Positions 1-64,000 of a stretch of DNA of 64,000 bases are shown here, piece after piece; the stretch's first letter is position 1; every line of letters begins with the position of its first letter. The notes below the pieces were generated by a model. The model was not told the origin of the DNA, did not search any database, and saw only the letters and a list, made by a program, of their open reading frames with translations. The position numbers and the translations under genes were made by a program. Source of the stretch: Cyanobacteriota bacterium (lineage in GTDB: Bacteria; Cyanobacteriota; Vampirovibrionia; Vampirovibrionales; Vampirovibrionaceae); contig JAIEMW010000004.1 of the NCBI GenBank assembly GCA_019751815.1, positions 105,933 to 169,932 of the forward strand. Direction: 5' to 3'.

Positions 1-1635
1 AGGGCCCGTCACCGAGCGTTTGCCGATGCCCGTGCGGCACTAGAGAGAGTGGGCGAATCACTTGGTTTTATCGCACCCACCCGCATCCCCCGGCCGGTTG
101 AATGTGATAACTACATCGCCGCCAGTGATGGCTATATTAGTCCCGATGCCCGAAATAACAGTACGTATCACATTGCGTTTCGACGGTTAAAAGCCCCCTG
201 GGCAGACCAATTGGGCATTAAGCCAGAAGATCAAAGAATGGTCTTTTACGGCTTGCAAGAAGTGCTTCGAGACTTGCTGCTAGACCCGATCACCCCGCAA
301 GAAGTGGATGAAGCCGAATCATTCTACAAGATTGCTCACCGAGGCAAGCCCTCTCACTTTAACCGCGCCCTGTGGGATCAAGTGGTCAGAGACTACGACG
401 GCTTTTTACCGCTCAAAATTGAAGCGCTTCCAGAAGGCGCTGTCTCTTTTCCAGGAGAACCCGTGATTCAAATCACCGCCCCACCCGGCATGGGTCATCT
501 GGCCGCCTGGTTTGAGAGTAAGTTAATTCAAGTATGGGCCACCAGTGAACGTGCCACCATGCTGCGCTACTGGCTGGATTACAACAAAGCCCTGGTACAG
601 CAGTGCAGCCCGAGCTTGCTACCAGATTCTGCCTTAACCAACAAAGCCCAAATGAGGCTGGTTGATTTCAGTGACCGCTCGAGTATGACTCCGCAAGAAA
701 GTCAGCGGCTGGGTTTGGCCAGCCTCACCAGTTTTCCCACCACGTCTACCAATTCAGCGGGATATCTGGCCTGGAAACGCTCTAACGGCGACTTCCCGTT
801 TAACGTCTCCATGGATTCTCTTTATCACGGGGTGGTGCAAGGCTACAAGCATGAAAAAACGGCCTATAGACAGCTCTTTGATCATAGCCGCGGACGGGCT
901 GCCTCTTATGTTGCAGACTGCTATGATTTCCGACGCGCTGTGTCTAGCTATTTAGTGCCCCTGGCCAAAGAAGCCGCCGCACTCAATGACGGAACATTGG
1001 TCTATGCCCGCCCAGACTCTGGGGATGCCTATGAAGAAGTGAAATTTGTGCTCGATGAGGCCGTTAAAGCAGGCCTTTACAAAGACATTGTCACCCACGA
1101 CGGAAAAAAACTCAAAGCCATGACCACCCTACGCGTGGTTCAGGCAGACGGGATGTCCTTTCAAAAAATTCAAGAAATTGACCGTCGCTTGATTGAAGCC
1201 GGGTACTCGCCTGCTGAATCTGTGGTCTACGGGGTGGGCGGCTTTCTTCACGATTCGCTGTCTCGCTCTAATTTATCTGCGGCACAAAAAATCAACGCAG
1301 TGGGTTTTGAGCAGCGTGCTGTGATGAAATGCCCGAAAGACGGTGCCGGCAAAGAATCCATCCCCGGCCGGGTTAAATTGGTGCGCAGCTTAGATAAAAG
1401 TCCCAGTGTGCGTCAAGAAGATGAGCCGGGAGAGAATGCCTTAATCACCTGGTACAACGGCATCGACAGACAAGAATCGGGGCAAGGATTAATTTATCAA
1501 GAAGATTTTGGTCGTGTTCAACGCCGGGTGTTGGAAGACTTCCACCGCTATCCCAAGCCCACACAGCTTCATAGTGAAGAGATTCGGACCTTGGTGACAG
1601 CATTAAAAGACCAGTACCAAACCCAAGCGTCTTAA
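1..1635 (+). CDS. nadV: Nicotinamide phosphoribosyltransferase-like protein, 5' end outside window
   Basis: The protein resembles NAMPT/NadV enzymes, which join nicotinamide to PRPP to give NMN in NAD+ salvage. Family landmarks, counted from the GTG at 49, are a VDFSDR segment near 205-210 (position of the PRPP-contacting Arg), YARPDSGD near 319-326 and LRVVQADG followed by YGVGGF in the C-terminal half. The frame stays open from 49 back to base 1, with codons that read like coding sequence and no well-spaced ribosome site before the GTG, so the gene probably starts upstream and is partial here. By eye, the human NAMPT Asp219 position carries Thr234, and the catalytic His247 position falls on Leu/Tyr with a His nearby, so substrate choice is uncertain. 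It converges on the Prs-like gene with abutting stop codons. Confidence 0.85.
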   Translation, partial: RARHRAFADARAALERVGESLGFIAPTRIPRPVECDNYIAASDGYISPDARNNSTYHIAFRRLKAPWADQLGIKPEDQRMVFYGLQEVLRDLLLDPITPQEVDEAESFYKIAHRGKPSHFNRALWDQVVRDYDGFLPLKIEALPEGAVSFPGEPVIQITAPPGMGHLAAWFESKLIQVWATSERATMLRYWLDYNKALVQQCSPSLLPDSALTNKAQMRLVDFSDRSSMTPQESQRLGLASLTSFPTTSTNSAGYLAWKRSNGDFPFNVSMDSLYHGVVQGYKHEKTAYRQLFDHSRGRAASYVADCYDFRRAVSSYLVPLAKEAAALNDGTLVYARPDSGDAYEEVKFVLDEAVKAGLYKDIVTHDGKKLKAMTTLRVVQADGMSFQKIQEIDRRLIEAGYSPAESVVYGVGGFLHDSLSRSNLSAAQKINAVGFEQRAVMKCPKDGAGKESIPGRVKLVRSLDKSPSVRQEDEPGENALITWYNGIDRQESGQGLIYQEDFGRVQRRVLEDFHRYPKPTQLHSEEIRTLVTALKDQYQTQAS

Positions 1636-2820
1636 TTAAACATGCGTTTTTTTATTCGGCGTTTTTTTATTCGGCGTTTTTTTATTCGGCGCTTTTTTAT
1701 CCGCTCTGGCTTTTTTATTGCCCCAGTTCTTAATGCCCCACAGGGCATTCACCGATTTTGCTGATCCGATCCGGCGAATGGCTTCGGCTAACATTTCCGA
1801 CACAGACAGCTGGGTAATTTTGTCACCCAGTGACTTGCAGCGCTCTGGCAATGGAATAGTGTCTGACGTGATTATTTTTTTAAAGGGGAGGTCTTTCAAA
1901 TTATCTGCCGCAGGCCCGCACAAAACCCCGTGAGAAAAGAAGCCCCAAATTTCTCGAGCCCCCCCGTCCAACACCGCCTGCACCCCATTTTTAACAGAAC
2001 CGGCCGTCGAGATAATATCATCGAAAAACACCACGATTTTTCCATTAACATTTCCGACCAAACGACCAGACTCAACCTGAGATCCACTGATTCTCTTTTT
2101 GGGCGTAAAGGCAATCCCCGCACCCAGGGCATTGGCCAGAGGTTCTAAACGACTCACCCCACTGGCATCTGGGCTGACAAAGACCAATTCATCTGGCTTT
2201 ATTTTTCGGTCTCGGATCAGTTTACTAAAATAGTTATACGCCAGTGGCAACGTCGGGATGTTATCAAAGGGCCCATCAAAAAAACCACGTGTTTGCCCTG
2301 AATGCAAATCAACCGTGACCACACGATCTACCCCAACCGCCTTCAAGGTTTTCGACACCATACTGCCCGAGATGGGTTCATGGATTTCATCGGCCTTACC
2401 GTCTTTGACAGGGTCTTTGGGTAGGTCCTGTCGGGCATAGCCGTAATAGGGCATCACCGCCGTAATAGTGCGGGCACCGGCCCGTTTAAACGCATCCACC
2501 ATAATCAACAGCTCAACCAGGTTATCATTCACCGGGGCACAGGTTGGCTGAATCACAAAGACGTCTTTATCCGTCACATCGGTTTGAACTTTGACTTCTA
2601 CTTCACCATCTGGATGGCTTTGTACCTGTATGGCTGATAAGGGGAGTTTCAGGTGCTTGGATATTTTTGCGGCCAACGCTGGATTGGCCCGGCCGGTAAA
2701 TACCCGGACATTATCCAAATTTTTGGGTGTTTTTTTACCCGCAAAATGCAGTGTACCGGGTGTGGAGATAGTATTCACTCGGCCAGAAAAAAGCAGTGGA
2801 TTTATGCCAATCGTCATCAC
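1636..2820 (-). CDS. prs: Ribose-phosphate pyrophosphokinase-like protein with Lys-rich repeat tail
   Basis: It belongs to the PRPP synthetase family, which transfers pyrophosphate from ATP to ribose 5-phosphate. Visible motifs are PVNDNLVELLIM, PYYGYARQD, the VDLHSGQTRGFF segment and a DDIISTAGS phosphoribosyl loop. Several signature positions differ from canonical Prs: the phosphoribosyl loop has Ser where Asp is usual, SGVSRLE replaces the usual GGVxRAR, and a longer loop follows ARQD, where the adenine binds. The protein is 394 residues against about 315 for the family. The extra length is an N-terminal leader of about 30 residues with FSG and FAG tripeptides, and a tail of repeated P-N-K-K-T units. 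It may be the housekeeping enzyme or a relative with an altered substrate. Confidence 0.85.
   Translation of the reverse strand: MMTIGINPLLFSGRVNTISTPGTLHFAGKKTPKNLDNVRVFTGRANPALAAKISKHLKLPLSAIQVQSHPDGEVEVKVQTDVTDKDVFVIQPTCAPVNDNLVELLIMVDAFKRAGARTITAVMPYYGYARQDLPKDPVKDGKADEIHEPISGSMVSKTLKAVGVDRVVTVDLHSGQTRGFFDGPFDNIPTLPLAYNYFSKLIRDRKIKPDELVFVSPDASGVSRLEPLANALGAGIAFTPKKRISGSQVESGRLVGNVNGKIVVFFDDIISTAGSVKNGVQAVLDGGAREIWGFFSHGVLCGPAADNLKDLPFKKIITSDTIPLPERCKSLGDKITQLSVSEMLAEAIRRIGSAKSVNALWGIKNWGNKKARADKKAPNKKTPNKKTPNKKTHV
1646..1705. repeat. 15-bp tandem repeat with T7 runs in the 3' end of the prs-like gene
   Basis: Three exact copies of a 15-bp unit (GTTTTTTTATTCGGC on the plus strand) and a fourth degenerate copy lie end to end. 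On the minus strand they encode the P-N-K-K-T repeats of the protein tail. Each unit holds a run of seven T, so the array could vary by slippage or unequal recombination, altering only the tail. Confidence 0.9.
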
Positions 2821-2823
2821 AAT

Positions 2824-3681
2824 TTACCCAATATTGGCTGGATCTGAGGCAAAGGCGCTCAAATCATCGACACAGAGGTTATTGCCAAACGGCGCAACGC
2901 CACGGTCTTGCAAGCGATATTTAATTTCTTTGTGCTGCTCTTTAATCAGCTCTTCCAGTAAATTGAGCAGCATCTTGCTTTTGGTGGCTGTGGTCACAAA
3001 CGTGATCACTTTACCGTCCATCACCTCATTGAGGGGATCTTTTTCCACAGGTTTTTTGGGATTATCCACAATCTTCACCACCATCAAGGCCTTATCCACA
3101 TCTACCCGGGAAAACTGCTCTAGCTTAAATTGATAGCCCATGATCGAAGCATCACTCAAAATGGCTTGGGCTTCATCGAAATTTTTCAATGGCGCCTCCG
3201 GCGGTTTGACTCCCTCATTGGCTAATTGTCGGACAAAAGTGACCAATTTATCGATAATAAAATGGGGATTGCCGATTTGTTTGCCTTGATAACGGAAATT
3301 TTCACGGACCTCATGCTCTTCAATGGCAATGAGTGCTACCAACAGTGTCTGCAGAATTTGCCCCCGTTTATAATGAGGCAGAATCGGCCATTTTCTGGCC
3401 CCTGTGCGAAGTTCTGCCTTAGAGCCAGGGACATCGACATCAGGCGCCATGTACTGCACCTGCAAGCTCATATTGGCAGGGGTATCCCCATGCAAAACAA
3501 AGAAGTACCCGTCTTTATAGGAAAATTCTTTCAGCATTGCCCGCACAGTTTCTGGTGTCTGCAGTATAGGCGCTAATGGAGTGGCGGGGCTAGCAGCGGT
3601 TGTAGACCCGAACCGCAAGGTGGGTTTAAATTGTGGGGGAAAGTGACTGTTTGGCTGTTGACGCGTTTGTAACTGAATCAC
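2824..3681 (-). CDS. Uncharacterised 285-residue protein with N-terminal FG tag
   Basis: I do not recognise this family. The start chosen is GTG at 3681 because a perfect AGGAGG sits 7 nt upstream (3689-3694); the frame runs open to 3768 but has no such site there. The N terminus is polar and Pro/Gln-rich and contains LRFGS at about residues 22-26, the short tag seen in many proteins of this window. The middle is predicted mixed alpha/beta, with a helix-rich stretch after the GARKWP segment. No signal peptide or membrane segment is visible. It lies 3 bp upstream of the prs-like gene on the same strand and is probably cotranscribed with it. Confidence 0.7.
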   Translation of the reverse strand: MIQLQTRQQPNSHFPPQFKPTLRFGSTTAASPATPLAPILQTPETVRAMLKEFSYKDGYFFVLHGDTPANMSLQVQYMAPDVDVPGSKAELRTGARKWPILPHYKRGQILQTLLVALIAIEEHEVRENFRYQGKQIGNPHFIIDKLVTFVRQLANEGVKPPEAPLKNFDEAQAILSDASIMGYQFKLEQFSRVDVDKALMVVKIVDNPKKPVEKDPLNEVMDGKVITFVTTATKSKMLLNLLEELIKEQHKEIKYRLQDRGVAPFGNNLCVDDLSAFASDPANIG

Positions 3682-3768
3682 AAAAGATCCTCCTAATAAC
3701 ACACCGTCTTGATAACACACCATGCGGTTTCTATTGCTTGCTATTTCTATTGATTGAATAAAACACAA

Positions 3769-3800
3769 AGGCAGCCAAACATGATCTGCCTCATTTTTTT
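3769..3800 (+). terminator. Hairpin followed by T run
   Basis: AGGCAG (3769-3774) pairs with CTGCCT (3786-3791), followed by a T-rich run on the plus strand. No plus-strand gene lies upstream, so it may instead be a hairpin in the leader of the minus-strand gene ending at 2824. The function is uncertain. Confidence 0.35.
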
Positions 3801-3920
3801 GCTCAAGTTATTACAAAAAAGATACATTCATCGCCCCAAGGAGCAGCATAATTCAGCCATGGCCAAAATCCACCGATAAAACGGATTGAGAGCAAAGGTT
3901 ATTGAGAATCAACCAAACGA

Positions 3921-4328
3921 ATGCCAAAGTGCGGATTTACACTTATTGAACTCGGTATTGTCGTCGCCCTGATAGCCGTCATGGCGGCCGTTGCTGTGCC
4001 CAAATTGGCCAACACCGATGAAGGGTCAGAAGGGGCTGTGATGAAAGATATGGTCTCTCAACTTTCAACGGCTGCATCCACCTACACACTGAGAACCGGC
4101 AATATTCCCAATGATTTTTCAGACTATGTCACCACAGCCCCACTGTCAGAATCTTCGAGTCATTACACACTCAGCACGCACGATTTTGGCACACAAGCCA
4201 ATGGCGAGGGCTGTATGGTGATTGGGGCACAAATTGTTTGCCAAGAGGTTTTTCGCTCTGCTGAAAGTGCCAAGTATGACTTTAACGATGGTGCAATCAC
4301 CCTAACAGCAGGATCATTGGGATTATAA
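3921..4328 (+). CDS. Type IV pilin-like / pseudopilin protein
   Basis: The N terminus has a class III prepilin signal: a short basic leader MPKCG, then FTLIE with the conserved Glu at mature position 5, then a hydrophobic helix of about 20 residues. Such proteins are cleaved and methylated by PilD-type peptidases and assembled into type IV pili or type II secretion pseudopili. The mature domain is short (about 130 residues) and has two Cys near the C-terminal half that could form a disulfide. No assembly ATPase or secretin is adjacent, so this is an orphan subunit. It converges on the gene at 4354. Confidence 0.85.
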   Translation: MPKCGFTLIELGIVVALIAVMAAVAVPKLANTDEGSEGAVMKDMVSQLSTAASTYTLRTGNIPNDFSDYVTTAPLSESSSHYTLSTHDFGTQANGEGCMVIGAQIVCQEVFRSAESAKYDFNDGAITLTAGSLGL

Positions 4329-4352
4329 TCAGCGGGGGGATTATAATCAGCA
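4325..4352. repeat. Short direct duplication between convergent genes
   Basis: The sequence GGATTATAATCAGC occurs twice in tandem just after the pilin-like stop codon region, separated by a few G residues. It looks like a small local duplication; no function is apparent. Confidence 0.6.
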
Positions 4353-4353
4353 G

Positions 4354-4785
4354 CTAGGATCTTGGTTTCAGCAGGTCATAAGCTGTTTGCAAGGAGCGCT
4401 CGTCCGTAATATCAACCACGGGTCGGCCAGAAACATCATGGGATTTTCGCGCCCACACCTCACTGAGGGTCTGCTCTGCCTGATACGCTTTCGCAGGTTC
4501 TTCTGGTGTCGGAATAAAACTGCTCCCTGGCACATGGGCCTTCTGTTGAAAGGCGTCCTCTCGAAAAGTCAGCGCGTCCTTGCCGGTTAGCACCACAAAA
4601 TCGACATCGCGTGGCTGCACTATTTGATCCAGCCTCAACGCAGTGCTATCCCCCATGGCTTCTGCAAATTGTTTGAGCGCAATGGCCTGCGATCGCGTAT
4701 CGCCACCCTTATTTTGAGGCTGTTTAAAGCGAAATATATGACCAAATTTTACGGTGCTATTAGCGCTGGAATAATTGAAAGACAT
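4354..4785 (-). CDS. Small protein of the LTGxDA family (143 aa)
   Basis: The ATG at 4785 is chosen because AGGAGA lies about 8 nt upstream; the longer open frame overlaps the neighbouring gene without a ribosome site. The protein has the N-terminal tag VKFGHIFRF (about residues 12-20), a central VVLTGKDALTF and a C-terminal GRPVVDI segment followed by an amphipathic helix. The same three elements in the same order occur in the genes at 7958, 56568 and 57005, so they appear to be paralogues of a family I cannot name. There is no signal peptide or membrane segment. It follows the kinase-like gene at 4808 by 22 bp on the same strand and is probably cotranscribed with it. Confidence 0.7.
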   Translation of the reverse strand: MSFNYSSANSTVKFGHIFRFKQPQNKGGDTRSQAIALKQFAEAMGDSTALRLDQIVQPRDVDFVVLTGKDALTFREDAFQQKAHVPGSSFIPTPEEPAKAYQAEQTLSEVWARKSHDVSGRPVVDITDERSLQTAYDLLKPRS

Positions 4786-4807
4786 GGACTTTCTCCTATT
4801 TAGAAGT

Positions 4808-6391
4808 CTATTCTGAGGGGTGTGGGTTGGCTGGATAGGGGAAATGTTCCTGAGGAGAGAGGTCTGGCTTAAAGTGCTCTGGATTCCGGCTGAGAACAAC
4901 AGACTGAGAAGGACAGAAAGATTGTTGTTGCTTTGCATAAATATCTAATGCCCGTCTAACCTCTTTGGAGCGGCCCAGGCCGCCGAGATCAACACGCACA
5001 TCATCCACATAATTATTATCCCCCTCATCATAAAACCGAAGTCGTAAATCAGACAGACTCACTTCAGCGTCTCTGTCATTTTTGGGGGTTTTGTTTTTTT
5101 GGGGGGCTCCTGGCTCCATATTTGTTTGATCCTCTTCGATAAAGGCGGTCAGTTGCCATCCAATCAAGGGGTTTGCCATATAAAAAGGAACAATGCCTTC
5201 CACCTGTTTAGAATTTAGATATATCCCGTTGGCAGCTTCTTTATAGGGCCCATGCAAGCTAGAGATAAAGCGATCATCCTCTGTCTCTGGAATACCTGAG
5301 TATGTTTCTTCCGAGAAAATCTTCAAGGCATATTTTTCATCCCCAATTTTTACCCGAAAGACTGCGCCGAAACTGCCGTCACCCACGCGGGTAAATGCCA
5401 CTGTTTTGATTGTATTGCCTTTGGCATCTGTAATGGGCTTGGGCAGAGGGGCCACAAAAAGACGTTGGTCCAAATTCTTGGTGGTTAAAACCGTGTGCAT
5501 CCGCTTTCCTTGGGCATCTAACCACTGGCAAACTTCCGCTTCTGAGAGACCCATTGCCTGCTGAAGGGTTTCTGGTATGTAACCCATATAGGGATTCTCC
5601 GGTTCTTTGGCCAAGAGTTTTTTGACAGTTGCTTCACTGAGCAACTGATTGGCAGCCCGACGTGTGGTAATCGGTCCGCCAAAATAAAGCGGTTTGGCAA
5701 CATGGGCCCGGTAACCCACCCGCATGCCCCCAAAATCGTAGCGCAGCCCGTCAAAGTCATTACTGGCCTCATCCGTAAAGTGCAGCTGCAAGGATTGATA
5801 CGTAGGTCCAAAGCGGGGGGCATGTCGTATTTCAGCGTCAAGATATTCTTGCAATAGCCAGTCCCCAGAAGGCTTGGCGCAGTAAAACTGCACCACATCG
5901 GACACCCCACGCGCATTAAGCCAGAGTCCGTTAGCAGGCTCTTTATAAGGCCCATGGTCTTGATAATTTCCGGGATTCCCTTTAAAACACTTCAGCTTCA
6001 TCGTAAAAGGTGTCTTATCCGGTGCACTTAAGATGACTGCATAACTATGCGCATAAGTACCCACACCCAAATACCGCACTTGCAAGTTTTTTAAGCGGGT
6101 AACCCCGGACTCTATGTCCATAGTGCGGTCGGGAATCACTCCCGGGTGTCGCTTTAAATAACGCGCCAGACTATCCATCTCCTGCATAAACTCAAGCGCA
6201 CTCAAACCACTGATTTTCAGAGCCGTCTCTGGCGCTTCACCCACAAAACTGGCGTCTGGCCCACCCGTTTTTTCCTCGGCAGCAAGTTTATCAGCAAACT
6301 CTTTTCGAGACAGAAGCGTTTGCCTAGCCGCGGCTGTGGTAATGGGGCCGCCAAATAATAGGTTTGGTCTATTCACACTCACACGGTTCAC
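4808..6391 (-). CDS. Two-copy kinase-like protein with FGGPIT repeats
   Basis: The protein consists of two homologous units, about residues 10-235 and 235-490. Each begins with FGGPITT and a short helical region ending in LLS. Each then has a kinase-like set: a glycine-rich loop (LGVGTYAHS at 108-116; VGDGSFGAVF at 336-345), a lysine in a strand (Lys134; Lys357 in YALKIF), HGPYKE (Glu151; Glu385), an Asp/Asn cluster (207-211; 455-460) and D-[FL]-G-G (219-222; 468-471). These match the order of the P-loop, VAIK Lys, helix-C Glu, catalytic-loop Asp/Asn and DFG of protein kinases, but no HRD is present. A related single unit is at 7005. The start is uncertain among the GTG codons at 6391, 6382 and 6376, since no strong ribosome site is seen. 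Function is unknown; an active or pseudo-kinase are both possible. Confidence 0.75.
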   Translation of the reverse strand: MNRVSVNRPNLLFGGPITTAAARQTLLSRKEFADKLAAEEKTGGPDASFVGEAPETALKISGLSALEFMQEMDSLARYLKRHPGVIPDRTMDIESGVTRLKNLQVRYLGVGTYAHSYAVILSAPDKTPFTMKLKCFKGNPGNYQDHGPYKEPANGLWLNARGVSDVVQFYCAKPSGDWLLQEYLDAEIRHAPRFGPTYQSLQLHFTDEASNDFDGLRYDFGGMRVGYRAHVAKPLYFGGPITTRRAANQLLSEATVKKLLAKEPENPYMGYIPETLQQAMGLSEAEVCQWLDAQGKRMHTVLTTKNLDQRLFVAPLPKPITDAKGNTIKTVAFTRVGDGSFGAVFRVKIGDEKYALKIFSEETYSGIPETEDDRFISSLHGPYKEAANGIYLNSKQVEGIVPFYMANPLIGWQLTAFIEEDQTNMEPGAPQKNKTPKNDRDAEVSLSDLRLRFYDEGDNNYVDDVRVDLGGLGRSKEVRRALDIYAKQQQSFCPSQSVVLSRNPEHFKPDLSPQEHFPYPANPHPSE

Positions 6392-6502
6392 ACACCGACA
6401 GCCTTTATATTACACACACATTCACACAGATTTCTAAAAGAAAAACCAAACTTTCTCAACAATTGCTTCTGTGCTTGTGGCAAAAAAAAAAGTTAACGCA
6501 AA

Positions 6503-6943
6503 TTAGGCCAGCCGGTTTAAGTGATTTCCTGAGAAAGCAGCTGTTGGAATATCCCGGTATTCAACCGGTTTGCCTGCCTTTTCAGCCGCTTCGATCCCGT
6601 ATTCCATGCCGCGAGAAATTCCTCTGGCTGCATAGACCACCGTTTTATCTGCCACTCGGCGCCAGGCGAGTCCGGCATCAATGCCCAGTTGTCGCTCGGC
6701 GGGATTATTATCATCCAACACGCCCGGCTGTGTATAAAGCAAGTGGCTGGCAATGGGGGCCTCTCCCCGTAACAGGCTGTCTCTAAGAGCAGCTCTGGCA
6801 TATTTGAGATGACCTTCAGCCGCCTCTGCGGTGCTGGCAGCAAACGGAGACTCAATAATCACCAGGGGCTTATTGGTCGATAACGTCGTAGGCACAGCAG
6901 TTGCCTGTGTTTGACCAAAACGGGGATGAACCAGTTTTAACAT
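6503..6943 (-). CDS. DUF7768-type protein (146 aa)
   Basis: The ATG at 6943 has AAGGA about 8 nt upstream. After a short N terminus with VHPRFGQ, the protein matches a family common in phages and actinobacteria: VIIESPFA, a helix with YARAALRDSL, RGEAPIASHLLYTQPGVLDD and GLAWRRVAD followed by VYAARGISRGM and KPVEYR. The fold is thought to be Rossmann-like, in the SLOG/deoxyribosyltransferase-like group, but the activity is not established. Here it carries the same FG tag as its neighbours. It lies between the two kinase-like genes on the same strand. Confidence 0.75.
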   Translation of the reverse strand: MLKLVHPRFGQTQATAVPTTLSTNKPLVIIESPFAASTAEAAEGHLKYARAALRDSLLRGEAPIASHLLYTQPGVLDDNNPAERQLGIDAGLAWRRVADKTVVYAARGISRGMEYGIEAAEKAGKPVEYRDIPTAAFSGNHLNRLA

Positions 6944-7004
6944 CTCAGTTTTCCTTACACACACGTAACACACATAAACGACGACTCTAGCAGAAACATG
7001 GTAT

Positions 7005-7874
7005 TTAAAACAGTATGAGTGATTTGACCCACCCAATCACACCTGTCCAGGCTGCTCTAAAGGCAGAGCGGCGAACACGCTCAAGCCCGCCGTAATCAAA
7101 ACGGACATGACGAATACTATTATCCAGATCGTCGTCTAAAAACTGTAAGCCTAAATCCTGATATGTGGGGCCCAACATCTGTCCAGTATGAAAGACAAGA
7201 CTATTGTAAAATTGCTGATCGTCGTCTAAGTAAGCTTTGGCGAGCCAGCCTTTGAGGGGATGCGCTGCATAGAAGGGAACCACGTTGGTGACATTTCTGG
7301 CAGTGAGGAACAGCCCGTTGGCGGCTTCTTTATAGGGACCGTCCTTGGAAAACGCCTTCACTGTATCGGATGTCGGCAAGAAATCCTGCTGAGTTTCTCT
7401 CTGATCCTCTCGCAAACCGTAAATCCCAAGCATGGGTTTAAACACTTTCAAGCACAGTGTTGCTTCACCCACTTGCACGGCAAAGCTTTTGCCAAATGTT
7501 CGTTCTCCCAGAAAGATAATTTTTGCGCCTGGGGGTAACGGTACCGTCAGCGACTCATTCACGATACGGATGGACTCTTCTCGGGTCAGACTGTCTACCA
7601 CCCATGAGCTCCGCAGGATCAGCGCCAACTCATCGAGTTGTTTTTTTGCATGGCGATCATCCAAGCCAACAGCCTTTAGCCACGCTTTCGGTAATTCGCC
7701 CACGGTGGTATCGTGAGGCTCTTTGGCCAAAGCGCGGATAAATTGATCCCGACTCAAGAGTCTTTCCTGAGCCTTCTTTGTCGCCAGAGGCCCAGCGAAA
7801 GTAATCTTGGAATAAGGCAGAGAATGACAGGCAACACGAGCGCGCATCTGGGAATATACCTCTGGAAACATCAT
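7005..7874 (-). CDS. Single-unit kinase-like protein with FAGPLAT motif
   Basis: This 289-residue protein aligns with each half of the gene at 4808. It has ITFAGPLAT at about 24-32, then a helical segment, then the kinase-like set: LGERTFGKS (122-130), Lys143 in CLKVF, GPYKEAANG (179-187), LDDDLDN (246-252) and D260-Y-G-G. The glycine-rich loop has Glu-Arg where a glycine is usual, so nucleotide binding is less certain than in the second unit of its neighbour. The ATG at 7874 lacks a ribosome site; ATG 7847 has AGAGG about 10 nt upstream and may be the true start. No HRD-type catalytic loop is seen. Confidence 0.7.
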   Translation of the reverse strand: MMFPEVYSQMRARVACHSLPYSKITFAGPLATKKAQERLLSRDQFIRALAKEPHDTTVGELPKAWLKAVGLDDRHAKKQLDELALILRSSWVVDSLTREESIRIVNESLTVPLPPGAKIIFLGERTFGKSFAVQVGEATLCLKVFKPMLGIYGLREDQRETQQDFLPTSDTVKAFSKDGPYKEAANGLFLTARNVTNVVPFYAAHPLKGWLAKAYLDDDQQFYNSLVFHTGQMLGPTYQDLGLQFLDDDLDNSIRHVRFDYGGLERVRRSAFRAAWTGVIGWVKSLILF

Positions 7875-7957
7875 AAATGGAGATACTTGATTTACATAAA
7901 CCCAGAGACGGTCAAAACATGCCGTTGTGCTTTGAACTACATTTGGAAGAAATCTAC

Positions 7958-8449
7958 TCAGGCCAAGAGATTTAGCTGTCGCATCACCCGATCGAGCTGT
8001 GCCGCACTGATGATTCGGACTGGAGGTTTTCCCTCTGCATCTTTTTCAACAGAAACCCAGTGCGCTTCTGGATTGGGTGCCGGACTGGGTATGTGTTCTC
8101 CGCCTAAATCACTCAGTAAATCTGGTCCAAGCTGCTGAACAATGGCTCCTGCCTGATGTCGAACACGAGATAAATTGGCATGCTCACCCGCCGCTAAATA
8201 GGTGCGAGCATCTTGCCCCGTTAAGACGATATCCGTATAGGGCCCTTCCGGTGAGGTAAAACGAACGGCAGTAGTCCCTTGTCGGTCTAGAGCATCATGA
8301 AAAGAAATCGCAGGATTAGGGCCCGCCTGAGGCGCACTGAGACCACGCTGACTGACATGCCCGTGGGGTGCTCTACCGGCCTTCCCTTCTTGAAAAGAGG
8401 TAAAACGGTAGATCCCGGAGAATTGGGGCAGACTGTTATAGCAAGACAT
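7958..8449 (-). CDS. Small protein of the LTGxDA family (163 aa)
   Basis: The protein has the N-terminal tag PQFSGIYRF (about residues 8-16), a central IVLTGQDARTYL and a C-terminal KPPVRI followed by a helix, matching the plan of the genes at 4354, 56568 and 57005. The region between tag and core is Pro/Ala/Gly-rich. No export signal or membrane segment is visible. It is the most upstream gene of the minus-strand accessory set that ends at 4354. Confidence 0.65.
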   Translation of the reverse strand: MSCYNSLPQFSGIYRFTSFQEGKAGRAPHGHVSQRGLSAPQAGPNPAISFHDALDRQGTTAVRFTSPEGPYTDIVLTGQDARTYLAAGEHANLSRVRHQAGAIVQQLGPDLLSDLGGEHIPSPAPNPEAHWVSVEKDAEGKPPVRIISAAQLDRVMRQLNLLA

Positions 8450-8579
8450 TCAAAACACCCAATCTTGATTGAAAACCTCAGTTTAAAACAAAAAACAAGT
8501 TCACTTCACACGAATACCATTGTTTTAACAAAGTTATCCCCAAAAAGCAAAAGACTTTTATCGAGGGCTTTAAAATAGC

Positions 8580-9101
8580 TTAAACAGTGGCTTCCAGGCT
8601 TAAGAGTGCCTGTTTTTTGGCCAAACCCCGAGAATCCTCAGTCGTTTGCCCCAAATATCCCCCCAGCTTTCCAGAGCTTTGCACCACCCGGTGGCAGGGC
8701 ACCAAAATAGGCAGAGGATTGACTCGATTGGCTTGCCCAACCGCTCTGCTGGATTTTGGGGAGCCCACTTGTCCAGCCACCCACTGGTAACTTCGTGTTT
8801 CACCGACAGGAATTTGCCGGAGTGTTTGCCATACTGAACGTTGAAACGGTGTTCCCTGTGCCGAAAAATCCACAGGGATCTCACTCAGCGCATCTCGATT
8901 GCCTGAAAAGTACTCCTGAAAAGCCTGGCGAACCCTTTGAGAGAAAGGCGTATTCTCCTGATCCGCTTCTGTGCTAGGTGCTTGTGATTGAGCATCAAGG
9001 AACGAAACCTGAGTCACACAATCGTCTAGAATCGTAATGGCCAGACGCCCAATAGGAGTGCCCAAGGTTATTACCGACTGCAATGGAGTGAAAACGCTCA
9101 T
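8580..9101 (-). CDS. ogt: Methylated-DNA--protein-cysteine methyltransferase
   Basis: A suicide DNA repair protein that takes the methyl group from O6-methylguanine onto its own cysteine. The active-site motif PCHRV is present near residue 135, preceded by the helix-turn-helix region with SSRAVGQANR and the Asn hinge. The length of 173 residues is normal for Ogt/MGMT-type proteins. The start has AAGGAG about 9 nt upstream. It is 12 bp downstream of the exported repeat protein gene and likely shares its transcript. Confidence 0.93.
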   Translation of the reverse strand: MSVFTPLQSVITLGTPIGRLAITILDDCVTQVSFLDAQSQAPSTEADQENTPFSQRVRQAFQEYFSGNRDALSEIPVDFSAQGTPFQRSVWQTLRQIPVGETRSYQWVAGQVGSPKSSRAVGQANRVNPLPILVPCHRVVQSSGKLGGYLGQTTEDSRGLAKKQALLSLEATV

Positions 9102-9113
9102 GAGGGTTTCTCC

Positions 9114-10232
9114 TTACAAGAAAAAGGGCAGAATCATAATCACAAAGGGCAAAATCCGGCCAGCCGTCTGAACCGGTGACCGCTTAATAATATCGGCATT
9201 ATTCCCAGAGGCAGAGGCCACAGCAATAATTCGTTGCAAACGTGCATCCGCAGGAGTCCCATCCGGGGCAGTCTGATGAAATATTTTCCCCTCTAGACGG
9301 GCCAAACGTTGATCTACTGTCTCGTTGATAAATGTTTTGCGAAACACCTGCTGTTCCACTGAGGCCAAAGCTCTTTGAATATCAGCAATTGAAGAGGTGA
9401 GTGAATTATTGTCGCCACCCAAATCACCATCACTCAAATCTCTGAGAGGGGTGACAGACGGCGTGCCCCCTAAATCATCACCACCTAAATTATCCCGACT
9501 AGTATAGACCCCGCTGGGGTCCTCCCCAGAGGGAGTCCCCTGATTGTAATTGAGGCCCAGCGTATCAGCAAGCCGATCGGTGCGGGCCTGCAAGGTTCCC
9601 AACTGCCCTTGACCGTACATCTGGGTTTCTAAGCGGGCCAGTCGTTGCGAAATATCTTCTCGAGCAAAGTTTTTTCCAAAGACCCGTTTTTCCATGGTAT
9701 TCACAGTGGGGTAATCGTCTCTATCACTATTTTTTGGATCACTATTTTGGGGATTATTGTCTTTTAGATTAGGCGACTTCTTTTTAAAAGAGGGTAAGGG
9801 TAATAGTTCTGGCTGAATCAAATGCGGCAGTTTTGGGAGAATACTGGTTTTGGGAGCGATAACCTCAAACTTACTTTTTTTTGAAGCTTGATTGGGTTTT
9901 GTGCCGACCTGAGAAATGTTGGGCTGAGAATGTGCTTGCCGTCGAAGCAGGGCTGTTTGTAATGCTCTCAGCCTTGGCTCTGTCATCTTCCCGTCTTGAG
10001 GTTGCCCGTAAACCACCGTTTCAATCCGGGTGAGTCGCTGCTCAAGAGACTCATCCGTAAAATGGTTCTTGAATAAAACACCCTCAATCATCGAGACACT
10101 GCTGAGATCCTCTGGGGTGATCACCGCAAAAACTGGCATCTGAGACAAGATCGCAAATAGCGCAATCAATAGCAGACACTCGAAACGGCCGCTAAAACAA
10201 GCTATCAACACCTTTAAGACAGGATAACGCAA
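9114..10232 (-). CDS. Exported protein with three RLxRLE repeats and a C-terminal membrane anchor
   Basis: The start is TTG at 10232 with AAGGG 7 nt upstream. A signal peptide or anchor spans about residues 18-36. Three copies of a 29-residue motif lie at about 49-77, 180-208 and 292-320; each has F-x-K-x-F, an acidic residue, QRL-x-R-[IL]-E and a final [YF]-[GH]-Q. Between copies 1 and 2 is a basic, Pro-rich linker, and between 2 and 3 a Gly/Asp-rich linker with repeated LGGD. The last 13 residues are strongly hydrophobic. The function is not known; the repeats look like short coiled-coil or helical hairpin units on the cell envelope. ogt follows 12 bp downstream. Confidence 0.7.
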   Translation of the reverse strand: MRYPVLKVLIACFSGRFECLLLIALFAILSQMPVFAVITPEDLSSVSMIEGVLFKNHFTDESLEQRLTRIETVVYGQPQDGKMTEPRLRALQTALLRRQAHSQPNISQVGTKPNQASKKSKFEVIAPKTSILPKLPHLIQPELLPLPSFKKKSPNLKDNNPQNSDPKNSDRDDYPTVNTMEKRVFGKNFAREDISQRLARLETQMYGQGQLGTLQARTDRLADTLGLNYNQGTPSGEDPSGVYTSRDNLGGDDLGGTPSVTPLRDLSDGDLGGDNNSLTSSIADIQRALASVEQQVFRKTFINETVDQRLARLEGKIFHQTAPDGTPADARLQRIIAVASASGNNADIIKRSPVQTAGRILPFVIMILPFFL

Positions 10233-10357
10233 CGAAAGACCCTTTTTGGGTGACTACTAATTGACCGGTCTTGATTGTAACCGGCCTTCATTGTCGCATA
10301 ACTTGTTTAGCAGAGACGATGAATGGAAAGAAAGGTTCTCTTGAAAAAGGGTCTCTT

Positions 10358-11041
10358 TCAACTCGGATACTGAACAGACAGTGTCATAAACAATTCATCT
10401 GTGCTCGGTACGTGGCGAGTGGATTCTATCTTCAACCGCGGGGCATTTTCGAATTGAAACCCTTCACCCAATAACATTTGGGGCTGTTGTAAACCGCCCA
10501 GTAAGAGAGGACACCACGTTAAAAACAGTGTATCCAAACATTTTTCCTGTAAAAACGCATACAACATCTGACCCCCACCTTCAATCAGCAAGGTCTCAAC
10601 GGACTTACTTTGATAATAAGCACACACTTGCAGTGGATAGGGCTTATCAGGAGTGAATGTAACCCAACACAGCTGTTTGGGATAGCGCTGCCTTTGACTC
10701 ATCGGAATTTCCACAGGTGTAAAAATGGTGATTTCTGTATCGGTTGCTGCTTGCCACAGGGGGGCATCTACAGGCAAGGAGACTTCTAAATCAACTGCTC
10801 GGGTCACAATCCCATGAGCGAGTAGTGGCAATGTTTTATCCTCACGGGCATGTAATTTGGGATAAGCCCGAAATGTTGATCCACCGTAAACCACGGCTTG
10901 GGCAGCATCCCGAATTGTTCTCAGCCAAAGCAAATCTTCTGCCGAACCCAGGGCCTTGTAAGGGGCAGCAATATCATAGGCAATTCGCCCGTCCGCAGAA
11001 CTGGCCATGCAAGCAACAATTTTCATAGTTTCTAGTTTCAT
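10358..11041 (-). CDS. RibD C-terminal-domain reductase
   Basis: The protein matches the DHFR-like reductase domain of RibD, which in riboflavin synthesis reduces 5-amino-6-(ribosylamino)uracil 5'-phosphate. Visible features are an N-terminal strand with ASSADGRIA, a central VVYGGSTFR and LLIEGGGQML near the NADPH site. The deaminase domain of bifunctional RibD is absent, so the role may be riboflavin synthesis together with a separate deaminase or another reduction. ATG 11041 and ATG 11026 are both possible starts; neither has a strong ribosome site. It follows the FlhA-C-like gene closely. Confidence 0.75.
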   Translation of the reverse strand: MKLETMKIVACMASSADGRIAYDIAAPYKALGSAEDLLWLRTIRDAAQAVVYGGSTFRAYPKLHAREDKTLPLLAHGIVTRAVDLEVSLPVDAPLWQAATDTEITIFTPVEIPMSQRQRYPKQLCWVTFTPDKPYPLQVCAYYQSKSVETLLIEGGGQMLYAFLQEKCLDTLFLTWCPLLLGGLQQPQMLLGEGFQFENAPRLKIESTRHVPSTDELFMTLSVQYPS

Positions 11042-11064
11042 ATTTCTAGCATTAAACAAAATTT

Positions 11065-11901
11065 TTAAAACGCAAAAATGTTAAAATCTTCCTCAGGCAT
11101 CACACTCAGCCAAGTGTCCACCCATTCATCGGGGTTATTACTCTGTTCTGTGAGAAAAATGAGATTCGCCAATACAGTGGCCCAATCTCTGGTGCTCACC
11201 CGAGCTTCCCACAGATGGCACAGGACGTAATGCAGGGTCTTTAACGACAAATCCCGCTCATCGATCAAAACAGCTATTTCTTGTGGGAAATGCTGTCGAA
11301 GCTGTTTCAACAGCGGCATTAAATCATTCATAGACACCAGAGAACCTGCAGAAGCGAGTGCCACCTCATAACAATGGTTACGCAGAACATGGGCTGCTTG
11401 TGGGTAGTATTTTGCTTCAGCAGGGGCGATACAACATTCTGGCACCCAGTAACAAGGGGCATGGGTCAGGGGATCAATATCAAAACGGACTTGCTCTCGG
11501 ATTGTTTCAGCACCGTCGGGGAAGGTTAACTGAGATAAAACCTGATAAAACCCGGGATAGATATATCCGTTTCCCACGTTCTGTCCGCGAATAAAGAGAC
11601 GGTACTCGTTGGGCCCGACCGCAGAAGTGGGCAGAAAACGGAGTGGTTTTAACGGCATTCCCACATCGCGTTGTATCAGTCCTGGCAACTCACCCAGTAT
11701 ACTCAAGGGGACACTTTTTTTGTCTTGTGTTAAATCACCACTCATTAAATCACCACTCAATAGTGGCCAAAGCGCCCGTCCTAGCTCAACATCAATACTC
11801 GTATTAGACGGGGTTAGTCTGATCTCAGTACTGTCTTTTTTCTGTGATTTTTGATCCGTTATTTTCTGATAAATTGCTTGCCATAGGTGTTTCAAGGCCA
11901 T
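11065..11901 (-). CDS. Stand-alone FlhA cytoplasmic-domain paralogue
   Basis: The protein aligns by eye with the C-terminal cytoplasmic half of the neighbouring FlhA. GPNEYRLFIRG and GNGYIYP match GPSEYLLSIRN and ATGAVYP of FlhA, and a later helical region (SMNDLMPLLKQL, then WEARVSTRDW) matches the FlhA segment with KMDVLKLMELV and REKVSIKDV. The eight membrane helices of FlhA are missing and the length is only about 278 residues. ATG 11901 has GAGAGGGG upstream; the frame is open to 11934. FlhA-C forms the nonameric ring that docks export chaperones and substrates, so a free copy could compete or cap, but this is inference. Confidence 0.7.
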   Translation of the reverse strand: MALKHLWQAIYQKITDQKSQKKDSTEIRLTPSNTSIDVELGRALWPLLSGDLMSGDLTQDKKSVPLSILGELPGLIQRDVGMPLKPLRFLPTSAVGPNEYRLFIRGQNVGNGYIYPGFYQVLSQLTFPDGAETIREQVRFDIDPLTHAPCYWVPECCIAPAEAKYYPQAAHVLRNHCYEVALASAGSLVSMNDLMPLLKQLRQHFPQEIAVLIDERDLSLKTLHYVLCHLWEARVSTRDWATVLANLIFLTEQSNNPDEWVDTWLSVMPEEDFNIFAF

Positions 11902-12060
11902 CACAAACGCCACCCCTCTCATAAACAGTATCATTGATTTATCTGGTGTATTGGAAGTTTAATCAGACGAGACTAAAAATCCAGAAAATTAGGCCGATTC
12001 TTGAAATACTTGCCTATCCATTTTCAAAGAAAGCGCCAAAGATTTTCCCAATTTGCTATT

Positions 12061-14181
12061 TTAGCCGTAGCCGTACATATCGCCCATATCTCCGCCGCCC
12101 ACAGTGCCCACGGCCTGGACTTGAATATCGGGGATAAGTTCACTGTAAGAGACCACAGAGACCATCGGAATATGGCGATCAAGCAATTGATAGAGCGGCA
12201 AACGAATACGGGGAGAGCACAAAATCACGGGCACCCGGTCGTACGTTTGTTGCACAGAGCGGAGAGTTTCACTGGTGGTCTCAATCAATTCTTGTACCTG
12301 GAGTGGATTCAATAAGAACATCGTCCCCAGTTCTGTTCGCTGGCAACTGTCATCCAATAATTTTTCCCACTCATTGGAGAGCGTCACCGCGTACATCACC
12401 TTGTGTTGATCGGAATGGGTGAGACAAATCTGACGGCCCAATGAGGCCCTGAGACGCTCAGAGAGAATATCGGGTTCCTTGCTAAAACGGGCATAATCAC
12501 TCAAGCGCTCAAACACAAACATCACATCTTTAATCGAGACTTTTTCTCGAATGAGATTGACAAAGATTTTGCGCATATCGTTGGGCGTTAAAATCGCCGG
12601 CACCAGTTCTTGAATGAGAGACGGATCCTGCTGACGCACCAGCTCCATCAGTTTCAGCACATCCATCTTGGTCATCACATCATCCACATACTTCACCACC
12701 ACCTCTTGCATGTGGGCAATAATGGCATCGGTGGCATCCACGGCTCTGTCTTGCAGTTCTGGCGGGATGTCTTGCGGCATCAGCCAGTAGGCATCTACCC
12801 CGTAGGTTGGTTCTTTATCTCGCACCGCATCCGCAGGGGGTTGAATGCCATACGCCTGAAAAAGACTGGCAATAATCATAAAGCGATCGGGGTAGACAGC
12901 CCCCGTTGCCACAGGATTATTCCGGATTGAGAGCAAGTACTCGCTTGGGCCAAGTGAGATACTATCCATAATCCGGACATTGGGCAGAATAAATCCCAGT
13001 TCATCTGTCAGACGTGAGCGCAGGCCGGCGATTTTACCCAGTAATTGTCCGTCTTGTTCCGGGTCAGCAATACGCAGCAGGTCATTTCCCACCTGTAAGC
13101 TTAAAATATCCACACCCAACTTTTCATACATCCGGTTTGGGTTGATTAAATCGGACATACTCTGCTTGGTGGCTTCTAACTGACCCAACTGTTGTTGAAC
13201 ATCACTGGCCAAAAAGACACTAAACGCAATCGCAATGACCAACAACGCCACCGGCAGAAACGTCCACCAGGGAAGCCCCGTGTACCCACCCGTTGCAGCA
13301 ATCAGCAGTAAAAATCCGGCCGAGAACATCAAACCATAAGGTTTACTCTGCACCTGGCTAAATAAATCTTTCGCCAAACTGTCGCCACTGGCTGTTGAAC
13401 GGGTCATCATGATACCGCTCGCCACAGCCATTAAGAGCGCGGGAACTTGCGCTGCCAAACCATCCCCAATCGTGAGGATTGAATAAGTCTTGAGCGCATC
13501 CCCGATGGCCAGTCCGCGCATCCCCATCCCAATAGCCAGTCCACCAATCAGGTTAATCACGGTGATGATAATCCCGGCAATGGCATCCCCTTTAACGAAC
13601 TTCATCGCACCGTCCATCGAGCCAAACAGGGCGGATTCTCGTTGTAAATCTTCTCGACGGCGAATCGCCTCTTCTGGGGAAATCAGACCGGCGTTAAAGT
13701 CAGCGTCAATCGTCATTTGTTTTCCAGGCATCGCATCCAAAGCAAAACGAGCAGCGACTTCTGCAATACGCTCTGCCCCTTTGGTAATAACCAAAAACTG
13801 CACAATGGTGATGATGACAAAGATCACCACCCCGACGACCAAGTTACCGCCGGTAACAAATTCGCCAAAAGCGTGAATCACGCCTCCTGCTTCCCCATGG
13901 GCCAAAATAGAACGAGTAGCGGCAATCCCCAGCGCCAGTCGAAACATGGTACCTACCAGGATAATCGAGGGAAATGCGGCCATATCAAGCGGCTTTTGAA
14001 CATATAGAGACATCATCAACAAGACAATGCCAAGCGAGACGTTCAAGGTGATCACGATATCAATCAAAAACGGGGGTAGCGGCATCAGCAAGACTAAGAC
14101 CAGGCATAAAATGCCTGCACCCAGGATTAATTCGCTAATGGGTGGGACTTTAAATTGCTGTTGTTGCTGAGGGAAGGCCAT
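12061..14181 (-). CDS. flhA: Flagellar export gate protein FlhA
   Basis: FlhA forms the membrane export gate of the flagellar type III secretion apparatus, and its cytoplasmic ring receives chaperone-substrate complexes. At 706 residues it is full length: several N-terminal membrane helices, the conserved cytoplasmic FHIPEP loop with RREDLQRESALFGSMDGAMK and FVKGDAIAGI, then the cytoplasmic domain with GPSEYLLSIRN. It follows fliH in the operon. flhB, fliP, fliQ, fliR and fliI are not in this window and must lie elsewhere. Confidence 0.96.
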   Translation of the reverse strand: MAFPQQQQQFKVPPISELILGAGILCLVLVLLMPLPPFLIDIVITLNVSLGIVLLMMSLYVQKPLDMAAFPSIILVGTMFRLALGIAATRSILAHGEAGGVIHAFGEFVTGGNLVVGVVIFVIITIVQFLVITKGAERIAEVAARFALDAMPGKQMTIDADFNAGLISPEEAIRRREDLQRESALFGSMDGAMKFVKGDAIAGIIITVINLIGGLAIGMGMRGLAIGDALKTYSILTIGDGLAAQVPALLMAVASGIMMTRSTASGDSLAKDLFSQVQSKPYGLMFSAGFLLLIAATGGYTGLPWWTFLPVALLVIAIAFSVFLASDVQQQLGQLEATKQSMSDLINPNRMYEKLGVDILSLQVGNDLLRIADPEQDGQLLGKIAGLRSRLTDELGFILPNVRIMDSISLGPSEYLLSIRNNPVATGAVYPDRFMIIASLFQAYGIQPPADAVRDKEPTYGVDAYWLMPQDIPPELQDRAVDATDAIIAHMQEVVVKYVDDVMTKMDVLKLMELVRQQDPSLIQELVPAILTPNDMRKIFVNLIREKVSIKDVMFVFERLSDYARFSKEPDILSERLRASLGRQICLTHSDQHKVMYAVTLSNEWEKLLDDSCQRTELGTMFLLNPLQVQELIETTSETLRSVQQTYDRVPVILCSPRIRLPLYQLLDRHIPMVSVVSYSELIPDIQVQAVGTVGGGDMGDMYGYG

Positions 14182-14247
14182 ACGCGGCTCGTTCTTATCC
14201 TTTTATTCTTTGTGAGGCTTGTTACTACTAATCATGATATACCGGTT

Positions 14248-15126
14248 TTATTCAGATTCAGGCATGTTCAGCCAATCGTCTGTCTCTGTCTGCCAATAGT
14301 CATCACTGCCCAAAGGGGTTTCAATATTAAGAGGACTGTCGCTTGTGAAATGGGGCTCACTGGAATCCAACGGTTCTTGAGCCACCAGCTTCACCGCGGG
14401 CGGTAAATCTTCTGTTGCATTGGAGCCAAACAACTGCCTGAGCATCGCAAGTCTTGTTTTAAAGGATGCATCAATCAAGCCACTGTTGGTTTCTACCCAG
14501 CAACTTCCCGGATCAACACCAGGGTCATCACTCACCATCACTTCAGCTTGCAAATTTTCGATGGGATGTTCTTTTAGCTGGGATTTTACCAGTAGAACAT
14601 CATCTGGGTGAACTTTCACCAGGATGGATTTGGTGCCTCTACCCACTTTTTGAATGGTATCCAGCACAATTCTCATCACCAGGGTCTCATCGCAGCTGAC
14701 TTCAGTTTTTATAATCCGCTCTGCTATCTCCACCGCGATAGGACCAATTTGATCGGCGACAGATTCTAGGACTTCAGCCCGACCAATCAGTAATTGACTG
14801 AGTTGTTCTTGCAGTTGCGCTACTGAGGCTGATGCATCAATAAGCCCGGCTTGATATCCTTCGTTTCTGGCTTGTTCTCGGATTCGTTCTGCTTCGGCAT
14901 AGGCCTCATTGATCACCTGTTTCTCTTCCAGGCGTCTATAGCTTCGTCTTCGATCAATCGCACGTTTTTCGGGAATTTCTGGACTCGCCATATCAAAATC
15001 ATTGGCATCCCAAAACCCCACATCTGCTCCAGTTGCAGAGGTCACAGAGGGATAGATCATCTGATCCGGCGCCATACTCTGGCGCTGTTGCTCTAGTTGC
15101 TCTACTTTCTTGCGTTTAATGATCAT
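14248..15126 (-). CDS. fliH: Flagellar assembly protein FliH
   Basis: FliH/SctL proteins bind and regulate the export ATPase FliI and link it to the C ring. The sequence has the expected layout: a variable N terminus, a charged coiled coil around residues 65-125 with AEAERIREQARNEGYQAG, and a C-terminal globular domain with VAERIIKTEV-type features (IAVEIAERII) and SDDPGVDPGSCWVETNSG. The extra acidic tail after about residue 245 is lineage-specific. It sits between the FliG-like gene and flhA. fliI is not adjacent. Confidence 0.88.
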   Translation of the reverse strand: MIIKRKKVEQLEQQRQSMAPDQMIYPSVTSATGADVGFWDANDFDMASPEIPEKRAIDRRRSYRRLEEKQVINEAYAEAERIREQARNEGYQAGLIDASASVAQLQEQLSQLLIGRAEVLESVADQIGPIAVEIAERIIKTEVSCDETLVMRIVLDTIQKVGRGTKSILVKVHPDDVLLVKSQLKEHPIENLQAEVMVSDDPGVDPGSCWVETNSGLIDASFKTRLAMLRQLFGSNATEDLPPAVKLVAQEPLDSSEPHFTSDSPLNIETPLGSDDYWQTETDDWLNMPESE

Positions 15127-15158
15127 GCCAATAACAATCTCAAGGTAAAAATCTCTCG

Positions 15159-16331
15159 CTAACTCACCCGTTTTTCCAAGTAAATACAGAGCGCTTCTTG
15201 TATTTTAGGCGATAAAGGTTTAGAAGTACTGAGGGTTCTTGAAGACGACGTTTCGCCAGGAAAAAATAGCGGTTCTTCGCCTTCATTAGCCTCTGGAAAC
15301 AAATTTTCCAGTAAGTTTTGAACCGCTGTTCTCTCGCGCGTAAGTAAACGGCACAATGCCTCTTTCGATCGGGCTTGACTCAGTGCCATTAGACGGGGGT
15401 GAAATTCATATTTGCTCTCCCCAGATTGCGCCGAGTCCTCCGCGACAGAGGCACTCGCTCGGGCTTCTTGCATTAAGAGCTGTTTAAATGATTCCAAGTA
15501 GGACCTCACCGAAGCCACATCAAGCTGTTGGACCACCAGCTCTGGGTCACTGTAATAACGAATAATCTCTTGCTCTTCTGCCCCGAAGCGTTTGAGAATA
15601 GCACCCACTTTTTCCGCAGGCAGTGTGGCGACCAACAAGGCCACTGCCGCGTACTTATCATAAGCACTCGGGCCTTTCATCACGGTTTGGCTATCTAAGG
15701 GGATTAGGCTACCTGCAGCACTTTCTTCTGGTGGGACAGGGATATCTAAGAGAGCCGGATCCTGAACCAGCCCTTCTTCTTGCAAAGCATGAAGTTGGGC
15801 TTTTGAAATCTGCTCAACCGCTTGCTCATCCGGAATAATTGGCCCGTTTTCTTTTTCATACTCATTCACATAATGCAGCAGGGCACTTTCAGCGGTTTGT
15901 TTCACAAATTCAAGCTGCTGCTCTCGGCTAAACTGAAGACCTGGAGTGTGCTCTTGCCCAAAGGTAGAGACCACAATTTGCTGCGCCTGTTCAAACACAT
16001 GCTGAGCTGCCTGTTGATGAAACATCGGACGCAACTCATCGGGGATGCCCAACTCCTGGGTTTTTTGTGCGGAGAAATACATCGCCTCTGTAAAGAGATC
16101 GACAATTTGGGCCGCATTTTGATCATCGTAGGGGAAAATTTGATCTGTCCCGGCAACCGGAATCCCGGAACCCTGCATCACGAGATCGCCGGCAATTTTA
16201 GACAGGTTGTAGAGCCCTTGAGCCTCCTCTTGCGCTTGCTCTTGGGTCATTCCCCGCTCAAAATAACGGGGGAAAATTGCGGATACTACTTCGTTTGCGG
16301 CTTGTTCCGGATTAAACTGCTCAATCGGCAT
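15159..16331 (-). CDS. Divergent FliG-like rotor/export protein
   Basis: The gene lies exactly between fliF and fliH, where fliG normally is. About residues 224-300 resemble the FliG N-terminal/middle region: KYAAVALLVATLPAEKVGAIL and then FGAEEQEII. The first 210 residues are helical, acidic and Gln-rich and look unlike FliG. The C-terminal part lacks a clear EHPQ motif and a recognisable charged torque helix. It ends with a helical ALCIYLEKRV. I infer a highly diverged FliG or a functional replacement; a SctK-like protein is an alternative given its position. Confidence 0.55.
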   Translation of the reverse strand: MPIEQFNPEQAANEVVSAIFPRYFERGMTQEQAQEEAQGLYNLSKIAGDLVMQGSGIPVAGTDQIFPYDDQNAAQIVDLFTEAMYFSAQKTQELGIPDELRPMFHQQAAQHVFEQAQQIVVSTFGQEHTPGLQFSREQQLEFVKQTAESALLHYVNEYEKENGPIIPDEQAVEQISKAQLHALQEEGLVQDPALLDIPVPPEESAAGSLIPLDSQTVMKGPSAYDKYAAVALLVATLPAEKVGAILKRFGAEEQEIIRYYSDPELVVQQLDVASVRSYLESFKQLLMQEARASASVAEDSAQSGESKYEFHPRLMALSQARSKEALCRLLTRERTAVQNLLENLFPEANEGEEPLFFPGETSSSRTLSTSKPLSPKIQEALCIYLEKRVS

Positions 16332-16375
16332 ACTGTCTCGACCACCACCTACTACTTAACTGACCCTGAAATAAT

Positions 16376-18031
16376 CTAAGTTGATTCAATCCAACTTTGA
16401 ATCTGCCTGTCAAAATCCTCATCGTCCAGACTGTCTTGAGCGACAACGGCCTGAATATCTGCCAGTGTTTTCCGTAAATCGTCCACAGACTGATCGCTGG
16501 TTTTCTCTCCATCACCCACACCTAGGGTGCCCGCAGCAACTGGCTGTTTTTGCTGGAGTTCCAGGAGCGTTTGAGTCTGTTGTTGTGTCGCCTGGAGTTG
16601 AGCTTGCTGTTGGGCTGCAAAGTCTCTGAGTTGCTGAACTTCTTGGCGGGTTTGAAGTAACTCTGTCTGGTTACCTCCTCGACCACCGGTCATCATAATC
16701 AAGAGGAGAACTATCAAGATGGCTCCGCCCAAAACCCATAGAAGCCAGAAGGGGAACTCACTTTGCTCTCCAGCCTTATTTAACGGCACCAGAGACGGCT
16801 GAGAAAAATCAATTTGAGCAATACTGACGCTATCTGTTTGCACTTTGGGGCTGGCTGCCCGTGCGATCAGTTGCTGAAATTCTGCCAAAGACAGGCTTTG
16901 TGGATATTTTTGCCGATCAACCGTAACCGCAATGGAGATATCTTCGGTCACCCCAGGCAGGTTGGTTTCCATCCATTGGGTTTTGGTATTGGCGTAGTTC
17001 ACTTCAACCCCGTCACGAGTGTAACCACGGTTTGAGTTGCCATCACCACCCCCTGAGCTGGATTGCATGGAGCTTGGCAAGTAGCTACTGGTGGCCCCAC
17101 CAGACCCTCCACGGGAGGCAGAACGTGCGTTGAGCCGTTCTGTAAATGACTGCTTATTGGTCACCACTGAGCGGTTGGGATCAAACGACTGCACCATGGT
17201 CTCTCGAGGAGATTCACGTAATTGTGTGCTCACGGTCACCACATAATGACCGGCGCCGATCAGTCGATCCAACTGGCTGGATACTTTTTGCTTCATATAC
17301 TGGTCTTGTTCTTCCAGACGGTCCATCATCTCGGCACCAGAGTCCAACACACTGCTGTAGGTATTGCCGTTGGTGTCAGATAAGGCAACATGCGCTGCTT
17401 CTAGACCTTGGATACTGCCCACGATTAAATTAATAATGCTGCGGACCTTATCTCGGGTAAGTCTTTCCCCTGTAGGGATCGTCACTTGAATGGAGGCGGA
17501 CATGGCTTTTTGTTGCGAGCGAAAAATCGTAGGCTCTGGAATAGACAGACTCACCGACGCCTCTTCGATGGGCTCAATCTTGCGGATTAAACGGGCGAGT
17601 TCCCCTTGTTGGGCACGAATCAGTTTAATTCTTTTCTCTTCGCGAGAGGCGGTTAAGTCCCCTTTGTCAAAGGCTTCCAGCCCTACGTTTTTATCCATCA
17701 GGCCAGATTGTACCAGGGTAATTAAGGCCCGGTCGCGGTCTTCTTGGGTGGCCATTTCTTGAAATTCTAAGGTCGCCTTTCCCCCGTCAGCATCTTTGCG
17801 GTCAAGCCGGATACCTTCGCGGGCAAGTAAAGCCTGCACTTCGATGGCGCGTCCAATGGTCTCTACAGTAGCCAGTGTTCTTTGATTGGGCTTTAGAGTG
17901 CCGCCCCCTTTTTCCGGACCCGTACTCCAGGGATGCCAAACCAACATTAAGACAAGCAGCAATACACTGCCGGCAATAATCCCAATCATTGCATTTCGGT
18001 TTTGGAGGAGTGCAGCAATTTGCGGAGGCAT
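16376..18031 (-). CDS. fliF: Flagellar MS-ring protein FliF
   Basis: FliF forms the membrane ring on which the flagellar motor and export gate are built. The 551-residue sequence has an N-terminal membrane helix (about 14-31), two ring-building motifs of the YscJ/FliF type (with EIQALLAREGI-like and IRKIEPIEEASVSL segments), a low-complexity Ser/Gly loop near 300-340, a second membrane helix near 430-448, and a Gln-rich coiled coil. The acidic C-terminal tail DEDFDRQIQSWIE is the FliG-binding type. The start is ATG 18031. Confidence 0.93.
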   Translation of the reverse strand: MPPQIAALLQNRNAMIGIIAGSVLLLVLMLVWHPWSTGPEKGGGTLKPNQRTLATVETIGRAIEVQALLAREGIRLDRKDADGGKATLEFQEMATQEDRDRALITLVQSGLMDKNVGLEAFDKGDLTASREEKRIKLIRAQQGELARLIRKIEPIEEASVSLSIPEPTIFRSQQKAMSASIQVTIPTGERLTRDKVRSIINLIVGSIQGLEAAHVALSDTNGNTYSSVLDSGAEMMDRLEEQDQYMKQKVSSQLDRLIGAGHYVVTVSTQLRESPRETMVQSFDPNRSVVTNKQSFTERLNARSASRGGSGGATSSYLPSSMQSSSGGGDGNSNRGYTRDGVEVNYANTKTQWMETNLPGVTEDISIAVTVDRQKYPQSLSLAEFQQLIARAASPKVQTDSVSIAQIDFSQPSLVPLNKAGEQSEFPFWLLWVLGGAILIVLLLIMMTGGRGGNQTELLQTRQEVQQLRDFAAQQQAQLQATQQQTQTLLELQQKQPVAAGTLGVGDGEKTSDQSVDDLRKTLADIQAVVAQDSLDDEDFDRQIQSWIEST

Positions 18032-18188
18032 GAGTAAAAACGCTTTCTCTCTTTATCGCTATCGCTAAATGACGAAAAACACCATTCCCAATCCCTATAT
18101 TAGGGATCATCCATGATCAAGCGTATCGACTGGACAGAGGATTTTTATAAAAAAGGAATATTTTTTGAGTGTTTTTTGAGTGTATTGA

Positions 18189-18539
18189 TTAAATCTGAAT
18201 TTGCAGGATTTTGTCGTAAGCCTGAATCACCTTGGTGGCAATTTGAGTTGTCACGTTCACCGCAAGTTCCGCTTTGGCATTGGCAATCATCACATCGTGT
18301 ACATCCACACTACCTGTGGTCACAGCCTCTCGAACCAAGGCATCTGGCTTTTGTAAAACCTGATCCACCTGGCCAATACTGTTCATCATGACCTCTTTAA
18401 AAGAAGCCCCCTGACTTGCAGGAGAGGCAAAGACATTTTGACTGACAGCCCCAATGGCAGACATACCGCCCGATAATCCGCCTGAAAAACCTTCTAGGCG
18501 AGGACCCATACTCAGCTTTGGCACATAACCTTCGTTCAT
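18189..18539 (-). CDS. fliE: Flagellar hook-basal body protein FliE
   Basis: FliE connects the MS ring and export gate to the proximal rod. The 116-residue protein has the family's C-terminal helix pair with DVHDVMIANAKAELA followed by QIATKVIQAYDKILQIQI-type heptads. The N terminus is Gly/Ser-rich and disordered. Gene order flgB-flgC-SLT-fliE-fliF is normal apart from the inserted transglycosylase gene. Confidence 0.93.
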   Translation of the reverse strand: MNEGYVPKLSMGPRLEGFSGGLSGGMSAIGAVSQNVFASPASQGASFKEVMMNSIGQVDQVLQKPDALVREAVTTGSVDVHDVMIANAKAELAVNVTTQIATKVIQAYDKILQIQI

Positions 18540-18560
18540 ATGTTGAATGACTCCTGTCGA

Positions 18561-19175
18561 TTACGCTTGTTTTTCGCGAATGTACATCGCCAAAATATTG
18601 CGGACGTAATTCTGGGTTTCTTTATAGGGCGGAATCCCCCCATGTTTATCCACGGCACCACCACCTGCGTTGTAGGCAGCCAGAGCCAATGGAACATTTC
18701 CGTGGTAGCGAGCCAATAGCCCTTTTAAATGCCGCACCCCGCCAGCGAGATTTTGTTCTGGATCAAGGGGATTCTCAACACCCAAACCTTTGGCTGTTCC
18801 AGGCATCAATTGCATCAAGCCTAAAGCACCGGAACCAGAAACCGCATTGGGGTTAAACCCAGATTCTTGCCGAATGAGTGCCTTGACCAGCGCTGTGTCC
18901 ACCCCGTTTTCACGGGCGTATTTTTCAACACTGGGCATAAAGGCTCGAATACGATCTGCCACCGCTGCAGGGACTGCATCAACCACCTGACTGGGGCGAA
19001 ATGCAGAAGCGTCCATTAAAGAAGAGTTCATGAGCGTTCGTTTAAACCCACCGGAAGTTGCCCCCGTATTGGGTGCTTCCACCGCGCGGAGCATGTTCTC
19101 TAGCTGCGCAGCACGAGCCTCAATAGCAGCAGGACCACTTGTATTCATCAGATTTTGAATCGAAAAGGTATTCAT
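18561..19175 (-). CDS. Soluble lytic transglycosylase (flagellar rod associated)
   Basis: An SLT-type muramidase that cleaves the glycan strands of peptidoglycan. The catalytic Glu is in ALIRQESGFN, followed by GALGLMQLMPGTA, NPLDPEQNLAGG and LALAAYNAGGGAV, the family motif order. It has no obvious signal peptide; flagellar export is possible, as with FlgJ. Its place between flgC and fliE suggests it opens the cell wall for the rod, substituting for the FlgJ muramidase domain. Confidence 0.9.
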   Translation of the reverse strand: MNTFSIQNLMNTSGPAAIEARAAQLENMLRAVEAPNTGATSGGFKRTLMNSSLMDASAFRPSQVVDAVPAAVADRIRAFMPSVEKYARENGVDTALVKALIRQESGFNPNAVSGSGALGLMQLMPGTAKGLGVENPLDPEQNLAGGVRHLKGLLARYHGNVPLALAAYNAGGGAVDKHGGIPPYKETQNYVRNILAMYIREKQA

Positions 19176-19218
19176 TAGATTCGGTACTCACTCATTTTCA
19201 CGACGACTATGGTCTTAA

Positions 19219-19665
19219 TTACTGACCGCGGCCAATTTCTAGGGCTCTATTTGCCATTGCTTTGACAATCCCAATCACAGCCAGATTGGCCTCATAGACT
19301 CTAGATGCCAGTGTGGCGTCTGCCATATCCGCCATTGGATTAACATTTGAGAGCGTTAAATAGCCATTTTTATCGGCTTCTGGATGAGAGGGCATATAGA
19401 TTTTTTTCCCAGGTGTGGGGTCTTCAACCGATCCATTCAAGACAACCCCACCTGGAGAGGCCGAAAGGCCAGATTTTAAGACCCCGCCGCGCATTTGGGA
19501 GATCATATCGTCAAAAGATACATCCTGATTTTCTGAAAGCACAGGCACTTTACGGACATAGTTGGGCGTGCCCAAGTTGGCAATATTGTTGGCATAAATC
19601 TGCAACCGATCGGAGGCGGCACTCATGCCTTGGGCTGCAATGGAAAGAGAACTTTTTAAAGACAT
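19219..19665 (-). CDS. flgC: Flagellar basal-body rod protein FlgC
   Basis: A proximal rod subunit. The N-terminal rod signature includes ASDRLQIYANNIANLGTPNY, and the C-terminal helix carries ADATLASRVYEANLAV. The length of 148 residues is normal. It starts 7 bp downstream of flgB. Confidence 0.94.
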   Translation of the reverse strand: MSLKSSLSIAAQGMSAASDRLQIYANNIANLGTPNYVRKVPVLSENQDVSFDDMISQMRGGVLKSGLSASPGGVVLNGSVEDPTPGKKIYMPSHPEADKNGYLTLSNVNPMADMADATLASRVYEANLAVIGIVKAMANRALEIGRGQ

Positions 19666-19672
19666 CGCTTAC

Positions 19673-20068
19673 TTACCTCCCAACTTGGCTGGCGGTTTTT
19701 AGGCCCGTAAAAATCGTGGTCAGCCGTCGGGTGGCCATCCCGAAAAACAGGTTGTTCTTTTGCATCTCGATCAATTCGTTCTGCAACTTCACTGCACCGC
19801 CCGTGCTGATAGCCTCTTCTGTCACGGGACTTGCCCCCATTTTTTTGGAAAGTGCCGTCTCAAACGGGCTGTTCATATGATTCATTAAGTCTGCAAAGCT
19901 CACCTGCTGAGCCCGATACCCAGGCGTGCTGGCATTGGCAATGTTATTGCTGACAATTTTTTGACGCTCGGATATCGCATTAATCACTTGGACAGAAGGC
20001 AACATATTGGACATTGCCCCGGTTAATGCTTCTAATGGGTTGTAGGGATTTGACATGATATGGCTCAC
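19673..20068 (-). CDS. flgB: Flagellar basal-body rod protein FlgB
   Basis: A proximal rod subunit. The N-terminal part has SERQKIVSNNIANASTPGYR, the rod signature, and the C-terminal helix is amphipathic. The length of 131 residues is normal. It precedes flgC in the operon and follows flgG. Confidence 0.93.
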   Translation of the reverse strand: MSHIMSNPYNPLEALTGAMSNMLPSVQVINAISERQKIVSNNIANASTPGYRAQQVSFADLMNHMNSPFETALSKKMGASPVTEEAISTGGAVKLQNELIEMQKNNLFFGMATRRLTTIFTGLKTASQVGR

Positions 20069-20087
20069 TCCAGATTATTGGTGCCCA

Positions 20088-20795
20088 TTATTGACGCAGA
20101 TTGACTGCCTGACGGTAAATATCGTCTGAGAACTTTACAATCCGTAGGTTGGAGATCATCTGTGCATTCAAACGCAGCATCTGGTCTACTTGGTGGAACA
20201 TGTTGACATTGGTTCGCTCAAGGCAGCCCTGTTTAATCTCAAAGCCCGACTTGATTTGACTGGGATCTCCAGACTCTTTGGTGGCCAACAATTTGTTGTT
20301 ACCCAGCATCTTGAGACCTTCTGGGTTGGCAAACGTGACCAATTTTATTTTTCCGAGAAGCTTTGGGGTTTGCTCCCCTTCGATACGGGCCTGAACTGCC
20401 CCATCTGGCTGGATTAATATCTGTTGGTATTGCAAGGGTAGCTGGATGCCGTCACCCACCAAGTCGCCACGATTCGTCACCAAAAAGCCTTGGCTGTTTT
20501 TTGCGAAACTACCGTCTCGAGTATAAGCCACTGTTCCGTCGGGTTGTGTGACCGGAATAAAGCCATCACCTTTTACGGCAATGTCCAGCTCACGTTTGGT
20601 CACCATCACACTTCCTTGGGTGTAGTCTACCCGAAGTGTTTGAGAGATTACCCCGTCAGGACGAAGGTACTGTTCAAAACGGCGGGCTTTATACCCAGTA
20701 GTATTGTAGTTTGCCACATTGGTGGTCACCTGATCTAAGACTTCCAGGGCCTTGATCCCATTGGTAGAGGCCAGTTGCATAATATGCTGAAGCAT
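20088..20795 (-). CDS. flgG: Flagellar distal rod protein FlgG
   Basis: A distal rod subunit. It has the N-terminal VTTNVANYNTTGYK, the GDGFIPVTQPDG-to-YTRDG core and a C-terminal rod helix with NAQMISNLRIVKFSDDIY. The length of 235 residues is slightly short compared with typical FlgG (about 260), lacking a few loop residues. It is paired with the upstream flgF-like gene. Confidence 0.87.
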   Translation of the reverse strand: MLQHIMQLASTNGIKALEVLDQVTTNVANYNTTGYKARRFEQYLRPDGVISQTLRVDYTQGSVMVTKRELDIAVKGDGFIPVTQPDGTVAYTRDGSFAKNSQGFLVTNRGDLVGDGIQLPLQYQQILIQPDGAVQARIEGEQTPKLLGKIKLVTFANPEGLKMLGNNKLLATKESGDPSQIKSGFEIKQGCLERTNVNMFHQVDQMLRLNAQMISNLRIVKFSDDIYRQAVNLRQ

Positions 20796-20821
20796 TGAGG
20801 TAAGACCTTTCGTTGGTTTAC

Positions 20822-21526
20822 TTACTGGGCTCTGCCCAATTCTTGAATCATGCGCGACATCGTGTCGCTCTGAATAATAAAGAGCTGTCGATTCGCCTCA
20901 AACTGACGTCGCAGCGGGAGAATACTGGTAAACTCCTTGGCCAAGTACACGTTGGAATCTTCCACGTAACCCTGCTTCACATCCACGTCTGAGAGCAGAG
21001 AGCCGTTCATATTGGCAACGGCAATGGTGCCTTGCGAAACCATTTTTCCGGATTTCGCATCAAACACATGGATTTCTCCGTTACTGGAGACAGACAATTG
21101 TTTTTTCAGATCTTTGGGAATAATGCTGAGCTGAAGGGGTTGCCCTGAGGTAGATAGGACCTGTTTTCCGTCCATCGAACGCAGGAAGCCTTGCCGATCA
21201 ATTTGCATGCGCCCGTCACGCGATAGCTCCACAGAGCCCAGTTTATTGAGCCGTTGAAAGTAGCCTTTCATATTGAGCGCCAAATCCAGAGGCTGTTCTG
21301 TCAGTCTTAACCTTCCAACCTCTGTACTAGTAACACTGTCCACCCCATTGGGGCCCAAATGTTCTGCAAAAGAGGTGACCACAGGGTCTTTACGTTGGTA
21401 ACCGGGCATACCGTAATTGGCAATGTTATCTGAGTGGATGTTGAACACAGCCATTTGCGTCACCATTCCCCGAATGGAAACTGTCATGCCGTCATCCATA
21501 GCGCTCACGCGACCACTCAATGTCAT
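20822..21526 (-). CDS. flgF: Flagellar rod protein FlgF/FlgG type
   Basis: A second rod protein of the FlgF/FlgG family. The rod signature is HSDNIANYGMPGYQ, and a core with YFQRLNKLGSVELSRDG and a C-terminal LRRQFEANRQLFIIQSDTM are visible. It is called FlgF because it is more diverged than its neighbour and is the first gene of the operon; an FlgG assignment cannot be excluded. The ATG at 21526 has only a distant AAGGG, and ATG 21499 is a possible start. Confidence 0.8.
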   Translation of the reverse strand: MTLSGRVSAMDDGMTVSIRGMVTQMAVFNIHSDNIANYGMPGYQRKDPVVTSFAEHLGPNGVDSVTSTEVGRLRLTEQPLDLALNMKGYFQRLNKLGSVELSRDGRMQIDRQGFLRSMDGKQVLSTSGQPLQLSIIPKDLKKQLSVSSNGEIHVFDAKSGKMVSQGTIAVANMNGSLLSDVDVKQGYVEDSNVYLAKEFTSILPLRRQFEANRQLFIIQSDTMSRMIQELGRAQ

Positions 21527-21597
21527 ATCGATGCGATGCCCTTCTTAAATCTAACAAGCTGTTGAGAGTGTGTTGATTTTTTTGGCTGTCACAATCG

Positions 21598-21624
21598 ATT
21601 TCGTCGAGAGGTTCATAAAATTTA
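21598..21624 (-). promoter_or_regulatory. Sigma-28-like promoter for the flagellar operon
   Basis: On the minus strand, TAAATTTT is separated by 11 nt from GACGAAAT. The enterobacterial FliA consensus is TAAAGTTT-N11-GCCGATAA, so 12 of 16 positions match. It lies about 75 bp before flgF. A hit by chance is possible in AT-rich DNA. Confidence 0.4.
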
Positions 21625-21645
21625 ACAAATAAAGCACTTCACTCG

Positions 21646-21668
21646 AAAAACTCCCACATTTGGGGGAG
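21646..21668 (-). terminator. Terminator of yajQ
   Basis: On the minus strand, CTCCCCC-AAAT-GTGGGAG forms a hairpin directly followed by five T. It lies about 25 bp after the yajQ stop and before the flagellar promoter region. Confidence 0.7.
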
Positions 21669-21690
21669 AGCCCGAATGAATTCAGTTGTG

Positions 21691-22191
21691 TTACCGGTAG
21701 TTCGTAAACTGAAGGGGGTGTGCCCAATCATCCGTTTTGGTTTTTAAGAGTTGAATCACCGTCTGAAGATCGTCAATACTCTTGGCACTCACCCGTACAT
21801 GATCCCCCTGGATAGACGGCTGCACTTTGAGTTTAGCGTTTTTAATTTCGGCCACAATTTTTTTGGCCAGATCTGTTTCAATCCCCCGTTTCAGTTTTAC
21901 CACTTGCCGAACCGAACCACCCAAGGCGCTCTCAATTTTTCCCGGCTCCAAGATCATGGGGTTGAGTCCGCGTTTAGCCACTTTGGTCGCCAAAATATCA
22001 TAGAGGCTGCTCAGGCTGTACTCGTCTGGACTCAGCATCGTGATTTGCTTTCCCTCATCCAGGGAGAGTTCATTCCCTTTGTCTTTTAAGTCGTAGCGGG
22101 TGTCTACCTCACGTCGTGCTTGATCCAGGGCATTCACCAATTCCTGCTGATCGAAATCCGATACCACATCAAAACTTGCTTCTTTGGCCAT
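21691..22191 (-). CDS. YajQ family nucleotide-binding protein
   Basis: YajQ proteins are about 163-residue two-domain proteins that bind nucleotides, with c-di-GMP binding shown for some members. The N terminus ASFDVVSDFDQQELVNALDQ and the internal KLKRGIETDLAKKI and DHVRVSAKSIDDLQ match the family. The start is ATG 22191, with AAGGAG about 12 nt upstream; the frame continues upstream without support. It diverges from the atp operon. Confidence 0.93.
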   Translation of the reverse strand: MAKEASFDVVSDFDQQELVNALDQARREVDTRYDLKDKGNELSLDEGKQITMLSPDEYSLSSLYDILATKVAKRGLNPMILEPGKIESALGGSVRQVVKLKRGIETDLAKKIVAEIKNAKLKVQPSIQGDHVRVSAKSIDDLQTVIQLLKTKTDDWAHPLQFTNYR

Positions 22192-22234
22192 GGGGGCAAC
22201 ACTCTCCTTATACACTCTATTTTTCGTTTGTTGC

Positions 22235-22264
22235 ATTATAGAGAACATGGACACAGCACTGCAA
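22235..22264 (-). promoter_or_regulatory. Promoter of yajQ
   Basis: On the minus strand, TTGCAG (22264-22259) and TATAAT (22240-22235) are separated by 18 bp. The -10 box lies about 43 bp before the yajQ start. It overlaps the beginning of atpZ. Confidence 0.5.
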
Positions 22265-22411
22265 CTGCTCCTGCCCATGCTGGCAGGATTTTGGCTGGGT
22301 GGCTGGTTATGCCAGACTCTCCAGTGGCCAGCCTGGTTATCCTTGGTATTTGGACTGCTTGGGTTTGCGTTTGGCTTTGCTGCTGTGTATAACAAAACAC
22401 TGCCTAAATAG
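22247..22411 (+). CDS. atpZ: AtpZ/AtpI-like small membrane protein
   Basis: A 54-residue protein with two hydrophobic helices separated by a short polar turn, GFWLGGWLCQ and then LVFGLLGFAFGFAAVY. This is the pattern of AtpZ (ATPase gene 1) proteins, which sit at the head of many atp operons and help assembly or ion uptake of the F0 sector. The start is ATG 22247; the longer frame from 22184 would overlap yajQ. It is 19 bp upstream of the AtpI-like gene. Confidence 0.65.
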   Translation: MDTALQLLLPMLAGFWLGGWLCQTLQWPAWLSLVFGLLGFAFGFAAVYNKTLPK

Positions 22412-22430
22412 ATTTAGAGAAGTTTCCCCA

Positions 22431-22871
22431 ATGCCTGACATGTTTACCAAACTTACCAAATTCGCCCAATTTCCTCTTCTGGAGCCGAATATCAAAGCAA
22501 AAATATTTGTTCTATCGATAGGGACAGGCTTAACGCTCATTCTCCCTGAGATTTTACAAACCAGCTGGCTGTTTGGGCTTGTGCTCGGGATTGTGTATCA
22601 GATCAGTCAGGACATACTCTTACGGCGGCTTAGTCAGAGTAAACTAAATCCTTCATGGACCCCATGGATGTTGATTTTGTCTTTTCTGCGGATGGTGGGA
22701 GGGGCTTATCTCATTGTCTGGGCAAGCCATGGAGATTTTATGAGAAGTACGATTGTCATTTGTGGATTTTTGGGTTACAACCTTGCCATTGGGATAGCAC
22801 CTGCCTTCTTTAAAAGGCAAGCAAACAAACAACACCCAAACACACTCCTGATTAACAAGCGTTCTCCCTAA
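22431..22871 (+). CDS. atpI: ATP synthase I-like protein
   Basis: A 146-residue protein with four hydrophobic segments, matching the size and topology of AtpI, which precedes subunit a in cyanobacterial and many bacterial atp operons and assists c-ring assembly. Sequence identity is low, so the assignment rests on topology and position. The N terminus is basic. subunit a follows 49 bp downstream. Confidence 0.65.
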   Translation: MPDMFTKLTKFAQFPLLEPNIKAKIFVLSIGTGLTLILPEILQTSWLFGLVLGIVYQISQDILLRRLSQSKLNPSWTPWMLILSFLRMVGGAYLIVWASHGDFMRSTIVICGFLGYNLAIGIAPAFFKRQANKQHPNTLLINKRSP

Positions 22872-22920
22872 GTCTATCCGCCCAGTCATCGTTAATAAGC
22901 AACAGGATCTTTATTGCCCG

Positions 22921-23598
22921 ATGGGTCATTTCTGGGAAATTCAACTGTTTGGACTCGATGTCCACTTTAGTACGCTGATTATGGTGTGGGCTGCTATGGC
23001 AGTATTACTTGGGTTTGCCTTTCTTTCCACGCGTCAATTGAGTGTTGTGCCGGGACACACCCAAACAGTGGGTGAACTTTTTTATGATTTCTGCCGGAGC
23101 ATCACCTTTAGCACGGCAGGGGCTCGCGGAGATGGGTACCTCTTTTTTATTGGGTCTTTGTTCTTATTTATCCTGACCGCCAACTTGATGGGTCAATTGC
23201 CACTCAAGCTGATTCACATCCCTCAGGGAGAATTAGTCGCCGGGACAGCCGACTTTTCGACCACGCTGGCACTGGCTCTTTTGTCCGTGATTATGTACTT
23301 TGCCATTGGGTTGAGCCGTAAGGGTTTATCGTACTTTAAGCATTATTTTCAGCCCTTCTGGTGGATGTTACCCCTCAATATGCTGGAAGACATCACCCGC
23401 CCAATGTCTTTATCAATGCGACTTTATTTTAATTTGCTCGTGGGTGAGATTTTGAGCATGCTCACGCTAAAAATTCTCCCTGTGGGTCTGCCCTGTGCAG
23501 TCATCGCCTTTGAACTTTTGGTTGCCCTCATTCAGGCGTATGTTTTTGCACTTCTCAGTGCGGTGTATATCAGTTTGGTGGCAGATGAGCACCATTAG
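22921..23598 (+). CDS. atpB: ATP synthase F0 subunit a
   Basis: The stator proton channel subunit. The essential Arg is in PMSLSMRLYFNLLVGEI, and the last helices carry FELLVALIQAYVFALL, typical of subunit a. The 225-residue length fits a cyanobacterial-type protein. It precedes subunit c by 42 bp. Confidence 0.95.
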   Translation: MGHFWEIQLFGLDVHFSTLIMVWAAMAVLLGFAFLSTRQLSVVPGHTQTVGELFYDFCRSITFSTAGARGDGYLFFIGSLFLFILTANLMGQLPLKLIHIPQGELVAGTADFSTTLALALLSVIMYFAIGLSRKGLSYFKHYFQPFWWMLPLNMLEDITRPMSLSMRLYFNLLVGEILSMLTLKILPVGLPCAVIAFELLVALIQAYVFALLSAVYISLVADEHH

Positions 23599-23640
23599 TT
23601 AGTGTCTTTTTTATTGGATATTTAAGGAAAGGATAACCCG

Positions 23641-23883
23641 ATGGATCTCAGTAGCGCATTATTAGGTGGCCCCTTGGCCGTTGGCTTGGCCAGTATTGGC
23701 CCTGGAATTGGGATTGGTTTATTATCAGCCGCCTTCTTTAACAGTGTGGCCCGCCAGCCTGAAGTTCAAGGCAAATTACAGCCCTTGCTTTTCACCTGTA
23801 TCGCCTTTATTGAACTTCTTGGTCTGCTCGGTTTTGTGGCCTACTTCTTGTTCGCCTTCAAAATTGCCCCCATTGTTCAATAG
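23641..23883 (+). CDS. atpE: ATP synthase F0 subunit c
   Basis: The rotor ring subunit: two helices joined by the polar loop VARQPE, with the ion-binding Glu in FIELLG of helix 2. The Gln and Glu-Ser residues that mark Na+-binding c rings are absent (GIGIG and ELLG instead), so H+ coupling is inferred. AAGGAAAGG precedes the ATG. Confidence 0.97.
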   Translation: MDLSSALLGGPLAVGLASIGPGIGIGLLSAAFFNSVARQPEVQGKLQPLLFTCIAFIELLGLLGFVAYFLFAFKIAPIVQ

Positions 23884-23938
23884 TTGCAATAGTTGCAGTA
23901 AATTCAGTAATATCAGTAATTTATAAGGCTCTTCATCC

Positions 23939-24379
23939 GTGCTCGGTACGACGCTTCTTGTATTCATTAGCTTTGTTCTTTTCATGTTTGCCATGAGAGC
24001 TGCTTTTTTTGAGCCCATTCGTCAAATTAAAGCAGCCCGTGAAGACAAGATCAAAGCGGATACAGATGCGGCACATCAGCTCAAAGCCTCTGCACAAAGC
24101 GTGTCTGAGACCTATCAAGCATCTTTAACAGAGGCTCGAAAGCAAGCCCAGAAGCTGATTATCGAAAGACGTCAGCAGGCCAAGGTGCACGCCGGTGAAA
24201 CCATTGCTGTTGCCAAGCAAACGTTTGCCAGCACATTGGATGAGGCAATGAAGTCTCTCGCTCAGTCTCGAGAAGAAGCCTACCAGTCCCTTCAGTCGGA
24301 CCGAGATCAACTGACACAGCTTGTGGTGAGTAAAATCACCCAAGCCAGTGATAAGATTCCCGCCGGTTCGCATTCGTAA
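23939..24379 (+). CDS. atpG': ATP synthase F0 subunit b'
   Basis: One of two peripheral-stalk b-type subunits: an N-terminal membrane helix, then a long charged coiled coil. It starts at GTG with AAGG about 11 nt upstream. Having b' followed by b is typical of cyanobacteria and other photosynthetic lineages. It has 146 residues. Confidence 0.85.
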   Translation: MLGTTLLVFISFVLFMFAMRAAFFEPIRQIKAAREDKIKADTDAAHQLKASAQSVSETYQASLTEARKQAQKLIIERRQQAKVHAGETIAVAKQTFASTLDEAMKSLAQSREEAYQSLQSDRDQLTQLVVSKITQASDKIPAGSHS

Positions 24380-24404
24380 CCTAAAATAGAAAGTCGTCTG
24401 ATAC

Positions 24405-25007
24405 GTGTTAACTGTGTCCATCCTGATTGCCGAAGCCCCTGTTACTGCTGAGACAGCGGAAACCGCCACTGCTTCGACGCTTGCAACTGAGTCATCAGCT
24501 AGCCACGAAGAAGCAGGACCGACGGGGAATTTCTGGCTCGATTCGAACGTGGTCAACATTGCCGTTATGGTTGTGTTAATGGTTATTCTTGCCAAGAAAT
24601 TTAATGTGGGTGCTGTGTTTACTGAGCGTCGTGAAAAAATTGCCGCTGAAATTAGTTCGCTGGAAGCTCAAAAAAAAGCAGCACAGGCTGAACTAGACGA
24701 TCTGAACCACCGCACACAGAACTTGGAGAAAGAAGTCTCTAGCATTCTCCATGAGGCCCAGCAATCGGCCGAGTCATTGTCAAACAATATTTTGGCGGAA
24801 GCCCAAGCGGAATCGCAGAAAATTGTGGAAAATGCCAAAAAACGGGTTGAGTCCGAGCAAAAATCTGCGCTCCAGGCCTTAGAAAAGCGCTTAATGGATG
24901 ATGTGCTAAATGACGCCAGGCACTTTCTCCTCACCAGACTCAGTCCTGAAGATCAGCACCGTTCTGTGGATGCCTTTATTGGCTCCCTGCCTACGTTAAA
25001 ACAGTAA
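24405..25007 (+). CDS. atpF: ATP synthase F0 subunit b
   Basis: The second peripheral-stalk subunit. It has an Ala/Thr/Glu-rich N-terminal extension of about 40 residues, then one membrane helix near NIAVMVVLMVILAKK and a long coiled coil. The start codon is a GTG (24405 or 24414) without a strong ribosome site. It lies between b' and delta. Confidence 0.9.
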   Translation: MLTVSILIAEAPVTAETAETATASTLATESSASHEEAGPTGNFWLDSNVVNIAVMVVLMVILAKKFNVGAVFTERREKIAAEISSLEAQKKAAQAELDDLNHRTQNLEKEVSSILHEAQQSAESLSNNILAEAQAESQKIVENAKKRVESEQKSALQALEKRLMDDVLNDARHFLLTRLSPEDQHRSVDAFIGSLPTLKQ

Positions 25008-25027
25008 CAGAGTAAGAGTATTCGCCG

Positions 25028-25573
25028 ATGTCCAATCACCTACACAACAGCAAAATAGCCAACCGATACGCCAAAGCACTCTTTGAGATTTCTGCCGCAG
25101 CGGAAGCTGATGCCGTCGTCTTAGAGAGCCTTCAAAACTTTGCGAAAATTGTGGCTGATTGCCCCGATCTCATGAAATTTTTAACCAATCCTGTTATTCC
25201 CTCAGACGAAAAATTGGCCCTGCTGACAGAGCAGTTTAAAGGGAATGTGCCCGAGCACGTTTGGGGTTTACTGCGCCTGCTGCTCCACAATGAGCGCTTT
25301 GGAACCTTGCTGGCAGTGATTGAGCAATTTGAAGCCCTGTATAACAAGCGGCATTTTATTGCCAATGCCCAAGTGACTGCGGCAAGCCCGTTAAATCCCC
25401 AGCAAGAAGAGAAATTGGCCCAACAGCTAGAAAATCTTTTTGGATATAAAACCGTTCGCGTCCAAACCCAGGTGGATCCGGAAATTTTGGGTGGTTTGGT
25501 CGTCAAACTCTCTGATCAAATCATTGATGGCAGCTATGCCGGTAAGCTGGCTGCACTGGCAAAGACTACTTAA
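25028..25573 (+). CDS. atpH: ATP synthase F1 subunit delta
   Basis: Delta links the b stalk to the top of the alpha/beta hexamer. The N-terminal IANRYAKALFEIS and the C-terminal VDPEILGGLVVKLSDQIIDGS are the family landmarks. The length of 181 residues is normal. Confidence 0.96.
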   Translation: MSNHLHNSKIANRYAKALFEISAAAEADAVVLESLQNFAKIVADCPDLMKFLTNPVIPSDEKLALLTEQFKGNVPEHVWGLLRLLLHNERFGTLLAVIEQFEALYNKRHFIANAQVTAASPLNPQQEEKLAQQLENLFGYKTVRVQTQVDPEILGGLVVKLSDQIIDGSYAGKLAALAKTT

Positions 25574-25597
25574 AGACAACGAGAAGGAAATAGTCCG

Positions 25598-27130
25598 ATG
25601 GCGACATTACGCGCAGAAGAAATCAGCTCCGTTTTAAAGGAAAAGCTTACTCGCTTTGAGAGCGAAGTGACTGTCAACAATGTTGGTACCGTCCTTCAAG
25701 TGGGTGACGGGATCGCCCGTATTTACGGTCTTCGCGGTGCGATGGCCGGAGAATTGATTGAGTTTGAAGACGGCCATAACACCATGGGAATGGTGTTGAA
25801 CCTGGAAGAAGACAACGTCGGGGCCGTTATTCTCGGTGAGTACGTCCACATTCAGGAAGGCCAGACGGTCAAATCCACCGGACGTATTGCCTCTGTCCCT
25901 GTCGGAAAATCATTGATTGGCCGGGTTGTTGACCCACTGGGTCGTCCTTTGGATAACAAAGGCGGGATTGATGCTGAAGGCTTTCGCCCTGTTGAAAAGA
26001 AAGCGCCTGGGATTATTAAACGGAAATCAGTTCACCAACCGCTTCAAACCGGTATTACTGCTATCGATTCAATGACACCGATTGGTCGTGGTCAGCGGGA
26101 ATTAATCATTGGAGACCGTCAGACCGGTAAATCAGCCATCGCCATCGACACCATCCTGAACCAGAAAGGTCAGGACGTGATCTGCATTTACTGCGCCATC
26201 GGCCAAAAAAGCAGTTCCGTTGCCCAAATCGTGAAAACACTGGATGACCGCGGGGCTATGGACTACACGATTATTGTTTCTGCCTCTGCCGTTGATCCTG
26301 CCCCGTTGCAGTACCTCGCTCCTTTTGCTGCGGTCTCTATGGGTGAGTTTTTTATGGAACAAGGTAAGCATGTCCTTGTGATTTACGACGATTTGACCAA
26401 GCACGCTTGGGCTTACCGCTGTATGAGTTTGTTGCTTCGTCGTCCACCAGGTCGTGAAGCGTATCCTGGAGATGTGTTCTACTTGCACTCTCGCTTGTTA
26501 GAGCGTGCTGCCAAACTCAGTGACGCTGAAGGCGGGGGCAGTATTACTGCGCTTCCCATTATTGAGACCCAGGCCGGCGATGTCTCTGCTTACATCCCTA
26601 CCAACGTTATCTCCATTACAGACGGTCAAATCTTTTTGGAGTCTGATCTTTTCAACGCCGGTATTCGCCCGGCCATTAACGTGGGTATCTCAGTTTCTCG
26701 GGTTGGTGGTGCGGCCCAAACCAAGGCGGTTAAGTCTGTTGCGGGTAAACTCCGCTTGGATTTAGCGCAGTTTAGAGAGCTCGAAGCCTTTGCCCAATTT
26801 GCCAGCGATCTCGATAAAGCCACCCAAGATCAGTTAAAACGGGGTCAAAAACTGGTTGAATTGCTCAAACAGCCACAATATTCCCCCTTATCTGTCGCTC
26901 AGCAAGTTACTCTATTGTATGCTGGGAACAAGGCCGTTTTGGATTCAATTGACAATGACCGGATTCCCGCCTTTAAAGAGGAGTGGATTGCATACTTGTC
27001 TGCGAATTTGTCTGCCTTAGAAACAAAGCTCAATCATGGTGATAAACTCTCTGATGAAGATGAAAAATCCTTGCTAGAGCACCTCCGCAAATTCAGTGAC
27101 AGCATTTTCTCTGGCACCAGAGCCAGTTAA
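25598..27130 (+). CDS. atpA: ATP synthase F1 subunit alpha
   Basis: The non-catalytic nucleotide-binding subunit of F1. The Walker A motif GDRQTGKS is at residues 172-179, and [16 protein letters not shown] and [11 protein letters not shown] follow in order. The length of 510 residues is standard. AAGGAA precedes the ATG. It is followed by gamma at 27 bp. Confidence 0.98.
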
Positions 27131-27157
27131 GACCACCACAATTGACAGGAACCCGTC

Positions 27158-28063
27158 ATGCCTAACCTGAAAGACATTCGCCGACGCATTAAGAGCGTCA
27201 AAAACACGCAAAAAATCACACAAGCTATGCGTATGGTGGCCGCCGCCAAAGTCAAAAGAGCTGAGAATAGAGTAAAGGCCACTCGACCCTACGCACAAGC
27301 GCTGCTGTCCGTGTTTCGCGATGTCTACACCGCATTGATTCCGCAAGCAGGCGGTCTGTCTGGTTCTAAATACGGTGATCTTTTACAACCCCGAACCGTA
27401 AAGAACGTTGGGATTATTGTGTATAGTTCTGACCGCGGTCTTTGTGGGGCGTTCAACTCGACCATTATTCGTCAAGCCTTCAAGATTGAGCGCGAGCTGC
27501 TTGCCAAAGGGCTGACCCCCAAGTTTTACCTGGTCGGCAACAAAGCAGTTCAAGCCTTTAACCGCTATAGTGAATCTCCTGTTTTGGGAAAAATCTCCAA
27601 TATGACTGCTGCGCCCAGTATTCATGATGCCAATACGATTGCGAGCACTGTTATTGATGCTTTTTTATCTGGTGAAATTGACCAAATCGAAGTGCTTTCG
27701 ACACATTTTAAGTCGATGATCTCTTACAAAGTTGAAACAACCCCTCTTATCCCAGTGATTCTCCCTGAAGATGTCCAGACACGATCTTCAGAGACAGGAC
27801 TTTCCGCAGAACTCTCCTTAGAGCCCAGCCCAGAAGAAGCACTGGAGCGCTTGGTTCCCATGTATCTCAGCCAAAGCCTCTATGCTTTGCTGTTAGAGTC
27901 TGCTGCCAGTGAACTGGCTGCCCGAATGACAGCGATGGCCAATGCCACCAACAATGCCAGCGACATGATTGGCAAACTGACGATTTTATACAACAAGGCA
28001 AGACAGGCCACCATCACCCAAGAGTTGCTTGAAGTGGTGGGCGGAGCTGAGGCTCTGAATTAA
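27158..28063 (+). CDS. atpG: ATP synthase F1 subunit gamma
   Basis: The central rotor shaft. The N-terminal RRRIKSVKNTQKITQAMRMV and C-terminal ARMTAMANATNNASDMIG are present. The protein has 301 residues; it lacks the cysteine-bearing inserted loop of photosynthetic cyanobacterial gamma and has only a short Ser/Glu-rich insert near residue 210. The beta and epsilon genes do not follow, as in cyanobacteria, where they form a separate operon. Confidence 0.97.
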   Translation: MPNLKDIRRRIKSVKNTQKITQAMRMVAAAKVKRAENRVKATRPYAQALLSVFRDVYTALIPQAGGLSGSKYGDLLQPRTVKNVGIIVYSSDRGLCGAFNSTIIRQAFKIERELLAKGLTPKFYLVGNKAVQAFNRYSESPVLGKISNMTAAPSIHDANTIASTVIDAFLSGEIDQIEVLSTHFKSMISYKVETTPLIPVILPEDVQTRSSETGLSAELSLEPSPEEALERLVPMYLSQSLYALLLESAASELAARMTAMANATNNASDMIGKLTILYNKARQATITQELLEVVGGAEALN

Positions 28064-28083
28064 AACAGAAGAATAAAGAAAAG

Positions 28084-28118
28084 CCGCCGGATGAATTGCT
28101 TCATCAGGCGGGTTATTC
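28084..28118 (+). terminator. Terminator of the atp operon
   Basis: CCGCC-GATGAA pairs with TTCATC-GGCGG around a 4-nt loop, with a single-base bulge on each arm. It is followed by a weak T-containing tail. It starts about 20 bp after the gamma stop codon. Confidence 0.65.
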
Positions 28119-28757
28119 CATTTAGGAGAGGGGTTAATGTGTTCGAGTGAAAAAATCGGGTTTGCTTTGTTTGATTGCCGTTCCCATAAAGGGAGTCCAT
28201 TTTGCCTTTGGTCTGGCGGTGTTTCGGGGTGTTAAATCACCGAAAAAGTCCGAAAACATCGTATTTTCGTTAAACGGTGTTTCCCAGCCTTTAGCAAAGA
28301 GGGGAAGCTTTGGCAACACGGTAGGAGAAAACATAAGAACCAGGACCTCAAATTGAATCTGATATGCTGCTTGAAATATTGACTGGTTAACAAGGGCACT
28401 CAGACGTTGAGACTGACCTTAAGTTAGTGCGTATCGCGTAACTTATTTAATAACAAGTTAATTGTAATAACAACACTAACTTAACGTAAAGTTTACACCA
28501 AGATTCCAACCTGTCAACACCCATACCCTGTATGAGATATCTCGTTTAATGAGGTCTGAAAGGCAAAAGGGAAACGGGTCGAATGCGACCTTCCGCATTT
28601 TTCTAAGAGATCGCCCAAAGAAATCACCCAGAAGCGCAAGTTCTTGGAATCAGAAGGGACTAGAAGGAGAGGCTGTCTGTGGTACAATTCAAAAGCTCCA
28701 GCAGCTTCAGCTTAATAAGCTTGTTTCAGTAAGCTAGATACAGAGACCCGCCCCTCC
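28119..28757. other. Long intergenic region before secA
   Basis: There is no convincing gene in these 640 bases. The open frames present (for example 28147-28356) lack ribosome sites and homology signs. The region contains an array of AAGTTA/TAACTT elements (28419-28496). A TACAAT box at 28683 could be a -10 of the secA promoter, but its -35 is poor. The secA leader is otherwise unassigned. Confidence 0.6.
28419..28496. promoter_or_regulatory. Inverted-repeat array upstream of secA
   Basis: TTAAGTTAGTG (28419-28429) and its perfect reverse complement CACTAACTTAA (28474-28484) flank an inner pair TAACTT (28439-28444) and AAGTTA (28455-28460). A perfect palindrome GTAAAGTTTAC (28486-28496) follows directly. 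The arrangement looks like an operator array or a structured RNA; the binding factor is unknown. Confidence 0.45.
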
Positions 28758-31700
28758 ATGCTCGATTGGCTCAATAAGATACTGGGTGACCCCAACCAGC
28801 GTAAAATCAAGAAACTCGAGCCAATTGTGGACCAGATCCACGACTTGGAGCCCGAGCTGCAAAAACTCAGTGACGCTGACCTTCGGGCTAAAACCAATGC
28901 GTTTCGCCAAGAATTAGACAACCGGGAACGCTCAGAGAATCCCAAAAGAGACCGTGAACTAGAAGCAGCGGTTTTAGAGCTCATTCTTCCTGAAGCCTTC
29001 GCGGTGGTTCGTGAAGCAGGCCGCCGGGCTCTGAATATGCGTCATTTTGATGTGCAAATGTTGGGCGGAATGGTGTTACACCGTGGCGGCATCGCAGAAA
29101 TGCGAACAGGGGAAGGCAAGACACTGGTGGCAACGCTTCCGGCCTATCTCAACGCCCTCAGTGGTAAAGGCGTCCATATTGTCACCGTCAATGATTACCT
29201 TGCTCGACGCGATGCCGAATGGATGGGAACGATTTATCAGTTTTTAGGCCTCTCTGTGGGTCTGGTGCTCTCTCAGCAACGAGGCTTTGATAGCGCCGCA
29301 GAAAAAAAATACGCCTATGGCTGTGATATCACGTACGGCACCAATAACGAGTTTGGCTTTGACTATTTAAGAGACAATATGGCGGGCTCACTCTCGCAGC
29401 TGTGCCAACGCCCTTATAATTACGCGATTATTGATGAAGTAGACAGTATCTTGATTGATGAAGCCCGGACCCCACTGATTATCAGCGGTCGGTTGGAGCA
29501 ATCTGCAGATACTTACCGGATGATGGCCCGTATTGCCCCGTCTTTACAGAAAGAACGGGATTATACCGTCGATGAAAAAGCCCGCAATGTCGTACTGACT
29601 GAAGAAGGGATTGACCGCGCCCAGGAACTATTGAACGTTGACGATCTCTTTGATCTAAAGACCAATTTGGCCCATCACCTTTTGCAGGCCCTCAAATCCA
29701 AAGAGCTCTTCCGCCGGGATATTGATTATGTCGTTAAAGACAATCAAGTCGTGATTGTGGACGAGTTTACCGGTCGTTTAATGGAAGGCCGCCGTTGGAG
29801 CGACGGGCTTCATCAAGCTGTGGAAGCCAAAGAAGGGGTTTCCATCCAGGATGAAACACAAACCCTTGCCAGTATTACATTCCAGAATTTATTCCGGCTC
29901 TATCCGAAACTTTCTGGGATGACAGGTACTGCGATGACCGAAGAAGCTGAATTCGGGAAGATTTACAACCTAGAGGTAACCGCCACACCCACAAACCGGA
30001 GTGATGTGCGGACAGACTACCCAGATGTGATCTACAAAAACGAGAAGATCAAGTTCTACAAGGTGATTGAAGAGATTGTGGAATGCCACGAGCAAGGCCG
30101 CCCAGTCCTGGTTGGTACCACTTCTATTGAGAAATCTGAGTGGATTTCCTCGCTACTCACCACCCCGATGGAGTTAACCCAACATCTCCGGGAAAAAGCC
30201 GGTCGTTTGGTCAAACAGCTCGAAAAAAACAATGAAAAAGACCTTCTCGCTGAATTTTCCAGCCTGCTTCGCTCTCCAGAAGCCCAAAGCCCGAGTGCAT
30301 TTTCTCAAGCTGCGGAAAAGTATGCTCAAACAGAGCTTGCAGATTGGTTTAAGGGATTTGAAAAAACCTTGAATACAGTCTTAGCAATACGTAAGGGGCT
30401 TCCGCACCATGTGTTAAACGCCAAACATCATGAGCAAGAAGCCTTCATCGTCGCCCAAGCCGGTAGATATCAAGCTGTCACAATTGCCACCAACATGGCG
30501 GGCCGCGGAACTGATATCCTGCTGGGTGGTAATCCAGAATACCTTGCAAAAGCAGAGCTGGCCGAAAAAAATACCGACTGGCGAAGTCTGGCACCTGCCG
30601 ACTATGAGCAGCTGGTGAGAGAGAAAAAGGCCATTACGGAAACTGAAAAAGCCAAAGTTGTTGAAGCCGGTGGGCTTCATATTATTGGCACAGAACGACA
30701 CGAATCGCGCCGTATCGACAACCAGCTTCGCGGCCGGGCTGCTCGACAAGGGGATCCTGGCTCTACCAAATTCTACCTCTCTCTCGAAGATCATCTGATG
30801 CGTATTTTTGGCGGTCAGAAGGTGGCCGGTCTGATGGATCTGCTTAATGTGGATGAAACCATGCCCATCAGTGCAGGGATGGTCAGTAAGGTCGTCGAAG
30901 GTTCACAGCGTAAAGTAGAAGCCTACCATTTCGATCTGCGCAAGAACATTTTGAAATACGATGACGTACTGACGGAACAGCGCCGTCTCATTTACGAGCA
31001 GCGTCGTCGCGTGCTCGAAGGGCAGAACCTGCGCGAGCAGATGCTCAATATGATGCAAAACGCGATTGCCCGGATTGTGCCAAGACATATTTCTGCCGAG
31101 CGCTCTCACCGTGACGAGGAGTGGGACACCGATGTCCTTCAAGCGTTAATGGCTGAAATGTCTGCCCTTGTTCCGGCTTTGGCTGACGTTGAACCCAACA
31201 CCATTGCCAAAATGGCCTACAAGGATATTTTGAACACGCTACAAAGTAAGGCTCAAGAAGCCTATGAGGCGCTTGAAGCCGAAATGACTCGAGTCGCAGA
31301 AGAGTTGGCAAGCACTCACGGGATTCGGTTATTGGGCCTCGAAGATGAGCGTGCTGATGAAAATCCTGATGAGAGCGCTAACGAAAGCCTTCCACAAGAG
31401 CCAAACCCCTCCACTGCATCCCTTGCCAATCGACATCCTTTGCGCCGAGTAGAACGCGATGTGCTTTTGGCCGTTGTGGACGCCAAGTGGATTGATTATT
31501 TGCACAACCTAGACTCTTTGCGCGAAGGGATCGGCTTGAGGGCTTACGGCCAAAAAGATCCCCTGATTGAGTACAAGCGCGAAGCCTTTGAAATGTTTCA
31601 GACAATGACCTACGATATTCAAGAAGAGGCGGTTTCTCTGTTATTTAGAGCCCGTATTGAAATCCAACTAGAACAATTGCAAACCCCGGTGGAAGAAGAG

Positions 31701-31901
31701 TTTGTGCCCACCGCGCTGACTGAGGCCATGGAAGAAGCCTCTCTGTCTCACGAAGATATCGGCAGCTACGGAGTCGATACGGATGAGCAGCTCAGTGCCG
31801 CTGCTGCAGGACAGCCTGTCTCTGTTGCACAAAAACCTCAACGCAATGACTTCTGCCCTTGCGGGAGTGGGAAAAAGTTCAAAAAGTGTCACGGGGCTTA
31901 A
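28758..31901 (+). CDS. secA: Preprotein translocase ATPase SecA
   Basis: SecA drives export of unfolded proteins through SecYEG using ATP. The sequence shows MRTGEGKTLVATLPAYLNAL (Walker A), VNDYLARRD, YAIIDEVDSILIDEARTP, GMTGTA, NMAGRGTDILLGG, TERHESRRIDNQLRGRAARQGDPG and the C-terminal zinc motif CPCGSGKKFKKCHG. At 1047 residues it is larger than usual (about 850-950). Part of the difference is an insertion of about 75 residues between SIEKSEW (near 455) and HHVLNAK (near 550) in NBD2. A TPR-free acidic linker near 875-900 adds more. Confidence 0.97.
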   Translation: MLDWLNKILGDPNQRKIKKLEPIVDQIHDLEPELQKLSDADLRAKTNAFRQELDNRERSENPKRDRELEAAVLELILPEAFAVVREAGRRALNMRHFDVQMLGGMVLHRGGIAEMRTGEGKTLVATLPAYLNALSGKGVHIVTVNDYLARRDAEWMGTIYQFLGLSVGLVLSQQRGFDSAAEKKYAYGCDITYGTNNEFGFDYLRDNMAGSLSQLCQRPYNYAIIDEVDSILIDEARTPLIISGRLEQSADTYRMMARIAPSLQKERDYTVDEKARNVVLTEEGIDRAQELLNVDDLFDLKTNLAHHLLQALKSKELFRRDIDYVVKDNQVVIVDEFTGRLMEGRRWSDGLHQAVEAKEGVSIQDETQTLASITFQNLFRLYPKLSGMTGTAMTEEAEFGKIYNLEVTATPTNRSDVRTDYPDVIYKNEKIKFYKVIEEIVECHEQGRPVLVGTTSIEKSEWISSLLTTPMELTQHLREKAGRLVKQLEKNNEKDLLAEFSSLLRSPEAQSPSAFSQAAEKYAQTELADWFKGFEKTLNTVLAIRKGLPHHVLNAKHHEQEAFIVAQAGRYQAVTIATNMAGRGTDILLGGNPEYLAKAELAEKNTDWRSLAPADYEQLVREKKAITETEKAKVVEAGGLHIIGTERHESRRIDNQLRGRAARQGDPGSTKFYLSLEDHLMRIFGGQKVAGLMDLLNVDETMPISAGMVSKVVEGSQRKVEAYHFDLRKNILKYDDVLTEQRRLIYEQRRRVLEGQNLREQMLNMMQNAIARIVPRHISAERSHRDEEWDTDVLQALMAEMSALVPALADVEPNTIAKMAYKDILNTLQSKAQEAYEALEAEMTRVAEELASTHGIRLLGLEDERADENPDESANESLPQEPNPSTASLANRHPLRRVERDVLLAVVDAKWIDYLHNLDSLREGIGLRAYGQKDPLIEYKREAFEMFQTMTYDIQEEAVSLLFRARIEIQLEQLQTPVEEEFVPTALTEAMEEASLSHEDIGSYGVDTDEQLSAAAAGQPVSVAQKPQRNDFCPCGSGKKFKKCHGA

Positions 31902-31934
31902 AGTTAGCCCTGCACTCGTCAGAACTCGTCGCGT

Positions 31935-32747
31935 TTATTCTTTTTCAACGCTGATCACCATGGTCCAACACAGAAGACCAATCGGCGGCAAACAGCGAAA
32001 GAGAAAAGCGTCTAACTGGGCCAGAGGTTGAAAGAACCATTGGTATTTGTCCGCGTCGTACAATACTTTCTTCCAGTAGCGTACTTTCCCTGGGTGAGCA
32101 CGTTCTATCAAAAAGAAGTACAAAAATACGACCAAGGTGGTCAGCCAGAAGTAATGCACGGTCGTCTTAGGGAAAAGGTCACGAATAGACTGAACATCAG
32201 CGAGCGTGAGCGGCTTTTCGTCAACTGTCCGAACCTCTCGGGCCATATAGCGGTAAACATTAATCACCGGGTTATACGGCAAGGGCTCGATAAAATAGCC
32301 TTTACCCCCAACACGAAGCAGGCGCTGGACTTCTTTCATCGTGGGAGGGATATCAACGTGGTGAAGAACGCCGTTGGCAAAGACAACATCACAGCCATTC
32401 TCCTCAAAAGGCATCGCTTCTGAGGCACAGACTCTGGCATCAATCTGCACCTGATGATGTGCGGCCAAGGCATGGGCACAGTGAATAAAACCAGGTGAGA
32501 TGTCCGTCGCTAACACACGGGCACCTTGCTTTGCAAAATAGACAGCCGATTCACCGGCCCCACAGCCCATATCCAAGACCGTTAATGACTCTAGTGGACC
32601 GAGGGACTTGGTAATGTCTTGAAGAATAAACTGGGTTTCAATCGCCGTCTTGGCGGTAAAGGCTATGGCCGGATCTATGGCCTCAATTTCAATCTCTTTG
32701 GCCCATTGATCATGAAATTCTGCCTCACGTTGTTGTCGTTCTGTCAT
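31935..32747 (-). CDS. SAM-dependent methyltransferase
   Basis: A class I methyltransferase of the UbiE/Methyltransf_11 type. Motif I is LDMGCGAGES, followed by an acidic ribose contact in ATDIS and GVLHHVDI in the active-site region. The C-terminal part has a hydrophobic stretch (TTLVVFLYFFLI) that could bind a membrane or a lipid substrate. ATG 32747 is chosen over TTG 32762. The substrate is unknown. It converges with secA and lies downstream of fabF. Confidence 0.85.
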   Translation of the reverse strand: MTERQQREAEFHDQWAKEIEIEAIDPAIAFTAKTAIETQFILQDITKSLGPLESLTVLDMGCGAGESAVYFAKQGARVLATDISPGFIHCAHALAAHHQVQIDARVCASEAMPFEENGCDVVFANGVLHHVDIPPTMKEVQRLLRVGGKGYFIEPLPYNPVINVYRYMAREVRTVDEKPLTLADVQSIRDLFPKTTVHYFWLTTLVVFLYFFLIERAHPGKVRYWKKVLYDADKYQWFFQPLAQLDAFLFRCLPPIGLLCWTMVISVEKE

Positions 32748-32784
32748 CAGATTAGGCTGCAAAACGTGAGACTCCAGGCCCAGT

Positions 32785-34044
32785 TTAATTATTACTGTAT
32801 TCGCGGAAAATTAACGAGGCGTTGTGCCCACCAAAGCCAAAGGAATTGGTCATGGCGGTGGTTAGTCCTGGCACTTCACGGCTTGTGTTTGGCACGTAAT
32901 CGAGATCACACTCATCATCAGCTTCTTGAAGGTTAATCGTTGGCGGAACGCGCTTGTTATTGATGGCCAAAATAGAAACCATTGCCTCTAAAGAGCCTGC
33001 AGCACCAAGTAAATGCCCCGTCATACTCTTTGTGGAACTGACGACCAGTCCGTTTTTAGCATACTCACCAAAAATACTTTTAACTGCCTTGGTTTCTGCA
33101 ATATCACCCAGAGGGGTACTGGTCCCATGGGCGTTAACGTATTGAATCTCTTGAGGCTGAATCCCAGAATCGCGCAAAGCTGCCTTCATCGCGCGGGCAG
33201 CCCCGTTACCATCGGGCGGAGGCGCCACGATGTCATGGGCATCTGAGGATCTGCCGTACCCAATGAGTTCACCGTAAATCTTGGCTCCCCGGGCTTTCGC
33301 ATGGGCCAACTCTTCCAGTACCAATATTGCGGCACCTTCCGACATCACGAACCCATCACGGCCCTTATCAAACGGGCGACTTGCCAAACTGGGCTCATCA
33401 TCTCGCTGTGACAAGGCGCGTGCCGCAGAGAAACCCGCAACTGAGAGTGGGGTAATCGGCGCTTCGGCACCACCGGCAATCATCATGTCGGCTTCGTCGT
33501 TTTGAATCATCCGCATCGCATCCCCAATGGAGTCAGCCCCTGTAGAGCATGCGGTCACTATTGCTAAATTGGGTCCTTTGGCACCCAGTGCAATGGAAAC
33601 ACGGCCGGCGCCACTATCACAGAGCATCATCGGGATAAAAAACGGACTGGTTTTACCGTAGCCCTTATCCAAAGCACTAATCAAGCTATTTTCAATAGTC
33701 GTAATCCCGCCAGCGCCTGTACCAATAACCACTCCCAGACGTTCAAGATCGACATTACCTTCGGCCTTGGCGTCTTTGTATGCACTCATGGCCGCAATCA
33801 TCGCAAATTGCATAAAGCGGTCCATCCGACGTGCTTCTTTCTTGTCCATATACTGGGTGGGATCAAAATCAATACATTCTCCCCCAATACGACAGGTCAT
33901 CGCCGCCTCAGGAATCAGTGTTAAGTAGCCTATGCCACTTTTTCCATTGATTAAATTATTCCAAAGAGTTTCTGTATTGTTGCCCAGCGGGGTGACAGAG
34001 CCCATACCGGTCACAACAACACGACGGCTGTGTAACAAAGTCAT
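32785..34044 (-). CDS. fabF: 3-oxoacyl-ACP synthase II
   Basis: Condenses malonyl-ACP with acyl-ACP in fatty-acid elongation. The catalytic triad is visible: Cys in TACSTGADS, His in NAHGTSTPLGD and His in SMTGHLLGAAG. The length of 419 residues is standard. It is the last gene of the fatty-acid operon. Confidence 0.97.
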   Translation of the reverse strand: MTLLHSRRVVVTGMGSVTPLGNNTETLWNNLINGKSGIGYLTLIPEAAMTCRIGGECIDFDPTQYMDKKEARRMDRFMQFAMIAAMSAYKDAKAEGNVDLERLGVVIGTGAGGITTIENSLISALDKGYGKTSPFFIPMMLCDSGAGRVSIALGAKGPNLAIVTACSTGADSIGDAMRMIQNDEADMMIAGGAEAPITPLSVAGFSAARALSQRDDEPSLASRPFDKGRDGFVMSEGAAILVLEELAHAKARGAKIYGELIGYGRSSDAHDIVAPPPDGNGAARAMKAALRDSGIQPQEIQYVNAHGTSTPLGDIAETKAVKSIFGEYAKNGLVVSSTKSMTGHLLGAAGSLEAMVSILAINNKRVPPTINLQEADDECDLDYVPNTSREVPGLTTAMTNSFGFGGHNASLIFREYSNN

Positions 34045-34102
34045 TCTATTTTCCTATCGTCAGCTGGAGAAGCGCTACTGTGATAATAGCTGCAGTGTGA
34101 GA

Positions 34103-34351
34103 CTAGCTGCTGTGCTTCTCGATGTAATTCACCGCATCTTGAACGGTTTGAATTTTTTCGGCTTCTTCATCCGGAATTTCAATATCAAACTCGTCTTCAA
34201 AGGCCATCACCAATTCAACGGTATCCAAAGAATCAGCACCTAAGTCTTGAGTGAAACTGGCCGGTCCGACAACAGCGGCTTCATCCACGCTGAGTTGGTC
34301 GATGATGACTTTTTTGACGCGTTCTAAAACCGAAGTGGCAGTGTTTCCCAT
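34103..34351 (-). CDS. acpP: Acyl carrier protein
   Basis: Carries acyl groups on a phosphopantetheine attached to Ser41 in the DSLDTVEL motif. The protein is acidic and 82 residues long, normal for AcpP. It lies between fabG and fabF. Confidence 0.97.
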
Positions 34352-34394
34352 GATGAATCTTCCTTCTGTTAAAACTGATGTACGGTAAAATTCC

Positions 34395-35141
34395 TTACAG
34401 CGTCAGGCCACCATCAACCTGGATAACCTGTCCGGTAATATAATCCCCCGATGTTACCAGAAAAAGAACCGCTTTTGCAATATCTTCTGGGCTTCCCAGA
34501 CGACCCAAGGGAACGTGCTCCAGTATTTTTTCTACCGGGAGATGGTTGGTCATATCGGTGCTGATAAAGCCCGGGGCAATTGCATTCACCGTCACGTTAC
34601 GGCTACCCAATTCTTTGGCGAGAGATTTGGTAAAGCCAATCAGTCCAGCTTTACTGGCCGAATAATTGGTCTGCCCTGCATTCCCGTAAATCCCACTGAT
34701 ACTGGTCATATTAACAATACAGCCGCTACGCTGCTTCATCATCACTTTAGCAGCCGCACGTGCCGTGTAAAAAACACCGGATAAATTGGTGTCAATCACT
34801 CGCTGCCAGTCTTCATCGCTCATCCGGACGAGCAAGGTATCTTTGGTAATCCCCGCGTTGTTGATCAACACATCAATACGACCCCACTGAGAAATGGTCT
34901 GATCAATCAACATCTGGGCTTCTAAGGGATTTCCTGAGTTGGCCTGAATTGACAAGGGCTGGCGACCAAAAAACCGAATCGATTCTTCTACTTCAGAGGC
35001 TGCTGCTTTATTTGAGGCAAAGCTAAACGCCACATCGTAGCCTGCTTCAGCCAGAGCAACGACACAAGCACGCCCGATCCCTCTAGAACCGCCTGTCACA
35101 ACAGCGACTTTTTGCGATCCCTTATTTGCTGCATCCGACAT
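34395..35141 (-). CDS. fabG: 3-oxoacyl-ACP reductase
   Basis: An NADPH-dependent short-chain dehydrogenase that reduces 3-oxoacyl-ACP. [10 protein letters not shown] is the cofactor loop, NNAG the structural motif, and Ser-x12-Tyr-x3-Lys is seen in [18 protein letters not shown]. The length of 248 residues is normal. Confidence 0.96.
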
Positions 35142-35173
35142 GATTGTCTGGCTCCTTTATCAATATGGACATT

Positions 35174-36211
35174 TTAAACTGAACAGACGCCCGCTGCCGA
35201 TTCGGCAAAGTGAGCAATCGCTGCTTCTAGAGAGGGCTGATCGAAAACATTAATGACCAAAACTTGCGGGTAACTTTTTTGCATCATCCCGCCCAGTACT
35301 TTGCCAGGACCAAATTCAATCACCGTATTCACACCCAAATCCTCTATCAAGACACGCATCGTTTGTGTCCAACAGACAGAGTGATTGATTTGCTGACTTA
35401 GTTTTTCTCGGCACTGATGGCCTTTGCGGGTAGGGGTTGCATCCACGTTGGTCACCACAGGCAGACGAGCATCGGAAAAGCTGAAGGCCGGCTGGCTATT
35501 ATCAATAAAAGCTCTAAAATCAGAGGCCGCAACATCCATCAAGGGAGAGTGGAAGGCACCACCCACAGGCAGTGGCAATACTCGCTTGGCCCCTGCTGTT
35601 TTCAGTTCTGGACTCACCGCCTCAATGGCGGCTGCGTCACCAGAAATCACAATCTGTTCTGCCGTATTATAGTTAGCCACAGCAATCACAGGCCCTCCTG
35701 GATTGGCAGCTTTGTATTGGTCAATGACCTGATTGGTTTTTTCTTCTGAAAGCCCCAGTACAGCACTCATCGCACCTGAAGGCGCTGTCTCCATCAGTGC
35801 AGCCCTTTTGGCTACCAATTTTGCGGCTGTTTCAATATCCAACACACCTGCCGCTACAAGGGCGCCGTATTCACCCAGACTATGCCCAGCTGTAGCAACC
35901 ACATTGGCAGGACTTAACTGATCACAGTGCTGAGAAAACAGCTGCCAAGCGACCAGCGAGGTGGCCAAAATTGCGGGCTGAGTATACACCGTCCGCTTTA
36001 ATTCCTCAGCAGGTCCCTCAAAACAAATGTGACTGAGCGCTTGCTGCCTGGATTGGGTTTGTAATAACTCCTCCACCTGTCGATCAAAAATATCATACAC
36101 CCGGCGTGCCTCTGGATAATGTTCTGCCCAATCTTTCCCCATGCCAACGGCTTGAGAACCTTGTCCTGGAAATAAATAAGCAATATTAAGTGGTTTAGAC
36201 TGATCTGCCAT
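35174..36211 (-). CDS. fabD: Malonyl-CoA:ACP malonyltransferase
   Basis: Transfers malonyl from CoA to ACP. The nucleophile Ser is in GHSLGEYGA, the oxyanion Gln in LFPGQGSQ, and the catalytic His in GGAFHSPLM. The length of 345 residues is slightly longer than usual because of a His/Gln-containing insert near 55-65. Confidence 0.95.
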   Translation of the reverse strand: MADQSKPLNIAYLFPGQGSQAVGMGKDWAEHYPEARRVYDIFDRQVEELLQTQSRQQALSHICFEGPAEELKRTVYTQPAILATSLVAWQLFSQHCDQLSPANVVATAGHSLGEYGALVAAGVLDIETAAKLVAKRAALMETAPSGAMSAVLGLSEEKTNQVIDQYKAANPGGPVIAVANYNTAEQIVISGDAAAIEAVSPELKTAGAKRVLPLPVGGAFHSPLMDVAASDFRAFIDNSQPAFSFSDARLPVVTNVDATPTRKGHQCREKLSQQINHSVCWTQTMRVLIEDLGVNTVIEFGPGKVLGGMMQKSYPQVLVINVFDQPSLEAAIAHFAESAAGVCSV

Positions 36212-36260
36212 TATTCAGGTCTCCTGGAAATGCTCCTGGCTAAATACATGCAACTTAGGA

Positions 36261-37340
36261 CTAAGGACTCGATACCAGAGTTTGTTGTGCGTTTTGAGAT
36301 GACTTCAGTCTTTGATCCACACAGGTCCAGCGAAGGATGGTACTACCCCAGGCAGCCCCAGCACCAAAACCGCACAGCAAAATCACCTGACCTGGTTGAA
36401 TACGACCGTCTAACACGGCCTCATTTAATGCCAGAGGGATTGATGCCGCTGATGTATTCCCGTATTTATCAAGATTGGCAATCAATTTTTCTTTCGGTAT
36501 ACCCAATTTTTCTGTCATAGCTTGCATAATTCGGATATTGGCTTGATGAAGCACCAGGTAATCAATATCCTCGATTCGGAGTCCAGCCTGCTCTAAGGAT
36601 TCGCGGATGGAACTGGGAACAATGCCGACCGCAAATTTGAACATTTCCTTACCATTCATATACAGGTAGGGGTTCACTTCTGGCTTTTCTTCCACCAAGG
36701 GACAATTTTTGAGTGTTTGGTAAAGTGTGAGCTCAGGCCCCTTGGATCCATCTAAATGCAGGTTAGCCGACAAGAATTGATCAGGCTCACCCGGATGAGC
36801 ACTCAATATGGCTGCCCCAGCCCCGTCTCCAAAAAGGATACACGTATTACGGTCACTCCAATCAACCACCCGGGTATGGACATCGGCACCAATCACCAAT
36901 GCATTCTTATACATTCCCGTCTTGAGAAATTGACTGGCAATCACTACACTGTAAACAAACCCACTACAGGCAAGAGCCATATCAAACCCTGCCGCTTTTT
37001 TGGCACCTATGGCAAGCTGAACTTGACACGAAACCGCTGGATAAACCGTCTCTGAAGTCGAAGAAGCGACGATAATCAAATCAATTTCTTCACCACTCAT
37101 ACCCGCACTGGCCAACGCCTCTTTGGCAGCACCAATAGCCAAACTTGCAACTGTTTCATCCCCAGAAACCATATGACGTGTTTTAATCCCGGTTCGAGAC
37201 ACAATCCATTCATCAGACGTCTCAACCAGCGTTGAAATCTCCTCGTTGGTTACAACCCGCTTTGGAGCAAAAGCGCCCACACCGGCCATACTAACGCCAA
37301 TGGTGGAAGACTGCGACTGTGTTTGAGACATTGAATCCAT
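36261..37340 (-). CDS. fabH: 3-oxoacyl-ACP synthase III
   Basis: Starts fatty-acid synthesis from acetyl-CoA and malonyl-ACP. The active residues are Cys in ALACSGF, His in VLHQANIRIM and Asn in YGNTSAASI. The N terminus has a short polar extension, and the C-terminal tail after RWT is extended by about 20 residues. Confidence 0.96.
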   Translation of the reverse strand: MDSMSQTQSQSSTIGVSMAGVGAFAPKRVVTNEEISTLVETSDEWIVSRTGIKTRHMVSGDETVASLAIGAAKEALASAGMSGEEIDLIIVASSTSETVYPAVSCQVQLAIGAKKAAGFDMALACSGFVYSVVIASQFLKTGMYKNALVIGADVHTRVVDWSDRNTCILFGDGAGAAILSAHPGEPDQFLSANLHLDGSKGPELTLYQTLKNCPLVEEKPEVNPYLYMNGKEMFKFAVGIVPSSIRESLEQAGLRIEDIDYLVLHQANIRIMQAMTEKLGIPKEKLIANLDKYGNTSAASIPLALNEAVLDGRIQPGQVILLCGFGAGAAWGSTILRWTCVDQRLKSSQNAQQTLVSSP

Positions 37341-37379
37341 TGCTCCTATAAACTCTTTTTTGGCTGGATATAAATTGGA

Positions 37380-38537
37380 TTATGTTTGATATTGCGGATG
37401 TGTGGGAGGACTAGTTGAAGTGTCTGTTGGAGAAGTGCCTGTTGAAGAAGAGCCTGAATGATGGCTGACCGAATCTGCCATTTGCCCGCTAATTTTCGAT
37501 AAAACCTCAGTATCAATGGCATTTTTTGCCACCCGTATGGCATTCTCGATAGCAACAGCAGAACTACCCCCGTGGGCAATCACACAGATTCCTTTAACAC
37601 CCAGGAGCAAGGCCCCACCAAAAATCTCGTGATCGACATGTTGCTTCGCCCGGTCAAAGGCACCCTTAGCCAGTAATGCACCAGCCTGTGTGGTGATATT
37701 TCTTTTTAGCTCTTGTTTCAGGAAAGAACCAAACATCTTCACCACGCCTTCGGCGGACTTAATCGCTATATTCCCGGTAAATCCATCGCAAACAGCCACA
37801 TCCACGGTACCTGCAAAGAGATCTCGGCCTTCAATGTTGCCAATAAAATGAATACTATGGTCGTTTTCCAGGAGCTTAAAGGCTGAATTGACAAAGGCAT
37901 TACCCTTACCGGCTTCTTCCCCAATATTGAGCAGACCCACACGTGGTTTTTCTTGCTGATACACGTTGTGCATAAAGACAGAGCCCATTCGAGCAAACTG
38001 CAGAAGCATTTCAGGAATACAATCTGCATTAGCCCCACCGTCAATCAACAAACAAGGGGTATTCAGCGTAGGCAGTGTCACCCCAATCGCGGGTCGGTCA
38101 ACCCCGTGAATACGGCCAATATAGAGCAAGGCCGCACCCATGGCAGCACCGGTACTACCTGCCGCCACCATGCCTTGGGCTTTTCCAGAAGACACCTGCT
38201 TGGCAGTCACAACAATAGATGCATCTTTTTTCTTCCGCAGCGCTGTTGCGGGGGATTCATCCATCTGAATCACGTCTTTTGCCTCTACCACATCAATGTA
38301 GAGTCCTTGCGTATCTAAATCACGCAATATGGGGTTAATCTGAGCTGGGTCCCCCACCAAACGAATGCCGACTTTGTATAAACGAGCACCGAGAACCGCG
38401 CCTTTGACAATGGCCTCTGGGGCGTGATCCCCCCCCATTGCATCAATGGCAATCCAAACCATAGAAGGATCCCCTGAGACGTCCTGAGGGGCGTCTGGTG
38501 TGGTTTGGGGAGTATGTGGAGCAGCTTCAAGACTCAC
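37380..38537 (-). CDS. plsX: Phosphate acyltransferase PlsX
   Basis: Makes acyl phosphate from acyl-ACP for phospholipid synthesis. The motif IAIDAMGGDHAPEAIVKG, GATGAAMGAALLYIG-like segments and ALLLGVKGICVIAHGGSS are seen. Short Ser/Thr/Pro-rich extensions flank the core at both ends. It follows rpmF, the conserved arrangement. Confidence 0.95.
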   Translation of the reverse strand: MSLEAAPHTPQTTPDAPQDVSGDPSMVWIAIDAMGGDHAPEAIVKGAVLGARLYKVGIRLVGDPAQINPILRDLDTQGLYIDVVEAKDVIQMDESPATALRKKKDASIVVTAKQVSSGKAQGMVAAGSTGAAMGAALLYIGRIHGVDRPAIGVTLPTLNTPCLLIDGGANADCIPEMLLQFARMGSVFMHNVYQQEKPRVGLLNIGEEAGKGNAFVNSAFKLLENDHSIHFIGNIEGRDLFAGTVDVAVCDGFTGNIAIKSAEGVVKMFGSFLKQELKRNITTQAGALLAKGAFDRAKQHVDHEIFGGALLLGVKGICVIAHGGSSAVAIENAIRVAKNAIDTEVLSKISGQMADSVSHHSGSSSTGTSPTDTSTSPPTHPQYQT

Positions 38538-38558
38538 GGGGCAAAATAACCTTGTTGC

Positions 38559-38798
38559 CTAGTCGTGATCGTGACCCTCGTGGTCGTGGTCATGATCGTG
38601 GTGGTCGTGTCCGGCAGTGGCAAGCGCGCGTTCTTTGACAACGCGGTCTTTATAGAAACCACAAACCCCACACATGGTGTGTGCTAATGTGGCGGCACCA
38701 CAGTTGGGACAAACAGACATGGTCGGAACCGTTGCTTTCCAATTGGCTCTTCTATGGGCTTGCTCGGAATGGCCGACGCGCTTCTTAGGAACTGGCAT
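38559..38798 (-). CDS. rpmF: Ribosomal protein bL32 with His/Asp tail
   Basis: A 50S subunit protein. The N terminus VPKKRVGHSEQAHRRANWK is typical, and a four-Cys zinc ribbon follows (CPNCG...CGVCG), the zinc-binding form. The last 16 residues alternate His and Asp, an unusual tail likely to bind metal. It heads the fatty-acid operon. AAGGAAG precedes the ATG. Confidence 0.96.
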   Translation of the reverse strand: MPVPKKRVGHSEQAHRRANWKATVPTMSVCPNCGAATLAHTMCGVCGFYKDRVVKERALATAGHDHHDHDHDHEGHDHD

Positions 38799-38867
38799 AA
38801 CTTCTGGACTTCCTTAATTGCAATAGGGGAAAACAGGTTGCAAGAGTTCAATTCATTTAAGAGGCTG

Positions 38868-38896
38868 ATTATTTCAAAAAAATATCCACGCATCAA
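38868..38896 (-). promoter_or_regulatory. Candidate promoter of the rpmF-plsX-fab operon
   Basis: On the minus strand, TTGATG (38896-38891) and AATAAT (38873-38868) are 17 bp apart, about 70 bp before the rpmF start. No second box is clearly better. Confidence 0.4.
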
Positions 38897-38932
38897 GTTG
38901 TCACCGTAATCGTAATAATCAACCCAGAAAGA

Positions 38933-38953
38933 TACCACGCCACTATCGTGGTA
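38933..38953. promoter_or_regulatory. Inverted repeat between rpmF and the dehydrogenase genes
   Basis: TACCACG and CGTGGTA form perfect 7-bp arms around 7 nt. It sits upstream of both divergent operons and could be an operator. A second hairpin, GCCCT-AGCC-AGGGC, follows near 38968. Confidence 0.4.
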
Positions 38954-39039
38954 AACTGTGTCCAGATAGCCCTAGCCAGGGCAATTTAACAGCCTCTTTG
39001 GCCTTATTTTTGGTGTGTCCCCCAATAATGTGAATCCCA

Positions 39040-40227
39040 ATGAGACGGATGACTCTCATGAACACAACACTCGCCCAAACCTTGAATGACATCACAAACA
39101 GCACCAAAACCATGGCAGCCGCTGCAGTCACTGCAGATGGCATTTTGGCACCATGTGAGATAGCAATACCAAAGACGCCTGAAAACGGGGCCTTGCTTGA
39201 GGTTCTGGCCAGTGGTTTGTGTGGATCTGATATAGATAAATTACAGCCCAGCAAAAGAAAGCCCGGGCAAATTCTGGGCCACGAGTTTGTGGGCCGTATC
39301 GTCGAACTGAACTCACTGCCAGGTAAAGTCTGGCAAAACCGAAACTGGCAGATTGGTGACCGTCTGGTCAGCTCTCACCACGTACCATGCCTGACATGTG
39401 AATTGTGTCTGCAAGGCAAAGAGCCGATGTGCCCCTCCTTTAAGCAAAGCAATATCTCCCCGGGTGCTTTTTGTGAGTGGACAGCGATTACAGAAGCCCA
39501 CTTAAACCACACTGCCTTTAAAATCCCGGATGACATTACAGATATTGAGGCCACCTGTGTAGAACCACTGGCCTGTGTGCTAAGAGCACTCAGAAGACTT
39601 GAGGGTTTTTTGATAGGTATGCGTGCTGGGCATTCAACAGACCCTAACCCAGCAGCACCCCACGTGGGCGTTATAGGGCTTGGCTTTATTGGCTGCCTGT
39701 TTGCCATGGCACTGCATACCCATATTGCCGGGAAAGCGCCGCTCACCACTCACCCAGTCGTCGGTTTTGAAAAAAATCCAGAGCGCTTTAACCTGGCCAA
39801 AAAACACCTTCAAGTGGATCCACCCAGTCTTGAAGATCCCTCATTAGACGTGATCATTCTCACCGTCGTCACCCCCAGCACTTTGCAATTAGCGCTGTCT
39901 CAACTACGAGACGGGGGAACGCTACTACTTTTTGCCTCACGCGGTGACTCTAATGTCCCAGAAAGCAAAGATTGCCTTGATCCCAAAACGCTTTATTTCC
40001 GGGAAATATCTGTAATTACAAGTTATTCACCGTGTCTTATCGATTTGAAAACCAGTGCGGATTTGATTTTTAACCGACGTATTCCCCTCCAAAATTTACT
40101 CTCTGACAGTCCAGTACTCACCGTTTCGCTGCAGAACCTCCAGTCTGCCGTCGAAGACTATCAAACAGGCAAGCTGTTCAAGGTGATTGTTGACCCCATG
40201 TTATCCAGAACCAATGACAGGAATTGA
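39040..40227 (+). CDS. Zinc-dependent MDR dehydrogenase (first of pair)
   Basis: A medium-chain dehydrogenase. Catalytic zinc ligands are Cys in GLCGSDID, the His/Glu of GHEF and Glu in CVEPLAC; structural zinc is bound by CLTCELCLQGKEPMC. The cofactor loop is GVIGLGFIGC. The substrate is not predictable. The frame has several in-frame ATGs (39040, 39049, 39058); the second resembles the start of its partner (MTL). The stop codon touches the next start (TGAATG), so the two are probably translated together. Confidence 0.85.
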   Translation: MRRMTLMNTTLAQTLNDITNSTKTMAAAAVTADGILAPCEIAIPKTPENGALLEVLASGLCGSDIDKLQPSKRKPGQILGHEFVGRIVELNSLPGKVWQNRNWQIGDRLVSSHHVPCLTCELCLQGKEPMCPSFKQSNISPGAFCEWTAITEAHLNHTAFKIPDDITDIEATCVEPLACVLRALRRLEGFLIGMRAGHSTDPNPAAPHVGVIGLGFIGCLFAMALHTHIAGKAPLTTHPVVGFEKNPERFNLAKKHLQVDPPSLEDPSLDVIILTVVTPSTLQLALSQLRDGGTLLLFASRGDSNVPESKDCLDPKTLYFREISVITSYSPCLIDLKTSADLIFNRRIPLQNLLSDSPVLTVSLQNLQSAVEDYQTGKLFKVIVDPMLSRTNDRN

Positions 40228-41310
40228 ATGACTCTGACTTTAAATACTGACCAGATGAAGGCCCAGATGAAGGCTATGATGTTTCATCAGCCTGGTGTGG
40301 TTCACTATGAGTCTGTGCCCAAACCCACCCCTGGTCCTGGCGAAATCATCGTAAAAATTGGGACTGCTCTTACCTGCGGGACCGATCTGAAGTGCTTTAA
40401 ACGCGGCCATCCCGTTCTGCTGAAAAATTTTCCGTCCCCCTTTGGTCATGAATTTTCTGGGACCGTAGATGCAACTGGCGAAGGGGTCACGCAATTTCAG
40501 CCAGGAGACCGGGTTGTGGCCGCAAACTCAGCGCCTTGCTTTGATTGTTTCTACTGTCAGAAAGCGCAATTCAATCTGTGCGAACAGCTGGATTTACTCA
40601 ACGGAGCCTACGCTGATTTTATGAAGGTCCCGGCTCAAATTGTGGCGGTGAACACCCACAAAATCCCCGAAAGCCTTCCCTTTGAACTTGCCGCCTTTAC
40701 AGAGCCTCTGGCAGTTTCATTGCGCGGAATCGAACATTGCAAGATCAAGCCAGGAGATCAGGTGGCTGTGATGGGGCTAGGACCCATAGGGCTGCTGATG
40801 GTTCGTCTGGCCGTGATGCAAGGCGCTATCGTGACTGCCTATGCCCGGAATCCCTTGAAACGTTCTTTAGCAGAAACCTTTGGCGGGGCCAATACGGTGA
40901 TCGATCTCAGTCAGTATCCCAATTTTTTTGAAGATCCCACAGCTTGCCTCCCTAAAACACTAGAAAACAGAGGCTTTGATGTGGTAATTGAAGCCATTGG
41001 CTTACCAGAAAGTTGGCAGGCCGCAGTTCAACTCGTTCGCAAGGGGGGACTGGTCAACTGGTTTGGTGGGTGCCCCAGCGGGTCGCAAGTTCAGCTAGAC
41101 ACACGACGCATTCACTATGATGAGATCACACTGATTAGCCTGTTTCATCACACACCTGCCCACGTAAAACATGCGGTTGACTTACTGAGTAGCGGGGAAT
41201 TAAACCCCAGCCCTCTGATCTCGGAGCGCTTTGCAATGCCTCAGCTGCTGGAGGCCTTTCAGCTGCTGGAAGCCGGAAAAGCCATTAAAGTGGCACTCAC
41301 CCCTCCGTAA
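40228..41310 (+). CDS. Zinc-dependent MDR dehydrogenase (second of pair)
   Basis: A paralogue of the upstream enzyme. Zinc motifs are LTCGTDLK, GHEF, FTEPLA and CFDCFYCQKAQFNLC, and the cofactor loop is VMGLGPIGLL. The length of 360 residues is standard. The pair may form a heteromer or act in sequence on one substrate, a sugar alcohol for example, but neither is shown by the sequence. Confidence 0.87.
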   Translation: MTLTLNTDQMKAQMKAMMFHQPGVVHYESVPKPTPGPGEIIVKIGTALTCGTDLKCFKRGHPVLLKNFPSPFGHEFSGTVDATGEGVTQFQPGDRVVAANSAPCFDCFYCQKAQFNLCEQLDLLNGAYADFMKVPAQIVAVNTHKIPESLPFELAAFTEPLAVSLRGIEHCKIKPGDQVAVMGLGPIGLLMVRLAVMQGAIVTAYARNPLKRSLAETFGGANTVIDLSQYPNFFEDPTACLPKTLENRGFDVVIEAIGLPESWQAAVQLVRKGGLVNWFGGCPSGSQVQLDTRRIHYDEITLISLFHHTPAHVKHAVDLLSSGELNPSPLISERFAMPQLLEAFQLLEAGKAIKVALTPP

Positions 41311-41441
41311 CCCTGATGTAACAATTGCAACAACAAGCCGCAATTATACCCATCCAGCGTTTTTAATTTATATATAATATGAATATAAATATCAACACAA
41401 AAATCCATTTTTAGGTTTCAGGACAGAGAGAGCAACCATCG

Positions 41442-41639
41442 ATGAAAAAACAGGCCATGAAAAAGCACGCCGCTGAAAAACACAGCGAAACGCACCATCA
41501 TGAGTTGGCCGCTGCTGAGCAGGCCGTTGAGACGCTGACCGCCTTTGGAAAAATTCAACAGTTTCAAGCCGATTTTTTGGCCTGGCTGGATGACAGCCCC
41601 ATTGAAAGCGAACAGCATAAATTAAGACTGATTCGCTAA
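41442..41639 (+). CDS. Small charged protein (65 aa)
   Basis: An unrecognised protein with a basic, His-rich N-terminal third (KKHAAEKHSETHHHE) and a helical rest ending LRLIR. A purine-rich GGACAGAGAGAG lies upstream of the ATG, and a strong terminator follows 30 bp after the stop, which supports a real single gene. Confidence 0.6.
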   Translation: MKKQAMKKHAAEKHSETHHHELAAAEQAVETLTAFGKIQQFQADFLAWLDDSPIESEQHKLRLIR

Positions 41640-41668
41640 GGCTTTCGCTATTTATCGAAAATTTTAAA

Positions 41669-41701
41669 AACCCGTTATCTCAAATGAGAGACGGGTTTTT
41701 G
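41669..41701 (+). terminator. Terminator of the small charged protein gene
   Basis: AACCCGT-TCTC-type stem: AACCCGTTATCTC pairs with GAGAGACGGGTT around a 4-nt loop with one bulge, followed by T5-G. It lies 29 bp after the stop codon. Confidence 0.85.
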
Positions 41702-42102
41702 TGTTGCCACATCATAGAAAGAAAGGCAAAAAAAAAGTAGAGCGGGGGCTCTACTATTTAAAAAGTCACTTAGGGGTGGGAGGTTTGGGTTGGAAATCTA
41801 TCAAAGCAATCATTAGGACTTTTAAGCAGACACTGCTGGAAGCCGAATGATTTAAGGGTTAAAAGCGAAAATGCTTTATTCTCTCTCTTGTCTTAATAAA
41901 AACATTGGAATGATTAAAATTGCCTAAAGATATAAAAATAATCTTTAAGGGGTGAAAATACCCCCATGTTGAAAGAATTCAAACAGTTGTATCCCAGTGC
42001 TCTACAAGGCTTAGACGCCATTACAAAAAATTGTAACAAGACTGACACTCCCAAAGCCGTAGCGCTTTCGGTGAAGTCTATTTTTGGTTTTTAAAAAGCT
42101 TC
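41702..42102. other. Intergenic region before tRNA-Ser
   Basis: About 400 bases without a clear gene apart from the short frame at 41966. An AT-rich stretch is followed by GGGGTGAAAATACCCC, a hairpin (41948-41965) lying immediately before that ATG. Confidence 0.5.
41966..42094 (+). CDS. Possible 42-residue protein
   Basis: The frame reads MLKEFKQLYPSALQG and so on, ending SIFGF. AAGGGG lies about 14 nt upstream but is inside a hairpin GGGG-TGAAAATA-CCCC that could mask it. Composition is protein-like, but there is no homology support and the frame is short. Confidence 0.3.
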   Translation: MLKEFKQLYPSALQGLDAITKNCNKTDTPKAVALSVKSIFGF

Positions 42103-42191
42103 GGAGAGGGTGGGATTCGAACCCACGGTAGAGCTTTGGACCCTACAACTTCTTAGCAGGAAGCCGCTTTCGACCACTCAGCCACCTCTCC
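42103..42191 (-). tRNA. tRNA-Ser(GCT)
   Basis: An 89-nt class II tRNA on the minus strand. The acceptor arms GGAGAGG and CCTCTCC pair, the anticodon loop reads CTGCTAA (anticodon GCT), a long variable arm follows, and the T loop is GTTCGAATC. CCA is not encoded. Confidence 0.95.
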
Positions 42192-42228
42192 AATGAGCGT
42201 GTAAAGCTTTAAGACCGGTTTATTGGAC

Positions 42229-42249
42229 CCAACGTTGGTCTGACGTCAG
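42229..42249. promoter_or_regulatory. Two adjacent perfect palindromes
   Basis: CCAACGTTGG (42229-42238) and CTGACGTCAG (42240-42249) are both perfect 10-bp palindromes separated by one T. They lie between the tRNA-Ser gene and purA, upstream of the purA promoter. A paired operator is possible; the first has the central AACGTT of PurR-type sites. Confidence 0.5.
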
Positions 42250-42369
42250 CCGCAGTTTTAAAGCCTGAACTTGAACACTGTACCGCCATGATCCGGTTTT
42301 CGTCAATCGTACGGCTGAATCAACCGGTACGTGTCTCTTTACAAAAGATGCGTTGTGAGCCGCCGTTAT

Positions 42370-42399
42370 TTGCAGCATGGGCCGAACTTGCCCTATACT
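42370..42399 (+). promoter_or_regulatory. Promoter of purA
   Basis: TTGCAG (42370-42375) and TATACT (42394-42399) are 18 bp apart. The -10 lies 45 bp before the GTG start, which supports the chosen start rather than the longer frame. Confidence 0.55.
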
Positions 42400-42443
42400 C
42401 CTATACGTTTGGCCTACGCGTTTGGTATGAAGGAAACTCGCTC

Positions 42444-43799
42444 GTGACACATGTGGTAATTGTTGGCGCCCAATGGGGCGATGAAGGCAAGGCAAAAATT
42501 ACAGACATGTTGGCCGAGTCCGCCGATGTCGTCATTCGCTGCCAAGGCGGGTGCAACGCAGGCCACACTGTTTCCCATCAAGGCAATGTGTTTAAGTTTC
42601 ATCTCATTCCCTCTGGCATGCTTTACCCCAATAAACTCTGCATTATCGGTCCTGGGACTGTCATTAACCCCCACGTGTTGTTACAAGAAATCGACACCAT
42701 GCAGGCCCGAGGGTACTCAACTGCAAACCTTCGCCTCAGTGATCGGGCCCATTTGACCCTCCCCTTCCATGCACTGCTGGATAAAGCCCGAGAAAATGCC
42801 TTGGCAGGCAAAAAAATTGGAACCACTGGCCGTGGGATAGCCCCAACGTATATGGATAAAGTGGGTCGTAACGGGATTCGTATCGGCGATCTCTACGCAC
42901 CACAGAGCTTTTTAACCGAGCGTTTAACCCATACCCTGGAGCAAAACAAAGCTCAACTCAGTGCTTTAGCTGTAGATATTCCCACACTTTCCGATCTACA
43001 AGCCTTTTGCAAGGAGATTGCCGAACAACTCAAGCCCTATGTGTGCGACACTGTCGCACTGGTTCATCAAGCCATTAAACGCGATGAGAGCCTCCTCTTT
43101 GAAGGTGCTCAAGGCACACTGCTGGATGTGGACTACGGCACCTATCCCTTTGTGACCAGTTCTAATGCGACTGCGGGTGGCGCCTGCACGGGTAGTGGAG
43201 TTGGCCCTTCTCAGATTGATCAGGTGATTGGGGTGATGAAAGCCTACACCACCCGTGTAGGGGAAGGTCCATTCCCCACCGAACTTCACGATCACATTGG
43301 CAAACATCTCTTAGAAGTGGGTCAAGAGTTTGGAACCACCACAGGCCGCCCCCGTCGGTGTGGTTGGTTTGATAGCGTACTGGCACGGTATAGCACTCAG
43401 GTAAACGGATTGACCGGGCTTGCCATCACCAAAATAGACGTGATGGACGATCTTGATGAGATCAAGCTTTGCGTTGCTTATGAACACAGAGAAACCAAGG
43501 AACGTTTTCATCAATTCCCCAGCCATATCACTACTTTGGCTGAACTAGACCCTGTTTACGAAACCTTCCCAGGCTGGAAACAGCCTCTGCAAAACATTCG
43601 TCGCTATGAGGATTTACCGACAGAAACCCGACAATACCTGAAGAGATTGTCTGAACTCTCTGAGGCGCCGGTTCAAATCCTGAGTGTTGGACCAGAACGG
43701 GATCAGACCATTATTCTGGAAGAACCCTTTCAAAAGACTGCTTCGCTGAAAAAAAAAGAGCATAGCCACGGGGCCCAAGAGCCCAGCTTGATCTCCTAA
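42444..43799 (+). CDS. purA: Adenylosuccinate synthetase
   Basis: Converts IMP, GTP and aspartate to adenylosuccinate in AMP synthesis. The start is GTG 42444, with AAGGA 9 nt upstream and a promoter just before. GAQWGDEGKAKITD is the P-loop; the usual Gly after GDEGK is Ala here. NAGHT, TTGRGIAPTY and TTTGRPRRCGWFD follow. A polar tail of about 25 residues extends the C terminus. Confidence 0.97.
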   Translation: MTHVVIVGAQWGDEGKAKITDMLAESADVVIRCQGGCNAGHTVSHQGNVFKFHLIPSGMLYPNKLCIIGPGTVINPHVLLQEIDTMQARGYSTANLRLSDRAHLTLPFHALLDKARENALAGKKIGTTGRGIAPTYMDKVGRNGIRIGDLYAPQSFLTERLTHTLEQNKAQLSALAVDIPTLSDLQAFCKEIAEQLKPYVCDTVALVHQAIKRDESLLFEGAQGTLLDVDYGTYPFVTSSNATAGGACTGSGVGPSQIDQVIGVMKAYTTRVGEGPFPTELHDHIGKHLLEVGQEFGTTTGRPRRCGWFDSVLARYSTQVNGLTGLAITKIDVMDDLDEIKLCVAYEHRETKERFHQFPSHITTLAELDPVYETFPGWKQPLQNIRRYEDLPTETRQYLKRLSELSEAPVQILSVGPERDQTIILEEPFQKTASLKKKEHSHGAQEPSLIS

Positions 43800-43842
43800 A
43801 TGCAGATTGTGACTGAACTCAAGAAGAGAGTCGTTTCTGCGC

Positions 43843-43871
43843 TTGACTCGAAGGCTCAGATGCGGTTAGAT
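43843..43871 (+). promoter_or_regulatory. Promoter of tRNA-Lys
   Basis: TTGACT (43843-43848) and TTAGAT (43866-43871) are 17 bp apart, about 40 bp before the tRNA 5' end. Confidence 0.5.
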
Positions 43872-43910
43872 TTTGCTCTGCATCGTTTCGAATTTTTACT
43901 GTTCGGATTC

Positions 43911-43982
43911 GCGTGTTTAGCTCAGCGGTAGAGCACTCCCCTTTTAAGGGATAGGCCCTGGGTTCAAATCCCAGAACACGCA
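43911..43982 (+). tRNA. tRNA-Lys(TTT)
   Basis: A 72-nt tRNA. Acceptor GCGTGTT pairs with AACACGC plus discriminator A; the anticodon loop is CTTTTAA (anticodon TTT), and the T loop is GTTCAAATC. One C-U mismatch tops the anticodon stem. CCA is not encoded. Confidence 0.93.
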
Positions 43983-44001
43983 ATCCAAAACCCCACTCAA
44001 A

Positions 44002-44036
44002 AACGACCCGACAAGTAAGACGCTGGGTCGTTTTTT
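44002..44036 (+). terminator. Terminator of tRNA-Lys
   Basis: AACGACCC (44002-44009) and GGGTCGTT (44025-44032) form a perfect 8-bp stem, followed by a run of T. Confidence 0.9.
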
Positions 44037-44285
44037 GTTGGGTTCACCCTGGGGCCCATTTATTAAAAAAGTATTAATTCGCTCCCAGAGCATCAATTCA
44101 GCTTTTTCCTTTGTTTTTATTAAATTAAGAGAAACTACAGCATCGATTGTGAGTGAGTGTGAGCGTTTAAATTCGTTTTTAGATGCGCGTATTTTTACGC
44201 ATCTATTTTTACAAATTACAGTGTTTACCAGCAATTGAGATGTCAGGTATTCAAACAAAACACGCGAGGAGAGGGAAAGAGACAC
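44037..44285. other. Leader region of the tandem low-complexity protein genes
   Basis: No gene is seen. An open frame from 44235 runs into the next gene but lacks a start signal. A strong hairpin lies at 44181-44204. Confidence 0.5.
44181..44210 (+). terminator. Hairpin with T run in a leader
   Basis: AGATGCG (44181-44187) and CGCATCT (44198-44204) form a perfect stem followed by ATTTTT. It stands about 80 bp before the next gene, so it may act as an attenuator. Confidence 0.5.
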
Positions 44286-45044
44286 ATGATGAATCCTTAT
44301 AATATGAACTACCCGGTCCAGTATGGCTACCAGAACAGCTTCCAAAACAGCTTTCAGCCCGGCTTTCAAACTAATTTTCAATCCAGCTACAGCAATTATT
44401 CCTCTGGATATGGCGGTAGTTATAACGGGTTAATTCAAGCCTTGACTAGTTTATACAGTTATTTGTCGCAACAACAAGGCGGACAGCAAGGCAATTTTGC
44501 ACCCCGCTTTATGGACACACCCAACCCTTATAACACCAGAGGCCATCATCATTACCACCGTCATGACGACGACATTGACGTTCGGCCTGTTGCAACAGCA
44601 CCTGCACCAGCAGCCCCAGTGGTGAACACAACACCGCCTGTAGCAGCGACTACGCCAGTTACCCAGCCTGGGCCAGCGACCGTTGTGGTCCAACCTGAGC
44701 CGGCCCCCTTTACCCGAAGCAATTTAACCGCGCTCAACAATGCCAATAGCTGGATCGCGACCTGGGGAAAAGAGCAACCCGGGCAGGTTACCCGGCAAGA
44801 ATTTGCATCAGCGATGGGAAATTACTTTAGAACATCCATCCCCACCGCGGGTGTGGCCTTTGATAACCTCAATCAGGACAATAAGCCGCTGATGGGACTG
44901 CGGGAAATGGCCACATGGTACTTGGCGCTTCAACATTCAGGTCAGGATATGAACTCCTTCCAGCGCAATCTTGAAGCGTCCGATCCCAACACGATGACCC
45001 TTGTGCGTAACGACTTTGATAGTTTTGAAGGAAACTACCAATAA
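44286..45044 (+). CDS. Tyr/Asn/Gln-rich protein with degenerate EF-hand region
   Basis: The start is ATG 44286, with GAGGAGAGGG upstream. About 80 N-terminal residues are Tyr, Asn, Gln, Ser and Phe-rich, like a prion-type low-complexity segment. A His/Asp cluster (near HHHYHRHDDD) and a Pro/Ala/Thr linker follow, then a helical C-terminal domain with FDNLNQDNKPLMGLREM. The downstream paralogue has a canonical EF-hand where this one is degraded. There is no signal peptide. Confidence 0.65.
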   Translation: MMNPYNMNYPVQYGYQNSFQNSFQPGFQTNFQSSYSNYSSGYGGSYNGLIQALTSLYSYLSQQQGGQQGNFAPRFMDTPNPYNTRGHHHYHRHDDDIDVRPVATAPAPAAPVVNTTPPVAATTPVTQPGPATVVVQPEPAPFTRSNLTALNNANSWIATWGKEQPGQVTRQEFASAMGNYFRTSIPTAGVAFDNLNQDNKPLMGLREMATWYLALQHSGQDMNSFQRNLEASDPNTMTLVRNDFDSFEGNYQ

Positions 45045-45067
45045 CAGAGTGAGAGAGGAAATTTGAA

Positions 45068-45730
45068 GTGTCATACTATGGATTCAATACCACAAGAATG
45101 AATTATGCTCCGAATTATGCTCAATTTGGTGCTGGCTATGGGAACAACAGCAACACCTTTGCCATGAACCCCTATGCTCGCTTTGGCAATTTCGGCGGTG
45201 GCATGCCTCAAAATACCAACGAGGGCTTGTTCCAATTGCTGAACGCGCTATTCTCATCTACGGGCAGGCCCGTCAATGGCTATCACCGCCATAGCCGGCC
45301 GAAACCTGCTGCTCCTGCTCCAGTTGTAACACCAGCACCGACAGTAACACCGGCTCCCGCTGTCACAACTCCCCCATCGGGTACAATAAAACCCAACAAT
45401 GAACTAACCCCATGGCATGTCTGGGCGCTTAGCCAGGCCAACACATGGATAAACTCTGCCGATACAAACCACGACGGCCGGATTCAGCGCGATGAGTATG
45501 CCACGCAATGGGCGCAGCATACGGGTGGTACTATCGATGGAGGCCGCACAGCGTTCGAACATCTGAATCAAGATCACAAACCCGATGCAGGTCTCAGAGA
45601 AATTGCCACTGCCTTCTTAGCGTATCAACGCTCTGGTCTGTCTGCGGTGCAATTTAACACCGCTCTGGGCAACAATAACGCCAACATCGTCCAGTCTGTT
45701 GCCGATGCTTACGACAGCTTTGGTGGCTAA
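45068..45730 (+). CDS. Low-complexity protein with EF-hand
   Basis: A paralogue of the preceding gene, 23 bp downstream. The N terminus is Tyr/Asn/Gly-rich, then a Pro-rich linker with repeated PAPTVTPAP. The C-terminal domain carries a canonical 12-residue calcium loop DTNHDGRIQRDE and a second degenerate one (LNQDHKPDAGLRE). The role is unknown; a calcium-responsive structural or surface protein is plausible. The stop codon overlaps the bioB stop by 4 bp on the other strand. Confidence 0.7.
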   Translation: MSYYGFNTTRMNYAPNYAQFGAGYGNNSNTFAMNPYARFGNFGGGMPQNTNEGLFQLLNALFSSTGRPVNGYHRHSRPKPAAPAPVVTPAPTVTPAPAVTTPPSGTIKPNNELTPWHVWALSQANTWINSADTNHDGRIQRDEYATQWAQHTGGTIDGGRTAFEHLNQDHKPDAGLREIATAFLAYQRSGLSAVQFNTALGNNNANIVQSVADAYDSFGG

Positions 45731-46689
45731 TGGGCCACTAAATGAGCTGACTGAGGTTGAATGGCCAAATCCAGTTTCTGCAGCAAGGCGGCATCATCTG
45801 CAGCCTTGTTGTTGTCTGTGGTGAGAAGCTTTTCTCCACTAAAAATGGAGTTGGCTCCCGCGTAAAAGCACCAGGCCTGTGCTTCATCAGACAGGGTCAG
45901 CCGACCGGCTGAGAGCCTGATTTTAGCACCCGGCAAGGCCAGCCGTGTCACAGCAATGAGTCGGACTAACTCAAATGGGTCTACTGGCTGTTGGGGATTT
46001 TGGTCCGCCAAAGGGGTCCCAGAAACAGGCACCAGGCAATTAATCGGGACCGATTCAGGTGGCGTCTCCAGCTCGCACAAGGTGAGCAAAAATTCCAATC
46101 GTTGATCGATGGTTTCACCCATCCCCACAATGCCGCCGCAGCATACTTGAATCCCAGCGTCTGCCACATGCTTCAAGGTGTCGAGTCTGTCTTGAAAGGT
46201 CCGAGTGGTAATAATCTCGGGGTAAAAACTGGGGGCCGAATCAATATTGTGGTTATACGCAGTCAGTCCCGCTGCTTTTAGCTGAACCGCTTGTTCTGAA
46301 GTCAGCATGCCCAGAGTCACACAGGCTTCAACACCTTCACTCTGAACGGTCTTCACCAGCTCCAAAACATGCTCAAAAGCCTGTTGATGGGGTGGAGTCC
46401 GCCAGGCTGCTCCCATACAAAACCGAGAGGAACCGTTGGCCTTGGCTTCTAGCACTTGTCCCCGGATTTCTTCGACGGAGGGGAGATCCCACGTCTCGAT
46501 ACCGGTATTGTAGCGGGCACTTTGAGGACAATAGGCGCAGTCTTCTGGGCAATGACCTGATTTAATATTAGACAGTGTGCACAACTGTACTTCTCCAGCT
46601 GGAAAATACTGGCGGTGTAGCTGATGTGCCTGATTGACCAGGTCAAAAAAAGGCTGATGGTACCAAGCATGAAGGCGAGAAATACTCAT
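45727..46689 (-). CDS. bioB: Biotin synthase
   Basis: A radical SAM enzyme that inserts sulfur into dethiobiotin. The SAM cluster motif is CPEDCAYC, and the auxiliary cluster ligands are in later Cys/Arg positions (CVTLGM, CCGGIVGMGE, RLSAGR). The length of 320 residues is standard. It diverges from the gene at 46771. Confidence 0.96.
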   Translation of the reverse strand: MSISRLHAWYHQPFFDLVNQAHQLHRQYFPAGEVQLCTLSNIKSGHCPEDCAYCPQSARYNTGIETWDLPSVEEIRGQVLEAKANGSSRFCMGAAWRTPPHQQAFEHVLELVKTVQSEGVEACVTLGMLTSEQAVQLKAAGLTAYNHNIDSAPSFYPEIITTRTFQDRLDTLKHVADAGIQVCCGGIVGMGETIDQRLEFLLTLCELETPPESVPINCLVPVSGTPLADQNPQQPVDPFELVRLIAVTRLALPGAKIRLSAGRLTLSDEAQAWCFYAGANSIFSGEKLLTTDNNKAADDAALLQKLDLAIQPQSAHLVAH

Positions 46690-46770
46690 CGCGGGTCGGC
46701 TCTCCTTTTAACACGTCTGGACACTGTAACACCGCACACACAAAATGAAAAGACCGTTTCAAGAATTCCA

Positions 46771-47421
46771 ATGAATCGGATGGCCTCCGAGGTTATACCT
46801 GATACAATGGGGCAAGAGTTCCGTTTTAATTCGTACAAGAGGCAAATGCCTCGGAAACTCCTGACTGCTATGGACTGTCATATCACATTACCAACCAAAG
46901 CCCGTCGTTGGTACGACCAAGATCCGACCTGTATTCGGATGGTATTGGTTATTCGGGAAATTTCACAGCCCGAAATTCGAGAAGCCTCCTCTCGCCTGCT
47001 CTTGCAAATGGCTGAGAAAATCCTGCATCAAATTCAACAAAATACACGCGGGGGGCCTGTTTCACTGGGGCTGCCAGCGATTCAAGAACTTTTTCTGTCC
47101 CGCCGCGAACAACGCCGGTGGTACGATATTGAACCCACCCTGAAAAAAGCTGTTGGTACCCTATATAGCCTGCCTTCTGTGGGGCTTTCCGCACTGGCCT
47201 TCCAGTTGACAGACACGATGGAGCTTCTGATGATATACTCCTATGCCTGTCAGCGATTGGATCAGCCTCCAACCGCCGAAGATCTGACCGAAATTATTAA
47301 AACAACCCTATTTGAAGGGCGAGATATCGCCGAAGACTTGCTGACCAATATTATTGGTCAAGATATTTTTGAAACACTCAACTGGGAGCTTCAGCAAGCC
47401 GCATTGGGTGAAAAAGAATAA
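46771..47421 (+). CDS. Uncharacterised helical protein
   Basis: Not recognised. The protein is soluble and mostly helical. RRWYD occurs twice (in ARRWYDQDPT and RRWYDIEPT), about 65 residues apart, each followed by a similar segment, which suggests an internal repeat. Several ATGs (46771, 46780, 46807, 46846) could be the start, and AAGAGG near 46846 is the best ribosome site. Its stop codon abuts that of the next, opposing gene. Confidence 0.6.
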   Translation: MNRMASEVIPDTMGQEFRFNSYKRQMPRKLLTAMDCHITLPTKARRWYDQDPTCIRMVLVIREISQPEIREASSRLLLQMAEKILHQIQQNTRGGPVSLGLPAIQELFLSRREQRRWYDIEPTLKKAVGTLYSLPSVGLSALAFQLTDTMELLMIYSYACQRLDQPPTAEDLTEIIKTTLFEGRDIAEDLLTNIIGQDIFETLNWELQQAALGEKE

Positions 47422-47679
47422 CTAGGGGATAAATAAAACCACATCCTGCCAGTAGCTGGTCTCAATTTCCACGCGCTTGAGAAGCCCGTCTTTACCGGCC
47501 TGAGCCAACAGGTCTAGAAAGGAAAACTCTTCCTCAGGCGAAAGTCCGTTTTCGCCGTATAAACAAAGATATAAACGACACCGATCGAGCGGCGGTGCCT
47601 TATCCACGCGGGTGGCGTGTTCAATCAGTGATTGAAAACGAGTGTAGAAAGTGTCCCAGTCTGGATGCTCAGTGTTCAT
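47422..47679 (-). CDS. Small acidic protein (85 aa)
   Basis: Not recognised. It contains CRLYLCLYGENGLSPEEEF and ends VVLFIP. No membrane segment is visible. It lies 34 bp downstream of csaB on the same strand and may be cotranscribed. Confidence 0.55.
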   Translation of the reverse strand: MNTEHPDWDTFYTRFQSLIEHATRVDKAPPLDRCRLYLCLYGENGLSPEEEFSFLDLLAQAGKDGLLKRVEIETSYWQDVVLFIP

Positions 47680-47713
47680 GATTGAATCTCGAATATTCTC
47701 TAAATTCTAATCT

Positions 47714-48841
47714 CTATTTTTGGAAAACCGTGTGTTGAACAGCTTGGTCCAATAGCGCGTCCAAGCCCTCCAGACTTATCTTGGCCTGTTCCTTCAGTAG
47801 TGCAATGTCGGGGGAAGGGTATTGCTGATAGTAACGATGAATCACCGCTTCGTCTAGGTATTCCAGATTTTTGACTTCGCAGCCTTGCAGCCCCAGTGAA
47901 GAAATGAGACTCTGTACCTTGGGATCGTAAATAAGTCCATAAACAGGAACCCCCATCAGCAATGCCAAAAGCAAGCTGTGATAGCGCATACCGAATAAGA
48001 AATCGCATTGTCCAATAGTAGTCACTACTTCAGCTGGATCTACCCAATCACACACATCACCGCCGGCAGCCTTCATCTTAGCCTGGAAGCTTTTGAGTAA
48101 GGGCTCATCTTGATTATTCTGAAATGGCAAGAGTAAAAACCGCACAGGTTTGGAAGAATCGCTCACCCAACGAAGACAAAATTGAACAAAGGCATCGAGC
48201 CCGTCACTGGTGAGATCTTTGCAAGGCCGCAGTGACAGGCCAATATAAAAGGCCTTGGTGGCACCCAGTTGATTGATCTTGCGTCCGTCTGTTTCAAGCA
48301 GCCAGACTGGATCTGCACAAATAGTGGGCATTTTACCGGCAAGCCGGCGAACTATTTGGGCACTCTGTTTATCCCGCACACTCACCTGGTCAGCTGCTTG
48401 GAGAGCCAACTGAGTAATCAGTCTGGTAAAAGCACCGGTTAAGGGGCCCACCCCCTGACTCCAAAACAGAACCGGGACTTTCAAAAATTTGGCGATTAAA
48501 ATCAAGCCCCCGTAGTAAAAGGGGCTAAGCGGCCCGGACACATCCTGAAAGAGTCCGCCTCCGCCACTTATTAGGAGTGTGGCTTGGGAGAGGCAGTCCA
48601 GGATATCGATAACATTTTTACGGTCCAGGGCACGAACCCCATATGTAAGGGCTGTTTTTTCAGGCTGCCCGGACAGAACCGTTATCTGAACTTGGCGGCG
48701 TTTTAGCTCTTGTAGCAACACTTGCAGTATCAGCTCATCACCCAAGTTGTCAAAGCCGTAATACCCTGATATCACAACGTGTGGCTGGCTATCAGGATAT
48801 ATTGCTGTCATTGCTTTCTCACTGACTGGACTGTTCATCAT
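47714..48841 (-). CDS. csaB: Polysaccharide pyruvyl transferase (CsaB type)
   Basis: Adds pyruvyl groups to cell-wall polysaccharide, which in other bacteria anchors SLH-domain proteins. The N-terminal GYYGFDNLGDELIL, GGGGLFQD and C-terminal FGMRYHSLLLALLMGVPVYG are typical of the CsaB family. The start (48841 or 48838) overlaps the rfbD stop (ATGATGA), so the two are probably translationally coupled. Confidence 0.88.
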   Translation of the reverse strand: MMNSPVSEKAMTAIYPDSQPHVVISGYYGFDNLGDELILQVLLQELKRRQVQITVLSGQPEKTALTYGVRALDRKNVIDILDCLSQATLLISGGGGLFQDVSGPLSPFYYGGLILIAKFLKVPVLFWSQGVGPLTGAFTRLITQLALQAADQVSVRDKQSAQIVRRLAGKMPTICADPVWLLETDGRKINQLGATKAFYIGLSLRPCKDLTSDGLDAFVQFCLRWVSDSSKPVRFLLLPFQNNQDEPLLKSFQAKMKAAGGDVCDWVDPAEVVTTIGQCDFLFGMRYHSLLLALLMGVPVYGLIYDPKVQSLISSLGLQGCEVKNLEYLDEAVIHRYYQQYPSPDIALLKEQAKISLEGLDALLDQAVQHTVFQK

Positions 48842-49689
48842 GCTTGTCCCATTAAATACTGTTCTAAGTAGCCTTGCAGTGAGGTTTCCCAGGTTGGAAC
48901 CACCAAAGGAGTTGGATCTAAAACCGAGTAGGAGGGTCGCTTTGCGGGTGCTGAAAATGAACTCCCCAACACGGGCCGGATATGATCTACTGACAGACCC
49001 GCATTTTGGCAAATCCGAACAGCCTGATCGAAGCGGCTGACTGATCCAGCATCCGCCGCATGATAAATACCAAAAGCACCTGAGGTCATGATGTTTTCAA
49101 TCATCGCACACAAACTACCTGTCCAGGTAGGAGAGCCTATCCAATCCTGAACCACAGGGATTTCTCGGCCTTGGCGTGCGGCCTCCAACACAAATTGCAC
49201 AAAATTATGACCGTATTGACCGTAGAGCCAGCTGGTACGAACAATATAATACATTTCAAGATGTTCTTGAACAGCTAACTCACCGTAGTATTTGGATTTT
49301 CCGTAAATACTAATCGGATTAGGGCGGTCGTTTGAGAGATAGGGTGTTTTCTGCTCCCCGTCAAACACGTAGTCAGTACTAATATAGACAAAAATACAGT
49401 CCAAGGCTTTGGCCATTTGTACCAGCGTGTGTGTGCCGTCCTTGTTAATACTCATGGCCAGTTCAGGCGCACCTTCCGCCTTGTCTACCTGAGTATAGGC
49501 GGCGGCATGCAAGATGATATCCGGCTGAAACAAGGCCACTTGCTCAAACAGTTCTGTGTAATTTCCCAGTAAATTAAACCCTGCACTGCTTGGCGTGGCC
49601 ACATCATACCCTTTGGCCTTAAGGTATGCTGCCAGATCACGGCCTAACATGCCGTGTCCTCCCGTCAGCCAGATGCGCTTGAGTGACAA
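48838..49689 (-). CDS. rfbD: dTDP-4-dehydrorhamnose reductase
   Basis: The last step of dTDP-rhamnose synthesis. The start is TTG 49689, with AAGGAG 6 nt upstream. The NAD(P) loop GGHGMLGRDLA, FVYISTDYVFDG and YGKSKYYGE (Tyr-x3-Lys) are present. It follows rfbB. Confidence 0.92.
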   Translation of the reverse strand: MSLKRIWLTGGHGMLGRDLAAYLKAKGYDVATPSSAGFNLLGNYTELFEQVALFQPDIILHAAAYTQVDKAEGAPELAMSINKDGTHTLVQMAKALDCIFVYISTDYVFDGEQKTPYLSNDRPNPISIYGKSKYYGELAVQEHLEMYYIVRTSWLYGQYGHNFVQFVLEAARQGREIPVVQDWIGSPTWTGSLCAMIENIMTSGAFGIYHAADAGSVSRFDQAVRICQNAGLSVDHIRPVLGSSFSAPAKRPSYSVLDPTPLVVPTWETSLQGYLEQYLMGQA

Positions 49690-49715
49690 ATCACACTCCT
49701 TTTCCTACGTGCCCG

Positions 49716-50768
49716 TTACTTGCTCGATCTTGCAGCAACAGTTTGGGTCTCTCGTGCTAAGCGTTGCTCCAATCGACGAACCCATTCCGGATTCTTTCCG
49801 TACCAGAGAATGGTTTCTTCCAATCCTTGATCAAAATTCACGGTGGGCTGCCAGCCGAGTTGTGTTTGAATCTTATTGCTATCAATCGCATAGCGACGGT
49901 CATGCCCGAGCCTGTCTTCCACAAAAGTAATCAGAGACTCTGGCTTGTCTAAAGTCTGCAAAATGCACTTGGTAATGCTGAGATTGGATTGCTCATTATT
50001 GGCACCAATATTGTAAATCTCGCCGGGTTGTCCTTGATTCATCACCAGGGCCAGTGCCCGGTTATGATCGCTGACATGAATCCAGTCCCGGACATTCAGC
50101 CCGTCTCCGTAAACCGGCAGTTGCTTTCCCGCCATGGCATTCAGCACAAAGCGAGGAATTAACTTTTCTGGATACTGATAGGGGCCGTAGTTGTTGGAAC
50201 ACCGGGTGATGCACACCGGAAGCCCGTAGGTCTTGAAATAGCTCATCACCAACAAATCGGCCGAAGTTTTACTGGCAGAGTAAGGACTACTGGGATCCAG
50301 CGGCGAAGTTTCCGTAAAGGCACCTGTCGACCCCAAACTACCGTAGACTTCATCTGTTGAAACCTGAATAAATTTTTGAATCCCCGCCAGACGAGCAGCC
50401 TCCAGCAGGGTTTGTGTGCCAACGACATTGGTACTGATAAACACATCGGGACCGTCAATACTTCGGTCCACATGGGTTTGAGCCGCGATATTCACACAGA
50501 TATCCACCCGATTCATCAGCGAGCGCACCAGGGCTTTGTCGGTGATATCGCCGTGGATAAATTCGTAGCGGGGATGCCCCTCTATGCTGGATAAGTTGTC
50601 AAGATTACCGGCATACGTGAGCAAATCAAGGTTAACAATGCTGGTCTGAGGCTCGTTTTCGAGAATATAACGGACAAACCAACTGCCAATAAAGCCGGCA
50701 CCACCAGTAACCAGTAGGGTCCGTTTGGGTGTTGAAGGCGTTAATGAGGATGCGGCAGTATCGTTCAC
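49716..50768 (-). CDS. rfbB: dTDP-glucose 4,6-dehydratase
   Basis: Makes dTDP-4-keto-6-deoxyglucose. TGGAGFIGSWFVRY is the cofactor loop, VSTDEVYGSLG and YSASKTSADL carry the catalytic Thr/Asp/Glu and Tyr/Lys, and NNYGPYQYPEKLIPRF is the family signature. The length of 350 residues is standard. rfbA is not in this window. Confidence 0.96.
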   Translation of the reverse strand: MNDTAASSLTPSTPKRTLLVTGGAGFIGSWFVRYILENEPQTSIVNLDLLTYAGNLDNLSSIEGHPRYEFIHGDITDKALVRSLMNRVDICVNIAAQTHVDRSIDGPDVFISTNVVGTQTLLEAARLAGIQKFIQVSTDEVYGSLGSTGAFTETSPLDPSSPYSASKTSADLLVMSYFKTYGLPVCITRCSNNYGPYQYPEKLIPRFVLNAMAGKQLPVYGDGLNVRDWIHVSDHNRALALVMNQGQPGEIYNIGANNEQSNLSITKCILQTLDKPESLITFVEDRLGHDRRYAIDSNKIQTQLGWQPTVNFDQGLEETILWYGKNPEWVRRLEQRLARETQTVAARSSK

Positions 50769-50814
50769 TGTTTTAGCCTAATCTTTTCAGACGTTTTCTT
50801 CAGCTTGTTTTCTA

Positions 50815-51306
50815 TCAGCCATCTTTACGTGCCCAGTCGTAAGGCACGTCATTGTCATGGGGATCCACTCTAAACTCATCAGGCACTTGATAATTATAGG
50901 TCTGATCAGGCACATTCACTACCAAAGAGTGGGGAGCGTGACACCCTTTAAACCCATGGAGCACTTTGGTGGGAATTTGCACCAACATGGGATTGCGTTC
51001 GCCAATAAAAAACTCGTTAATGAGGCCGTAGGTCGGAGAATCTTCACGACAGTCGTACAGCACCAGTTTAATAAGCCCATAAACGCAGATAAAATTATCG
51101 ACTTGATTGTCGTGATAATGCCAGGCTTTCACCACACCATCATTCACTGCGGTGAGGTAGGTTTGCCCAAACCCTTTAAAAATAGGGTCGTCACTGCGGA
51201 GCATTTCCATCAAATAGCCGCGCTCATCGACAATGGGTTTGAGAAGCTTTGTCTCAACGCCCTCGATTCGCTGCTTGGTAGGGATTTTGAAAGCAACTTT
51301 TTCCAT
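50815..51306 (-). CDS. dTDP-4-dehydrorhamnose 3,5-epimerase-like protein
   Basis: A cupin-fold protein related to RfbC. It contains DERGYLMEM, WHYHDNQVDNFICV and VLHGFKG, with the His pair of the active site. It is shorter (163 residues) and more diverged than typical RfbC, so the exact sugar is uncertain. ATG 51306 is preferred over TTG 51357. Confidence 0.8.
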   Translation of the reverse strand: MEKVAFKIPTKQRIEGVETKLLKPIVDERGYLMEMLRSDDPIFKGFGQTYLTAVNDGVVKAWHYHDNQVDNFICVYGLIKLVLYDCREDSPTYGLINEFFIGERNPMLVQIPTKVLHGFKGCHAPHSLVVNVPDQTYNYQVPDEFRVDPHDNDVPYDWARKDG

Positions 51307-51370
51307 GCTGGTCACTGTATCATTCTTGCGTTCGAGAAACAAGCCGTGCAAAAACAAGCCCTGCTTATCA

Positions 51371-52414
51371 TTAGGCCGACTGTTTCAGTAAAGCGTCCAG
51401 CTGATCCATAATCGCCTGAGGTGCCACGTAAAACATATTTAAATGACTCGCCCCGTTCACCCGGAGAAACCGTTTGTGCTCTGCTTGCTTGGCCGCCTGA
51501 AACAAGGATTTGCCCATCTCATACGGCACCAATGAATCCTGCGTGCCGTGGCATACTAACAGTGGCTGAGTAATTTGCCCAATCCTATCTATCGACGGGT
51601 AGCGCTGTTCCATATGGGCTTCTGCATTAAATACCCACTTGGGTATAAAAAACCGTTCCTTCACCCGACTCACCACATCTGTCAGCCGGGTAAAAGAAGA
51701 AACCACCACCAGCGCCCGGTACGGAAGTTGAGTCTGACTGGCCACATTCAGTACCACGGCCCCGCCTAAGGAGTTCCCCATTAAAATCTGCTGATCAAAC
51801 GGAACCCGCCGAGCACGGAGCAAATAGCGACTTGCCGCTTCAAGATCCTGAGTCAATCCCACTTCTGAAGGCTTGCCCTCGCTTTTTCCATAGCCCCGGT
51901 AATCAAACCCCATATACCCATAGCCTCGTTTAAGAAGTGCTCGGATGACATCTTCCGTGTCTTCCATAATGGCGTTCATCCCTTGGGCGTATAATACTGT
52001 TGGCATCCCGGGTTTACTGGGTGGGGCATACCAACCGGTAAGCTTGGTTCCGTCCAATGACTGAAATCGAATTTCGGTGAGTTTTTTGCTCAGAGAAGCG
52101 TCGCGAAGATTGGCCAGTGAGGAAACCCCTTTGGCGTTGTAGAGAAGGGCCGCCTCAACCCGTTTATGAACGGCTTTTACTGGGAAAAAAGAGGCCAACA
52201 CAACCATCGCCATAATCTTGAGTGCCACCCAAGCTTTTAAAATGATGGTTCTCAGCCGCGGCCATAGTCGCCACTTGGAGACGGGCTCATCTGGCGGGAT
52301 AGGACCACCCCTGTTGACAGTGGCAGCTCGGCTCGCCCCAAAGCAAAACTGACTCCGGGGGAACTGGTAGCGGAGGGTCGGACGGGGGTTAATATTACTG
52401 GCAAAAGGCATCAT
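51371..52414 (-). CDS. Alpha/beta hydrolase with N-terminal FG tag and membrane segment
   Basis: A serine hydrolase fold: nucleophile in GNSLGGAV, catalytic Asp in GTQDSLVPYE, His in GASHLNMF. The region before the hydrolase has QFCFGAS and then a hydrophobic helix of about 20 residues, so it is probably membrane-anchored. The start is uncertain among 52453, 52432 and 52414. It diverges from rpiB. Confidence 0.8.
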   Translation of the reverse strand: MMPFASNINPRPTLRYQFPRSQFCFGASRAATVNRGGPIPPDEPVSKWRLWPRLRTIILKAWVALKIMAMVVLASFFPVKAVHKRVEAALLYNAKGVSSLANLRDASLSKKLTEIRFQSLDGTKLTGWYAPPSKPGMPTVLYAQGMNAIMEDTEDVIRALLKRGYGYMGFDYRGYGKSEGKPSEVGLTQDLEAASRYLLRARRVPFDQQILMGNSLGGAVVLNVASQTQLPYRALVVVSSFTRLTDVVSRVKERFFIPKWVFNAEAHMEQRYPSIDRIGQITQPLLVCHGTQDSLVPYEMGKSLFQAAKQAEHKRFLRVNGASHLNMFYVAPQAIMDQLDALLKQSA

Positions 52415-52496
52415 TTCAAGAGTCTTTATCATCAGACATAAAAAAACCAACACACCCGATTAATTGACCCTAATATTTTCAATTGCCTCTCATGAA

Positions 52497-52524
52497 TTGC
52501 CTCTCTAGCTTCATTCGCTATAAG
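52497..52524 (+). promoter_or_regulatory. Promoter of rpiB-glyA-wecA
   Basis: TTGCCT (52497-52502) and TATAAG (52519-52524) are 16 bp apart, 28 bp before the rpiB ATG. The -35 lies in the second of two direct copies of AATTGCCTCTC (52480 and 52495). Confidence 0.45.
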
Positions 52525-52552
52525 ATAGTCCACAGATAAGTTTGAGGTTCCA

Positions 52553-53017
52553 ATGCCAACATTTCCTTTTGACACCCAAAAAATCATCCCCATTGGCAGC
52601 GATCATGCCGGCTTTGAACTCAAAAAGCACCTGATCCCGTATTTACAGGAAAAAGGCTTTATTATTGAGGATTTGGGCTGCTTTGATAGTTCTCGAGTGG
52701 ATTATCCCAGTGTTGCCAACGATGTGATGAGCGCCTTTAAACAATATAATAGTGAGCGGGCTATTTTATGCTGCGGTAGCGGCATTGGGATGGGGATAGC
52801 CGCCAATCGATTTTCATTTGCTCGCGCGGTCGTGGCCAACGATTTATTCTCAGCCAAAATGAGCCGGCGGCACAATAACAGTAATGTCCTGTGTCTGGGA
52901 GGACGTGTCCTGGGTTTAGATCTGGCCGTGGATATAGTAGATACATGGCTCAGCACCCCTTTTGACGGCGGCCGCCATGAATCCCGCGTCGCCTTACTCG
53001 CCAAGTCCCGTTCATAA
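52553..53017 (+). CDS. rpiB: Ribose 5-phosphate isomerase B
   Basis: Interconverts ribulose and ribose 5-phosphate. The motif SDHAGFELKKHL, ILCCGSGIGMGIAAN and the DVVNDLFSA-type region are RpiB landmarks. The length of 154 residues is normal. It is followed by glyA after 12 bp, so it is one operon. Confidence 0.95.
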   Translation: MPTFPFDTQKIIPIGSDHAGFELKKHLIPYLQEKGFIIEDLGCFDSSRVDYPSVANDVMSAFKQYNSERAILCCGSGIGMGIAANRFSFARAVVANDLFSAKMSRRHNNSNVLCLGGRVLGLDLAVDIVDTWLSTPFDGGRHESRVALLAKSRS

Positions 53018-53029
53018 GGAAACGATGTC

Positions 53030-54343
53030 ATGACGTTTAATAAGACGCTTAACTGGTTCAGTGCCCTACAAGAAACAGACCCTGCCGTCTATCAAGTACT
53101 GTTTCAAGAACTCTTACGGCAACAAACCACACTAGAGATGATTGCCAGTGAAAACTTCACCAGCACGCCCGTGATGCAGGCCATGGGCTCAGTGCTGACC
53201 AACAAATACGCAGAAGGGCTCCCGGGAAAACGGTATTACGGCGGCTGTGAGTTTGTGGATGAAGTCGAGCGCCTGGCAATTGACCGGGCTAAAGCCTTGT
53301 TTGGCTGCGATCATGTTAACGTGCAACCACACAGTGGTGCTCAAGCCAATATGGCCGCTTTTTTGGCGGCTGGACTCCAACCGGGCGATACCATTATGGG
53401 GATGAATTTATCCCACGGCGGCCATCTGACCCACGGATCTCCCGTTAATTTCTCTGGACTATTCTACCGTGTGGTTGATTACGGGGTGAACCCTGAAACG
53501 GGTCGTCTAGACATGCAGGCCATTGCAGATAAAGCCCGCAAAGAAAAGCCAAAATTACTGATCTGCGGGGCCAGTGCCTACGCAAGAACCATTGATTTTG
53601 AAGTATTCCGTGCTATTGCCGACGAGGTTGGAGCAGTTGTTTTAGCCGATGTCGCCCATATTGCAGGCCTCATTGCAACAGGGTTACATCCAAGTCCAAT
53701 CCCTCACTGCCAATTTGTGACTACCACCACACACAAAACACTACGAGGCCCTCGAGGCGGCATTATTATGTGCCAAGAACCATGGGCCAAAGCGGTAGAC
53801 AAGGCTGTCTTCCCTGGTCTTCAGGGTGGCCCTCTTATGCACGTGATTGCAGCCAAAGCCGTTGCCTTCCTGGAGGCCCTACAACCTGAGTTTAAGCAGT
53901 ATTCAACCCAGGTTGTCCTCAATGCTCAAACACTGGCCAGTACATTGATTGAGAATGGGGTGCCCATTGTCAGCGGCGGCACCGATAACCACCTGATGAT
54001 GTGCGATTTACGCAGCCTAAAACTAACGGGAAAAGCCGCACAAGCCTTGTTGGAAGAGATCTCTATCACTGCCAACAAAAACACCATCCCCAACGATCCT
54101 GAAAGCCCCTTTGTGACCAGCGGCATCCGACTTGGCTCTCCCGCACTCACCTCTCGTGGGTTTGATGCCCGTGCCTTTGAGGCTGTCGGTCATATTATTG
54201 CAGACGGTCTCCAGCAAAAATCGCCACAGGCGTCTCTAATAAAGCGGGTTCAAGAACTAACAGAACAATTTCCGCTATACCCAGAACTGAGCCCGTATTT
54301 TAATCCTCAAGATATTCAACAAGCGGAGGCGCTTCGCCATTAA
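53030..54343 (+). CDS. glyA: Serine hydroxymethyltransferase
   Basis: A PLP enzyme converting serine and tetrahydrofolate to glycine and methylene-THF. The PLP lysine is in [14 protein letters not shown], and [11 protein letters not shown] and ENFTS are present. The length of 437 residues is standard. The stop codon overlaps the start of the next gene. Confidence 0.97.
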
Positions 54344-55376
54344 TATCCCCATTTTACTTCTGGGATTTTTTCTGGCACTTGCAGCCAGTCTTATTCTGGT
54401 TCCTTTGGTTCGTCAAAAAGCCATACAGGCAGGATTTTTTGACCAGCCCGGAGAGCGAAAAATTCATACCAGCCCAGTACCCCGACTCGGTGGTATCGCT
54501 ATTTGGGCCGGGTTTATGCTCACCATTGGAACGCTCTTGATTGGATTTTGGCATTATCCCCATGGTAATGCAGTGGCAGGCATTCTGGCGGGTGGTACCG
54601 TTATTTTTCTTCTGGGCGTGGTAGACGATCTCTACAATCTCTCGCCGTATGTCAAACTGGTCGGCCAATTTGTGGCCGCCCTGTTGGCGTTTTATATGGG
54701 CGTGCAAGTAAACACACTGGATCTCCCGGAAAGCATGCTCTTGGTTCTACATTCTTTAAGCTTGCCAGTCACCGTTCTTTGGCTGGTAGGTATTTCCAAT
54801 GCGATTAACCTGATTGACGGGGTGGACGGCCTGGCCGGAGGGGTGATCACCCTTTCTGCCATCACGCTTGCAACCATAGCGGTTTTCACGGATCAGCCTG
54901 TCGCAGCCCTGCTGGCAGCGATTTTAGCGGGAGTGAATCTCGGGTTTTTAGTTTACAACTTTCATCCCGCCTGTATTTTTATGGGCGATAGTGGAGCGCT
55001 TTTTTCTGGTTTTACCCTGGGATGCATTGCGGTGACTGGGGTACTTAAAACCAAGGTGGTGGTGATGTTGGTGGTGGTGATGATTTTCATCCTGCCGATT
55101 GCCGATATTTCAATTGCTGTATTTCGCCGTCTGCTCCAGGGGAAAAATCCCTTTAAACCAGACGCAGAACATATCCATCATAAGCTGCTTCGCGCGGGTC
55201 TAGGTCCGGTAAAAACCGTGGTTTACCTTTACGGGGCCTGCATAGCCGCCGGCATGTTGGTGACAGGGTATGTCAATTATCTGTGGAACTACCTATTATT
55301 GATTGTCGGTGCCTGCCTTTTGGCGACTGTCCTCATTCGTGCCCGAAAGTCGTTGCATTCAGACTTAAAGCGATAA
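54339..55376 (+). CDS. wecA: Undecaprenyl-phosphate N-acetylhexosamine-phosphate transferase (WecA/TagO), AUU start
   Basis: Transfers a sugar phosphate from UDP-GlcNAc-type donors to undecaprenyl phosphate, the first step of envelope polymer synthesis. The motifs are [44 protein letters not shown] and [10 protein letters not shown], with about ten membrane helices. The family normally has a first membrane helix before the ERKIH motif, and here that helix ([19 protein letters not shown]) is encoded upstream of the first in-frame TTG (54405). The helix region has no ATG, GTG or TTG. ATT at 54339 has GGAGG 9 nt upstream and overlaps the glyA stop (ATTAA), so an AUU start is inferred. Confidence 0.85.
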
Positions 55377-55450
55377 ATTCTTTCGGCTGCTTGACAAGGG
55401 TTCTGACTTTGCCCGAAGATCATGGACCTTAAAAGTACTAAACCGGGTCT

Positions 55451-55526
<76 letters not shown>

Positions 55527-55574
55527 CCCGGCCGGTTTTTTGGGAACATGTGTACTTAGAAGGGAGTTGTTCTT

Positions 55575-55946
55575 TTGAGAATGCAAACCGTACTCACCCC
55601 TTCTCTAGGCGTTAACGCAACCAGCCGAAAAGCACGCTTTGGCAATGCCTCTTTGCCTTCCATCCCTCCACTAACAGGCCCTGAAAAAACAGCACTGATA
55701 GAAGCAACCGAGGGGCTTATCCAACAAGGCAAGCAAGACATCCGTGGATTTATGCTGCCGCAAGCCACATTGGAACAAATCTGGGTCATTTGCCCCAATG
55801 ATCATGCTGTAAATGCAGAACGAGAAAACCTAAAACGCTCTCCCAAATGCAATTACAATGCAAAAACTGGCCAAATAACCCGTGATGACGGGAAACCCGT
55901 CTTTGTGACAAGCTATCAAAATTTCTTGAATTTACTGCGAGCCTAA
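55575..55946 (+). CDS. Small protein with FG tag (122-123 aa)
   Basis: Not recognised. TTG 55575 has AAGGGAG 8 nt upstream; ATG 55581 is an alternative. The N-terminal region has KARFGNAS, and the C-terminal KPVFVTSYQNFLNLL resembles the ends of the LTGxDA proteins, though the LTG core is absent. It is the first gene of the second accessory island. Confidence 0.6.
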   Translation: MRMQTVLTPSLGVNATSRKARFGNASLPSIPPLTGPEKTALIEATEGLIQQGKQDIRGFMLPQATLEQIWVICPNDHAVNAERENLKRSPKCNYNAKTGQITRDDGKPVFVTSYQNFLNLLRA

Positions 55947-56085
55947 CCCCGGCAGAGCGAACTTCCCTACAGACAAATCACGGTAACCAAAACACGGTAA
56001 CAATGCATTGCTACAAGTGTCTTTTTAAGGGATACTTCTGTCACTATGATGCGGCACAGCGTGTAACGGAAAAGGGAAACCGTCC

Positions 56086-56547
56086 ATGACTATCAGCGTG
56101 ACTAGAAGCAAGATTTCAAGATTTATTCGTCCAAGCAATTCTCCCCAGACTCTTGGCAATACGGGCCTTCAGTCGATTTCGCCAAAATTTTCGGGGAATT
56201 ATCTCGTTAAGATGCAGCCTCGACAAGGCGACACGGACCACCAACCTATTGAGCAAACGACTTTGACTACTATTTTAGCTGCGATCAGTGCTGCTTTTAA
56301 AGTCCCCGTTGAGGTTGAATACGAAGACACGACCCACAGTAAGACTTCTTTTGCCGCAGACGGCACACCAACAACCCGGGGCCCTTTTGAGATAAGTATA
56401 GCCCGTGTGCAAATTCATACCCCCAGACCTAGCACAATAACCGATTTCGCCGATCTGGACCCTTTTAAACAAAAGCCCCCTGTAGACGGGGATGACGCCT
56501 TCCAAAGGCAATTAACTGAAGCCAAGGTAGATTTTTCCAGAGCTTAA
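56086..56547 (+). CDS. Small protein with FSG tag (153 aa)
   Basis: Not recognised. AAGGGAAACC precedes the ATG. The N terminus is polar with PKFSGNYLVKM at about residues 41-51, the same tag followed by a hydrophobic-aromatic strand as in the LTGxDA proteins. The rest has beta-strand-like segments (VPVEVEYED). It lies upstream of two family members. Confidence 0.6.
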   Translation: MTISVTRSKISRFIRPSNSPQTLGNTGLQSISPKFSGNYLVKMQPRQGDTDHQPIEQTTLTTILAAISAAFKVPVEVEYEDTTHSKTSFAADGTPTTRGPFEISIARVQIHTPRPSTITDFADLDPFKQKPPVDGDDAFQRQLTEAKVDFSRA

Positions 56548-56567
56548 ACAAGAAGGGTCGCTTACCA

Positions 56568-57008
56568 ATGAACTTCCAGCAAACGTCTCTCCCGCAGCTC
56601 AATCTCCGCTTTGGTGCCGTTTACCACCTGCTCAGCCAAGATCCCGGGAAAATCCAGACGAGAGTCGCTCAGTTAGATACGAGTGAAGCCTATATGCTCT
56701 CCATTTTTGGTGAGATGCCCAAAGGAAGCAGCTGTTGTAGTGCCAACAAAGCACCCAAGACCTATGCCTGGGCACTCACTGGGCCAGAAGCCAAAGACTG
56801 CTTTGAACGCATTGGGGTGAGCCTGCCCACAGGAACAGGCAATACAGCGCCTGTCAATAAAGCCTCTGTAGAAGCTGCACTCGATGCCTGGCTCGATAGC
56901 GTCCATGGCTCAAGAGAATTCACCCCCCTGGGACTTGCCGCCCAAGGGTATGTCCAAATGCACAACGCCGCCAAGCGCCCCGTGATCTATGAGGATTTGG
57001 ATTCATGA
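56568..57008 (+). CDS. Small protein of the LTGxDA family (146 aa)
   Basis: AAGAAGGG precedes the ATG. The tag is LRFGAVYHLL (about residues 13-22), the core is WALTGPEAKDCF and the end is KRPVIYED. It carries a Cys pair (SSCCSA). The stop overlaps the start of the next gene (ATGA), so the two family members are probably coupled. Confidence 0.7.
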   Translation: MNFQQTSLPQLNLRFGAVYHLLSQDPGKIQTRVAQLDTSEAYMLSIFGEMPKGSSCCSANKAPKTYAWALTGPEAKDCFERIGVSLPTGTGNTAPVNKASVEAALDAWLDSVHGSREFTPLGLAAQGYVQMHNAAKRPVIYEDLDS

Positions 57009-57412
57009 AGACAGCCAGCCAGCACACTGTTACAAACCATTCTTACCCCCGTTTTGCTGCAATCTACAGAATTTCCAGTACCGATCGGGCCGCGGTCAAA
57101 GCCAAGCTGGAGGAACTGGACAGAACATCCCCGGATTTTGCCTTTATTGGCACCCTGATTGAGCGGCCCAGTGCCGTCCCTCCTGTTCAAGGGTTTGCCC
57201 TCAGCGGACAAGACGCCATTGATGCCCTCAAACAAAACCTTACTTTCGGGGTTTTACCTGCTAGCGTTACCACAAAGCCTACTTTCGACGCTGCCCTCAA
57301 AGCCTGGCTGGACGCTGACCCGCTCAACATCACCAAATTCAATCTGGGCATCCCCGTCACTGTGATGCGTCACGCCAAAGCCAAGAAACCCATGATTGAT
57401 ATCACCGTTTAA
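57005..57412 (+). CDS. Small protein of the LTGxDA family (135 aa)
   Basis: A paralogue of the preceding gene. The tag is PRFAAIYRI (about residues 15-23), the core is FALSGQDAIDAL and the end is KKPMIDITV. The start overlaps the upstream stop (ATGA). Function is unknown. Confidence 0.7.
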   Translation: MKTASQHTVTNHSYPRFAAIYRISSTDRAAVKAKLEELDRTSPDFAFIGTLIERPSAVPPVQGFALSGQDAIDALKQNLTFGVLPASVTTKPTFDAALKAWLDADPLNITKFNLGIPVTVMRHAKAKKPMIDITV

Positions 57413-57471
57413 GGTGGTTAAATAGAAGACTCGTTTCCGAACGAAACCAGTTTAATAAGGAAGACATTGGC

Positions 57472-57948
57472 GTGCCGATCGCTTGGAATACAGTATGGCC
57501 CTTAGTGTTGATGGCCTTTGGCTTTGGGTTGATCATCCCCTTTCAGGCCGGGGTCAACAATGAGCTGGCCAAGGCGATGGGGCATCCCATTCCCGCATCC
57601 CTGGGTACTTTTATTGTGGGTGCACTGGCCGTTTTAATGATTGTGCTGTTTGGTTTTTTGCGGCAATCTCTCCCCCCGTTTCCTTCTGTACAAACCTTGC
57701 TCAGTATTCCCTGGTGGATGTGGCTTGGCGGGGCACTCAGCACGCTGTATATTCTTACCACAATGGTAGTTGCCCCCAAGCTGGGCGGTGCAACCACTTT
57801 TGCACTCATAGTGACGGGACAGATGCTCTCTTGTTTGGTTTTTGATCATTTTGGCTGGATGAATTTCCCGGTGCATCCGATCAATACCTGGCGTTTGTGC
57901 GGTGTTGGTCTCCTGCTCGTGTCGATTGTGATTATCCAAAACAATTAA
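57472..57948 (+). CDS. DMT-family small membrane transporter (DUF606/YdcZ type)
   Basis: A five-helix membrane protein of about 158 residues, starting at GTG with AAGGAAG upstream. IPFQAGVNNELAKAMGHP and LGGATTFALIVTGQML are typical of DUF606 proteins, which resemble half of an EamA transporter. The substrate is unknown. Confidence 0.85.
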   Translation: MPIAWNTVWPLVLMAFGFGLIIPFQAGVNNELAKAMGHPIPASLGTFIVGALAVLMIVLFGFLRQSLPPFPSVQTLLSIPWWMWLGGALSTLYILTTMVVAPKLGGATTFALIVTGQMLSCLVFDHFGWMNFPVHPINTWRLCGVGLLLVSIVIIQNN

Positions 57949-58149
57949 GACAGCCTAGAGCTCGGCGTGCACTTTTTGCTTGTGTACTTCTTCCTTGTAT
58001 ACGGCGTACACTTCTTAACAGTTTGTTATATCTGCCGTTTTTACTAGCATCTCATTCGCATTTCGAGTTTTATAAGAGACAATACAAGATTCGCACAGTG
58101 TGCATTCTTCAAAACAGTAATCAACGCTTGATAGAAATTCTCTAACCCA

Positions 58150-58287
58150 ATGCTTTCTTTAACATTGAAAAACACCCCAACAGGCAACCCTACCCCCGTG
58201 TCACCGGAGGCTTTATCGTTGCGCGATAAACGCCGCCGTCGCCGTACAGGCCACGAGGGAACCGCCATTTGGTGCAATCTGTGTTAA
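58150..58287 (+). CDS. Possible 45-residue Arg-rich protein
   Basis: The frame reads MLSLTLKNTPTG and then DKRRRRRTGHEGTAIWCNLC. There is no ribosome site and the sequence overlaps strong hairpins, so it may be an RNA element rather than a gene. Confidence 0.25.
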   Translation: MLSLTLKNTPTGNPTPVSPEALSLRDKRRRRRTGHEGTAIWCNLC

Positions 58288-58366
58288 GCCAACTAAAGCC
58301 AAAACAGAATTTACCCAAAAACCCCGGAACCTCCCTCGTGTAGAACGAAGATTCCGGGGTTTTTTG
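58212..58366 (+). promoter_or_regulatory. Structured leader with a terminator and a competing pairing
   Basis: TTTATCG and CGATAAA (58212-58230) form a perfect 7-bp hairpin. CACGAGGGA (58252-58260) is the exact reverse complement of TCCCTCGTG (58332-58340), which lies in the loop of the terminator ACCCCGGAA/TTCCGGGGT (58321-58360) with six T. The long-range pairing could compete with terminator folding. It stands before the gene at 58420. Confidence 0.5.
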
Positions 58367-58419
58367 TTGCTAGTTCTCTCCTTACGTTACTGTATGCAAA
58401 TGGGTAATCAATCAGCCGG

Positions 58420-60111
58420 ATGCTTAGCCAGGTTTTATTCAACCCGAAAGTCAACCGCTTCATCTCCAAACTGGACGATGAGAAGTCGATGTTTTCGATC
58501 GCCATCCGGGACGGGGTGGATAATGCCGGGCGAACCTACCAAGAGTGGAAACGGAGTCCTCACGGGGGTAGAGAAAGGCTCCTAGAGGAAGTCCTTACCA
58601 CACTCATCTGGGGCTTTGGCATTAACTTTATGAAAAGCCGGGTTTACGATCCTCTCGTAAAACGGTTTACCGCGGGTGCAAAACAGTCGATTCAGTATCC
58701 TGATGTGGATATGGCCCTCTTAGGAGAAGCTTCAGCCTCTGTGCGGACGACTCCAGCCCTTAAAGACACGCTGAAATCCCAATTCCCCAAAGCCTATCAA
58801 GCACTGGAAGCCAGTGGATTTAAGCTTCAACCGACGCTTGCAGACACCTTGGCAAAAGAGGCCCCGGGGGCCTACAAACTCTTAATGAGCCGGGCCGAGC
58901 AGCGACTCACCACGGGTATTGTTGATCAATTTTCCAAGAAATTCCCCGATGCTTACAAAGGGCTTAGAGAAGTGGTGAGCAATAAAACGCTCCAAAACGC
59001 CTATCACCACTCCAATGTTGCTAAGTTTTTAGTTGCCACAGGGATTCCCGTCTTCTTAATTGGCTTTGGTATTCCCACACTCAACCAATGGCTCACCAAA
59101 AAAGCCCTTACTCCCAAAGAAGGTGGAGCACAGCCCCCCACTTTCAGTGCGAATGGATATCAAGGCCAGCGACAAGGAACACTGCAAGGAACTCTAAAAA
59201 GAAAACCCACCGGCTTTAATGCCTTTGAACAGGCGCTGTATCCGACAAAACATTTCGGGAAAGGACCGCAATTTGGCGGCTTTGAATCCGTAGGCCTAGC
59301 AGTGTCCAATATTTTGCAGCAAGAACGGTATAATACCCTGATTGTTGACGGGATTATCAGCGGCGGACGGACCTATAAGGCAAGAAACTGGATCGAGCGG
59401 GCTGAAATTCTCTTCAGAGAAGCCACGATTATCTTCTTTTTGTACTTTGCCCAGCGACCCATTCAAAACCGGATTGGTCATATGCTGGACAAGGCCTTCC
59501 ATGCGGTGAGTGAGCTTGATTTCCAGGCGATGCGGAGTATGCACGAAAAGTACAAGACCTGCCATTCCGCCTTTCATAGTGACTTAGCAAAGGGTATTAA
59601 AGAGCTCTTTGGCGGCAAAGTGCCAGCGCCTGAAGCGCTTGCTGACGTAGAACAGGCCGTACTAGAGCGAATTCGGGCCTACTTCTTGAGCGGTCGAACA
59701 GACAACCTGTTGCTAGAAAGCGCCAAAATTTCTCATTGGATCCCCACATTTGAACACGCAGTGGCAGGCAAGGCGCCGAAGACACTCTTGGATCTCACCA
59801 AAAGAATTCACACCGAAAAGATTCTGGCCTTTGCACACCACCTGGAGACTTTTGCCGCGCAAGTGAATAAGACAGCCAGTGTGGCAGGTAAAACCATTAG
59901 TCAACACTCCAGTGCCGCTGAGAAAGAACTTTTCAGCAAGGCCTTTAACGGGCTCTTACGGCGATCTAATTGGGCGAGACTGGGTTCTTTGGTTCTGGCC
60001 AATGGGGTTTGTGCCCTGTTTTTATCTTACGTTGGGCCCAAAATCCAGCACTTCATCACGTATAAAATTACGGGAAAAGACTATTTCCCTGGGTTAGAAG
60101 CAAGTAATTAG
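58420..60111 (+). CDS. Uncharacterised membrane protein with internal duplication
   Basis: Not recognised. The start is ATG 58420; the frame has no strong ribosome site. A segment near residues 28-75 (RDGVDNAGRTYQEW, then RERLLEE) and one near 310-350 (VDGIISGGRTYKAR, then RAEILFREA) share the same motif: DG-x4-GRTY-[QK] followed by an E-R-x-E-x3-E helix and a hydrophobic segment. Two or more membrane helices are predicted (about 205-225 and 525-545). It has no signal peptide. A role in the cell envelope is a guess. Confidence 0.6.
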   Translation: MLSQVLFNPKVNRFISKLDDEKSMFSIAIRDGVDNAGRTYQEWKRSPHGGRERLLEEVLTTLIWGFGINFMKSRVYDPLVKRFTAGAKQSIQYPDVDMALLGEASASVRTTPALKDTLKSQFPKAYQALEASGFKLQPTLADTLAKEAPGAYKLLMSRAEQRLTTGIVDQFSKKFPDAYKGLREVVSNKTLQNAYHHSNVAKFLVATGIPVFLIGFGIPTLNQWLTKKALTPKEGGAQPPTFSANGYQGQRQGTLQGTLKRKPTGFNAFEQALYPTKHFGKGPQFGGFESVGLAVSNILQQERYNTLIVDGIISGGRTYKARNWIERAEILFREATIIFFLYFAQRPIQNRIGHMLDKAFHAVSELDFQAMRSMHEKYKTCHSAFHSDLAKGIKELFGGKVPAPEALADVEQAVLERIRAYFLSGRTDNLLLESAKISHWIPTFEHAVAGKAPKTLLDLTKRIHTEKILAFAHHLETFAAQVNKTASVAGKTISQHSSAAEKELFSKAFNGLLRRSNWARLGSLVLANGVCALFLSYVGPKIQHFITYKITGKDYFPGLEASN

Positions 60112-60127
60112 AACGCCAGTAGCTATT

Positions 60128-60550
60128 TTACCAGCCGTCTGGGCTTCCGCCTTGACCGGCTGCCGGGTTCCCATCTGTGTTAGTTGGAGCATTTCGCTTA
60201 CCGTAATACCCTTGTTGGGCCTGAGAATTATTATAACGCTGGAATTGGGACGAGCTAAAATCGTGTAATCTTTGTAGGGCAGGGCTATCATTGGTAATCC
60301 CGCCTTGAGCCGCCTGCTCTTGAAGGCCCTGTTGGATCTCCTTGGCTTCTTTCATACACTGGTCATAGTCTTTTTGGGAGATCTCACCGGTCTGTTTCAT
60401 GCCGTTGCAGTAGTCAATGGCCCGGCCCAATTCTCGGTTGGCGCCCCCTCTGGCGCTAACAGGCGTGATTGTTTGCACACCCAGGCCAATGCACAGGCCG
60501 ACAGAAAGACACAAAGGGACAAGCATTTTTCCTAGAGACAGGTTGTTCAC
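60128..60550 (-). CDS. Small secreted protein (140 aa)
   Basis: The start is GTG 60550, with GGAGGGAA 5 nt upstream. A signal peptide (hydrophobic core LVPLCLSVGLCIGLG, then VSARGG) is followed by a domain with two Cys (YCNGMKQT and QCMKEAKE) and a Gln/Gly-rich tail. A disulfide-bonded periplasmic or surface protein is likely. Confidence 0.65.
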   Translation of the reverse strand: MNNLSLGKMLVPLCLSVGLCIGLGVQTITPVSARGGANRELGRAIDYCNGMKQTGEISQKDYDQCMKEAKEIQQGLQEQAAQGGITNDSPALQRLHDFSSSQFQRYNNSQAQQGYYGKRNAPTNTDGNPAAGQGGSPDGW

Positions 60551-60616
60551 GGGAATTCCCTCCGATTCTAAAAACACTCGCGCTTAAATTACTATAACGG
60601 AATTTTCCTAGAGTTT

Positions 60617-60650
60617 ACACCCCCTTAGGGACTAAGCCCTAAGGGGGTGT
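60617..60650. repeat. Perfect 14-bp inverted repeat
   Basis: ACACCCCCTTAGGG and CCCTAAGGGGGTGT form perfect 14-bp arms around a 6-nt loop. It lies between two minus-strand genes. No T run follows, so it may be a transcript boundary or an RNA-stability element rather than a plain terminator. Confidence 0.75.
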
Positions 60651-60681
60651 ACTACACACGTTACCACTGAAAACTGTGAAG

Positions 60682-61125
60682 CTATTGATCGTGATGCTGC
60701 CAGTAAACCCCACCCGGAGGCACAGTAATCACATTGGGAGGACACCACTGCCGGTTCCAGTGATTGTAGCGCGGTGGGCAACTGGGCTCAATAAACACAG
60801 GCGGTGGGCAATACACTGGTCGTGGATCCTGGTAAATCACCACGGGAGGTCTTGGGCGGCAATAGGGATCGTTATCAACATAAATATATCCATTCCCTGC
60901 ACAGCCCCCTGCTATAGCGGCACCGCCCACGCCCACTGTTGCGGCTGCTACTTTGGTGGCCCGGTGATGAAAGAGCCGTTGCCATAAACTGGGTTTAGCT
61001 GGCTTTGGTGCAGGAACATCTTCAGATGGATTCTCAGAAGCCTTAAAAGACTTTCCAGAAGCTTTTCCAGAAAAGGCGATTTGGGACGGGATTAGAGATG
61101 GAAACGTATTCGAGACAGACATCAT
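60682..61125 (-). CDS. Cys/Pro/Tyr-rich membrane-anchored protein with FSG tag
   Basis: Not recognised. The N terminus has IAFSGKASG (about residues 16-24), then a Pro/Ser-rich linker, a hydrophobic segment (VAAATVGVGGAAIAGG) and a 70-residue tail rich in Pro, Tyr and Cys (YCRPRPPVVIY, YCPPPVF, WCPPNVI). The tail would face the outside if the hydrophobic segment is a membrane helix. Confidence 0.6.
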   Translation of the reverse strand: MMSVSNTFPSLIPSQIAFSGKASGKSFKASENPSEDVPAPKPAKPSLWQRLFHHRATKVAAATVGVGGAAIAGGCAGNGYIYVDNDPYCRPRPPVVIYQDPRPVYCPPPVFIEPSCPPRYNHWNRQWCPPNVITVPPGGVYWQHHDQ

Positions 61126-61313
61126 ATGAAATAAACTCCCCAGTTTGTCTTGCGATCAGCATGAAACTCGTGTGCTACAGTAAAGGCCAAAGGCGAGTAA
61201 AAATTGCGTCCGCACTTTTCGAGAATTTTCAGCACTTGCCTTGCAATGGCATTTGCGGTTCAATACCGTCCTACACGCTTTACAGATCAAAAATCAAAGG
61301 AAAGCTGCAGCGA

Positions 61314-61586
61314 ATGCCACTGACCAAAGAGAAAAAACAAAGCATTTTAACAGACTACCGCCGCCATGACAAAGATACCGGCAGTGCCGAGTCTCAAATT
61401 GCCTTGCTGACAACCCGTATCAACGAGTTGACCGAGCACCTCAAAATCAACAGCAAAGATTTTGCTTGCCGCCGCGGCCTGATGAAAATGGTTGGACGCC
61501 GTCGCCGTCTGCAAGCGTACTTTAAGACGCACAGCACGCCTGAGCAGTACAAAACATTGATCACCAAGCTCCAGTTGAGAAAGTAA
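61314..61586 (+). CDS. rpsO: Ribosomal protein uS15
   Basis: A 30S primary assembly protein. MPLTKEKKQSILTDY and DTGSAESQIALLTTRI start the family sequence; RRGLMKMVGRRRRLQ follows. The length of 90 residues is standard. AAAGGAAAGC precedes the ATG. It lies upstream of pnp, the usual order. Confidence 0.96.
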   Translation: MPLTKEKKQSILTDYRRHDKDTGSAESQIALLTTRINELTEHLKINSKDFACRRGLMKMVGRRRRLQAYFKTHSTPEQYKTLITKLQLRK

Positions 61587-61621
61587 TTTTTCTCTGGAAC
61601 TACCCACTTCTAAAACCATTT

Positions 61622-61655
61622 ATAGCGAGTCTTTCGAGACTCGCTATTGTCTTTT
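61622..61655 (+). terminator. Terminator of rpsO
   Basis: ATAGCGAGTCT (61622-61632) and AGACTCGCTAT (61637-61647) form a perfect 11-bp stem with a TTCG loop, then a T-rich tail. It stands between rpsO and pnp. Confidence 0.9.
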
Positions 61656-61775
61656 AACGGGTTAAGACAAGTCTTAGCGCCAAAGACTGGTGTTTATGTA
61701 ATGCTTGCGCTTTAATAAGACGCTTAAGACAAAGATGATAACAATACGAACAATTCATAGAAAGAATATAGACAC

Positions 61776-63977
61776 ATGACAACGTCCATTGGGCATTTAA
61801 CCAATATAGAAACCCTGAATTTTGAAATTGGCGGGAAATCCCTGTCCTTTGAAACCGGCCGTTTGGCCCGTTCTGCAGGTGGCGCCGTGGTGCTTCGTTG
61901 CGAAGACACGCTGATTTTGGTGACCGCCACAGGCAGCACCAAACCTCGCCCCGGCATTGATTTTTTCCCCCTCCTGGTTGATTTTGAAGAAAAAATGTAC
62001 TCAGTCGGGCGCTTCCCCGGTGGTTACATTAAACGTGAAGGTCGTCCTTCCGAAAAATCCATCTTGGCATCTCGTTTGATTGATCGTCCTATCCGTCCGT
62101 TGTTTCCTGACGGGTACCGAAACGATGTGCAAATTGTGGCCACCCCGATGAGTGTGGATCATATCCATCCTTATGACGTTTTGTCGATTCTGGGTGCCTC
62201 TATGGCCCTTGAGTTATCCGGGCTTCCTTTTGAAGGTCCAGTAGGTGCCGTTCGTGTGGGCCGAATCAATGGGCAATTCATTGCCAACCCAACCTACGCT
62301 CAAACCCAAGATGAGAGTGACCTGGATCTGGTCGTGGCCGGAACCGATGACTCCATCATGATGGTTGAAGCCGGAGCCACATTTGTCTCTGAAGCCGATA
62401 TGATTGCAGCAATTGACTTTGCTCATCAGGAAATCAAGAAGCAGGTTCAAATTCAGAACCAATTCAAAGCCCAGTGCGGTGTCACCAAAAAGGCATTTGT
62501 CCCTGAGTTCGACCTTAAACCTCTATTTAATTTCGTCGACGGGGTTGTTCATCAGGCTGTATTTGAGGCCTATCACGATTTCGACCGTGATAGCCGCAAG
62601 GAAAAACTGGACAAGGCCAAAGAAACCCTGAAGGAAGCAATTGCGGCATTGCCTGAGACCGATGCCATCAAGAGCTTCCTGACAGAGCAACCGCTGGATC
62701 ATCTCTCTGAGACCTTTAAGAAGGTTGAGAAGAAGATTATGCGGGCCATGATTACGGAAGAAGGCGTTCGCGCCGATGGCCGGAAAAATACAGAAATTCG
62801 CCCGATTACATGTGAAGTGGGTTTCTTACCCCGCGCTCACGGATCAGGCCTGTTCACCCGTGGAAATACCCAAGTCCTTTCTGTCTGTACTTTAGGCTCT
62901 CCTGGGGATGCGCAAGAGCTGGACGGTGTGGATCCCACCAAAGAAAAACGCTGGATTCATCACTATTCCTTCCCTGGCTTCTCCGTAGGTGAAGTAAAAC
63001 CGATGCGGGGTGCTGGCAGACGAGAAATTGGTCACGGTGCATTAGCCGAACGTGCGATTGCCCCAGCACTGCCAGACAAAGAAACCTTCCCCTACACGCT
63101 TAGAGTCAACTCTGAAGTGTTGGAATCCAATGGTTCAACCAGTATGGCTTCCACCTGCGGGACATCCTTGGCGTTGATGCAGGCTGGCGTCCCCTTAAAA
63201 TCTCCCATTGGCGGGATTGCCATGGGCCTGATCAAAGAAGGTGACAAGAGCGTAGTCCTTTCCGACATCCAAGGCGTCGAAGACTTCTTGGGCGATATGG
63301 ATTTCAAGGTGACAGGGAATACCGAAGGGATTACCGCGCTACAGATGGACATTAAAATCCGCGGAATCTCGGTGGATATTATGAAGACAGCTCTCGCACA
63401 AGCCCGAGAAGGCCGGATTCATATTCTGGGCAAGATGGCTGAAGCCATTAATGCTCCCAGTGAGACACTGTCTCCTTTTGCGCCTCGAATCCTTACCATG
63501 CGTGTTGACACAGACCAAATTGGTACTGTGATTGGCCCTGGTGGTAAAATGATCCGCTCCATCATTGAAGAAACCGGTGCCACGATTGATATCGAAGACA
63601 GCGGTCTGGTCACCATCACCTCTGTGGGGCTCGGCGGCGAACAGGCCCGCGAAATCATTAAGCGTCTGACGATGAAAATCGAACGCGGGATGATTATGCC
63701 TGGCAAAGTCGTTCGGATTATCCCGATTGGTGCTTTTGTGGAACTGGTTCCCGGCAAAGACGGCATGGTTCACATCTCTCAAATCACCCAGGCCCGCGTC
63801 CAAAAGGTGGAAGACTACCTCCAGGTCGGCGATCAGGTCCTGGTGAAAGTGGTTGATATAGATGACCGCGGTCGGGTCAACCTCTCAATGAAAGGTGTCA
63901 CCCCAGAAGAGCGTGTTGGCTTTGAGCACATTCCCCTTGTGCCCCGTGAGCCCGCGTCCTCACCTGCCGCTCAATAA
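61776..63977 (+). CDS. pnp: Polyribonucleotide nucleotidyltransferase
   Basis: PNPase degrades RNA from the 3' end using phosphate. It has two RNase PH domains (with RPLFPDGYRNDVQIV and GRREIGHGALAERAI), then a KH domain (GTVIGPGGKMIRSIIEETGA) and an S1 domain (PGKVVRIIPIGAFVELVPGKDGMVHIS). The length of 733 residues is standard. Confidence 0.97.
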   Translation: MTTSIGHLTNIETLNFEIGGKSLSFETGRLARSAGGAVVLRCEDTLILVTATGSTKPRPGIDFFPLLVDFEEKMYSVGRFPGGYIKREGRPSEKSILASRLIDRPIRPLFPDGYRNDVQIVATPMSVDHIHPYDVLSILGASMALELSGLPFEGPVGAVRVGRINGQFIANPTYAQTQDESDLDLVVAGTDDSIMMVEAGATFVSEADMIAAIDFAHQEIKKQVQIQNQFKAQCGVTKKAFVPEFDLKPLFNFVDGVVHQAVFEAYHDFDRDSRKEKLDKAKETLKEAIAALPETDAIKSFLTEQPLDHLSETFKKVEKKIMRAMITEEGVRADGRKNTEIRPITCEVGFLPRAHGSGLFTRGNTQVLSVCTLGSPGDAQELDGVDPTKEKRWIHHYSFPGFSVGEVKPMRGAGRREIGHGALAERAIAPALPDKETFPYTLRVNSEVLESNGSTSMASTCGTSLALMQAGVPLKSPIGGIAMGLIKEGDKSVVLSDIQGVEDFLGDMDFKVTGNTEGITALQMDIKIRGISVDIMKTALAQAREGRIHILGKMAEAINAPSETLSPFAPRILTMRVDTDQIGTVIGPGGKMIRSIIEETGATIDIEDSGLVTITSVGLGGEQAREIIKRLTMKIERGMIMPGKVVRIIPIGAFVELVPGKDGMVHISQITQARVQKVEDYLQVGDQVLVKVVDIDDRGRVNLSMKGVTPEERVGFEHIPLVPREPASSPAAQ

Positions 63978-64000
63978 ATCATTCATTCATCTCAATGACA

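Follow-up and report, generated by a model that had tools for sequence, protein, structure and literature searches.

A predicted kinase-fold domain family with a strongly reduced C-lobe, present in three copies at a locus of a Vampirovibrionales genome

The analyzed DNA (hereafter the window) is a 64,000-nucleotide stretch of contig JAIEMW010000004.1 of a Cyanobacteriota bacterium of the order Vampirovibrionales (class Vampirovibrionia), a relative of the cyanobacteria that does not photosynthesize. It contains two genes, both on the minus strand, that together encode three homologous units, as had been proposed in the initial annotation. The first (4808..6391; GTG start, with several alternative GTGs close by) encodes a 527-aa protein composed of unit 1 (residues 1-231; 5699..6391, minus strand) and unit 2 (residues 227-500; 4892..5713, minus strand). 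The second (7005..7874) encodes a 289-aa protein that constitutes the third copy. Similarity among the three units extends over their full length and is far above chance (pairwise E 7e-25 to 1e-32): unit 1 and unit 2 share 29% identity over 254 columns (E 7e-25), the third copy and unit 2 share 30% over 257 columns (E 1e-32), and the third copy and unit 1 share 34% (E 2e-30). A tree built from 92 domains of the family groups them together in a single clade (support 100/80), within which unit 1 pairs with the 289-aa copy (support 100/62) and unit 2 lies outside this pair. The domain has thus undergone a lineage-specific triplication and, since the units are only 29-34% identical, the duplication must have occurred long ago.

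The two genes are separated by a gene (6503..6943, minus strand; likely ATG start at MLKLVHPRFGQ) encoding a DUF7768 protein (Pfam PF24963, E 2.1e-29), which is not clearly a member of the kinase-like system. The ORF listed at 4354-4938 overlaps the gene of the 527-aa protein, and the more likely start lies at 4785 (MSFNYSSANSTVKFGHIF, which contains the FxG box described below). The small flanking genes (4354-4785 and 7958-8449) were considered as a repeated partner module, which was rejected, as they share just an 11-residue match. Scans of the locus for promoters and terminators gave results no better than those for shuffled sequences. The locus had been described as an accessory island. 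Two sister genomes retain the gene pair 8580/9114 and have no kinase-like gene in the flank that was read, which indicates that the cluster is variable; this part of the description holds, but no compositional island was seen, the GC content being flat at the locus.

The motifs originally pointed out in the three units, including residues Lys357 and Asp468 (numbering of the 527-aa protein), were identified correctly and rank among the positions that vary least in the family. Across 92 domains with a mean identity of about 16%, conservation reaches 98% for Gly339, 98% for Lys357, 97% for Glu385, 86% for Asp455, 95% for Asn460, 99% for Asp468 and 98% for Gly470; Gly381 is conserved at 89%, and Gly270 and Pro273, in the N-terminal helical part, are also among the best-conserved positions. 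The best-conserved residues of the core follow the order of a kinase active site, i.e. Gly loop, Lys, Glu, Asp-x4-Asn and Asp-x-Gly. Lys, Glu, Asn and the second Asp are jointly kept in 87 of 98 rows of the alignment, and all five residues, including the first Asp, in 73 of 98, with all three window units among the latter. Within the window, unit 2 is the only copy with every motif (GDGSFGAVF, K357, E385, D455-x4-N460 and D468LGG). Unit 1 retains K, E, D, N and DFGG and has an altered Gly loop (GVGTYAHS), while the third copy retains K, E, D, N and DYGG and has the loop GERTFGKSF, in which Arg replaces the second Gly. This pattern of conservation argues for selection on a putative nucleotide-Mg binding function.

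Profile comparisons were used to place the family among known kinases. Alignment by hhalign with 10 Hanks-type kinases of the same class gave a probability of 90 (E 1.6e-6), with the sequences in register from the Gly loop to DFG, compared with a probability of 0.1 (E 0.58) in a negative control against an unrelated family. The segment LRFYDEGDNN-YVDDVRVDLGG is paired with the HRDLKPSN...DFG segment, which places Asp455 opposite the HRD aspartate and makes N460 (95%) and D468 (99%) the equivalents of the Mg-binding N171 and D184 of PKA. The HRD motif, reported as missing, is therefore lost only as far as "HR" is concerned: its aspartate has an aligned counterpart, at the D-x4-N spacing to Asn460. 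The family profile also matches a canonical Hanks kinase in one genome of the class (E 1.3e-5), and profile searches against the PDB matched almost only protein kinases, mainly over the N-lobe. The search of the Pfam kinase clan that the initial annotation had suggested revealed that, in 7 of 17 members, the N-lobe matches FTA2 (PF13095; E 4.8e-5), although below the curated cut-off (21.6-23.6 bits vs 30.2) and over about 50 of the 214 model positions. FTA2 belongs to the PKinase clan (PMC9758233). No member matches Pkinase (PF00069) above the cut-off, and 1 of 17 matches it at all (E 0.099). Other matches were stray and weak, with single members hitting urease alpha, DUF6127 and Derepression, and two members MADS6 (E 0.016).

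AlphaFold2 produced a model of unit 2 with a pLDDT of 85.7 and a pTM of 0.83; the core modeled alone (about residues 322-492; 4916..5428, minus strand) adopts the same fold (pLDDT 85.3, pTM 0.76). Four helices (model residues 15-77) are followed by strands and helices in the order of a kinase N-lobe, beta1-beta2-beta3-alphaC-beta4-beta5, with the Gly loop, the beta3 Lys and the alphaC Glu assigned on the predicted secondary structure. According to DSSP, the core consists of beta1-3, alphaC and beta4-5 and a short C-terminal part: only about 84 residues follow beta5, made up of a brief variable segment, the loops with D-x4-N and DxGG, and a single long C-terminal helix, and no activation segment, APE motif or substrate-binding helices are recognizable. 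The geometry of the putative nucleotide pocket was derived from the alignment. Comparison with the PDB by Foldseek, likewise suggested originally, recovered a kinase fold in all 50 best matches, mostly protein kinases (IRAK4, Hck, RIO) and, for the core, also two small-molecule kinases, LicA and NahK; a search of a viral library likewise returned mainly protein kinases. The scores are weak (best E 4.3e-3 for unit 2 and 1.0e-3 for the core; for the core, probability 0.99-1.00 and TMq 0.31-0.57): TM-scores reach only about 0.5 and no match falls below E 1e-3, a consequence of the absence of most of the C-lobe.

These modest E-values, and sequence matches that lie mainly in the N-lobe, are what might be expected if the motifs resembled those of kinases by chance and the domain had another fold. 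The Pfam clan, the PDB profiles, hhalign with its control, AlphaFold2 with Foldseek and the residue conservation all agree, however, so that chance resemblance is very improbable, and it is very likely that the domain has the predicted kinase-like fold. The same lines of evidence support the original suggestion of a possibly new kinase-fold family. The family is new, its predicted fold is known but unusually reduced, and we propose a model for its putative function below.

The family shares with Hanks-type kinases (PF00069) the fold class, the order of GxGxxG, VAIK Lys and alphaC Glu, the D-x4-N spacing and a DFG-like Asp-Gly. It differs from them in (i) the loss of HR from HRD, (ii) the spacing from Asn to Asp (8 residues, vs about 13), (iii) the lack of most C-lobe helices, the activation segment and APE, and (iv) an additional N-terminal region of about 70 residues, which is helical and contains a G-x-[LI]-P motif. 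FTA2, named after a kinetochore subunit, is the best Pfam match and resembles the family in the Gly-loop/Lys region, but this likeness is sub-threshold and spans no more than about 50 residues. RIO kinases (Rio1, Rio2) are likewise compact and atypical, and Rio2 ranks near the top of the structural matches by TM (TMq 0.50-0.57), but Pfam finds no RIO sequence match in the family, and RIO kinases keep a fuller C-lobe. A reduced C-lobe is also found in the minimal effector kinases SteC of Salmonella and OspG of Shigella, and SteC too is devoid of HRD. The family profile gave a weak N-lobe match to the SteC structure 8JBI (E 0.049), the only sequence relation found. In contrast to the new family, SteC should, according to predictions, still possess alphaE, alphaF and alphaG, and it can dispense with its proposed alphaC Glu, a residue that is 97% conserved here. 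Bearing HD and DGD motifs, SteC is an active enzyme (PMC13395416).

We propose a model in which a normal kinase N-lobe (Gly loop, beta3 Lys, alphaC Glu) would be followed by a strongly reduced C-lobe retaining a remnant of the catalytic loop (D-x4-N without HR), the D-x-G-G magnesium loop and one helix. ATP-Mg would be bound between the N-lobe and the two loops, and phosphate would be transferred, most likely to a protein. It is fairly probable that ATP-dependent catalysis is conserved in the family. Unit 2 would be the complete, probably catalytic copy of the 527-aa protein. Unit 1 and the 289-aa copy would resemble the pseudokinase of a tandem pseudokinase-kinase pair, being probably weak or having a regulatory role. 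The altered Gly loops of the latter two, beside a unit with every motif, favor such an arrangement, although this division of labor is tentative and somewhat less likely than not.

A different reading would make all of these domains pseudokinases, i.e. allosteric or scaffolding modules that bind nucleotides or partners and do not catalyze, for example together with the HEAT tails of paralogs. The loss of HR throughout the family, the largely absent C-lobe, the altered Gly loop in two of the three window copies and the fusion of paralogs to repeat scaffolds are consistent with it. So is the fact that Asp455 is not universal: 14% of class members lack it, all six aligned distant relatives have Asn in its place, and phosphotransfer by the usual catalytic base is consequently not assured. 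Families without catalysis, however, usually lose some of the residues Lys, Glu, Asn and Asp, which stay at 95-99% across this very divergent family. Moreover, SteC is active although it lacks HRD and has a depleted C-lobe (PMC13395416). We therefore regard the pseudokinase reading as unlikely, with perhaps one chance in four.

The Mg-binding Asn and Asp are better kept than the catalytic Asp (95-99% vs 86%), and in this respect the family resembles kinase-fold enzymes that use ATP for other reactions, e.g. the transfer of AMP or a ligation. SelO is one such enzyme. Another is SidJ (PMC6858067). Nothing specific points to such a chemistry, though, and most members from the class retain the D-x4-N spacing found in ordinary kinases, which renders this alternative improbable. 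On balance, we favor, with a probability of roughly 60%, a compact HRD-less kinase-fold enzyme family in which unit 2 is intact and putatively catalytic and the copies with altered loops are probably regulatory; we infer its catalysis, substrate and location.

Of 382 genomes sampled from the class, 143 gave matches in a search with the family profile, although a few of the weakest (e.g. that in G018) may be Hanks kinases caught by the profile; the Candidatus Gastranaerophilales constitute one large subset. Outside the class, more remote relatives were detected with a larger profile in 10 genomes of the same phylum (E 1e-11 to 1e-17). Proteins were read from 8 of these 10 genomes, and the six that were aligned retain Lys, Glu, Asn and DxGG, with Asn at the position of Asp455; none of them has a Pfam match above the cut-off. 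The family is not covered by any model of Pfam, NCBIfam, PADLOC or PHROGs, and a literature search returned nothing on it. A scan of genome contigs with the 289-aa protein as the query gave no match, nor did searches for a phage, plasmid or IMG/VR origin, in which the viral-contig scans reach close relatives only.

Three further copies are located in the same genome on a 44.7-kb contig (C7), at 1776-4220, 29283-30887 and 30887-32515, all on the minus strand. In each, the kinase-like part is followed by HEAT repeats (HEAT_2 E 3.8e-9 for the first copy, with weak matches in the other two). Genes that by eye are phage-like (terminase-like, portal-like) adjoin these paralogs (C7 36997-42132; L009:6997-12132); one of the HEAT-containing paralogs was compared with known phages and gave no match. 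Kinase-like domains also occur in proteins of very large size (1525-2285 aa, with some truncated where the locus ends) of three other loci (L052, L053 and L055), where they are placed mid-protein or near the C-terminus. That of L053 (3615-9500) also contains an HExxH stretch with a weak match to Peptidase_M91 (E 0.0098).

The FGGP/FAGP sequence, initially taken as the start of each kinase unit, turned out to be an N-terminal box common to unrelated proteins and not a kinase motif. This "xxF[GST][GA]" box, usually situated 5-35 residues from the start, occurs on many unrelated proteins of the window and of C7. Among the ORFs of these two regions, which span about 109 kb and have predicted start codons, it was found at frequencies of 4.4 and 6.3 per 1000 residues within the first 40 residues vs 0-1.6 further on, an enrichment of several times to tenfold. 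It is present in the window at 1636-2820, 4808, 7005, 7958, 56086, 56568 and 60682, and in many genes of C7 (L007-L009). Most kinase-like family members have it (F in 94% and G in 86% of 77 rows). The box, a putative clade-wide N-terminal signal, constitutes a separate lead. The PRPP synthetase encoded at 1636-2820 has an N-terminal extension with two copies of the box (LLFSGRV, LHFAGKK), which is odd for a cytosolic enzyme. A tandem array of about 11 small paralogous genes (123-144 aa) on C7 (22994-27863; L008:2994-7863) mostly encodes proteins with an FxG/FxA box.

A common N-terminal box would also suit effectors that a type IV secretion system exports into prey or host cells, in keeping with the analogy to effector kinases drawn originally. 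Vampirovibrio has been proposed to use such a system in predation (PMC4451040), divergent copies of the domain occur in differing contexts across genomes, and the HExxH stretch of the large relative in L053 weakly matches the M91 effector-protease family. However, the box is also carried by PRPP synthetase, a cytosolic enzyme, and VirB4 (PF03135) was not found in the own genome of the locus. Among 58 sampled genomes VirB4 was present in three (G005, G009 and G042), none of which has a family member, and the sampled carriers of the family have no VirB4; as VirB4 is rare in the sample, this non-overlap is weak evidence beyond the own genome. Delivery by a type IV system is therefore disfavored and quite improbable, and the effector-kinase analogy gains no support from this side. 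A flagellar export system, another conceivable route of delivery, is present in the window.

Hanks kinases (PF00069, E <= 1e-10) were detected neither in the own genome nor in 18 sampled genomes of the order, which suggests that ordinary Hanks-type kinases are absent from the order as a whole. In the Gastranaerophilales-type family, one of nine sampled genomes (G020) contains a Hanks kinase, and other families of the class have many, with up to 36 reported. It may be speculated, at a low probability, that the domain family provides the main phospho-signaling or other ATP-based protein-modifying machinery of this Hanks-less lineage, with the role of the C-lobe taken over by the N-terminal helical region and with sorting by the clade-wide FxG signal.

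The kinase-fold family described here is widespread, occurring in about one third of the sampled genomes of the class, with both gut and environmental bacteria among the carriers, yet it is without a model in the libraries searched. It occurs in an order in which 18 genomes showed no Hanks kinase, and it shows how little of the C-lobe a kinase-like active site may need.
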